Below the pieces are notes generated by a model. That model did no database searches and was not told where the DNA came from. It was given only the letters and a program-made list of their open reading frames with translations. DNA of 35,572 nt, taken from assembly GCA_017516465.1 (NCBI GenBank), contig JAFXCR010000014.1:1-35572 (forward strand). Direction: 5' to 3'. The position numbers and the translations under genes are program-made. The DNA comes from Ruminococcus sp. GTDB taxonomy: Bacteria; Bacillota; Clostridia; Oscillospirales; Ruminococcaceae. This document shows, piece by piece, positions 1 through 35,572 of this stretch. Numbering within the stretch: the stretch's first letter is position 1; each line of letters begins with the position of its first letter.

Positions 1-608
1 CCCTTTCTGTGAGGACCGTCAAGGATCATCTGATCGCCTGTGTAAGCGTGGATTGTGCTCATGATACCGCTCTGGATAGGAGCATAATCATTAAGAGCCT
101 TAGCCATAGGAGCGAGGCAGTTTGTTGTGCATGAAGCAGCAGAGATGATCTTATCATCAGCTGTAAGAGTATTCTCGTTTACGCTGTAAACGATTGTAGG
201 AAGATCGTTGCCTGCGGGAGCAGAAATAACAACCTTCTTAGCACCAGCATCGATATGAGCCTGTGACTTCTCCTTAGAGCAGTAGAAGCCTGTGCACTCA
301 AGAACTACGTCAACACCGATTTCGCCCCAAGGAAGCTCAGCAGCGTTAGCCTTAGCATAGATTGTGAGTGTCTTGCCGTCAACTGTGATTGTACCAGCCT
401 CGTCGTCAGCCTCTACTGTGTGGAGACCTTCACCGATCTTTCCGCAGTATCCACCCTGAGCGGTGTCATACTTGAGGAGCTGAGCGAGCATTGAAGGCTT
501 TGTAAGATCGTTGATAGCAACAACCTCGTAACCCTCAGCATCAAACATCTGTCTGAAAGCAAGACGGCCGATACGACCGAAACCATTAATAGCAACTTTA
601 ACTGACAT
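1..608 (-). CDS. gap: Glyceraldehyde-3-phosphate dehydrogenase, 5' part (runs off the left edge)
   Basis: Glycolytic enzyme that oxidises and phosphorylates glyceraldehyde 3-phosphate with NAD; cytoplasmic. Reading the minus strand from the ATG at 608-606 gives [20 protein letters not shown], the N-terminal Rossmann motif (GFGRIGR, residues 9-15). The active-site SCTTNC follows, with the catalytic cysteine at residue 160. About 202 codons lie inside the window, so roughly the last 130-140 residues are missing beyond base 1. The start is set by AGGAGGT (623-617) eight bases upstream. It is divergent from the gene at 907 and has its own strong promoter. No frameshift is seen. Confidence 0.97.
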
Positions 609-640
609 TGGAAATTACCTCCTAAAAAATTTATATTTAT

Positions 641-669
641 ATTATACTCCATACTGGATTTTTTTTCAA
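641..669 (-). promoter_or_regulatory. Promoter of gap
   Basis: On the minus strand TTGAAA (669-664) and TATAAT (646-641) are separated by exactly 17 bases and lie just upstream of the gap ribosome binding site. This fits a strong vegetative sigma-A promoter, as expected for a glycolytic gene. Confidence 0.75.
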
Positions 670-800
670 GAGGTTAGATAAAAAAATAACGAAAAATCAA
701 AGAAATGTACAAATTTAATCGTTTTAAACCAATTTTAATGTTTATTTTTATTCAGAATTACAATAAATTATTCTGATATGTATCTGACATTATTTTTTAA

Positions 801-829
801 TTGTATTTTTTTGTAAATTGGTGTATAAT
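801..829 (+). promoter_or_regulatory. Promoter of the gene at 907
   Basis: TTGTAT (801-806), a 17-base spacer, then TATAAT (824-829). It lies about 75 bases upstream of the ATG. The remaining gene-free stretch 653-800 is A/T-rich and I see no further feature in it. Confidence 0.6.
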
Positions 830-906
830 TATAGGAAGAGTTTATGGTTTTCTAAACATACATAAAAAACAATTTCAGAACATCATTATTAAGAGAAAGG
901 AACAGT

Positions 907-1674
907 ATGGATCAATTAAAGGATTTTATGGATTTTTACAACAATCCATACAGTAAGGAAATGACCAAAAACTTTGGTATCATAGCAGATTACGCCTCAA
1001 CAGTCCTTATAGGTTTTTCTCAGTTGTTTGACAAAATCGTAAAAACCGATGAAGAATCATTAGAGACAGCCAATTACTGCAAGGATATACTCGGTGTTGT
1101 CAGCGGTCAGCTTCAGAGAGCAGGAATTTTTTGCTCTGTTCTGATGAACGACAAAACAAAAAACGATCACATCAGTATAGAAAAATATCTGGGTAACTTT
1201 ATTTCCGGATGTGAAAGAATTCTCGGTCAGAAATTCGATACTTCCGTCGCCATTCAGAAGGATTTCGTTGTATACACTTCAAGCGATCTTCTTGATATGC
1301 TTCTTCTTGGTTTCATAAGAAAAACCTGTACACCGGATCTGGCAAAGGAGAAAAAAGATAACGTCCTCCCGACATTCGATATATCTGCAAGCGTAAAAAA
1401 TGATATGCCACAGATCACTGTAAATTCAAGTACTATTCTCCCTCAGAACAGCTACGATCCCTTCGGCTCACGAGAATTCTTTGAAAAGTTTTTCGTTGAA
1501 TTTGCCACAATTATCGCAGAAAAGATTAATGCACGCATAGATATCGGTGAAAACTACATCACAATAAAATTTCTCCCCGACAAGGATCCTAACATATTAA
1601 TCTTCCATTCACCTAAGGTCAGGATCGCAAATGAAGGCCGCACAATATTCAAAATCATGCTTGAAGATCTCTGA
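907..1674 (+). CDS. Unassigned protein with a degenerate histidine-kinase-like layout
   Basis: 255 residues, no signal peptide and no membrane segment, so cytoplasmic. I do not recognise the family with certainty. Residues about 25-85 are two predicted helices whose text (GFSQLF, then ILGVVSGQLQRAGIF) resembles the dimerisation helices of sensor kinases, but no phospho-accepting histidine is present. The rest alternates strands and helices and ends in a pattern like a GHKL ATPase tail (FATIIAEKINARIDIGENYITIKFLP), without recognisable N, G1 or G2 boxes. If homologous to kinases, it should be a non-catalytic scaffold or partner-binding protein. It is monocistronic, with its own promoter upstream and a fresh consensus promoter for the next gene downstream. 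The ATG follows GAGAAAGGA. A real gene, with function unknown; the kinase link is inference. Confidence 0.8.
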   Translation: MDQLKDFMDFYNNPYSKEMTKNFGIIADYASTVLIGFSQLFDKIVKTDEESLETANYCKDILGVVSGQLQRAGIFCSVLMNDKTKNDHISIEKYLGNFISGCERILGQKFDTSVAIQKDFVVYTSSDLLDMLLLGFIRKTCTPDLAKEKKDNVLPTFDISASVKNDMPQITVNSSTILPQNSYDPFGSREFFEKFFVEFATIIAEKINARIDIGENYITIKFLPDKDPNILIFHSPKVRIANEGRTIFKIMLEDL

Positions 1675-1721
1675 CCCCCACAACCTTAAACAGATTATAC
1701 AGAAAAAATAATAAGTTTTTG

Positions 1722-1750
1722 TTGACATTATGCAAAAAATAATGTATAAT
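1722..1750 (+). promoter_or_regulatory. Consensus promoter for the CYTH-phoH-era cluster
   Basis: TTGACA (1722-1727), 17-base spacer, TATAAT (1745-1750): a perfect match to the vegetative consensus, about 40 bases upstream of the first gene of the cluster. Confidence 0.85.
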
Positions 1751-1788
1751 ATATTGTGTGATAATATTTAAAGTTCCGGAGTTGAATT

Positions 1789-2310
1789 ATGGCAGCAGAA
1801 CTCGAAATCGAAAGAAAGTTTCTTGTAGAATTCCCAGATATAACAAAGCTTGATGTAAAGCGAAAATTAACTATCATCCAGACATACCTGCATAGGGGGA
1901 AAAATAATTCCCAACGCAGGGTGAGACGTCTTGAAGATAACGGAAATATCTTCTATACATATACTGAAAAAATCTTTATTTCGCCTGAAATTCGAGAAGA
2001 AAAAGAATACAATATCAGCTGCGAGGAATACGAAAGACTCCTCGATGAAGCTGATCCCCAGCTTGTTCCTGTCGATAAGGTGAGATTCTGCTTCAATTAT
2101 AAAAATCAGCTATTTGAACTTGATACATATCCCTTTTCGGACAGGCTCGCTGTTATGGAACTGGAGCTTCATTCCCCCGGACAGGTGATTGATTTTCCCG
2201 CAGACGTCAGGGTGATAAAAGACGTTACGGCAGACAGCAGATACTCCAATGCAGCTCTTTCGGCAGCAGGAGAATTCCCCGACAATCAGCCGGATGACAG
2301 GAGCAGTTAA
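1789..2310 (+). CDS. CYTH-domain protein (triphosphate tunnel metalloenzyme family)
   Basis: 173 residues. The N-terminus carries the CYTH signature ExExK (E6, E8, K10 in LEIERKF), followed by alternating charged strands rich in Arg, Lys and Glu (for example QRRVRRLED and EIREEKEY) that in this family line a tunnel binding triphosphate and divalent metal. Members include inorganic triphosphatases and thiamine triphosphatases; the substrate cannot be told from sequence. Cytoplasmic. It is the first gene after a consensus promoter, and its TAA directly abuts the phoH ATG, so the two are probably translationally coupled. The C-terminal 15 residues are polar and probably disordered. Confidence 0.85.
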   Translation: MAAELEIERKFLVEFPDITKLDVKRKLTIIQTYLHRGKNNSQRRVRRLEDNGNIFYTYTEKIFISPEIREEKEYNISCEEYERLLDEADPQLVPVDKVRFCFNYKNQLFELDTYPFSDRLAVMELELHSPGQVIDFPADVRVIKDVTADSRYSNAALSAAGEFPDNQPDDRSS

Positions 2311-3291
2311 ATGTCAGAAAAATTTGTTACAGTCAATAATCCGGACAAGCTCTCTGAACTTTTCGGACAGCTCGACGGAAATATCAGCCGCATACAAAAA
2401 GAATATAATGTTGCCGCAGTTCTCCGCGATGGCGGTATTAAGCTTATCGGTGATGAAAGTAATACCGAGAATGCCGCCAAAGCACTCAACGCTCTTCTTA
2501 AAATCAGCAGCAACGGTCAGGCTCTAAGCGAGCATACCGTCAGATACGTCACCTCAATGGTAGCTGACGGAGCTGAACAGCAGCTCAGTGATCTCGGCAA
2601 GGACGGAATCTGTATGTCCGCCTCCGGAAAGGTTCTTCGTGCCCGTACCGTCGGACAGAAAAAATACGTTGACGCTATAAAGGACAACACCATTATAATA
2701 GGTATTGGTCCGGCTGGTACCGGCAAGACCTATCTTGCCGTAGCTATGGCAGTAAAAGCGTTCAGGGAACATAAAGTCCGCAAGATAATCCTTACTCGTC
2801 CGGCTGTTGAAGCAGGCGAAAAGCTTGGCTTCCTCCCCGGCGATCTTCAGGATAAGGTTGATCCCTACCTTCGCCCTCTGTATGACGCTCTCTACGACCT
2901 CTTTGGTGCAGAAAGCTTCGCCAGATATATGGAAAAGGGAATTATCGAGGTTGCTCCCCTCGCCTATATGAGAGGACGTACTCTTGATGAGGCTTTCATC
3001 ATTCTTGATGAAGCACAAAACACCACATCAGAACAGATAAAAATGTTCCTTACACGTCTTGGAAACGAAAGCAAAATGGTTATTACCGGAGATATAACTC
3101 AGATAGATCTTCCGGATAAGAAAAAATCAGGTCTTGTGGAAGCTGTCAAAGTACTGAAGGGCATTGATGATATATTCATCCACAGGTTCAGCGAAAAGGA
3201 CGTTGTCCGACACAGACTTGTTCAGGATATTATCAAAGCATACGAAAAATATAGTAATTCCAGTGAAGGGAGAATGAAAAATAATGGCTAA
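2311..3291 (+). CDS. phoH: PhoH family ATPase
   Basis: 326 residues. Residues 1-110 form the N-terminal RNA-binding-like part of the family. The P-loop is GPAGTGKT (residues 133-140) and the Walker B stretch is ILDEAQN (231-237), both typical of PhoH, which resembles the helicase superfamily 1 core and is linked to RNA metabolism. Also visible is the family stretch RPAVEAGEKLGFLPGDL. In many Bacillota phoH sits immediately upstream of ybeY and era, as here, which ties it to ribosome and RNA maturation. The start directly follows the stop of the CYTH gene and the end overlaps ybeY by 8 bases. Length is normal for the bacterial family. Confidence 0.95.
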   Translation: MSEKFVTVNNPDKLSELFGQLDGNISRIQKEYNVAAVLRDGGIKLIGDESNTENAAKALNALLKISSNGQALSEHTVRYVTSMVADGAEQQLSDLGKDGICMSASGKVLRARTVGQKKYVDAIKDNTIIIGIGPAGTGKTYLAVAMAVKAFREHKVRKIILTRPAVEAGEKLGFLPGDLQDKVDPYLRPLYDALYDLFGAESFARYMEKGIIEVAPLAYMRGRTLDEAFIILDEAQNTTSEQIKMFLTRLGNESKMVITGDITQIDLPDKKKSGLVEAVKVLKGIDDIFIHRFSEKDVVRHRLVQDIIKAYEKYSNSSEGRMKNNG

Positions 3292-3796
3292 ACTCAAGGT
3301 ATATGTGAAAAATAATCAGACAGAAATCAAAATTCCTGTCGGAATCAGGCTTCTTATCAGAAGATGCTGTCAGGCTGTTCTTACTACGGAAAAATTCAAC
3401 AAGGACGCTGAGGTCAGTGTTTCATTCGTCAGCAACAACGAAATTAAAGATCTCAACAAAATTTACAGAAACAAAGACAGCGTTACAGATGTTCTCTCCT
3501 TCCCGCTTACAGATGAGGACGGCTCTGTGGAAATTAATCCAGAAACAGGAGCTGTACTCCTCGGCGACGTTGTTATTTCGCTCGAAACAGCAGTAAAGCA
3601 GGCTAAAAACTACGGTCATTCTCTTGAACGTGAGATAGGCTTCCTTACCGTTCATTCAATGCTTCATCTCCTCGGCTACGATCATGAAACAAATACTCTT
3701 GATCAGCAGATTATGCGTGAAAAAGAAGAATCTGTACTCGATAAGCTCGGTATTTCCAGAGATGTAACCTTCATTGTAAACGGAGATAATGCCTGA
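3284..3796 (+). CDS. ybeY: Endoribonuclease YbeY (rRNA maturation factor)
   Basis: 170 residues. The zinc-binding motif H-x3-H-x5-H is seen as HSMLHLLGYDH (H124, H128, H134), with the upstream family block TDVLSFPL. YbeY is a metal-dependent RNase needed for 16S rRNA 3' end maturation and ribosome quality control. It overlaps phoH by 8 bases and shares one base with era (TGATG), so the three are an operon with coupled translation. YbeY and Era are known partners in small-subunit assembly, and the gene order agrees. Confidence 0.96.
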   Translation: MAKLKVYVKNNQTEIKIPVGIRLLIRRCCQAVLTTEKFNKDAEVSVSFVSNNEIKDLNKIYRNKDSVTDVLSFPLTDEDGSVEINPETGAVLLGDVVISLETAVKQAKNYGHSLEREIGFLTVHSMLHLLGYDHETNTLDQQIMREKEESVLDKLGISRDVTFIVNGDNA

Positions 3797-4689
3797 TGTC
3801 AAGAACTGCTTTTGTAACTATCGCCGGACGCACAAATGCCGGTAAATCCTCACTGCTTAATGCTATTATCGGAGAAAAAATCGCCTCCGTAAGCAATAAG
3901 CCGCAAACCACACGCACACGCATTACCGGAATCAGAAACATCGATGATGTACAGCTTGTTTTCTTTGATACTCCGGGACTTCACAAGCCTGTAAACAAGC
4001 TCAGCGAGCATATGCTTAATACCGTAAAGGAATCTGTCAGCGATATTGACGCAGTTATCTTCATGATGGACTGCACCAAAAAAATTAACGAACAGGAGCT
4101 TAATCTCCTCCGTTCAATGAACAGATCCAAAATGCCGTTAATCCTCGTTCTTAACAAGATAGATCTTCTCAGAAACAAAAATGATCTCGCACCGATTATC
4201 GCTGATATGACGACAAAGGCTGATTTTCATGCAATTATCCCCGTTAGCGTAACCGAAAACAATGGTGTTGATATCGTTATTGATGAAATAATCAATCTGT
4301 CAGAAGAATCTGTTCATTTCTTCCCTGATGATATGATAACAGATCAGCCTGAAAAAATTCTTGCCGCTGAGATGATCCGTGAAAAGCTTCTTATGCTCCT
4401 GAACGATGAAGTTCCTCATGGAATAGCTGTCGGAGTAGAAACTATGTCTGAACGCGAAGACAAAGATATCCTTGATATTTCAGCTGTAATCTACTGCGAA
4501 AAGGAATCACACAAGGGAATTGTTATCGGTAAGGGCGGCTCCATGCTTAAAAAAGCTTCAACAGCAGCAAGACTCGACCTTGAAGATTTCTTCCAGATCA
4601 AAGTCAATCTCCAATGCTGGGTAAAAGTCAAGGAGGATTGGCGTAACCGTGAAGGAATTATCAGAACTCTCGGTCTATCGGAGAAATAA
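3796..4689 (+). CDS. era: GTPase Era
   Basis: 297 residues. G1 is GRTNAGKS (11-18), G3 is DTPG (58-61) and G4 is NKID (120-123). The C-terminal third is the KH RNA-binding domain with the GKGGSMLK loop, which binds the 3' end of 16S rRNA. Era is a GTP-dependent checkpoint of 30S ribosome assembly, at the membrane and ribosome. In most bacteria the first motif is GRPNVGKS; here Pro-Asn-Val is replaced by Thr-Asn-Ala, which keeps the Gly-Lys-Ser core. The start overlaps the ybeY stop by one base. It is followed by a 142-base structured gap rather than by direct coupling to the next gene. Confidence 0.97.
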   Translation: MSRTAFVTIAGRTNAGKSSLLNAIIGEKIASVSNKPQTTRTRITGIRNIDDVQLVFFDTPGLHKPVNKLSEHMLNTVKESVSDIDAVIFMMDCTKKINEQELNLLRSMNRSKMPLILVLNKIDLLRNKNDLAPIIADMTTKADFHAIIPVSVTENNGVDIVIDEIINLSEESVHFFPDDMITDQPEKILAAEMIREKLLMLLNDEVPHGIAVGVETMSEREDKDILDISAVIYCEKESHKGIVIGKGGSMLKKASTAARLDLEDFFQIKVNLQCWVKVKEDWRNREGIIRTLGLSEK

Positions 4690-4724
4690 TTTCCGATCAT
4701 AAATATATTAATTCCGCAGAAAAT

Positions 4725-4775
4725 ATTGATGTACCGGATGATCGCCCCTTCTGAGGCTTCATACGGTACATCAAT
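4725..4775 (+). repeat. Long hairpin between era and the YqzL-like ORF
   Basis: ATTGATGTACCG (4725-4736) and its perfect complement CGGTACATCAAT (4764-4775) form a 12-bp stem. Inside, after a 1-base symmetric mismatch, ATGA (4738-4741) can pair with TCAT, then further short pairs are possible. No T-run follows, so it is not a plain terminator. It could be a leader structure controlling yqzL-recO, or a small palindromic insert. Confidence 0.6.
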
Positions 4776-4781
4776 AACTGT

Positions 4782-4816
4782 ATGCCGGACCTTTTCACCT
4801 ATAAACCGGCATTTTT
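4782..4816 (+). terminator. Hairpin with short T-run upstream of the YqzL-like ORF (possible attenuator)
   Basis: ATGCCGG (4782-4788) pairs with CCGGCAT (4806-4812), a 7-bp stem with a 17-base loop, followed by four more T bases. It lies only 15-20 bases before the next ribosome binding site. As a terminator it is weak; it may partly end transcription after era or act as an attenuator. Confidence 0.4.
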
Positions 4817-4831
4817 GCGGAGGTAACGTGT

Positions 4832-4966
4832 ATGTCAGATGAGATTTTATGGATAAAGTTTACTCAGTCCGGAAGTGTAGAGGACTACCTCAAATATAAG
4901 GAAAAAACAGATGATAATACAAGAAGGAATTGTCCTGAGAGAACGTCTCGTGGGCGAACACGATAA
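4832..4966 (+). CDS. YqzL-like small protein, overlapping recO
   Basis: 44 residues starting MSDEILWIKFTQSGSVEDYL. The pattern W-x2-F-x2-(T/S)G-x-(V/I)-x2-YL-x-(Y/F)K matches the short YqzL family, which in Bacillus lies between era and recO, exactly the position seen here. The start has a strong GGAGGT (4819-4824) eight bases upstream. The last 56 bases overlap the start of recO in another frame, so the Arg-rich C-terminal tail (after residue 27) is constrained by recO and may carry no function of its own. Function of the family is unknown. Its translation probably opens the recO ribosome binding site. Confidence 0.75.
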   Translation: MSDEILWIKFTQSGSVEDYLKYKEKTDDNTRRNCPERTSRGRTR

Positions 4967-5666
4967 ATTCATTGATGTTCTCACTAAAAACAGCGGAATT
5001 ATCGAAATAACCGCAAAGGGTGCCGGAAAAATCGGTGGAAAATCAAGAAGCTCTGCCCAGCTTTTCGCCTATTCAAAATTCTGCATGAACAAAAAAGGCG
5101 ACCGCTATTACCTGAACAGTGCAGAGCCGATACATATTTTCTACGGGCTTCGTGATTCCCTTGAAAAAATCGCCCTCGCATCTTATTTTTCTGAGGTTCT
5201 GACCTACTGCATTGACGAAGAATCCGGCAGCGAGGATGTAATGCGGCTTGTTCTCAACACGCTTCACTATCTCGAATGCGGTAAACGTGAGCCCGAAATG
5301 CTGAGAGCTGTCTTTGAACTCCGACTTATGGCTGAAATAGGCTTTATGCCGGATATCGTCGGCTGTCATATGTGTGGTATATATGAGCCGGAAACTCTCT
5401 ATTTCAGCGAAAAATCAAGCCGCTTCTACTGCTCCGACTGCTTCAGCGACGCCATTGATAAGAACTATACAAAAATAAAACTGCCTGTACTCAGTGCACT
5501 CCGCCATATCGTTCTGGCTGATTTTAACCGTCTTTTCAATTTCCGCATCTCTGACAGCTCTATGCTGACTCTTACAACCATAACAGAAAAATATCTGATC
5601 GAACACCTTGAACGTCATTTTCAGACGCTCAATTACTACAAGGATATAAGGAAAATTTATGAATAA
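4911..5666 (+). CDS. recO: DNA repair protein RecO
   Basis: 251 residues. The N-terminal OB-fold starts MIIQEGIVLRERLVGEHDKF, typical of RecO, and the zinc site is formed by C152-x2-C155 and C174-x2-C177. RecO works with RecR and RecF to load RecA on single-stranded DNA and to anneal strands. The chosen ATG has AAGGA (4898-4902) in front of it and lies inside the YqzL-like ORF; the stop overlaps mutS2 by 8 bases. All four zinc ligands are present, as in Bacillota orthologues. Confidence 0.94.
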   Translation: MIIQEGIVLRERLVGEHDKFIDVLTKNSGIIEITAKGAGKIGGKSRSSAQLFAYSKFCMNKKGDRYYLNSAEPIHIFYGLRDSLEKIALASYFSEVLTYCIDEESGSEDVMRLVLNTLHYLECGKREPEMLRAVFELRLMAEIGFMPDIVGCHMCGIYEPETLYFSEKSSRFYCSDCFSDAIDKNYTKIKLPVLSALRHIVLADFNRLFNFRISDSSMLTLTTITEKYLIEHLERHFQTLNYYKDIRKIYE

Positions 5667-8040
5667 ATATCTGAAAACACTTGAACTTGACAAAATTCTG
5701 AATATACTTGCAGAGCTGACCTCAAATGAGGAATCAAGAAAAATGGCTCTTGCTCTCCGTCCTGACTGCGACCTTGAACGTACAAGATACGAATGTCTTA
5801 AGACTTCTCAGGCACTCAGTCTTTCAGTACAGTTCGGAACTCCGCCGTTTTCCAACTTCAAGGATATAACTACAACAGCCGCCCGTGCAAAGTCCGGAGC
5901 GGTTATTTCACTTCGTGACCTTATGGATATTGCCGCAATGCTCCGCCAGATCAAGGGGCTTGCCGACTGGTATGGTCACTGCGAAAATATCGAAACAGAA
6001 CTCAGCTATCTTTTTTCTCAGCTTAAACCGAACGACTGGCTTCTTGAAAAGCTGGAGCGTTCCATTATCTCCGAAAACGAAATCGCTGACGCTGCAAGTC
6101 CGGAGCTTGCTGCTATACGCCGGAAAATCAATCGTGCCGGTATGCAGCTCCGTGAAACACTCGATAAAATGATAAAAAACAAGACTACTCAGCAGTATCT
6201 TCAGGAAAATACAGTCACCCTCCGTGACGGAAGATTCGTTCTTCCTGTAAAATCAGAGCATCGTGGACAAATCAGCGGTCTTGTTCATGATACCTCCTCA
6301 ACCGGACAGACTATCTTCATTGAACCTATGGCTATCGTGGAAGCAAACAACGATATCCGTATTCTTGAAGGCAAGGAACAGGAAGAAATTGAAAGAATTA
6401 TCCGTGAGCTTTGCCGTGACTGCGGAGATTACGCTGATATCCTCTGCGAAAACTACAAGATATGCGTTGAGCTTAATCTATATTTCGCAAAATCAAATCT
6501 TGCTGCCAAACTCAATTGCTCTCTACCTAAAATTACAGATGACGGTAAAATCAACCTTAAAAAAGCCCGTCATCCCCTGCTTAATAAAAACAAGGTTGTG
6601 CCGATAAACCTCTCACTCGGCGAAGAATATCAAGCTCTTATAATTACCGGTCCCAATACCGGAGGAAAAACTGTTGCTCTGAAAACAGCCGGTCTTCTTA
6701 GTGCAATGATTATGTGCGGACTTCTCATTCCCGTTGCTGACGGAAGCAGTATCTCCGTTTTCCGTCACATTCTTGCGGATATAGGCGACAGTCAGAGTAT
6801 AGAACAGAATCTTTCCACCTTTTCTTCCCATACAAACAAGGTTATTGAGATCCTGAAAACCTCCGATGAAAGCTCGCTTATTCTGCTTGACGAACTCGGA
6901 TCCGGAACTGATCCGGTCGAAGGTGCTGCTCTTGCTGTCTCAATCATAAGGAGACTTATGCAGAACGGTGCAAAGGTTATGGTAACTACACATTATCAGG
7001 AACTTAAAGTCTTTGCAATTGACAGTCCTGATGTGCAGAACGCTTCATGCGAATTCGATATCGAAACCTTACGTCCTACTTACAGACTTATTGTGGGTTC
7101 TCCAGGAAAATCCAACGCATTTGCAATTTCAACTGGTCTTGGTATGCCCGATGACATTATCGAGGATGCAAAAAATCGTGTTGATGATGCTAATTCACGT
7201 CTTGAAGAAGTTATCGGAAAGCTGGAAGAAAGCCGTCTGGAACTTGAACGACAGAAAGAGGAAATCTCACGACTTAAAATCAAGGCGGCAGAACACGAAG
7301 AAGCTATCAGAAAAGAACGTGAAGCACTTGAAGCTGCACGCTCTGATGAGCTTGAAAAGGCAAGACTTCGTGCAATGACGATAATTGAGCAGACAAAGGC
7401 TGAATCCAACGAGCTTCTTGAAGAGCTTGAACAGCTCCGCCGTGAAAAGGATAAAAAGGATTTCAGCGGTAATGTTTCCTCAATGAAATCAAAAGCAAAG
7501 CAGAGCTTCAACAAAATGTATGATACTGCAAATCCCATTGACAGCCGTTCTTCTCAGGAGGAATATGTTCTTCCACGAAAACTGAGACGAGGTGATACGG
7601 TATTTATTGTTGACCTTAACCGCAAAGGAATTATCTCCGGTGATCCGGACGGCAGTGATTTTGTATTCGTTCAGATGGGAGTTATGAAAACAAAGATGAA
7701 CATTTCCCGTCTACGTCTTGAAGAAGCACCTAAGCCTGTTCAGCAGAAACGTCCCGCCAGAAATATGAACAAGGTAGGCGTCAAGGCTGAACGACGTGGA
7801 AAAATGGAGCTCGATATCAGAGGATGTGCCTGCGATGATGGAGTATATCAGCTTGATTCATTCATTGATCAGGCTGTAATGTCAAATATCTCGACTATCA
7901 CAATCATCCACGGAAAAGGCACGGGACTTCTCAGAACAGCTGTACACAGACGTCTGAAATCGCATCCATCAGTAAAAAATTTCCGTCTCGGATTATTCGG
8001 TGAGGGCGAGGATGGCGTGACAATTGCTGAGCTGAAATGA
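5659..8040 (+). CDS. mutS2: Endonuclease MutS2
   Basis: 793 residues. A MutS-like core and ATPase carry the P-loop GPNTGGKT (331-338) and DELGSGTDP (from D411). A long Glu/Lys/Arg-rich coiled coil (about 505-615) follows, then a linker KOW-like stretch, then a C-terminal Smr domain (about 716-793) with LDIRG (718-722) and HGKGTG (751-756). The LDxR form of the Smr motif is the one associated with nuclease activity. MutS2 suppresses homologous recombination and, in Bacillota, also acts on collided ribosomes. It lacks the mismatch-recognition domain of MutS. It overlaps recO by 8 bases and its stop is followed 26 bases later by the next gene. Confidence 0.97.
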   Translation: MNKYLKTLELDKILNILAELTSNEESRKMALALRPDCDLERTRYECLKTSQALSLSVQFGTPPFSNFKDITTTAARAKSGAVISLRDLMDIAAMLRQIKGLADWYGHCENIETELSYLFSQLKPNDWLLEKLERSIISENEIADAASPELAAIRRKINRAGMQLRETLDKMIKNKTTQQYLQENTVTLRDGRFVLPVKSEHRGQISGLVHDTSSTGQTIFIEPMAIVEANNDIRILEGKEQEEIERIIRELCRDCGDYADILCENYKICVELNLYFAKSNLAAKLNCSLPKITDDGKINLKKARHPLLNKNKVVPINLSLGEEYQALIITGPNTGGKTVALKTAGLLSAMIMCGLLIPVADGSSISVFRHILADIGDSQSIEQNLSTFSSHTNKVIEILKTSDESSLILLDELGSGTDPVEGAALAVSIIRRLMQNGAKVMVTTHYQELKVFAIDSPDVQNASCEFDIETLRPTYRLIVGSPGKSNAFAISTGLGMPDDIIEDAKNRVDDANSRLEEVIGKLEESRLELERQKEEISRLKIKAAEHEEAIRKEREALEAARSDELEKARLRAMTIIEQTKAESNELLEELEQLRREKDKKDFSGNVSSMKSKAKQSFNKMYDTANPIDSRSSQEEYVLPRKLRRGDTVFIVDLNRKGIISGDPDGSDFVFVQMGVMKTKMNISRLRLEEAPKPVQQKRPARNMNKVGVKAERRGKMELDIRGCACDDGVYQLDSFIDQAVMSNISTITIIHGKGTGLLRTAVHRRLKSHPSVKNFRLGLFGEGEDGVTIAELK

Positions 8041-8066
8041 GTGATTGTCTGCACAGGAGGAAAAAT

Positions 8067-10634
8067 ATGATTAATTTTCAATCATTCCGAAAAAAACACC
8101 CTGACCTAATCTCATGTATTTTGATTTCAGCAATATTCATTGTAATCATTTCTGTTACAATGATATTAAGAGGAGACGGCTTTGTATGGGGATCTGATAC
8201 AGACTGGAAAAGCCAGCATTTCGCTATTCCGGAATATTTCAGACTACGTTTCTATGAAACTCACGACATCTTTCCGGATTTTGCACTGCAAATCGGCGGA
8301 GGACAAAATATCTACAACTTCTCCTACTATGGCATAGCGAATCCGCTGTACCTTCCTGCTTACGCCCTGCCCTTCATCAAAATGAGCACATATCTTCAGA
8401 CAGTAAGTCTCGTAACCGTACTTGTTTCCGCCATTTTAAGCTATTATTTCTTCAAAGGACATTTCCAGAACAAAACTTCGCTACTCCTCGCAGTTATGTT
8501 TCTTTGCTCCGGTGGATTGATTTTCCACAGTCACCACCATATCATGTTCATGAATTACTTTCCGTTTCTGATAGGAATTCTTATCGGTATAAGAAGAAAA
8601 AATACTTCCGGTAACATTCTTCTTATCGCTATAATGTCATACTGCATATTATGCACAAGCTTTTATTTCAGCGTCGGATGCTTTGCGACTGTACTTATTT
8701 ACATGATATTTCTTGAGCTTCTGGAAAATAATAATTTTTCAATAAAAAGTCTCCTGAAAAATTATTACATCAAGCTTATCGGTGCTGCTGCTGGCTGCTT
8801 CTGCTCGGCGTTTATGTGGATGCCAACTCTTATGGCTATACTCTCAGGCAGAGAAAAAACATCCTCAACTGTTATGCTCAGCGATATACTTCTGCTTGAT
8901 GTCAATCTGTCAACGATACTGTACACCGGATACTCTATGGGAATTACAGCTTTTGTTCTTTTTTCTGCCGTTTATATGTTCTTTAAGGAAAAAAAATATG
9001 TCCGTTTTCTGTCACTTATATTATTTGCCTGCATACTGTTTCCGCTTATAAATAGTATCGTAAACGCATTCATGTACATAGACGGAAAAGCATTTCTCCC
9101 CTTCGGATTACTGATGCTTCTCATTGCAGGATATTTCATTCATGAAAATAAGCTTGATCTTCGAATTACCGTTATATCATCTCTCCTCATCATATCCATG
9201 GGAATACTGAACATCCTGCTGGATGACTACAACGTTGAATTCAAAAGACTGTTGATTCCTGTCCTTGCGGCAGTTACCTTTACAGGCTTCTTCATGATAT
9301 ATATATGCAAAAAAAATAAAGAAAAAATACTTCCTCTCTATGCTGTAACGGGTTCAATATTGATCTGTGTTGTAAATAATTATATGGATACATTCGCCAC
9401 ATCCGAACTTGTGAATGAGTTCTATAATCCTGAAACAGAAGAAATTATTCAATCGACTATCGAAAATGATACAGATATGTACCGCTTTGCAAATTCTGTT
9501 CACAACGAGGTAAATATCAATCATATCTTCGACATGAGTTATCTGTCTACCAGCAGCTATTCCTCAATAAATAATCCTTTTCTACGGGAATTCAGATTCA
9601 ACACATCGCTCAGCGAAAACCGAATACGAAACAACGCAATGCAGACTCAGCCATACAATATCCTTTTTACTACGCTTATGGGATGCCGGTACAGAATGTC
9701 ACCAGAAGAAATGAGAATGTATGGAGAAGAAATCATCACGAAACATAAGAATTACACGATATATCGCAATGATTACGCTTTTCCGCTTGGATACGCTTCC
9801 CCTTCTGTAATGGGCGAGGATGTATTCACAGAGCTTCCGCCATATTTAAAGGCAGAAGCACTCCTGAATAATATCATAATTCCTGGCATTGATGAGGGAA
9901 CACCTATTCAGAATACTGAACAGATATTCCCTGACATGACGCCCATGATGACCGATCCACATATAATATACGAGGATGGAATTTACACTGTCAATACACA
10001 AACAGAGTTCACGGTGGAACTGATGCTTGAAAAATTAGATAAAAATAAAATTCTTATGATTACAACAACAGCCGATAATAGAATCGGTAATCCGCTTATG
10101 TACAGCGATATCTTCCTCGATATAAACGGAGTCAAAAATAAACTTACTGATCCACGCTGGAAATATTGCAACCAGAACTATGATTTCACCTATGTTCTGT
10201 CCTCCTACGAGATTGTCGATCGTCTTACCATGACATTCTCGCCGGGATATTATACAATTTCCGATATTCAAGTGTATGCACTTGACGCTTCTGTTCTTGA
10301 TGAAACAAAAAACAATATAGATGAACTGATAATTGACCGGAATAAGTCGCTTTACGATTCCATTGAAGGAACCATAGATGTTAAAAATGATGGTTGGTTC
10401 AATATTTCTCTCCCCTATGATAAGAATTTCCGCATATCCTTAGACGGTGAGAAGATTGAATATTTCAAAACAAATACAGCTTTTATCGGATTCCCCGTAA
10501 CATCAGGAAAACATGATATCGTAATTACATATGAAGCTCCGCTGAAAAAATCCGGAATCATAACTTCAATCACATCTGCTGTATTTCTTGTCTCACTTCT
10601 TGTATTCATAAGAATAAAAAAACATAAAATATAA
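8067..10634 (+). CDS. YfhO family multi-spanning membrane protein
   Basis: 855 residues. Residues 1-420 hold about ten to twelve hydrophobic spans (the first near residues 14-36), with an outward loop between spans 1 and 2 that carries the acidic SDTDWKSQ and a GGGQNIYNFSYYGIANPLYL stretch typical of YfhO and related GT-C-type glycosyltransferases. A large extracytoplasmic domain follows (about 425-825) and one last span ends in a basic tail. YfhO in Bacillus is linked to glycosylation of cell-wall polymers; that role here is inference. I chose ATG 8067 because AGGAGG (8055-8060) precedes it by 6 bases; an in-frame ATG at 8037 overlaps the mutS2 stop but has no such site. Last gene of the cluster. 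Confidence 0.87.
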   Translation: MINFQSFRKKHPDLISCILISAIFIVIISVTMILRGDGFVWGSDTDWKSQHFAIPEYFRLRFYETHDIFPDFALQIGGGQNIYNFSYYGIANPLYLPAYALPFIKMSTYLQTVSLVTVLVSAILSYYFFKGHFQNKTSLLLAVMFLCSGGLIFHSHHHIMFMNYFPFLIGILIGIRRKNTSGNILLIAIMSYCILCTSFYFSVGCFATVLIYMIFLELLENNNFSIKSLLKNYYIKLIGAAAGCFCSAFMWMPTLMAILSGREKTSSTVMLSDILLLDVNLSTILYTGYSMGITAFVLFSAVYMFFKEKKYVRFLSLILFACILFPLINSIVNAFMYIDGKAFLPFGLLMLLIAGYFIHENKLDLRITVISSLLIISMGILNILLDDYNVEFKRLLIPVLAAVTFTGFFMIYICKKNKEKILPLYAVTGSILICVVNNYMDTFATSELVNEFYNPETEEIIQSTIENDTDMYRFANSVHNEVNINHIFDMSYLSTSSYSSINNPFLREFRFNTSLSENRIRNNAMQTQPYNILFTTLMGCRYRMSPEEMRMYGEEIITKHKNYTIYRNDYAFPLGYASPSVMGEDVFTELPPYLKAEALLNNIIIPGIDEGTPIQNTEQIFPDMTPMMTDPHIIYEDGIYTVNTQTEFTVELMLEKLDKNKILMITTTADNRIGNPLMYSDIFLDINGVKNKLTDPRWKYCNQNYDFTYVLSSYEIVDRLTMTFSPGYYTISDIQVYALDASVLDETKNNIDELIIDRNKSLYDSIEGTIDVKNDGWFNISLPYDKNFRISLDGEKIEYFKTNTAFIGFPVTSGKHDIVITYEAPLKKSGIITSITSAVFLVSLLVFIRIKKHKI

Positions 10635-10637
10635 CAG

Positions 10638-10671
10638 AATGCCGCACATCAGATGTGCGGCATTGGCTTTT
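10638..10671 (+). terminator. Rho-independent terminator of the era-mutS2-yfhO cluster
   Basis: AATGCCGCACAT (10638-10649) and ATGTGCGGCATT (10653-10664) form a perfect 12-bp stem with a 3-base loop, followed by GGCTTTT. Confidence 0.9.
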
Positions 10672-10710
10672 AAATTAAACACGCCCTCCCTGCCGAAACA
10701 GAGAGGGCGT
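10669..10710 (-). terminator. Terminator of the first GH9 gene
   Basis: On the minus strand ACGCCCTCTCTG (10710-10699) pairs with CAGGGAGGGCGT (10692-10681), 12 pairs including one G-U, with a 6-base loop, then GTTTAATTTAAAA. It faces the terminator of the opposite gene, so the two convergent units are insulated from each other. Confidence 0.85.
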
Positions 10711-10771
10711 ATTCTATTTCAGGAAAACTATTATGATACAGAGATCATACCAATTACCTGTGTTGTTTTAA

Positions 10772-13700
10772 TTAACCCTTAACGAAGTCCTTAGGATCAA
10801 GTGAAGTTATCGACTTAAGGAGGTACTTCTGGATCTGAAGAGCGTCGTTATTTGTGAGACCTGTGCCGTTCTCGTAAACGTCAGCGTTAGCCTTACCCTG
10901 AGCATTAATTGTATACTCATCGGGGTTACCGAGAGACTGGAGAATGAGGATAGCGTCGTTCAGGAGAACTGTACCATCGCAGTTTGTATCGCCCCAGAGT
11001 GTTGCATCAGTACCACCAATCGGAGGAAGGTCAGAACCTGCCTTATGAGCATCAGGAGCTTCGTCCTGCATGAAGGAAGTAATCCAAGCGAGAGGAGCGT
11101 TCCAGTTGATTGTAACTTCGTTTGTAGACCATGCTTCGATTGAGTCAACGAAACATCTCTGTGACGGGTTGTCGAGATCACCAGGAACGAATCCGAGTGC
11201 ACGAACGTAAGGATCCTGGAGACCTGCGTTAGGACCACCGGAAAGGATTCCGTCAGGAGCCATAGGCAGAGTCTTATCGAGTTCGTAAGACCAGTATCTG
11301 TGGTGAGGATTCTCTTCCTTGTATGTACCGTAACCAGTTACATAAGAGAATGAAAGCGGGTTACATCCAAGGAGATAGTTCATAGCTGTAACAACACCGT
11401 TCATGTACTTAACATTCTGATTGAGGTCGAAAGCATAAGCCATAACGATACAGTTGTTGATAACCATGGAGTTTGAACCCCACTCATAACCCTGAATCTC
11501 TACAGAAGGATCAAGGTTATTAGGATCGTTGTAAGGATCACCGTCGTACTTGTAAGGAATACCATAACCCTGAACTTCTTCTTCAGCGATATAGTCATCA
11601 GCAGCCTTTGTGATAGCAGCCTTTACCTTGCTGTTTTCCTCTTCAGAGAGAAGATCGCTGTGGAGTGAAAGTGAGAGTGAACCTGCAGAAGCAGTATTAC
11701 CCCAGTTAAAGGATGTGAATGAACCGTCCTTATTTTCACCGCCGACCATTCTTGTATGACATGTGTAAGCGTACTCAGAATTATCCATTTCGCTCTTGTA
11801 TGTTGAAGCGTCAGCATCGCCCATCTCAGAGCATGAGAGATAGAGCTCACAAGCTGCCCAGTAAGCGTCGTCCAGAACGTTGTTATCACCGTAAGGTCCG
11901 CCGCCCTTTGCCTGCCACATAGGAGCGTAGAGTGAATTCTCGTTTATTTCTTCCTTAGGACACTCACACTTAAGATCAGGATGTGTTGTAGGTGTAGCAT
12001 CATATTCATACCAGTGCTTCTGGTAAGCAGCATAAGCTTCCTTAGCTGTCTCAAGGTAAGTATTAGCCTTTGTTTCATTGAAAGGCTTCCAGAGTCTTGC
12101 AGCCTGAGCAGCACAAGCAGCATAGTTAAGTGTAGCAGCAAGCGTCGGAGGCTTTACGATACGAACTGTACCCCAACCCTTTGAACCATCTTCAAGCTTA
12201 TCGCCTGCATAGTCCCAAGGCTTAGTAGCAAGACCAGTCCACTTGTGGTCGTGGAGCTTGTGGTAGTAAAGTCCATCATACTTGCCCCAAGCTGAGTCAG
12301 TAGATACAACCTTCATCTGAGCAATAAAGTCAAGTTCTACTGCTGCCTCATCGAGGATATCAGGAACCTTATTGCCAGCCTCAGGAACTACAACTGTACC
12401 TGAAGCGTCATCAAACTTACCATCATAGCCTTCCTGCTTGATAGCTCTCTCATACATATTCTGGAGAGTCCATACAGAGATACCGCCGTTAACAACGTAT
12501 TTACCGTGGTCACCAGCGTCGTACCAACCGCCGTTAGCAGTCAGTGAACCAGACTTGTAAGTAGTTGTTGCTTCGTCCTTGGAAGCATACTCGTTCTTCC
12601 AGATCTTCTGGATTGTAGCTGTATCAGTCTTATGACCGCCCTTATGGCCCATTCCTGTACCCTTGCCGTCTGAACCGCCTGATGTACAGTACTCATCTTC
12701 AATATCAATACCTGAACGGTTCTGATAGAAGTAGTTTACAGCGTTTGTGAGCAAATTGTGTGACTCATCATAGTAGATTGTGTCAGCAATATTGAATTCA
12801 AATGATCTCCAGTCCTGACCCTTGATGCGGAGGAAGTATCTTCCGGGAGTCTTGTACTCAGAGAAGTCAATCTTACATACGTTATCCTTAGAGTCCTTAT
12901 CAAGCTTCTTCGCAGCTGTTGTACCTGTGTAAACAACGTCACCTGAAGATGCGTTTACAAGCTCAAACTCATAAGTGTCAGAAGAAAGATTAATTTTTGT
13001 AGCTCCGTGAAGGATATCACCGTTATTATCGCCGAGAGTAGCTGTCTTAGCGAGGTTAGGATAGTAACCAATCTGGTTTACAGAAATAAAGTTAACAGTC
13101 TTGCCGCCAACCTTCATATCATCATGTCCAGCAGCACTATAATCACGGTTTGTAGCGCCATATGATTCGTCAGGGTTTGAATTACATGTACCCTCTGCAT
13201 ACTCATCAGGACAAGTTACACACTCGATAGACATATTGTCAAACCAGATTTCGTCTCCGTCCTTAGCGTTTCCGCCGTAAGTGTTAGCTGTACCGTTAGC
13301 ATAGTGGAAAGCCCACTCTACGCCTTCGAGATCACCGTCAGGAGTAAATGTACCTGAGAATGTCTTGTAGGATGTAGAAAGCTTTGTAGCACTTCCCCAC
13401 TTACCGCTGCTGTTCGTCGAATTAGAAGAATTGTGAGGACCCATAACCATTTCGCCAGAAGCTCCATCAAGACAGAAATATTCATAGTCACCAGAGATAT
13501 CACCGATCTTTGAGCAAAGTTCCATACCTTCTCTTGAAGCCTTAGCATCGAAGCTTACCTTGTAAGTATGGCCACCCTTGAAGTTGAGGTTTCTGTGTCT
13601 GAACTGAAGATCCCACTTGGACTTGTCAGCACCATCAGCTGTAATAATCGAGATGTGGAAAGCACCGTCTTCGATTAAGAAGTTCTGCTTAGCAGGGCTT

Positions 13701-13861
13701 GATTCACAAGTATGCCAAGGAAGTGCCTTGTATTCGAATGTAGATTCACCAAGAACCTGACCAGCTGATACACTCATAGGTGCCACAGCAGGAATTGCGG
13801 GTGCAACCACTGTTGCTGCCATAAGACTTGCAACGATTGCTTTTGATAATTTCTTATGCAT
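10772..13861 (-). CDS. Cellulosomal GH9 cellulase: signal peptide, CBM4/9-like domain, Ig-like domain, GH9, dockerin
   Basis: 1029 residues, secreted. Signal peptide about 1-34 (MHKKLSKAIVASLMAATVVA start); a CBM4/CBM9-like carbohydrate-binding domain about 38-215; the N-terminal Ig-like domain of GH9 cellulases about 255-360 (VNQIGYYPN); the GH9 catalytic domain about 365-930 with the catalytic-base motif DAGD (448-451), NPHHR (851-855) and the acid E915 in NEVTINWN; and a dockerin about 955-1016 with two calcium-loop repeats (GDTNCDG, then ADVYENG). The enzyme hydrolyses beta-1,4-glucan inverting the anomer and would be held on a scaffoldin by the dockerin. The start is the ATG at 13861 with AGGGAGGGT seven bases upstream; a longer frame reaches 13921 but has no signal-peptide logic. 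Cys-rich patches at 214-226 and 632-634 are unusual. Confidence 0.95.
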   Translation of the reverse strand: MHKKLSKAIVASLMAATVVAPAIPAVAPMSVSAGQVLGESTFEYKALPWHTCESSPAKQNFLIEDGAFHISIITADGADKSKWDLQFRHRNLNFKGGHTYKVSFDAKASREGMELCSKIGDISGDYEYFCLDGASGEMVMGPHNSSNSTNSSGKWGSATKLSTSYKTFSGTFTPDGDLEGVEWAFHYANGTANTYGGNAKDGDEIWFDNMSIECVTCPDEYAEGTCNSNPDESYGATNRDYSAAGHDDMKVGGKTVNFISVNQIGYYPNLAKTATLGDNNGDILHGATKINLSSDTYEFELVNASSGDVVYTGTTAAKKLDKDSKDNVCKIDFSEYKTPGRYFLRIKGQDWRSFEFNIADTIYYDESHNLLTNAVNYFYQNRSGIDIEDEYCTSGGSDGKGTGMGHKGGHKTDTATIQKIWKNEYASKDEATTTYKSGSLTANGGWYDAGDHGKYVVNGGISVWTLQNMYERAIKQEGYDGKFDDASGTVVVPEAGNKVPDILDEAAVELDFIAQMKVVSTDSAWGKYDGLYYHKLHDHKWTGLATKPWDYAGDKLEDGSKGWGTVRIVKPPTLAATLNYAACAAQAARLWKPFNETKANTYLETAKEAYAAYQKHWYEYDATPTTHPDLKCECPKEEINENSLYAPMWQAKGGGPYGDNNVLDDAYWAACELYLSCSEMGDADASTYKSEMDNSEYAYTCHTRMVGGENKDGSFTSFNWGNTASAGSLSLSLHSDLLSEEENSKVKAAITKAADDYIAEEEVQGYGIPYKYDGDPYNDPNNLDPSVEIQGYEWGSNSMVINNCIVMAYAFDLNQNVKYMNGVVTAMNYLLGCNPLSFSYVTGYGTYKEENPHHRYWSYELDKTLPMAPDGILSGGPNAGLQDPYVRALGFVPGDLDNPSQRCFVDSIEAWSTNEVTINWNAPLAWITSFMQDEAPDAHKAGSDLPPIGGTDATLWGDTNCDGTVLLNDAILILQSLGNPDEYTINAQGKANADVYENGTGLTNNDALQIQKYLLKSITSLDPKDFVKG

Positions 13862-13905
13862 TTTAAATACCCTCCCTGAAAAATATAAATTATTGTAAAT
13901 TATAA

Positions 13906-13929
13906 CGCAATGCCAGTGCACACATTGCG
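13906..13929. promoter_or_regulatory. Palindrome in the leader of the first GH9 gene (possible operator)
   Basis: CGCAATG (13906-13912) and CATTGCG (13923-13929) are perfect inverted repeats with centres 17 bases apart. They lie 45-68 bases upstream of the ATG and touch a candidate -10. The size and symmetry suit a dimeric repressor site or a 5' hairpin. Which regulator, if any, is unknown. Confidence 0.4.
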
Positions 13930-13958
13930 ATTATATCATGTGTAATTTATGATAAAAA
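13930..13958 (-). promoter_or_regulatory. Tentative promoter of the first GH9 gene
   Basis: Minus-strand TATAAT (13935-13930) is a perfect -10, but the sequence 17 bases upstream (TTTTTA) is a poor -35. Expression may need an activator, or the true promoter may lie elsewhere in 13960-14100, which is A/T-rich. Confidence 0.35.
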
Positions 13959-14100
13959 GTGTGTCATTAAGACAGATTGCACTTCCCCTTTTCATCAATT
14001 CCATTATATTATATCCCGAAAAAAAAGTAAAGAGCTTTTCTGGAATTTCGTTCATTGCCCCAATGATACAAGAGTTTTTTTGTGCAATATGACAAAATAT

Positions 14101-14134
14101 TCAAAAAAGCAAGAGGGCATCAACGCCCTCTTGC
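14101..14134 (-). terminator. Terminator of the second GH9 gene
   Basis: GCAAGAGGGC and GCCCTCTTGC (14109-14118, 14125-14134) form a perfect 10-bp stem with a 6-base loop. On the minus strand it is followed by TTTTTTGA. It separates the two cellulase genes into independent transcripts. Confidence 0.9.
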
Positions 14135-14157
14135 TAATAAATCATGAATTGATTAAA

Positions 14158-16569
14158 TTACTTCTCAGGAAGCTCAGTCAACAGACCAAGAATATACTTC
14201 TGAATGGACAAAGCATCCATATTTGTAATACCTGATCCGTTTTCGTAAACGTCAGAATTCAATACACCCTGTGCAGTAATACGCATATCATCAGAACCGT
14301 TCTCGCCGTAAACATCAGGATTTCCTATTACCTGAAGCACGAGTATTGCATCGTTGAGGAGAACCTTTCCGTCACAGTTTGCATCGCCCCATACATCTAC
14401 CTCAGGCTTTGTGCCGGGATCAGGAGTTGTGCCGGGATCCGGATCAGGTGTCGGATTATCTGTTTCTCCGAGATCAGCACCAGGAACTGCCTTTGTACCG
14501 TCGGGTTCTTCGCCCCATACAAGAATTCCATTAATGTACATAGGAATATGCTTATTATAGGAAGCAGGATCCTTGAGACTGTCAGTAGCAGTTACACCCT
14601 CATATGAGAAGTCGTTTGTAGGATCCCATGCCCCCTTTGTAGGCTTTCCGTCGATAGCATCGGGAATTGATACTCTGAACTGTACCTCGTCACGATGTTC
14701 ACTCTGTCCGGTTGGCTGAATTGCTCTGCCATCCTCGAACTTAACTTCTGCGTAATATGTGTTTCCGGAAGGATCTCCTTCATACTTATAGGGACCTGAT
14801 ACAGTACCGTAACCTTGTTCGCCTTCCTTATACTGCTGAGACTTTCCTTCAACCTTTAAAATATCAACTGAATATCCTGCTTCAAGAAGTTCAGATACAT
14901 CGAAGAAATAACGATAGGATATATCCTTCTGAACTCTTGCCGGCCATGCTGTGTGGTTCATTGCCCATGCTTTGATTTCTGTGTAGCTGTCACCCTTACC
15001 ATTGAGAACAGCACCGACCTTCCATTCATCCCATGTAGGTGTTTCCTTGGGCGGGAAGTCAGCAAGCTTTGTGCCGCCGTTATCTTCGATCATAGCACAC
15101 ATCGCAGCAGTAAATCCAGCATTGTAGTCGATAGCTACTTCTGAATACTCATACTGAGCAACGCTGTTTGTGTATTCGCCTGACTGATTAGGACCTCCGA
15201 CAAGTGCACCATAGAGAGTATGAGCATATTCTGTCTGCCAGCCCTCGTTGCTGCCTTCCTGACCGAGATCATTCCAGTGGTCATCGTGAACGCCGGAAGT
15301 TGTTCTGTGGTGGATAGCAGTAGGATTCTTGTCGCCCATTCCGAGAACATAGCAAAGCCCGAGATCGTTGTCTCCGAACATATAGTCAAGCTGTCCCTTT
15401 GCCCAGTCATTGTACTTTGAAGCAAGTGAAGCATCGTCCTTGAAAATTGTATCAGCAGCAACCTTTGCAATCCATACTGTATTTGCAGAATGACGGTTTG
15501 CACCCCAGTTCATGAGCCATGCAAGACCATCGGGAGTATATGTTACACGCTTTCCGCCGTATCCCTCATCCCAGTAATCAAGGTGATGTGAGATATGGTC
15601 GATCCACTCCTTCTTGCCTGTGTTTATAGCATAGAGCAGAGCGGCTGCCTGTGTTGTATCATCCCAGCAGAATCCCCATGTATACTTCCAGTCTGTGGAC
15701 TGGCTCTCTGTCGGGAACTGCGGAATATAATCAGTTTCGCACTTTTTTAGATAAGCTTCATCGCCAGTAGCCATATAGAGCCAGTTTGCAGCGTACATAC
15801 AGTCATCAACCCATGAGCTTGGCTTGTACATGGTTCCCATAGCACCGTTTTCGTTGTCTCTGATAGAGTCAGCAGTCTCAAAGTACTTCTTTGCCTGCGC
15901 AAGATAAGCTGCTGCCTTGTCAGGCTGCTCGTCCTTGAAGATAATATATCCCTGTGCAAGTGCTGCTGCACAAAGAGCTATTGTTGTAGAATCTGCGATC
16001 TCATCGTAAGGACGTACCCAGTCGCCGTTGTTGAGATGATGCTTTCTGAGGTAAACCTCAGCACTACACCAGATGTTATGGTCAGTAGAGCCGCCTGTAA
16101 AGTCACCGATAGTACCAATAACCTTATCGCCTCTGTCTGCCTGCATAACGTAATCAAGTCCCCACTGAACGTTGTTGCGATAAACTTCACCGAGACCAGC
16201 CTTGTCTACGGCATCCTTGTACTGGATATAACCCCATGCAAGAACTGACGCAGAATAAGCGTTTGTAAGTGTAAACTTGAAGTGGTCGCCTGCATCGAAC
16301 CAGCCACCGGGAATGACATCAGTTTCTTTTCCGTCCTCGTCTACCATTGAATCTGCACGCCAGCTTACGCTGTTCCACTCAGGAAGAACACCGGACTGCT
16401 GTACTTCATAGAAGAACAGTGCCTTCTGAAGTGCCTCAGCATAGTTTACATCAACCGCAGCAGATGCACTGATAACAGGTGAACCTGCCTTTTCTGCCGG
16501 CAGATAAGCAGCCATACCCGCTGCCATAGCCATAGCCGATACAGCAGCAGTAATTTTCTTAAATTTCAA
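14158..16569 (-). CDS. Cellulosomal GH9 cellulase: signal peptide, GH9, CBM3c-like domain, dockerin
   Basis: 803 residues from the TTG start, secreted. Signal peptide about 1-37 (L/M-KFKKITAAVSAMAMAAGM start); GH9 catalytic domain about 40-505 with DAGD (92-95), NPTAIHHR near 415-422 and acid E477 in YSEVAIDYN; a CBM3c-like module about 514-690; a Pro/Thr/Asp linker about 704-723; and a dockerin about 727-797 (GDANCDG, then SDVYENG). GH9-CBM3c enzymes are typically processive endoglucanases, the fused module feeding the chain to the active site. Start choice: a promoter at 16625-16653 puts transcription start near 16618, ruling out the ATG at 16620. The TTG at 16569 has AGAGGGG 8 bases upstream and gives a clean signal peptide; ATG at 16587 is the alternative. 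Confidence 0.94.
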   Translation of the reverse strand: MKFKKITAAVSAMAMAAGMAAYLPAEKAGSPVISASAAVDVNYAEALQKALFFYEVQQSGVLPEWNSVSWRADSMVDEDGKETDVIPGGWFDAGDHFKFTLTNAYSASVLAWGYIQYKDAVDKAGLGEVYRNNVQWGLDYVMQADRGDKVIGTIGDFTGGSTDHNIWCSAEVYLRKHHLNNGDWVRPYDEIADSTTIALCAAALAQGYIIFKDEQPDKAAAYLAQAKKYFETADSIRDNENGAMGTMYKPSSWVDDCMYAANWLYMATGDEAYLKKCETDYIPQFPTESQSTDWKYTWGFCWDDTTQAAALLYAINTGKKEWIDHISHHLDYWDEGYGGKRVTYTPDGLAWLMNWGANRHSANTVWIAKVAADTIFKDDASLASKYNDWAKGQLDYMFGDNDLGLCYVLGMGDKNPTAIHHRTTSGVHDDHWNDLGQEGSNEGWQTEYAHTLYGALVGGPNQSGEYTNSVAQYEYSEVAIDYNAGFTAAMCAMIEDNGGTKLADFPPKETPTWDEWKVGAVLNGKGDSYTEIKAWAMNHTAWPARVQKDISYRYFFDVSELLEAGYSVDILKVEGKSQQYKEGEQGYGTVSGPYKYEGDPSGNTYYAEVKFEDGRAIQPTGQSEHRDEVQFRVSIPDAIDGKPTKGAWDPTNDFSYEGVTATDSLKDPASYNKHIPMYINGILVWGEEPDGTKAVPGADLGETDNPTPDPDPGTTPDPGTKPEVDVWGDANCDGKVLLNDAILVLQVIGNPDVYGENGSDDMRITAQGVLNSDVYENGSGITNMDALSIQKYILGLLTELPEK

Positions 16570-16590
16570 ATTGCATACCCCTCTCATTTC

Positions 16591-16606
16591 CCGGAGTGCC
16601 CTCCGG
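16591..16606 (-). promoter_or_regulatory. Small hairpin in the leader of the second GH9 gene
   Basis: CCGGAG-4 bases-CTCCGG is a perfect 6-bp stem in the 5' leader. It locks up GGAGGG, which otherwise would be the ribosome binding site of the ATG at 16587. This favours initiation at the downstream TTG, or may protect the 5' end of the mRNA. Confidence 0.5.
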
Positions 16607-16624
16607 ATATAATTATACAACTTT

Positions 16625-16653
16625 AATATACATTATTTATCGTACTTTGTCAA
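16625..16653 (-). promoter_or_regulatory. Promoter of the second GH9 gene
   Basis: Minus-strand TTGACA (16653-16648), 17-base spacer, TATATT (16630-16625). Near-consensus, about 55 bases upstream of the TTG start. Confidence 0.75.
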
Positions 16654-16723
16654 GATGAAATTTATAAATTCATTGCAGAATCCCCAATTTTTCTAAACTT
16701 TTGAAAAAATATGATATAAAACA

Positions 16724-16752
16724 TTGACGAAATATGAATTATAGTGTATAAT
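16724..16752 (+). promoter_or_regulatory. Promoter of the symporter gene
   Basis: TTGACG (16724-16729), 17-base spacer, TATAAT (16747-16752), about 30 bases before the ATG at 16785. Confidence 0.8.
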
Positions 16753-16784
16753 CAAAGTACTATATTAAAGTAAAGGAGTTTATC

Positions 16785-18350
16785 ATGAGCACATCAACAA
16801 TCATTATCATGATCACCATTATTGCTTATATGGGCATGATGCTACTCATCGGATTTTCTTTTACCAAAAAGAATTCCAGCGTCGGAGATTTCTACCTCGG
16901 CGGCAGAAAGCTCGGTCCGATCGTAACAGCTATGAGTGCTGAAGCATCGGATATGAGCAGCTGGCTTCTCATGGGGCTTCCCGGAGTTGCCTATCTCACA
17001 GGAGGTGCTGAAGCAGGCTGGACGGCTATTGGTCTTGCTATCGGTACATACATCAACTGGCTTATCGTGGCTAAAAGACTGAGAGTCTACTCTCACCGCT
17101 GCGGAGCTATCACGATCCCTGACTTCTTCTCAAACCGTTACAGAGACAACAAAAAGATTCTCATGGGTGCCACAGCTTTAATCATCCTTATCTTCTTCGT
17201 TCCATATACAGGCTCCGGATTTGCAGCCTGCGGAACACTTTTCAGCCAGCTTTTTGGCTGGGATTACCACCTTGCAATGATCTTCAGTGCGATCATTATC
17301 ATTGCATACACATGTACAGGCGGATTTATGGCAGCAAGCTTTACTGATCTTATCCAGAGTATCGTTATGACTCTTGCACTTATCAGTATCGTTGGCTTCG
17401 GAATCCATACTGCCGGCGGCATGAATGAAGTTATCGAAAACGCAAAGGATCTTCCCGGATACTTTTCACTGAGCGATACTCACGTTCCCGAAGTTGTAGA
17501 AAAAAGCGGAAAGGTAGTTACAGCACACTCCGACAAATATTCGACACTTACAATTGCTTCCCTTTTAGCATGGGGACTCGGCTACTTCGGTATGCCTCAT
17601 ATCCTCCTCCGCTTCATGGCAATCGAGGACAAGAACAAGATAAAAACTTCCAGAAGAATTGCTTCTGTATGGGTAGTTATTTCAATGGCAATCGCTATCT
17701 TCATCGGATTCATCGGAAACAAGCTTTCCGCTATGGGCAAGGTAGACGAGCTTAACGCAGACAATTCACAGCAGATCATCATAAAAATCGCACAGTTCAT
17801 GGCTGATGAACACGTTATCCTCGCAATCATCGCAGGACTTGTTTTCGCTGGAATTCTTGCCTGTACAATGTCTACATCCGACTCACAGCTTCTTGCAGCA
17901 TCCTCAAGTATGTCCGAAAATATCCTCAAGGGTGTATTCAAGGTAAAGCTTACAGACAAGCAGTCAATGCTCGTCGCAAGAATAGTACTTATTGTAATAG
18001 CAATTCTCGGCGTTATTATCGCATGGGACGAAAACAGCTCTGTTTTCAAAATCGTTTCATTTGCATGGGCTGGATTCGGTGCAACATTTGCTCCTGTAAT
18101 GCTCGCAGCACTTTTCTGGAAACGCTCTAACAAATATGGTGCTATTGCCGGAATGAGCGTCGGTGCAATCATGGTATTCGTATGGAAGTTCGGAATCAGC
18201 AAACTCGGCGGCGTATTCGCTATCTATGAGCTTCTTCCGGCATTCGTTGCAGCACTTCTCGCAATCATCATCGTTTCACTTGTAACTTCTGCTCCTGACA
18301 AGGAAATTACAGAAGAATTCGACAGCATCAAGGCTGAAATGAAGGCATAA
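16785..18350 (+). CDS. putP: Sodium/solute symporter, probably sodium/proline (PutP)
   Basis: 521 residues with about 13 membrane spans, SSS family. The N-terminal half contains GDFYLGGRKLGP and SAEASDMSSWLLMGLPG, very close to the PutP signature around the sodium and proline sites, where the usual text is SAGASDMSGWLLMGLPG. GGFMAASFTDLIQ and the TMSTSDSQLLAASSS stretch (sodium-site serines and threonine) are also present. It imports proline (substrate inferred) with sodium. AAAGGAG lies 6 bases before the ATG. Single gene, own promoter and terminator, divergent from the cellulase next door. Confidence 0.9.
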   Translation: MSTSTIIIMITIIAYMGMMLLIGFSFTKKNSSVGDFYLGGRKLGPIVTAMSAEASDMSSWLLMGLPGVAYLTGGAEAGWTAIGLAIGTYINWLIVAKRLRVYSHRCGAITIPDFFSNRYRDNKKILMGATALIILIFFVPYTGSGFAACGTLFSQLFGWDYHLAMIFSAIIIIAYTCTGGFMAASFTDLIQSIVMTLALISIVGFGIHTAGGMNEVIENAKDLPGYFSLSDTHVPEVVEKSGKVVTAHSDKYSTLTIASLLAWGLGYFGMPHILLRFMAIEDKNKIKTSRRIASVWVVISMAIAIFIGFIGNKLSAMGKVDELNADNSQQIIIKIAQFMADEHVILAIIAGLVFAGILACTMSTSDSQLLAASSSMSENILKGVFKVKLTDKQSMLVARIVLIVIAILGVIIAWDENSSVFKIVSFAWAGFGATFAPVMLAALFWKRSNKYGAIAGMSVGAIMVFVWKFGISKLGGVFAIYELLPAFVAALLAIIIVSLVTSAPDKEITEEFDSIKAEMKA

Positions 18351-18358
18351 TCTCAAAG

Positions 18359-18391
18359 CTCTGCTTCTTTTTCCGGAAGCAGAGTTTTTTT
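18359..18391 (+). terminator. Terminator of the symporter gene
   Basis: CTCTGCTTC (18359-18367) and GAAGCAGAG (18376-18384), 9-bp stem, 8-base loop, then seven T. Confidence 0.9.
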
Positions 18392-18446
18392 ATCTGGTAT
18401 GTGTAAAATTTTCGTGGGAAAACATATTTTTTGTTTTATTTCTTAT

Positions 18447-18520
18447 GTAGGGGCGGATGCCTACATCCGCCCGTTATGAATGTAATATGTCTACGGTGCG
18501 ATGTGGGCATCGCACCCTAC
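18447..18520. repeat. Pair of related palindromic repeats in opposite orientation
   Basis: Copy 1 (about 18448-18473) is GTAGGG then GCGGATG-CCTA-CATCCGC then CCG. Copy 2 (18491-18520), read on the minus strand, is GTAGGG then TGCGATG-CCCA-CATCGCA then CCG. Both fold into 9-bp stems with 4-base loops (GGGCGGATG/CATCCGCCC and GGTGCGATG/CATCGCACC). Bases that differ between copies differ on both sides of the stem, so pairing is kept. This resembles the dispersed GTAGGGG...CCCG palindromes of Clostridia genomes, here as an inverted pair between two transcription units. Confidence 0.75.
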
Positions 18521-18563
18521 ATTGCCTATATATTTTTTACACATACTTTTCTCTGTATTTCTC

Positions 18564-18592
18564 TTGAAAATAATAATATTATCTGTTATAAT
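18564..18592 (+). promoter_or_regulatory. Promoter of the M42 peptidase cluster
   Basis: TTGAAA (18564-18569), 17-base spacer, TATAAT (18587-18592), about 30 bases before the ATG at 18624. Confidence 0.8.
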
Positions 18593-18623
18593 AATAAGGT
18601 ATAACTTATGAAAGGATTTTATT

Positions 18624-19637
18624 ATGGATCTTAAAAAAACGATCGCAGAACTCACGGAAGTTTCCGGAGCATCAGGAAATGAAGCTCGTGCCGCTGAACT
18701 TGCCATGAATATGCTGAAAAAATATTGTCCCGATGCCGCAATTATAAACGGCAATGTTGTCGGACGATTCGGAGATTTCCGCAGCGGACTCCCCTCACTT
18801 GTACTCGACGCTCATATTGATCAGATAGGTATGATCGTTACAAATATAACCAGCGAAGGCTTTATCAAGGTAGGAAATCTCGGCGGAATTGACCGCCGTC
18901 TGCTTCCGGCACAGCCTGTAATCATTCACGGAAAAAAGGAGATTTCCGGCGTAATATGCTCTGTTCCGCCGCATCTTTCCTCCGGTGACAGCAAGGTTAT
19001 TTCTTTTGACGAAGCCGCAATAGATACCGGAATGACAAAAGCAGACCTTGAAAGCATCGTTTCCCTTGGCGATACTATTACCTTTGATGTAAAGTGCCGC
19101 AGTCTTATTGGCTCACGAATTACTTCCGGAGCACTCGACGACCGCTGCGGTGCTGCTTCGATTCTTTATACACTTGAACTTTTACAGGGACACCCTACTG
19201 CATACAATGTAACTGTAATTTTCTCAGCACAGGAAGAACTCGGCGAGCGTGGTGCAAAAATCGGTGCATACGAACTTGATCCTGATATTGCAATCGCTGT
19301 TGATGTAAGCTTCGCCTACGCACAATCAGAGGACGAAAACAAGTGCGGTTATCTCGGAAAAGGTCCGATGATTGGAATTTCCCCCTCACTCAACAGAGAG
19401 CTTTCCAACGAGCTGATAAATACAGCAAAAAAATCGGATATTCCTTACCAGACAGAAGTCATGAGCGGACTCACCTCCACCAATGCTGATCAGTATTCCG
19501 TAAGCCGATGCGGAGCAAGAACCTGTACTGTTTCCATTCCGCTGAGAAATATGCATACTCCGGCTGAGGTCATTGATATCAGAGATGTCGAACTTACCGC
19601 AAGACTTCTCGCTGAATTTATCAAGGAGGGAAACTGA
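18624..19637 (+). CDS. M42 family metallopeptidase (first copy)
   Basis: 337 residues, cytoplasmic, no signal peptide. The two-zinc site of M42 is complete: H64 and D66 (AHIDQIG), D171-D172 (LDDR), E203-E204 (AQEELGERGA, catalytic base and ligand), D226 and H310 (NMHTP). M42 enzymes are large self-compartmentalised aminopeptidases that trim peptides; older annotations call them endoglucanase M, which I would not adopt here despite the nearby cellulases. First gene after a strong promoter, with AAAGGA before the ATG, and it overlaps the second copy by one base (TGATG). Confidence 0.93.
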   Translation: MDLKKTIAELTEVSGASGNEARAAELAMNMLKKYCPDAAIINGNVVGRFGDFRSGLPSLVLDAHIDQIGMIVTNITSEGFIKVGNLGGIDRRLLPAQPVIIHGKKEISGVICSVPPHLSSGDSKVISFDEAAIDTGMTKADLESIVSLGDTITFDVKCRSLIGSRITSGALDDRCGAASILYTLELLQGHPTAYNVTVIFSAQEELGERGAKIGAYELDPDIAIAVDVSFAYAQSEDENKCGYLGKGPMIGISPSLNRELSNELINTAKKSDIPYQTEVMSGLTSTNADQYSVSRCGARTCTVSIPLRNMHTPAEVIDIRDVELTARLLAEFIKEGN

Positions 19638-20656
19638 TGAGAGAACTGCTTAAAGAACTCTGCCTTGCTGACGGAATCTCCGGTGATGAAAAGGCTGTAA
19701 GAGAACTTATTACAGATAAAATCAAGGATTTCTGCGAATATCGCACTGATAATCTCGGAAATCTTATCTGCTTCAAAAAAGGCAGAAAAACTCCCGACAA
19801 AAAGCTTATGATATGTGCTCACATGGATGAGGTAGGTCTTATCGTTACCGGAATTCAGCCAGACGGAACTCTGCTTTTCGGCACTGTCGGAGGAATTGAT
19901 CCTTCCGTCATTATCGGACGTCAGGTTCGTGTCGGAACAAATAAAATATATGGTGTTGCCGGCTCTGCCGCTGTCCATAATCTTTCCAAGGAACAGCGTG
20001 AAAAGGCTCCCAAAACAGATGCAATGTACATTGATATCGGTGCCGCTGACAAAGAAGAAGCTGAAAAATATGTTTCACTCGGAGACTGTATTTATTTCAG
20101 CTCCGAATTCACAGAGCTTGGCGAAAATCGCCTGAAATCCAAGGCTGTTGACGATCGTGCCGGATGTGCAATGATGATAGAAATGATACGCAGCGAAATC
20201 GAATACGACACATATTTCATTTTCAATGTTCAGGAGGAAATCGGACTGAGAGGTTCAAAAGTATCCGCATTTTCTGTTGATCCTGATTTTTCCGTTGTTC
20301 TTGAAGCTACAACAGCCGCAGATATCGACGGAGTTTCCGGAGCAAAGCGTGTATGCGTACTCGGAAATGGTCCTGTTGTATCATTCATGGACAGAAGCAC
20401 CGTATACGACAAGGAGCTGTACGCTCTTGCGTTTGATATCGCTGCTGAGGAAGATATCCCATGTCAGACAAAAACCATGATCGCCGGAGGAAACGATGCC
20501 GGAGCTATCCATCTGAGCCGCGGCGGAGTGCGTACTATTGCCGTATCTGTTCCGTGCAGATATCTTCACTCTCCCAGCTGCGTTATCCAGTGGAGCGATC
20601 TTGAAAGCTCATTAAAGCTTGTCAAAAAACTTACACAAAGGATATGTGAGCTATGA
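19637..20656 (+). CDS. M42 family metallopeptidase (second copy)
   Basis: 339 residues, same family as the preceding gene but clearly diverged, so an old duplication. Metal and catalytic residues: H62 and D64 (AHMDEVG), D172-D173 (VDDR), E200-E201 (VQEEIG), E223 and H311 (YLHSP). The third-sphere ligand is Glu here and Asp in copy 1, a difference that in this family goes with different metal or substrate preference. The two products could form mixed or separate dodecamers with complementary specificity (inference). Its stop overlaps the next start by 4 bases (ATGA). Confidence 0.93.
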   Translation: MRELLKELCLADGISGDEKAVRELITDKIKDFCEYRTDNLGNLICFKKGRKTPDKKLMICAHMDEVGLIVTGIQPDGTLLFGTVGGIDPSVIIGRQVRVGTNKIYGVAGSAAVHNLSKEQREKAPKTDAMYIDIGAADKEEAEKYVSLGDCIYFSSEFTELGENRLKSKAVDDRAGCAMMIEMIRSEIEYDTYFIFNVQEEIGLRGSKVSAFSVDPDFSVVLEATTAADIDGVSGAKRVCVLGNGPVVSFMDRSTVYDKELYALAFDIAAEEDIPCQTKTMIAGGNDAGAIHLSRGGVRTIAVSVPCRYLHSPSCVIQWSDLESSLKLVKKLTQRICEL

Positions 20657-21441
20657 TAAAACTTATCGAACACGAACATGAGCTTGATCGTCCGCTGCTG
20701 ATGAAAACTCTGTGCGGCAAAAAAATGCTCTCATATATGAGAGCATACGGTCCAAATTACGACTTCTGTCGATTCTACAAAATCACCAACGAAAGCGGCT
20801 ATGGCTTCATGTTCATTATAAATTCGACACTGATAATCTGCACAGACGGAAATCTCAGACCAGATCAGGAAATTGATCTTTTTATCTCCATGAATATGCC
20901 GTTCCGCATTGAAGGAGACAGCAATATTCTTGAAGGGATTGGTCTTACGGAACAGTATCAGCGTCTTAACAGAACAATATTCGAGCTTATTCCCGATAAA
21001 TCACCTCTGGAAGCTATCGAGGAACACGTTGAATTCAATCCAAAGCTTACGGATGTATACGATATTCTCAGCGAAGGCTTCCCGAATATTACTGATTTTT
21101 CCCTTTGGTATACCGATACCTCACACCGCTGCCGTCACGGAATAAGCCGTGTGTTTACATACAGGAACTCTACTACCGCTTCTGTATCATTCGATATCGG
21201 AAGTACCATTCTGATCGCACAGGTAGCAACCACGTCTGCTGCCCGTGGACGAGGATATGCAAGAGAATTCCTCAAATGGCTGGCAAAATTCTTCAACGGA
21301 CTCGGAAAGCGTGCCTATCTTCTTGCACTTGATGTCCGCAAGAGCTTCTACGAGGAAATAGGATTCCGTGAGGTCGGACACGAAATTGTTCTTGAACGTA
21401 TCGACATCGAAAAGGACAGCATGACAAAGGGAAAACTCTGA
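20653..21441 (+). CDS. GNAT family N-acetyltransferase
   Basis: 262 residues. The C-terminal half is a GNAT fold with the acetyl-CoA pyrophosphate loop ARGRGYA (R198-G199-R200-G201) followed by helix REFLKWLAKFF, and a C-terminal LDVRKSFYEEIGFREVG, typical of the last strand-helix of GNATs. The N-terminal 130 residues are a separate, unassigned domain of mixed helices and strands. Substrate unknown. It is coupled to the second peptidase (4-base overlap), so it may act on amino acids, peptides or a protein of the same unit. Confidence 0.87.
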   Translation: MIKLIEHEHELDRPLLMKTLCGKKMLSYMRAYGPNYDFCRFYKITNESGYGFMFIINSTLIICTDGNLRPDQEIDLFISMNMPFRIEGDSNILEGIGLTEQYQRLNRTIFELIPDKSPLEAIEEHVEFNPKLTDVYDILSEGFPNITDFSLWYTDTSHRCRHGISRVFTYRNSTTASVSFDIGSTILIAQVATTSAARGRGYAREFLKWLAKFFNGLGKRAYLLALDVRKSFYEEIGFREVGHEIVLERIDIEKDSMTKGKL

Positions 21442-21468
21442 TATACATCATTTTAAGGAGAAAAATAA

Positions 21469-22746
21469 ATGAATTTCAGAAATATATATAATTTTGACGC
21501 AAAGCTTATGGCACTTGCCGAACAGGCTGAAAAAAACTGCTTCGAAGCATTCAGCGAAATAGATCAGACAGCTGAATACAACGGTGCAAAGGTTCTCAAG
21601 GTATTCTCTGACAACAGGGTAAGCGAACCTTGCTTCTATGGTTCTACCGGATACGGCTACGGCGATCTCGGACGTGACGTTATCGACAAGGTTTTTGCAC
21701 AGGTTCTTGGTACAGAGGACGCTCTCGTGCGATTCAATTTTGTTTCAGGAACTCATGCTCTGTCAGTTGCTCTTTCCGGCGTTCTCAGAACAGGAGACAA
21801 GATAGTTTCAATTACCGGAAAGCCATACGATACTCTTGAAGAAGTTATCGGAATCAGCGGCACAAAGGGAAACGGCTCTCTCATGGATTTCGGCATTGAA
21901 TATGGTCAGGTTGACCTCAATGAAGACGGTTCAGCCGATCTTGAAGGCATTACAGAAGCAATAAAGGGTGCAAAAGTCGCCTATATCCAGCGTTCAAGAG
22001 GATATTCGCTCCGCCGTGCCTTTACAACAGATGACATTGAAAAAATGGTAAAAGCTATTAAAAAGGGAAATCCTGACGCTATAATCATGGTAGATAACTG
22101 CTACGGTGAATTCGTTGAGCAGCGTGAGCCTTCCGAAGTCGGTGCTGATATTATTATTGGTTCACTCATCAAAAATGCCGGCGGCGGAATTGCCCGTACA
22201 GGCGGATATATCGCCGGACGTGCCGATCTTGTTGAGCTTTGCTCCTATCGTCTTACCTGTGTGGGAATGGGTAAGGAAGTCGGATGTACTCTCGGTATGA
22301 ACCGTGAAATGCTTCTCGGACTTTTCTTTGCTCCGGATGTTGTTTCAAACGCACTCAGAACATCAGCATTTGCAAGCGAACTTCTCACCATGCTCGGATT
22401 TGAATGCTCTCCACGCAAGGACGAAAAGCACGGCGATATCGTTACCGCGATAAAACTCGGTGACGAAGAACACCTCACTGCATTCTGCCGAGGAATTCAG
22501 AAGGGCGCACCGATAGATTCATTCGTTGTGCCGGAAGCATGGGATATGCCCGGATATACAAGTCAGGTAATAATGGCTGCCGGAGCATTCACAAACGGAG
22601 CTTCTATCGAACTTTCCGCTGACGCTCCTATCCGTGAGCCGTTTGCAGTCTGGATGCAGGGCGGAATAACCTACACATCCGGAAAAATCGGCGTAATGCT
22701 TGCCGTACAGGAAATGATCGACAGCGGACTCATTGCATTAAACTGA
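21469..22746 (+). CDS. PLP-dependent enzyme of the methionine gamma-lyase-like (YnbB) family
   Basis: 425 residues, fold-type I PLP enzyme. FVSGTHALSVALSGVLRTGD is the cofactor phosphate-side stretch, VDNCYGEF (208-215) carries the aspartate that pairs with the pyridine nitrogen (D209), and K235 in SLIKNAGGG is the likely Schiff-base lysine. This family is often labelled 'aluminium resistance protein' or 'methionine gamma-lyase family'; the true substrate is not known. In many Bacillota it sits next to glutamine synthetase, as here (185 bases upstream of it). AAGGAG before the ATG; same direction as the peptidases, 27 bases after the GNAT gene, so probably the same transcript. Confidence 0.9.
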   Translation: MNFRNIYNFDAKLMALAEQAEKNCFEAFSEIDQTAEYNGAKVLKVFSDNRVSEPCFYGSTGYGYGDLGRDVIDKVFAQVLGTEDALVRFNFVSGTHALSVALSGVLRTGDKIVSITGKPYDTLEEVIGISGTKGNGSLMDFGIEYGQVDLNEDGSADLEGITEAIKGAKVAYIQRSRGYSLRRAFTTDDIEKMVKAIKKGNPDAIIMVDNCYGEFVEQREPSEVGADIIIGSLIKNAGGGIARTGGYIAGRADLVELCSYRLTCVGMGKEVGCTLGMNREMLLGLFFAPDVVSNALRTSAFASELLTMLGFECSPRKDEKHGDIVTAIKLGDEEHLTAFCRGIQKGAPIDSFVVPEAWDMPGYTSQVIMAAGAFTNGASIELSADAPIREPFAVWMQGGITYTSGKIGVMLAVQEMIDSGLIALN

Positions 22747-22852
22747 AATAAGGCGTCATAATCGATAACTGATGAAAGATATTTTACATACCATACAAAG
22801 TTCAACAAAATAATTTGTACGATGTCACTATTTCATTTTTCTACAAAAAAAC

Positions 22853-22881
22853 TTGAAAAATCACAAGAAATATGGTATAAT
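22853..22881 (+). promoter_or_regulatory. Promoter of glutamine synthetase
   Basis: TTGAAA (22853-22858), 17-base spacer, TATAAT (22876-22881), about 50 bases before the ATG. No clear terminator is seen between the preceding gene and this promoter. Confidence 0.8.
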
Positions 22882-22931
22882 TTTCTTTAACGTATATCGT
22901 TATTATTTATGTAAAAAGGAGAACTTTCCAA

Positions 22932-24356
22932 ATGAACGAAAAAGTACAGAAAATAATGGAGCTTATCCGTGAAAAAGATATCAAAATGGTTGACTTCAAA
23001 ATGGTTGATATCAACGGACAGTTCCGCCATGTTACAATTCCTGCAAAGGATTTCAGTGAAGATGTAATGAAAAACGGCATAGGCTTCGATGCCTCCAACT
23101 ACGGATATGCTGTTGTTGAAAAAAGCGACATGGTATTTATCCCCGATCCTGACACAGCTTCAATTGATCCTTTCTGCGAAATCCCCACTCTTTCAATGAT
23201 GGGTAACGCAATGATTATTGATTATCCTGAAAACCGTCCGCTTGCACAGTATCCGAGAAATATCGTTGCAGCAGCAGAGCAGTACATGAATGACTGCGGC
23301 GTTGCTGATACTATGCTTATTCTCCCTGAATTTGAATTTTACCTCTTTGATAACGTAGGTTGGGATGTAAGTGCACAGTCAGTTGGATTCTCAGTTGACG
23401 CTCAGCAAGCTCACTGGAACAGTGCTGTTGAAGGTATGGGTAATATCGTTCCTAAACAGAAGAACTACCATATCGCAAAGCCTTACGATGTTTCATACGA
23501 AGCAAGAAGCGAAATGTGCCTCCTCATGGAAGAAGCAGGAATCGGCATAAACTACCACCATCCCGAAGTAGGTGCGGCAGGTCAGTTTGAAATTGAACCC
23601 AAACTCGGTGTGATGTCAACTATGGCTGACGCAACAATGACTATAAAGTATATAATCCATAATACTGCAAAAAAATACGGAAAGTCAGCAACATTCATGC
23701 CCAAGCCTGTCATGGGCGAGGCTGGAAACGGTATGCACGTCCATATGCTTCTCCTCAAGGACGGACAACCTGTATTCTCTGATGACAACGGTTATGCTCA
23801 TCTCAGCCGTGAAGCTCACTACTTCATGGGCGGTCTCCTCAAGCATATCAACTCACTCTGTGCAATAACTAACCCTAGTACAAACTCATTCAAGAGACTC
23901 GTTCCCGGATTTGAGGCTCCTGTTACCGTTGGATATGCAACATCAAACCGCAGTGCGGTAATCCGTATCCCTGCATACGCAAAAACACCTGACCGCAGAC
24001 GCTTTGAGCTTCGTAACCCCGACGCTACCTGCAACCCGTATTTCTGCTATGCAGCAATTCTTATGGCTGGTCTTGACGGTATCAAAAATCAGATTGATCC
24101 TCACGAGAACGGCTGGGGTCCGTATGATATGAATCTCTTCCACCTCAGCGACGAGGAAAAGGCAAAGCTTACTCATCTCCCGACATCTCTTGAGCAGGCT
24201 CTTGACGCTCTTGAAAAGGATCACGATTATCTCCTTGCAGGCGGAGTTTTCCCTGAGGAGCTTATCACTAAATTCATCAACTCCAAGCGTGAGGAATGCC
24301 GTGCACTCGCAGCAATTCCCCATCCCGCTGAATTTGACCGTTACTATAACCTTTAA
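22932..24356 (+). CDS. glnA: Glutamine synthetase, type I
   Basis: 474 residues; makes glutamine from glutamate, ammonia and ATP. Family blocks are seen in order: DINGQFRHVTIP near the N-terminus, GFDASNYG (replacing the usual GFDGSS), LPEFEFYLFD (metal-binding Glu pair), GNGMHVHM, NPSTNSFKRLVPGFEAPV, SNRSAVIRIPA, and RRFELRNPDATCNPYFCYAAILMAGLDGI. At the place of the adenylylated tyrosine of the enteric enzyme (NLYDLPPEE) the text is NLFHLSDEE with F403, so regulation by adenylylation is not possible. Control is more likely by feedback or transcription. AAAGGAG precedes the start. Own promoter and terminator. Confidence 0.95.
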   Translation: MNEKVQKIMELIREKDIKMVDFKMVDINGQFRHVTIPAKDFSEDVMKNGIGFDASNYGYAVVEKSDMVFIPDPDTASIDPFCEIPTLSMMGNAMIIDYPENRPLAQYPRNIVAAAEQYMNDCGVADTMLILPEFEFYLFDNVGWDVSAQSVGFSVDAQQAHWNSAVEGMGNIVPKQKNYHIAKPYDVSYEARSEMCLLMEEAGIGINYHHPEVGAAGQFEIEPKLGVMSTMADATMTIKYIIHNTAKKYGKSATFMPKPVMGEAGNGMHVHMLLLKDGQPVFSDDNGYAHLSREAHYFMGGLLKHINSLCAITNPSTNSFKRLVPGFEAPVTVGYATSNRSAVIRIPAYAKTPDRRRFELRNPDATCNPYFCYAAILMAGLDGIKNQIDPHENGWGPYDMNLFHLSDEEKAKLTHLPTSLEQALDALEKDHDYLLAGGVFPEELITKFINSKREECRALAAIPHPAEFDRYYNL

Positions 24357-24363
24357 TATAATC

Positions 24364-24404
24364 AAAATCCCCTTAACGTACGGACGTACGTTAAGGGGAT
24401 TTTT
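24364..24404. terminator. Bidirectional terminator between glnA and the dockerin protein
   Basis: AAAATCCCCTTAACGTAC (24364-24381) and its perfect complement (24386-24403) form an 18-bp stem with a 4-base loop, with T-runs on both strands. It serves both convergent genes. Confidence 0.93.
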
Positions 24405-24409
24405 ACTTG

Positions 24410-26353
24410 TTACTGAGATACAGCGTATGATTCAACAATCAGTCTTCTGAGCAGACATAAATCAAAGGAATCAAGCTGATCATCCTTGCAAAGATCGGAA
24501 TTACGCTTATTTATGACTGTATCACCGGAATCATATATCAGCCACTTCTGCAATACAACCAAATCAGCTATACTGCATACACCATCATTGTTGCAGTCTC
24601 CGTTCATAAAGCGAGTTCCCTGCGGAGAATATCCGTCAAACAGCACTCCGCTTTCCGGTTCCTTATCTGTTTTTCCGATATTAACAGCACTTTCAAACTC
24701 ATCACGGGTAAGAGTTATCATATCATAATACTTTTCATCAAGGAGTCCCTGATCCAGCAGTTCCTGATACATGGAAAAATAATTATTAGTTCCCCACATA
24801 TTGGTACTCGCCTTCCATATCTGAGCCTCAGTGTCATATCTGAAAACCACATTTTTCTGCACCGTCTCAGCTATCTGCACAGATTTGTAGATGAATTTCT
24901 GAGTTTCAGAATCCCATTCCCTTGTATAATCCACGATCTCAGGAACCATCATCTCTCTGATCAGAACGGCACTTTCAGGATATTCCTCCAGTGTTGCTCC
25001 CTTTACATATCGCTTGAACTTGCTGATATACCGTCCGTCAACCCACATATCGGAACAGTATCCCAGACTTCCGCCCCAGTAAATACTGTTTCCTTCGCCC
25101 CATTCATCACAGATAAACGAAGCCTCATCATTGCTCTGATACAGATATGTGTAGCTTCCGCCCATATCTACCCATTCACCGTCGCCGACAGTATCATATA
25201 TTTTATCCCATGTAAGTTCTCCGTCACGGGGGATATCATCTTCCATTTCAATTGCAATATAATCGTCAAGAACCTTTTTTGCTTCCTGAAGAGTTACCGA
25301 TTCATCATTTTCCACGAAGGCATATCGGCGATTGATCTTGTCCTCACTGATTCCCTGACCTTCTCCATTTCCCTGACCGCCATATGTATGAGTTTCGCCG
25401 TTCAGTGTAACATTAACATGGGCATGGCTGGAATCGCTCCACTCACAGACAGCAGATTCATCCAGACGGAGTGCCACCTGCTTCATCATACTGGGAAATC
25501 CAAGAGAATCGTATCTGTACGGATATATCACTGATGATAACAGACTTTTATTATCCCGACGGTTGTAGGGACTGTAAATATAGAATATCTGATCAACATA
25601 GGGAGCTCCTGCCAGCCGCCAGTCTCTTTCGCCAGAACGATATACCTCTCCTCTTACATACGAACCGCTGTAAAAGCAGATTGAAGAGAATCCCTCCTGC
25701 ACCGAGTTCATATCCGCAAAAAAGTCTGATCCTTCCGCAAAATTATCTATAAGGTAGTCGCAGTCATCGCAAAGCTCAGGCAATGTGAATTTCACGCCTG
25801 TATCAGACCATTTGTAATATCCCCTTATGTAATACACATTGCTTCCGTCTATATACTCCTTGTATGTACCGACCGGCATACCGTGATAAGGAGAATATCC
25901 CGTAACCTCCGGATTAGGCGTACCATAAATCTCGGTATTGAATTCCTCTGCGGTTATGTCCTCGTGTATCTGGAGTTCAACCTCGCCGCCGTCGGTAGTT
26001 GCACTCTTGAATATGTATCCTCCGTTCACACGGCAGAATTCCTCATTTTCGTAATCAACATCTGCATAGATATTTTCATCGTTATATATTACCGATGTTT
26101 CAGAATAAGGAGAATCCTTATCAGAAAATCTGAACGATTCAGGGTGCGGATTTTCTGTTTTCACATAGAAGTATTCATTGAACGGTTCCATAAGAGGAAA
26201 AATTTCGTATGTGTACTGTAATGCGTCAACATCCTTGCTGAGATAATCCGTAGCCTCCGCAGTAAGTACGGGAGATTCAGCAGCAAGTAAGTATTCTGAT
26301 ACAGATGTTCCGATAAACGCTCCTGCAAGAAGCAGACTTACAATTTTTTTCAA
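24410..26353 (-). CDS. Secreted dockerin protein of unknown function
   Basis: 647 residues from the TTG start. Signal peptide about 1-25 (KKIVSLLLAGAFIGTS). Residues 30-570 match no family that I recognise; they are acidic, rich in Tyr, Asp and aromatic residues, with a Gly-rich SSHAHVNV...YGGQGNGEGQG stretch near 308-335. Residues about 583-642 are a dockerin: GDCNNDGVCSIADLVVLQKW and a second half with DLCKDDQLDSFDLCLLRR. This type differs from the dockerins of the two GH9 enzymes in the window. The frame extends to TTG 26362, but the TTG at 26353 has AAAAGGGG 9 bases upstream and starts directly at KK. It follows the ABC-F gene by 36 bases, so may share its transcript. Could be a new enzyme, a binding protein or a structural cellulosome part. 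Confidence 0.85.
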   Translation of the reverse strand: MKKIVSLLLAGAFIGTSVSEYLLAAESPVLTAEATDYLSKDVDALQYTYEIFPLMEPFNEYFYVKTENPHPESFRFSDKDSPYSETSVIYNDENIYADVDYENEEFCRVNGGYIFKSATTDGGEVELQIHEDITAEEFNTEIYGTPNPEVTGYSPYHGMPVGTYKEYIDGSNVYYIRGYYKWSDTGVKFTLPELCDDCDYLIDNFAEGSDFFADMNSVQEGFSSICFYSGSYVRGEVYRSGERDWRLAGAPYVDQIFYIYSPYNRRDNKSLLSSVIYPYRYDSLGFPSMMKQVALRLDESAVCEWSDSSHAHVNVTLNGETHTYGGQGNGEGQGISEDKINRRYAFVENDESVTLQEAKKVLDDYIAIEMEDDIPRDGELTWDKIYDTVGDGEWVDMGGSYTYLYQSNDEASFICDEWGEGNSIYWGGSLGYCSDMWVDGRYISKFKRYVKGATLEEYPESAVLIREMMVPEIVDYTREWDSETQKFIYKSVQIAETVQKNVVFRYDTEAQIWKASTNMWGTNNYFSMYQELLDQGLLDEKYYDMITLTRDEFESAVNIGKTDKEPESGVLFDGYSPQGTRFMNGDCNNDGVCSIADLVVLQKWLIYDSGDTVINKRNSDLCKDDQLDSFDLCLLRRLIVESYAVSQ

Positions 26354-26389
26354 TTCCGACAACCCCTTTTCTTTTTAGAATTATTTATG

Positions 26390-27943
26390 TTATATTATTT
26401 TAGTTGACCATTCCTCGATATTCCAGATATTATCTGCAATATCCATATAAAACTCCGGCTCATGGCTGACGATGAGAACTGTTCCCTTATAGTCCTTTAT
26501 CGCCTTTTTTAGTGATTCCTTGGCGTCAACATCAAGGTGATTCGTAGGCTCGTCGAGGACAAGCAAATTTATCTCTCTGAGCATTATCCGGCATATTCTC
26601 ACCTTTGCATTTTCCCCTCCGGAAAGCACCCGCATCTGCGAGGTGATATGCTCAGTTGTGAGTCCGCACTGTGCAAGTGCAGCACGCACCTCAGCATTTG
26701 TCATTGATGGATACTCTGCCCAGATAACATCAAGTGCTGTTTCGGAGGAGCTTTCCTCTTCCTGTTCAAAGTAACCATATTCAACGAACTGATCATGCTC
26801 AACATATCCGGAAACAGGAGGAATAATCTTAAGAAGCGTTTTAAGCAGCGTGGATTTGCCTATGCCGTTCACGCCGCGTATAGCTATTTTCTGTCCGTTT
26901 TCCACCTTAATGGATATCGGTTTTGTGAGTGGTTCGTCATATCCGAGAACTACATCCTTGCAGTCAATAACAACACGTCCGGGAGTACGAGCTTTTCTGA
27001 ACGAAAAGGTCGGCTTCGGCTTTTCACGCATAAGAGTAATCTTGTCCATTTTATCAAGCTTTTTCTGACGTGACTTAGCCATATTGGTTGTAGCAACCCT
27101 TGCCTTGTTGCGGGCAATGAAGTCCTCAAGATCAGCGATTTCCTTCTGCTGTTTTTCGTAAGCCTGTTCTATCTGCCTCTTTTTAAGCTCGTACATTCTC
27201 ACGAAGTTGTCGTAATCTCCGGTATAACGAGTCATAATGGCATTTTCAACATGATATACAACGTTGATTACGCTGTTCATGAACGGAACATCATGCGATA
27301 CAAGTATGAACGCATTTTCATAATTCTGAAGGAAATTTGTCAGCCATCTGATATGGTTCTCATCAAGAAAGTTTGTAGGCTCATCGAGAATGAGTATCAT
27401 CGGATTTTCCAGCAGAACCTTTGCCAACAGTACTTTTGCTCTCTGACCTCCTGAAAGTTCGGAAACATCTCTGTCAAGACCAATTTCATTCAATCCGAGA
27501 CCATTGGCATATTCAGATATCTTTGCATCAATGGTATAATATCCGCTATAATCAAGAATGCTCTGTATATCGCCGACTTCCTCCATGAGGGAATTCATTT
27601 CATCCTCAGGGCAATCGGACATCTTCTCGTAAAGCCCCATCATTTCAGCTTCAAGCTCTGCAAGGTGATCGAAAGCCTCACGCAGTATGTCACGGATAGT
27701 TTTACCCTTTTCAAGTGTACTGTACTGATCGAGATATCCGGTAGTAATATGTCTGCACCATTCTATTTTGCCTTCATCCGGCTGCAGCTTTCCCATTATT
27801 ATATTCAGGAAAGTCGATTTACCCTCACCATTTGCCCCTACAAGTCCGACGTGTTCACCCTTAAGCAGTCGGAAAGAAGCGTCATTAAGTATCTGTCTCG
27901 CACCGAATCCGTGCGTAACGTTTTCAACATTAAGTATGCTCAT
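26390..27943 (-). CDS. ABC-F ATPase, YbiT-like
   Basis: 517 residues with two ABC ATPase domains and no membrane domain. Domain 1: GANGEGKS (36-43), LSGGQRAK, LDEPTNFLD. Domain 2: GVNGIGKS, LSGGENAK, LDEPTNHLD. Between them lies the charged linker helix pair of ABC-F proteins (KKRQIEQAYEKQQKEIADLED). ABC-F proteins bind the ribosomal E site and act as translation factors; some give antibiotic resistance, but the YbiT-type layout here (LSGG, moderate linker) points to a housekeeping role. Start is ATG 27943 with GGAGGA 3-4 bases further up from a 5-base A/T spacer; a longer frame to 27964 lacks a ribosome binding site. Confidence 0.93.
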   Translation of the reverse strand: MSILNVENVTHGFGARQILNDASFRLLKGEHVGLVGANGEGKSTFLNIIMGKLQPDEGKIEWCRHITTGYLDQYSTLEKGKTIRDILREAFDHLAELEAEMMGLYEKMSDCPEDEMNSLMEEVGDIQSILDYSGYYTIDAKISEYANGLGLNEIGLDRDVSELSGGQRAKVLLAKVLLENPMILILDEPTNFLDENHIRWLTNFLQNYENAFILVSHDVPFMNSVINVVYHVENAIMTRYTGDYDNFVRMYELKKRQIEQAYEKQQKEIADLEDFIARNKARVATTNMAKSRQKKLDKMDKITLMREKPKPTFSFRKARTPGRVVIDCKDVVLGYDEPLTKPISIKVENGQKIAIRGVNGIGKSTLLKTLLKIIPPVSGYVEHDQFVEYGYFEQEEESSSETALDVIWAEYPSMTNAEVRAALAQCGLTTEHITSQMRVLSGGENAKVRICRIMLREINLLVLDEPTNHLDVDAKESLKKAIKDYKGTVLIVSHEPEFYMDIADNIWNIEEWSTKII

Positions 27944-27974
27944 TTTATTCCTCCGTTTTTTCAATTACACTTTA

Positions 27975-28004
27975 ATTATACCATAAAACAGACGGCTGTG
28001 TAAA
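27975..28004 (-). promoter_or_regulatory. Promoter of the ABC-F gene
   Basis: Minus-strand TTTACA (28004-27999), 18-base spacer, TATAAT (27980-27975), about 30 bases upstream of the ATG. Confidence 0.6.
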
Positions 28005-28012
28005 GCCTTAAA

Positions 28013-28056
28013 ATCAAATTTGATGTAAAAGCTCTCCCACTTAATTTGTGCAAATT
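28013..28056. promoter_or_regulatory. Two palindromes in the divergent ABC-F / diguanylate cyclase gap
   Basis: ATCAAATTTGAT (28013-28024) is a perfect 12-bp palindrome just upstream of the ABC-F -35. AATTTG-TG-CAAATT (28043-28056) is a second one with the same CAAATT half. They could be operators for one regulator serving both directions, but A/T-rich palindromes also arise by chance. Confidence 0.35.
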
Positions 28057-28082
28057 TTACCCAATTTTTCACACTTTATCTA

Positions 28083-28111
28083 TTGATTTTTATTTATTTT
28101 TAATGTATAAT
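28083..28111 (+). promoter_or_regulatory. Promoter of the diguanylate cyclase gene
   Basis: TTGATT (28083-28088), 17-base spacer, TATAAT (28106-28111), about 75 bases before the ATG. It overlaps an in-frame TTG at 28111 and so excludes that as start. Confidence 0.65.
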
Positions 28112-28188
28112 TGAATATAACTAATAATATTTGGGGTAATGAAAAAATAAAACGGAAACAAAACAGTTCCGCCAAGGAAGTGAAATGT

Positions 28189-29298
28189 ATGTATACAAAA
28201 GAAAAATATAATAAAGATCTTGCGTTTATCAAAAAAATAGATCATCTTATTTCGCAGAAAATAGAATTTCTTGCATATTTTATCGGATTTTCAGCGTGTC
28301 TTGCAGTTCATATTGCCTATCTTCTGCTTTTTGCCGCAACCGGTATTACAATTATGAAAATATTCAATATATTCAGCGTAATTTTTTACTTTTCAACATT
28401 AATCCTCGTGAGAAAGGTAAAAGAAAAAAGTGCACTTGTGTATGCAACGTTTATAGAAATAATTATCCACGCATCAGTAGCAACATTATGTGTAGGCTGG
28501 GAATCCGATTTCGGAATGTTCCTGCTTATGATAATTCCTATTGCCTTTCTTATGCCGGACAAAAACAAAAATAATTCTTTTATAATAATGACAGTATCAA
28601 TATTACTCTATGGTATACTCGGATTTCTATCCCTTAGACCTGACAGTTCCATATACAGCTTTGAAAAGAACTCTTATCATACTATTTTTTACGTTATAAA
28701 TATATTCAGTGACTCATCTATACTCATTTATTTTACAACAATATATACTATTATAAATCGTTATACAGAATGCAAACTAAGAGTGCAGAACGAACAACTC
28801 AGAATTATGGCTTCTACTGATCCTCTTACTCAGCTCAGCAACCGCCGTGAAATGGGAAGAATACTTGCAGATATTAGTACTGAAAGTAAAAACAGCAGAA
28901 AATCCTTTGTTATTGGTATAGGTGATATAGACAACTTCAAAAAAGTAAATGATACATACGGTCACGATATCGGAGACGATGTTCTCTCGTCTGTTTCCGG
29001 CATTATACGGGAGAATCTTCCTCCAAACGGCTTTATTGCAAGATGGGGCGGAGAAGAATTTCTCTTTGTTATCCCCGATTCAGATATTTCTTCAGGCTCT
29101 GCATATGCAGAAAAAATTATACGTTCAATAAAGCAGCATGAGTTTACAAGTAATGATTCAACATTTTTCGTTACAATGACTTTCGGTATCTGCGAAGGTC
29201 AGCCGGATGATATTGTTGATAAGATCATCAGTCATGCCGACAGCCGTCTCTATAAAGGTAAACACAGTGGAAAAAACTGTGTCATGTATACAGATTAA
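28189..29298 (+). CDS. Membrane diguanylate cyclase (GGDEF domain)
   Basis: 369 residues. Six or so hydrophobic spans in residues 25-200 form a membrane sensor of no family that I can name, followed by a GGDEF domain (about 205-369) with STDPLTQLSNRREM at its start, IGDIDNFKKVND, and the active-site GGEEF (287-291). GGEEF is an active variant, so it should make cyclic di-GMP from GTP. The product-inhibition site R-x-x-D normally 4-8 residues before the motif is missing (PPNG in its place). ATG 28189 has AAGGAAG 8 bases upstream; the frame open to 28111 starts inside the -10 box. Followed by the GH3 gene 88 bases later in the same direction. Confidence 0.92.
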   Translation: MYTKEKYNKDLAFIKKIDHLISQKIEFLAYFIGFSACLAVHIAYLLLFAATGITIMKIFNIFSVIFYFSTLILVRKVKEKSALVYATFIEIIIHASVATLCVGWESDFGMFLLMIIPIAFLMPDKNKNNSFIIMTVSILLYGILGFLSLRPDSSIYSFEKNSYHTIFYVINIFSDSSILIYFTTIYTIINRYTECKLRVQNEQLRIMASTDPLTQLSNRREMGRILADISTESKNSRKSFVIGIGDIDNFKKVNDTYGHDIGDDVLSSVSGIIRENLPPNGFIARWGGEEFLFVIPDSDISSGSAYAEKIIRSIKQHEFTSNDSTFFVTMTFGICEGQPDDIVDKIISHADSRLYKGKHSGKNCVMYTD

Positions 29299-29386
29299 AC
29301 AGCCGGAATACCAGACAATATCCTAAATATACGACAATGATTTGTCAGATAATGAATTCACAGAAAATATCCGGAAGGAGATTAAC

Positions 29387-31669
29387 ATGGCTGATTTCAA
29401 TTTCACCGCAGACGAACAGATTTCCCTTGTAAACGGTGCAACATTTTTTTCAACAACACCAATTCCTGAGAAAAATATCCCTTCTCTGCAGCTCCTCGAC
29501 GGAGGTACGGGTATAAATTTTGAACAACTCTTCGGAGACTTTCTCAGCAAAAACCATATCGACGGAATCGGGGGAGACTGTCTCAGAGATGTACTGAATA
29601 ACTTCTATTCTCCTCACAAAATAAAATCAGAAGAATCAAAAGAACTTTATGAATGGATATACAGCAAGCTTAAGGAAATCACTCCCGATATGACGGCTCC
29701 ATCATGCTTTCCATCCGGAATACTGCTCAGCTCCACATGGAATCCTGAACTCATTTATGCCGTTGGAGAGGCACTCGGCGATGAGGCAAGAGCGTTCGGA
29801 ATAAATATTCTTCTCGGAACACCTAATATAAATATACACAGAGATATAAGAAACGGAAGGCTCTTTGAGGGATATTCGGAAGATCCATTTCTCACATCCT
29901 CGCTCGCACCTGAGCTTGTGAAGGGAGTCCAGTCCGCTGGAGTTGCCGCTAATGTAAAACATTTCGCCGCAAATAATCAGGAAACAAACAGAATGAATAT
30001 AAACGAATTCATTTCTGAAAGAGCACTTCATGAAATATATCTCCCCGGATTCAAAGCCTGTGCAGAAGCCGGAGCAGAAACGGTCATGAGTGCATACAAT
30101 CAGATTAATGGTACTCCCTGTACAGAAAATAAAAAGCTGCTCACTGATATTCTCCGCAATGAGTGGGGATTCGGCGGTGTAATCATATCTGACTGGGGAG
30201 CTGTATATAATCCCGAAAACGCTGTAAATGCCGGAAATGATCTCATCATGCCAGGACCGATGTCCCCTGTCAGACTTCGTGAAGCCTACGACTCAGGAAC
30301 ACTTTCCCGTCAGGCACTTGGTGAATCTTCCGAACGCATTGCAAAACTTGCACAGAAATATTCCAAGGCACCTACCGGCATAATAAATGTTGAAAAATCC
30401 GACAGAATCGCATACCAAGCAGCAGCAGAAGGTATCATTCTTCTTAAAAATCACAATAAATCACTGCCTCTTGATCCGGAAAATAATATTGCACTTTTCG
30501 GAAGATACAGTCATTATCTTCTGACCTGCGGAGAAGGAAGTGCAGGAATAAACACCAACAGAAATGCTTCTTTTATATCAGCACTTGAAGCTCGCTTCAA
30601 CAACGTAACACACAACTGCTTCTCTGATAATTCTGATGTACTCGTGTATGTATACAGTCTCCGAGGTCAGGAAGGCAGAGACAGATATACAATATCAATT
30701 GAAGAATCAGAAAGGCAGATAATAGACGCTCTGCTTGATGAGGCAGATAAAAAGAATATCAAAAAAATTCTTATCCTCAATGTAAGCGGTCCGGTTTCAC
30801 TTGACGGTTACGAAAATCGTTTTGACGGAATTTTCTGTACATTTCTTCCGGGAATGCAGGGAGCAAATGCTCTTGCCGACTGTCTTTGCGGAAAGGTAAA
30901 TCCGTCAGGAAAGCTTCCTTTGACATGGACAGAAAGAATCGAAGATACTCCGTCATATCTCAATTTCCCTGGTGATGGTATGCAGGTCTGCTACGGTGAA
31001 GGAATATTCGTAGGATATCGTTGGTACGACGCAAGAAAAATATCACCGCTGTTCTGCTTTGGTCATGGTCTCTCTTACACAAATTTTGAAATCACTGATA
31101 TTTCCACCGGAGCTGATACCTTCACAGATTGTCTTGATGTTTCTGTAACAGTCAGAAACACAGGAAATAAAAGCGGAAAAACCGTAGTTCAGATATATAT
31201 TTCAGATCCTGAGAGTACTATCACGAAACCGGTACGAGAGCTTAAGCATTTCAGAAAGATTCATCTTGAACCAGACGAAGAAAAAACTACTATCTTCACG
31301 CTGGACAGACACAGCTTTGAAAGCTATGACCCAAATTTATCACAGTGGACTATGGAGGAAGGGTTCTATACAATTTCAGCCGGATTCTCGTCCCGTGATT
31401 TAAAAGCAGAATGTAATGTTTATGCCGATATCTCCTCGCCTTATTCCTATGGCGAAAATACATCCGTCAGAGTAATAATGGAAAATCCCCTGCTTGCTGA
31501 AATTCTCAAAAATTTCTTCATTGAAAATCAACTGCCATGGTCTGCTGTTCTCACAAGCTATGAATACACCTCACAGGATAAAATATCAGTAATTCTTGAG
31601 CAGGTCAATTGCAGCCCTACTGCTGTATCTGAACTTTACCGCAGATTCCTTACAGTTAAAAAGAAATAA
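29387..31669 (+). CDS. GH3 family beta-glucosidase
   Basis: 760 residues with no signal peptide, so cytoplasmic. An N-terminal (alpha/beta)8 domain contains KHFAANNQETNRM and the nucleophile D269 in VIISDWG. An alpha/beta sandwich domain follows (about 340-560), then a fibronectin-III-like domain (about 610-690) and about 70 extra residues. It would split cellobiose and short cello-oligosaccharides taken up by the cell; exact substrate (glucoside or xyloside) cannot be read from sequence. ATG 29387 has AAGGAG six bases upstream; a TTG at 29342 in the same frame is unsupported. Possibly co-transcribed with the diguanylate cyclase gene, as I see no clear promoter in the 88-base gap. Confidence 0.93.
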   Translation: MADFNFTADEQISLVNGATFFSTTPIPEKNIPSLQLLDGGTGINFEQLFGDFLSKNHIDGIGGDCLRDVLNNFYSPHKIKSEESKELYEWIYSKLKEITPDMTAPSCFPSGILLSSTWNPELIYAVGEALGDEARAFGINILLGTPNINIHRDIRNGRLFEGYSEDPFLTSSLAPELVKGVQSAGVAANVKHFAANNQETNRMNINEFISERALHEIYLPGFKACAEAGAETVMSAYNQINGTPCTENKKLLTDILRNEWGFGGVIISDWGAVYNPENAVNAGNDLIMPGPMSPVRLREAYDSGTLSRQALGESSERIAKLAQKYSKAPTGIINVEKSDRIAYQAAAEGIILLKNHNKSLPLDPENNIALFGRYSHYLLTCGEGSAGINTNRNASFISALEARFNNVTHNCFSDNSDVLVYVYSLRGQEGRDRYTISIEESERQIIDALLDEADKKNIKKILILNVSGPVSLDGYENRFDGIFCTFLPGMQGANALADCLCGKVNPSGKLPLTWTERIEDTPSYLNFPGDGMQVCYGEGIFVGYRWYDARKISPLFCFGHGLSYTNFEITDISTGADTFTDCLDVSVTVRNTGNKSGKTVVQIYISDPESTITKPVRELKHFRKIHLEPDEEKTTIFTLDRHSFESYDPNLSQWTMEEGFYTISAGFSSRDLKAECNVYADISSPYSYGENTSVRVIMENPLLAEILKNFFIENQLPWSAVLTSYEYTSQDKISVILEQVNCSPTAVSELYRRFLTVKKK

Positions 31670-31732
31670 TTCATAAAAAAATCACCGCACTATTTGTCTG
31701 TTATCCTTAACGGAGAAATGAGAGTGGTATGT

Positions 31733-31769
31733 AACCCGAAAGGCACAATCGCCTTTCGGGTTTGCTTTT
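31733..31769 (+). terminator. Terminator after the GH3 gene
   Basis: AACCCGAAAGGC (31733-31744) and GCCTTTCGGGTT (31751-31762), perfect 12-bp stem, 6-base loop, then TGCTTTTA. It lies immediately before the recombinase remnant, so it may have come with the mobile DNA rather than with GH3. Confidence 0.7.
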
Positions 31770-32121
31770 ATGCTGGAAGCAGTGCCATTTCACTTACTTC
31801 GTCCGTTACCGCATCCGCCCTCTGACCGCTGCCTGCCTGAAACGTATAGTGAATCACGATCTTATTTCCACAGGTTCGTGAGTACTTCTCCGCTTTCTCA
31901 TACACCTCAATACTGCGAATGAACACTCGCAGCAGTTCAGGAGTCAGCTCGGACATCTCAATATAGGTTTTCGCCTTAGCGATAAACTCCTTCACATACA
32001 TCTCACGCAAGTCCATCTCATCAATTTTTTTCGTGATACACTGCAGTTCCTGCCGCAGCTCTGCCTGTTCCAGCTCATATCCACTCGCCATCGTGTCATA
32101 GCGTTCTGTGCTTCCATTCTT
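31768..32121 (-). pseudogene. Serine recombinase, C-terminal remnant
   Basis: About 117 residues in one frame: ERYDTMASGYELEQAELRQE, then LTPELLRVFIRSIEVYEKAEKYSRTCGNKIVIHYTF. This matches the C-terminal coiled-coil and end domain of large serine recombinases of conjugative and mobilisable elements. The catalytic resolvase domain with its serine is missing; a stop (TAG at 32124-32122) closes the frame upstream, and the lipoprotein promoter begins soon after. So it is a decayed leftover of an integrase gene and cannot act. Confidence 0.82.
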
Positions 32122-32199
32122 CTAATTCTTTCTGCTGCGAGGAGTATTCCTCGTTCAGCTTCCCAGCCTGTAAATGTGAAATGATATAATCTATTTCGA

Positions 32200-32228
32200 T
32201 TGACATTTCTAATGAAATCCAATATAAT
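32200..32228 (+). promoter_or_regulatory. Promoter of the lipoprotein gene
   Basis: TTGACA (32200-32205), 17-base spacer, TATAAT (32223-32228): full consensus. It starts about 80 bases from the recombinase remnant. Confidence 0.8.
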
Positions 32229-32271
32229 TTGAAATGATAATAGACTTCAATTCATAGAAATGAGGAAAGAT

Positions 32272-32877
32272 ATGAAAAACAAATATCACGCATTTTTTAT
32301 TTGCATGGCTTTTACGTCTATGGCTTTAACTGGATGCGATAATGAACCTCCTACCATTTCTGAACAGTCAAAGATTAGTATCAAGGAGTCAGAAAAACAA
32401 AATGCCATCGTTGCTGATGTGTCAAAAAATTCCCCCCAATTGAATACGACATTCCACTTTAATGGAAAAAGCGTCACAATTCCGTGCCGATTTTCAGAAT
32501 TTTCTAATATTGAACTGGATACATCCATGCTGATTCCTGCAAACGACAATGATGTGTATGGTGCAATCTACAAAGCAGATGAACGAATAGGACGTGTCAT
32601 CTTGAAAAATTTTGATATAGATGACAAGGATGTCAGTGATAATGTTGTAACATATCTTGAGCTGAACCCTGATATAGGATTCGATAAAATCGATTTTACT
32701 TATCAAGGATTTACCCATGCAACATCCAAAGAACAAATCATTGATGCGTTTGGAACTCCAGACGAGGAATACAGTAATAACGTGTGCTATCACCTTAAAA
32801 ACTATGGATACATCGAATTTGAGTTTAGCAAGGAATTCAGTGAAATTGAAAGTATCAAGATCAAATCAGAATCATAA
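32272..32877 (+). CDS. Small secreted lipoprotein of unknown function
   Basis: 201 residues. A type II signal peptide ends in the lipobox ALTGC with C22 as the lipidated residue, followed by an acidic linker and about 150 residues of mixed strands and helices. The last part, about 145-200 (SKEQIIDAFGTPDEEYSNNVCYHLKNYGYIEFEFSKEF), has the D-A-F-G-x-P pattern with following strands seen in SmpA/BamE-like small lipoprotein folds; this likeness is weak. ATG 32272 is chosen because GAGG lies six bases upstream; ATG 32260 has none. Located between mobile-DNA remnants with a consensus promoter, it may be retained cargo. Confidence 0.8.
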   Translation: MKNKYHAFFICMAFTSMALTGCDNEPPTISEQSKISIKESEKQNAIVADVSKNSPQLNTTFHFNGKSVTIPCRFSEFSNIELDTSMLIPANDNDVYGAIYKADERIGRVILKNFDIDDKDVSDNVVTYLELNPDIGFDKIDFTYQGFTHATSKEQIIDAFGTPDEEYSNNVCYHLKNYGYIEFEFSKEFSEIESIKIKSES

Positions 32878-33181
32878 TGATCAGCTTATCCAACTGTATT
32901 AACGATAATCTGCCACGCTAAAATCATTCGAAGGCACAATTGGGAGCGGCGGCTCGCCGTAAGGGGTTCGGGTTCTCCCGACCAGCTGCGTTCGGTGGGC
33001 CGCTATGCGAACTGTCGAATGCGATGCTGGCAAACCAAAGGTTTACTTTCGGCGAACCCAGAAACCCTGCATTTCAATTGTTGACATTATCTGCCCACAA
33101 ACGCCCCACGTTCGCCTGTGCGGCGTTCTGTGTCGATTTCCGATAACCTTGTCCTACGGTAATTCCGATGGCACAAATCGC
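32878..33181. other. Gene-free stretch in the mobile scar
   Basis: About 300 bases after the lipoprotein gene. Bases 32935-33060 are much richer in G and C than the surroundings and break abruptly with them. Short frames cross it on the plus strand but none looks like a protein. I read it as decayed mobile-element DNA; no identifiable site or RNA is seen. Confidence 0.4.
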
Positions 33182-33502
33182 TCACAAAACGCTGACAGGG
33201 AGTGCAGTGGTTTCGATAAAGTTACCGTCACCCGACTCAATATATTCAAGCTCCAGTATGCGGCATCCATGACTTCTCCTGAAGCTGAACAGCACACCAT
33301 ACCGTTGCAGTTCTTCTGTGTACTGAATCAGATCACGACTCAATCGGTTCGGGTAATACTTTCGATTGAATTTCTGATACAGCAATTCACACAAATCCGT
33401 TGCAGAACCACTGAACGACCGCTGTTCCATCATGAAGTCATGAATGGCAAAAGAGAAAATGTCGGGAAGTGTCGGTGCGATTTCATCGCAAGGAGATACA
33501 AA
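33182..33502 (-). pseudogene. Tail of a replication-type (primase/helicase-like) protein
   Basis: About 105 residues: SPCDEIAPTLPDIFSFAIHD, then FSGSATDLCELLYQKFN, LSRDLIQYTEELQRYGVLFSFRR, then HGCRILELEYIE. This looks like the C-terminal winged-helix end of ATPase/primase proteins of integrative elements (a G-x-A-x-x-L block, then L-x-R-x-L, then a hydrophobic RR-x-hydrophobic-G-x-R-I strand). The front of the gene is gone: the frame runs into antisense of the transposase remnant at about 33500. Family name is an inference from this pattern. Confidence 0.55.
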
Positions 33503-33694
33503 TACTACTTGTGCGAAGCTGCAAATTCTCTGAGAAGATGCGACCCGGAGTTTAAGCGTTTCTACACCCTCAAATACCAAGAGGCGACCAAGCACAAGCA
33601 TAAGCGTGCACTCGTTCTTACTGCCAGAAAGTTGGTCAGGTTAGTCTATACACTGCTAAAGACTAACCGCCTTTATATCCCACCGGAGGTCTGA
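33494..33694 (+). pseudogene. IS110-type transposase, C-terminal remnant
   Basis: About 67 residues, RYKYYLCEAANSLRRCDPEF, then a Lys-rich turn and ALVLTARKLVRLVYTLLKTNRLYIPPEV. This is the end of Transposase_20 (IS110/IS1111) proteins. The catalytic DEDD and serine parts are missing. The open frame continues upstream to 33005 only because it runs antisense through the neighbouring remnant, so the 229-codon frame is not a true gene. Confidence 0.75.
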
Positions 33695-33978
33695 TCCGGT
33701 AATTCTCAGCCTGTCAAAATTTTTTTGATGGCAGGCTTTATTGGGAGTTGGTCTTTTTGTCTCTTTTTACAAAAATATCATTGCTTTTTCTACTTTTTGC
33801 CTATTGACATTTCACCGTGGGACTTTCATTGCCCCCTACTTAAGAGCCGGCGATACGCTGCAAAAAACTACCCCTTTTGAAACAAGTTCAGTTACCTGCA
33901 CAATCGGACACCATTTCAAATCCGTTCTTTTTATTTCCCATGCACAAAAATCGAACATCTGCAACACCTGATTTTCGA
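33695..33978. other. Gene-free stretch after the IS110 remnant
   Basis: Contains one imperfect hairpin (AGCCTG 33708-33713 with CAGGCT 33732-33737, plus CAAAA/TTTTG inside) right after the transposase end. Short frames exist on both strands but none with a ribosome binding site or a recognisable sequence. Otherwise I see nothing before the promoter at 33979. Confidence 0.4.
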
Positions 33979-34007
33979 TTGACAGAGTGCAATTCTCGTG
34001 ATAAAAT
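33979..34007 (+). promoter_or_regulatory. Promoter of the ATPase gene
   Basis: TTGACA (33979-33984), 17-base spacer, TAAAAT (34002-34007), about 45 bases before the ATG at 34050. Confidence 0.75.
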
Positions 34008-34049
34008 AGAATTAGTCATATTACAATATGATAAATTGGAGGTGCTGAA

Positions 34050-35321
34050 ATGAAATTGGATATACAGATTCACTTGGAAGAATTACAGTGCAGAATCACA
34101 TCTCATCTACGCAGCTGTATCGAGAATCATGAACGTGATCGGATCATTAAGCTGTGTGGCATTTCGGGAACAGGCAAGACACATCTTGCAATCAGCTTTG
34201 CACAGAATACAAAATGCAGTATGTATTTCAGCTTTCGTGGACTTGATCAACGCACTGCGCTTGCACAGTTTAAAAACACTTTCAGCATGTGGGGTAACTT
34301 ATCCTCTGCAATGACGTGGCAGGAAGCGTTTCAGTGCCTTGTCCCGTTTTTCAAGAAGCACACTACCAGAATTGTTCTTGATGATTTAGAACATAGCAAG
34401 TCAGAATCCGAAGTTATTGCTGCTATTGAACAGCTTTCCGAATCGTTGACTGATATGAAGAATCTGTTTTTATTGCCTTGTCGGTGCGAGTCATCATTCG
34501 GGAAACACGAACTGTTCAGAGTACCGCTGTACACTTCATCGGACATAAAAAAACGCACTCAAAAAATGAGCGCAGTTGATATTGCAAGGTTATGTGCTGT
34601 TACAGGCGGTCTGTCTGCTTTGCTGAATGATTATGATGAGAATAAACCCTTTTCTGATAACTTTTACGCTTGGACTTCAACAGACTCCATGTTGTATCGT
34701 TTGATGCCACAGATGCTCAGCGAACAGTTCCGTACTCCCGAATCCTATCATGCGATTCTGTATGCGATTGCGACAGGGAATCACCGCTTGAGTGAAATCG
34801 CCAAGCACATGGCTGTTCCGAATAATCAGTGTAAGAAGTATCTTGATGCACTGATTGCGGCTGGCTTGATTACAGTCAAGGAACACTACTACTTTATCCT
34901 CAACTCCTATGTGGATTTCTGGCACAGATTCTTATATCTGAATGTGGGCAGATTGATTACAGCTCCGCACGATGTTGTAAATGAAATTCTATCACAGCTC
35001 GATGAATTTGCACTGGAGAAGCAGTTGCCCGAATGCATAAAGAAACTGCCGTTTGACATCCCGAAGGACGCAAAACGGCAGTATAACAGTGTTTTTGATT
35101 ATGTTTTTCAAAGCGGCAGTCACACAGTTCTGATCAAACTACCTGAATCACTTGACTGGCACTGTACGAAGCAGGAGCATGATACACTGCTGGACAGTGT
35201 TACTAACTATTGTGGTGCATTCTATGAAGCGGAGATATGTGTTGTGAGTTTTCACAGGTTCAGTAATTACTGTGTGAAGCAATCAGGACAACTGGATAAT
35301 TTGCATTTGGTGTCGTACTGA
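34050..35321 (+). CDS. Archaeal-type AAA ATPase with winged helix and degenerate DUF234-like end
   Basis: 423 residues, cytoplasmic. P-loop GISGTGKT (37-44) and Walker B RIVLDDLEHS (about 106-115) belong to the STAND/SWACOS-type ATPases. Residues about 235-290 form a winged helix (ILYAIATGNHRLSEIAKHMA, then CKKYLDALIAAGLI) followed by FILNSYVDFWHRFLYLN, the usual entry to DUF234. The nuclease-like C-terminus of the family normally has an E-I-D and an E-C-K motif; neither is seen here, so it is likely inactive as nuclease. Role unknown; related proteins are often found in mobile or defence contexts. GGAGGTG lies 5 bases upstream of the ATG. Own promoter and terminator; adjacent to the mobile-DNA scar. 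Confidence 0.85.
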   Translation: MKLDIQIHLEELQCRITSHLRSCIENHERDRIIKLCGISGTGKTHLAISFAQNTKCSMYFSFRGLDQRTALAQFKNTFSMWGNLSSAMTWQEAFQCLVPFFKKHTTRIVLDDLEHSKSESEVIAAIEQLSESLTDMKNLFLLPCRCESSFGKHELFRVPLYTSSDIKKRTQKMSAVDIARLCAVTGGLSALLNDYDENKPFSDNFYAWTSTDSMLYRLMPQMLSEQFRTPESYHAILYAIATGNHRLSEIAKHMAVPNNQCKKYLDALIAAGLITVKEHYYFILNSYVDFWHRFLYLNVGRLITAPHDVVNEILSQLDEFALEKQLPECIKKLPFDIPKDAKRQYNSVFDYVFQSGSHTVLIKLPESLDWHCTKQEHDTLLDSVTNYCGAFYEAEICVVSFHRFSNYCVKQSGQLDNLHLVSY

Positions 35322-35349
35322 CATGCTGAATTCACTTTATATTGCAACA

Positions 35350-35378
35350 AAAGGAGCGTCCGAAGACGCTCCTTTCTT
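35350..35378. terminator. Terminator between the ATPase gene and the surface-protein gene
   Basis: AAAGGAGCGTC (35350-35360) and GACGCTCCTTT (35365-35375) form a perfect 11-bp stem with loop CGAA, an especially stable tetraloop context. Both strands carry short T-runs, so it can serve both convergent genes. Confidence 0.88.
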
Positions 35379-35392
35379 GATGTTATTGAGGA

Positions 35393-35572
35393 TTATTCCT
35401 CATCTCTTTTTCTGCTCTTTGCCATTGCATAGATACCGAAGAGTACCATTGCGGCTGCTGCAAGCATAATGTAGTTGTAAACCACGCTGTAACCTGTCTG
35501 GGGGAGATTTACCTCGCCTCCGTCGGATTCAGTGCCAACACCTGTGAACGGATCGATGCTGTAAACATCCAG
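35393..35572 (-). CDS. C-terminal sorting tail of an LPxTG cell-wall-anchored protein (runs off the right edge)
   Basis: The last 59 residues are in the window. Reading the minus strand: an acidic stretch (LDVYSIDPFTGVGTESDGGE), then LPQTG at 35506-35492, then a hydrophobic span YNYIMLAAAAMVLFGIYAMA and the basic tail KSRKRDEE. This is a complete sortase signal: the enzyme cuts between T and G and joins the protein to peptidoglycan. What the protein is cannot be told from the tail; in cellulosomal Ruminococcus anchoring scaffoldins and adhesins carry such tails. Stop TAA at 35395-35393. Confidence 0.88.
   Translation of the reverse strand: MDVYSIDPFTGVGTESDGGEVNLPQTGYSVVYNYIMLAAAAMVLFGIYAMAKSRKRDEE

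What the first reader, a model, noticed from the sequence alone, without database searches (positions are those of the whole stretch)
24410..26353. Uncharacterised dockerin protein: a candidate new cellulosome component
About 540 residues between a signal peptide and a dockerin match no glycoside hydrolase, binding module or peptidase that I recognise. The part is acidic and rich in Tyr and Asp, with a Gly-rich stretch near 308-335. A dockerin (established knowledge) means it is docked on a cohesin. So the cell puts an unknown activity on its cellulosome or surface. This is the window's strongest lead for new biology.
Basis: partly seen in the sequence, partly recalled or inferred. Interest (0 to 1): 0.75.

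Follow-up and report, generated by a model that had tools for sequence, protein, structure and literature searches.

The report
Cellulosome protein with cysteine-less transglutaminase-like core
A gut bacterium makes a secreted-looking protein with the plug used to join the fibre-digesting cellulosome; its body belongs to an unnamed family that may be a distant transglutaminase relative without the usual reactive cysteine.

Summary
Minus-strand ORF 26353-24410 encodes a secreted-looking protein whose body matches nothing in Pfam, NCBIfam or the PDB, followed by a dockerin. The genome has 54 dockerin and 5 cohesin matches, four of the latter in a ScaC-ScaA-ScaB-like cluster. The dockerin shows two of four described group 6a features; group 6 binds ScaC in R. 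flavefaciens FD-1. The body is a conserved family in 22 of about 513 genomes examined, all 22 with cohesins. Of 23 complete proteins, 19 carry a dockerin and four do not. Three LRR-dockerin relatives bridge the family to transglutaminase-like domains. In the preferred register the catalytic Cys is an invariant Ser (S283), the His is kept (H310), and no Cys is invariant. My reading: a degenerate transglutaminase/papain-fold binding module docked on ScaC. Direct family-to-transglutaminase comparison is negative, one step is weak, and no structure could be modelled. Unknown dockerin modules are common: 118 of 222 proteins in FD-1.

The parts
24410..26353 (-). Whole gene, 647 codons from TTG 26353, stop included
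26249..26353 (-). Signal-peptide-like N-terminus, residues 1-35 (by eye)
   Evidence: the relatives also begin with a Lys-rich and hydrophobic stretch
25964..26218 (-). N-terminal domain, about residues 46-130, shared with the LRR-dockerin bridge proteins L065, L066 and L168
   Evidence: (own window hit at 25961-26179, E 2.9e-6)
25385..25804 (-). Proposed degenerate transglutaminase-like domain, about residues 184-323
   Evidence: through the bridge; no direct match to transglutaminases
25505..25507 (-). Ser283, invariant in 23 of 23 rows; at the catalytic Cys position in the preferred register
25424..25426 (-). His310, invariant in 23 of 23 rows; at the catalytic His position
25352..25384 (-). 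Gly-rich stretch YGGQGNGEGQG, residues 324-334
24608..25348 (-). C-terminal domain of unknown kind, residues 336-582, with WVDGRY motif
   Evidence: no counterpart in the bridge proteins; no Pfam or PDB match
24440..24601 (-). Dockerin, residues 585-638, group 6a-like in two of four described features

Best explanation
An accessory protein of the cellulosome. Shown by sequence: a dockerin, cohesins in the genome, a conserved body, no conserved Cys in that body. Inferred: it is exported; its group-6-like dockerin plugs into the cohesin of the ScaC-like adaptor, which plugs into another scaffoldin; the middle of the body is a degenerate domain of the transglutaminase/papain-like superfamily in which the catalytic Cys position holds an invariant Ser, the His is kept and the third (acidic) residue is lost. 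Ordinary cysteine-based transglutaminase or peptidase chemistry is therefore unlikely, and the fold most likely serves as a binding module for peptides, proteins or cell-wall material. It is flanked by an N-terminal domain also found on LRR surface proteins and a C-terminal domain of unknown kind. Some relatives have an LPXTG anchor, FN3 domains, or repeat or CAP-bearing ends instead of the dockerin, so the body looks like a module hung on the surface or the cellulosome by different connectors.
For: Dockerin and cohesins; ScaC preference of groups 3 and 6: passages of PMC5301203. Family and its range. Family to bridge: hhalign E 1.6e-10, prob 96.9, aligning DSYISP with DSLGFP and GHYLCY with HAHVNV; MAFFT aligns both the same way; HMMER br3 profile to window 2.1e-7, family profile to L065/L066/L168 6e-6 to 9.1e-5. 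Bridge to transglutaminase: a 75-segment transglutaminase profile without bridge members ranks L065 (1.5e-5), L168 (2.5e-4) and L066 (5.3e-3) next after a member among 837 ORFs; hhalign prob 74, 2.7e-5, 0 of 60 shuffles; bridge profile finds L169 at 7.5e-5 and L171 at 0.010, which match Transglut_core at 2.4e-4 (just under cut-off) and 2.7e-10; L169 finds L065 at 0.005 over 125 residues. No invariant Cys; S283 and H310 23 of 23. Four of 23 relatives without dockerin.
Against: Direct comparison of the family with transglutaminases is negative (prob 0.3; middle part alone prob 0.7); the gdc profile reaches the window ORF only at E 0.92. The middle part of the family against the bridge is weak by itself (prob 5.5, 0.007; top shuffle 20.05 against 21.81). 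Adding the family to the bridge lowers the transglutaminase score. A global alignment puts the transglutaminase Cys on another bridge residue, the Cys of ALCNFA, so the Ser-for-Cys register is not settled. No structure. A binding role is inferred from lost residues only.
Confidence: 0.45

Rival explanations
1. Same fold, but active: Ser283 with His310 works as a serine nucleophile (amidase, esterase or acyl transferase), with the acid supplied from elsewhere.
For: S283 and H310 invariant in 23 of 23 rows; a Cys-to-Ser variant in one papain-like cellulosomal repeat of R. flavefaciens 17 was noted with the same thought (PMC3573020 passages).
Against: No third residue identified; the register that makes S283 the nucleophile is not settled; Ser in such a site often means lost activity (general knowledge).
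Confidence: 0.12
2. The middle of the body is not transglutaminase-like; only the N-terminal domain is shared with the bridge proteins, and the body is an unrelated new fold (glycan-binding or enzyme).
For: The middle part alone compares weakly with the bridge and not at all with transglutaminases; the 250-residue C-terminal domain has no counterpart.
Against: Order and motifs agree in two aligners; 0 of 60 shuffles reach even the weak score.
Confidence: 0.35
3. A member of a known glycoside hydrolase, CBM or peptidase family too diverged for Pfam.
For: It sits on a dockerin, and dockerin cargo is often a carbohydrate-active enzyme (about half in FD-1, PMC2930009 section 13).
Against: No Pfam, NCBIfam or PDB match for the window protein or for the family profile.
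Confidence: 0.08

Closest known systems
Dockerin-borne transglutaminase-like proteins of R. flavefaciens FD-1 (PMC2930009, sections 11 and 13 read)
   Same: Signal peptide, transglutaminase-like part, C-terminal dockerin, rumen Ruminococcus cellulosome.
   Different: Window protein does not match Transglut_core and has no conserved Cys; it has an extra N-terminal and a 250-residue C-terminal domain. The FD-1 sequences themselves were not compared here.
RflaF_05439 NlpC/P60-like modules of R. flavefaciens (PMC3573020, abstract and passages)
   Same: Cellulosomal module of unknown function that proved to be papain-like only by structure; one homologous repeat has Ser for the catalytic Cys.
   Different: Different family (tandem NlpC/P60 with an X-dockerin binding ScaE); the PDB search of this family did not find it.
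LRR_5 - unknown - dockerin proteins L065, L066, L168 of the same genus
   Same: Shared N-terminal domain, DS..P and H motifs, C-terminal dockerin.
   Different: LRR front, shorter body, no counterpart of the C-terminal domain.
Catalytically inactive transglutaminase-like domains such as human EPB42 and FBXO21 (passages of PMC10318531)
   Same: Proposed: superfamily fold kept without catalysis.
   Different: Eukaryotic, not part of a cellulosome; no sequence comparison was made.

Membership tests
Cellulosomal (dockerin) protein | Dockerin module over the curated cut-off | tested here: met
   25.0 bits against 22.9
Cellulosomal (dockerin) protein | Cohesins in the same genome | tested here: met
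   5 matches, 3 over the cut-off
Cellulosomal (dockerin) protein | Export signal | tested here: inconclusive
   Lys then hydrophobic N-terminus by eye; no predictor
Cellulosomal (dockerin) protein | Dockerin binds a cohesin | not testable with these tools
   needs a binding experiment
R. flavefaciens dockerin group 6a | Trp in c1 and d, Phe in b1 and b2 | tested here: inconclusive
   Trp in c1 and Phe in b2 present; the other two absent
Transglutaminase-like superfamily (PF01841) | Match to the curated model | tested here: not met
   no match in the window protein or in 19 aligned members
Transglutaminase-like superfamily (PF01841) | Catalytic Cys | tested here: not met
   no invariant Cys; commonest is C226 in 21 of 23
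Transglutaminase-like superfamily (PF01841) | Catalytic His | tested here: inconclusive
   H310 invariant and aligned through the bridge
Transglutaminase-like superfamily (PF01841) | Third catalytic residue (Asp, or Glu in the L177-L180 type) | tested here: not met
   aligned region is YGGQ in the family, YQAC in the bridge
Transglutaminase-like superfamily (PF01841) | Papain-like fold | not testable with these tools
   structure prediction switched off
Known glycoside hydrolase or CBM family | Match to a curated model | tested here: not met

The most novel reading that the evidence does not exclude
The family is a serine-based offshoot of the transglutaminase/papain superfamily: the invariant Ser283-His310 pair is a working nucleophile that cuts or cross-links protein or ester bonds in plant cell walls or between cellulosome parts, a non-carbohydrate activity carried on the ScaC adaptor.
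Probability: 0.12. Interest if true: 0.75.

Novelty: new variant of a known kind. Interest (0 to 1): 0.4.

Why it matters
More than half of the dockerin proteins of strain FD-1 carry modules nobody could name (118 of 222). This work turns one such protein into a family with boundaries, a conserved core, a predicted docking site and two residues to test. If right, part of the unknown cargo of rumen cellulosomes would be worn-down transglutaminase/papain-fold modules used for binding, or converted to serine chemistry. It does not show a new activity.

Tried and rejected
Direct profile searches of the body gave no fold: Pfam on 19 members (nine single-member rows, best RE_SinI 0.021, OstA_2 0.026, Crystall_3 0.06), NCBIfam (only dockerin, LRR, anchor or weak rows), PDB. 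For the bridge profile the best PDB row is a radical SAM protein at 0.12; two rows are ubiquitin carboxyl-terminal hydrolase 36 at 0.25 and 0.34 around the His motif, and Pfam UCH appears at 0.15 near there in L065. These are papain-fold enzymes (general knowledge) but the scores are chance level, so I did not count them.

LeuA look-alike: one of 396 genomes matched at E 7.0e-4 (G281) and its ORF matches the family profile at 2e-4 among 837 ORFs, over some 42 residues around NGETKTYEGQGNG. I named it LeuA from its sequence without a scan, and rejected it as a short resemblance.

Viral contigs: 26 pattern matches, none a relative. Plasmids: none. Phylum sample: only the own genome, 1 of 398. 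A single-protein search with the L066 region found nothing in 396 genomes.

A conserved operon: not supported. Among 23 relative loci only L036 and L068, which appear to be one contig fetched twice, share the ABC-F and GGDEF neighbours with high identity.

C-terminal domain as a repeat of the N-terminal one: no (prob 0.2).

Full report
Observation. The reading frame lies on the minus strand, 26353-24410. TTG 26353 is the better start: AAAAGGGG ends nine bases upstream, and the nearest relative has ATG at that codon. The protein has a signal-peptide-like front (by eye), an acidic, Tyr-rich body and a dockerin at residues 585-638. The body matches no Pfam, NCBIfam or PDB entry. The gene is convergent with a glutamine synthetase gene and lies 36 bases downstream of an ABC-F gene on its own strand (both names recognised from sequence, not scanned).

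The system. The genome (2.0 Mb in 55 contigs, 95% complete) has 54 Dockerin_1 matches and 5 cohesin matches, 3 over the cut-off and 4 on contig C12. C12 holds a 286-residue cohesin-dockerin protein like ScaC, a 733-residue two-cohesin protein like ScaA, and the cut start of a third cohesin protein in the place of ScaB (names by resemblance and order). I looked at 26 dockerin matches of the genome, the window's two included, out of 54. The window protein's dockerin has the Trp after LQK and the Phe in the second loop described for group 6a, but not the other two described residues (PMC2930009 section 11); the GH9 protein of the window has a group 1-like dockerin. Passages of PMC5301203 say that groups 3 and 6 recognised only the ScaC cohesin in FD-1. 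Docking on the ScaC-like protein is therefore the likeliest arrangement; it was not tested.

The family. The body has no paralogue in its own genome. Relatives occur in 15 of 396 genomes drawn from the taxonomic family (16 rows, one a LeuA look-alike) and in 8 of 125 genomes of the genus (10 rows, two of them bridge proteins). The own genome is in both, so 22 genomes of about 513 distinct ones (8 members of the genus were in the first sample). The first search used one protein and is less sensitive than the second, a profile. A phylum sample found the family only in the own genome, 1 of 398. All 22 genomes have cohesins (24 of 25 with the three bridge genomes, the exception being the bridge genome G814); how often genomes without the family have them was not measured. 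Two relatives carry names, Ruminococcus sp. MAGs RGIG6339 (sheep rectum) and UBA3665. Of 23 distinct complete proteins, window included, 19 have a Dockerin_1 match at E 0.01 or better (L043 is just under the cut-off, L047 matches in part). Four have none: L044 (FN3), L046 (CAP, repeats), L048 (LRR_5, RCC1, LPXTG-like anchor) and L050 (repeats) (repeats seen by eye). Four carry an LRR_5 front. dN 0.18 and dS 1.19 against L036.

The bridge. The family profile found two weak matches covering only its first third. Both, and a third found with their profile, are LRR_5 - N-terminal domain - unknown - dockerin proteins. The profile of the three against the family gives E 1.6e-10, prob 96.9, and runs on past the shared N-terminal domain, aligning HWDSYISPAALCNFARRI with YDSLGFPSMMKQVALRL and GHYLCYCEINGEGKFYQA with HAHVNVTLNGETHTYGGQ; in the opposite direction (family as query) only 56 columns of the N-terminal domain are aligned. 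MAFFT places both motifs the same way. The middle parts alone compare weakly: prob 5.5, 0.007, 0 of 60 shuffles but the top shuffle close.

From the bridge to transglutaminases. The bridge profile hits L169 (7.5e-5) and L171 (0.010). L171 has Transglut_core at 2.7e-10 and L169 at 2.4e-4, just under the cut-off. L169's domain finds bridge protein L065 over 125 residues at 0.005. A profile of 75 transglutaminase-like segments without bridge proteins, run on 837 ORFs, ranks L169 first (it is a member), then L065 1.5e-5, L168 2.5e-4 and L066 5.3e-3, with the next ORF at 1.6. By hhalign the bridge middle scores prob 74, 2.7e-5, with 0 of 60 shuffles reaching it; four other pieces of these proteins score prob 1.8 or less. 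In the longest local alignment GGDCW lies on HWDSY, Cys on Ser, and the His residues coincide, at prob 16, 0.0016. A global alignment puts the Cys on that of ALCNFA instead. I prefer the first because the 18 residues from D-C or D-S on fit without a gap, though only 3 of 18 are identical. In either register the window family has no Cys there: the only common one, C226, is present in 21 of 23, while S283, H310 and the Gly pair are in 23 of 23.

Against it. The family compared directly with transglutaminases gives nothing (prob 0.3 to 2.8), and adding the family to the bridge lowers the bridge's score. The link is a chain of two steps, and within the first step only the N-terminal domain is strong. 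The C-terminal domain is absent from the bridge and unexplained. No structure could be made.

Mechanism. Shown: dockerin, cohesins, conservation, no conserved Cys. Inferred: export, docking on ScaC, transglutaminase-like core, loss of cysteine chemistry, a role in binding. Replacement of the dockerin by an anchor or repeat domains in some relatives fits a surface-binding module. The strict Ser-His pair keeps a serine enzyme possible.

Novelty. In FD-1, 118 of 222 dockerin proteins hold unknown modules, and transglutaminases are counted 10 times (PMC2930009 section 13). An unknown cellulosomal module was earlier shown by crystal structure to be papain-like, with Ser for Cys in a homologous repeat (PMC3573020 passages). 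I saw no description of this family, or of a cysteine-less transglutaminase-like dockerin protein, in the listings or in the sections and passages read; that is a limited search. I rate it a new variant of a known kind.

Noticed in passing
window 10772-13921 (-) and 14158-16620 (-): Two neighbouring GH9 cellulases, CBM4-GH9 with a group 1-like dockerin at 10817-10993 and GH9-CBM3 with no dockerin match, in the pairing that PMC2930009 Table 1 gives for FD-1 ORF01132/01133.
   Followed up: partly
L062 / L071 (genome G887): The family copy in this genome has one in-frame TAG: a broken copy, an assembly error or recoding.
   Followed up: no
L177, L178, L179, L180: A transglutaminase-like subfamily with GGGDCW, GSGH and Glu in place of the usual third Asp, in 600-residue proteins.
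   Followed up: no
L048:6044-10147: A family member between LRR_5 repeats and RCC1-like repeats with an LPXTG-like anchor, in a genome that also has cohesins.
   Followed up: no
L053:3550-7647 and L053:7689-11489: Two adjacent LRR_5 - family - dockerin genes in tandem in genome G139, which has a third member elsewhere.
   Followed up: no
L055:2-3611: The ScaB-like gene is cut by the contig end, so the scaffoldin set of this assembly is incomplete.
   Followed up: no
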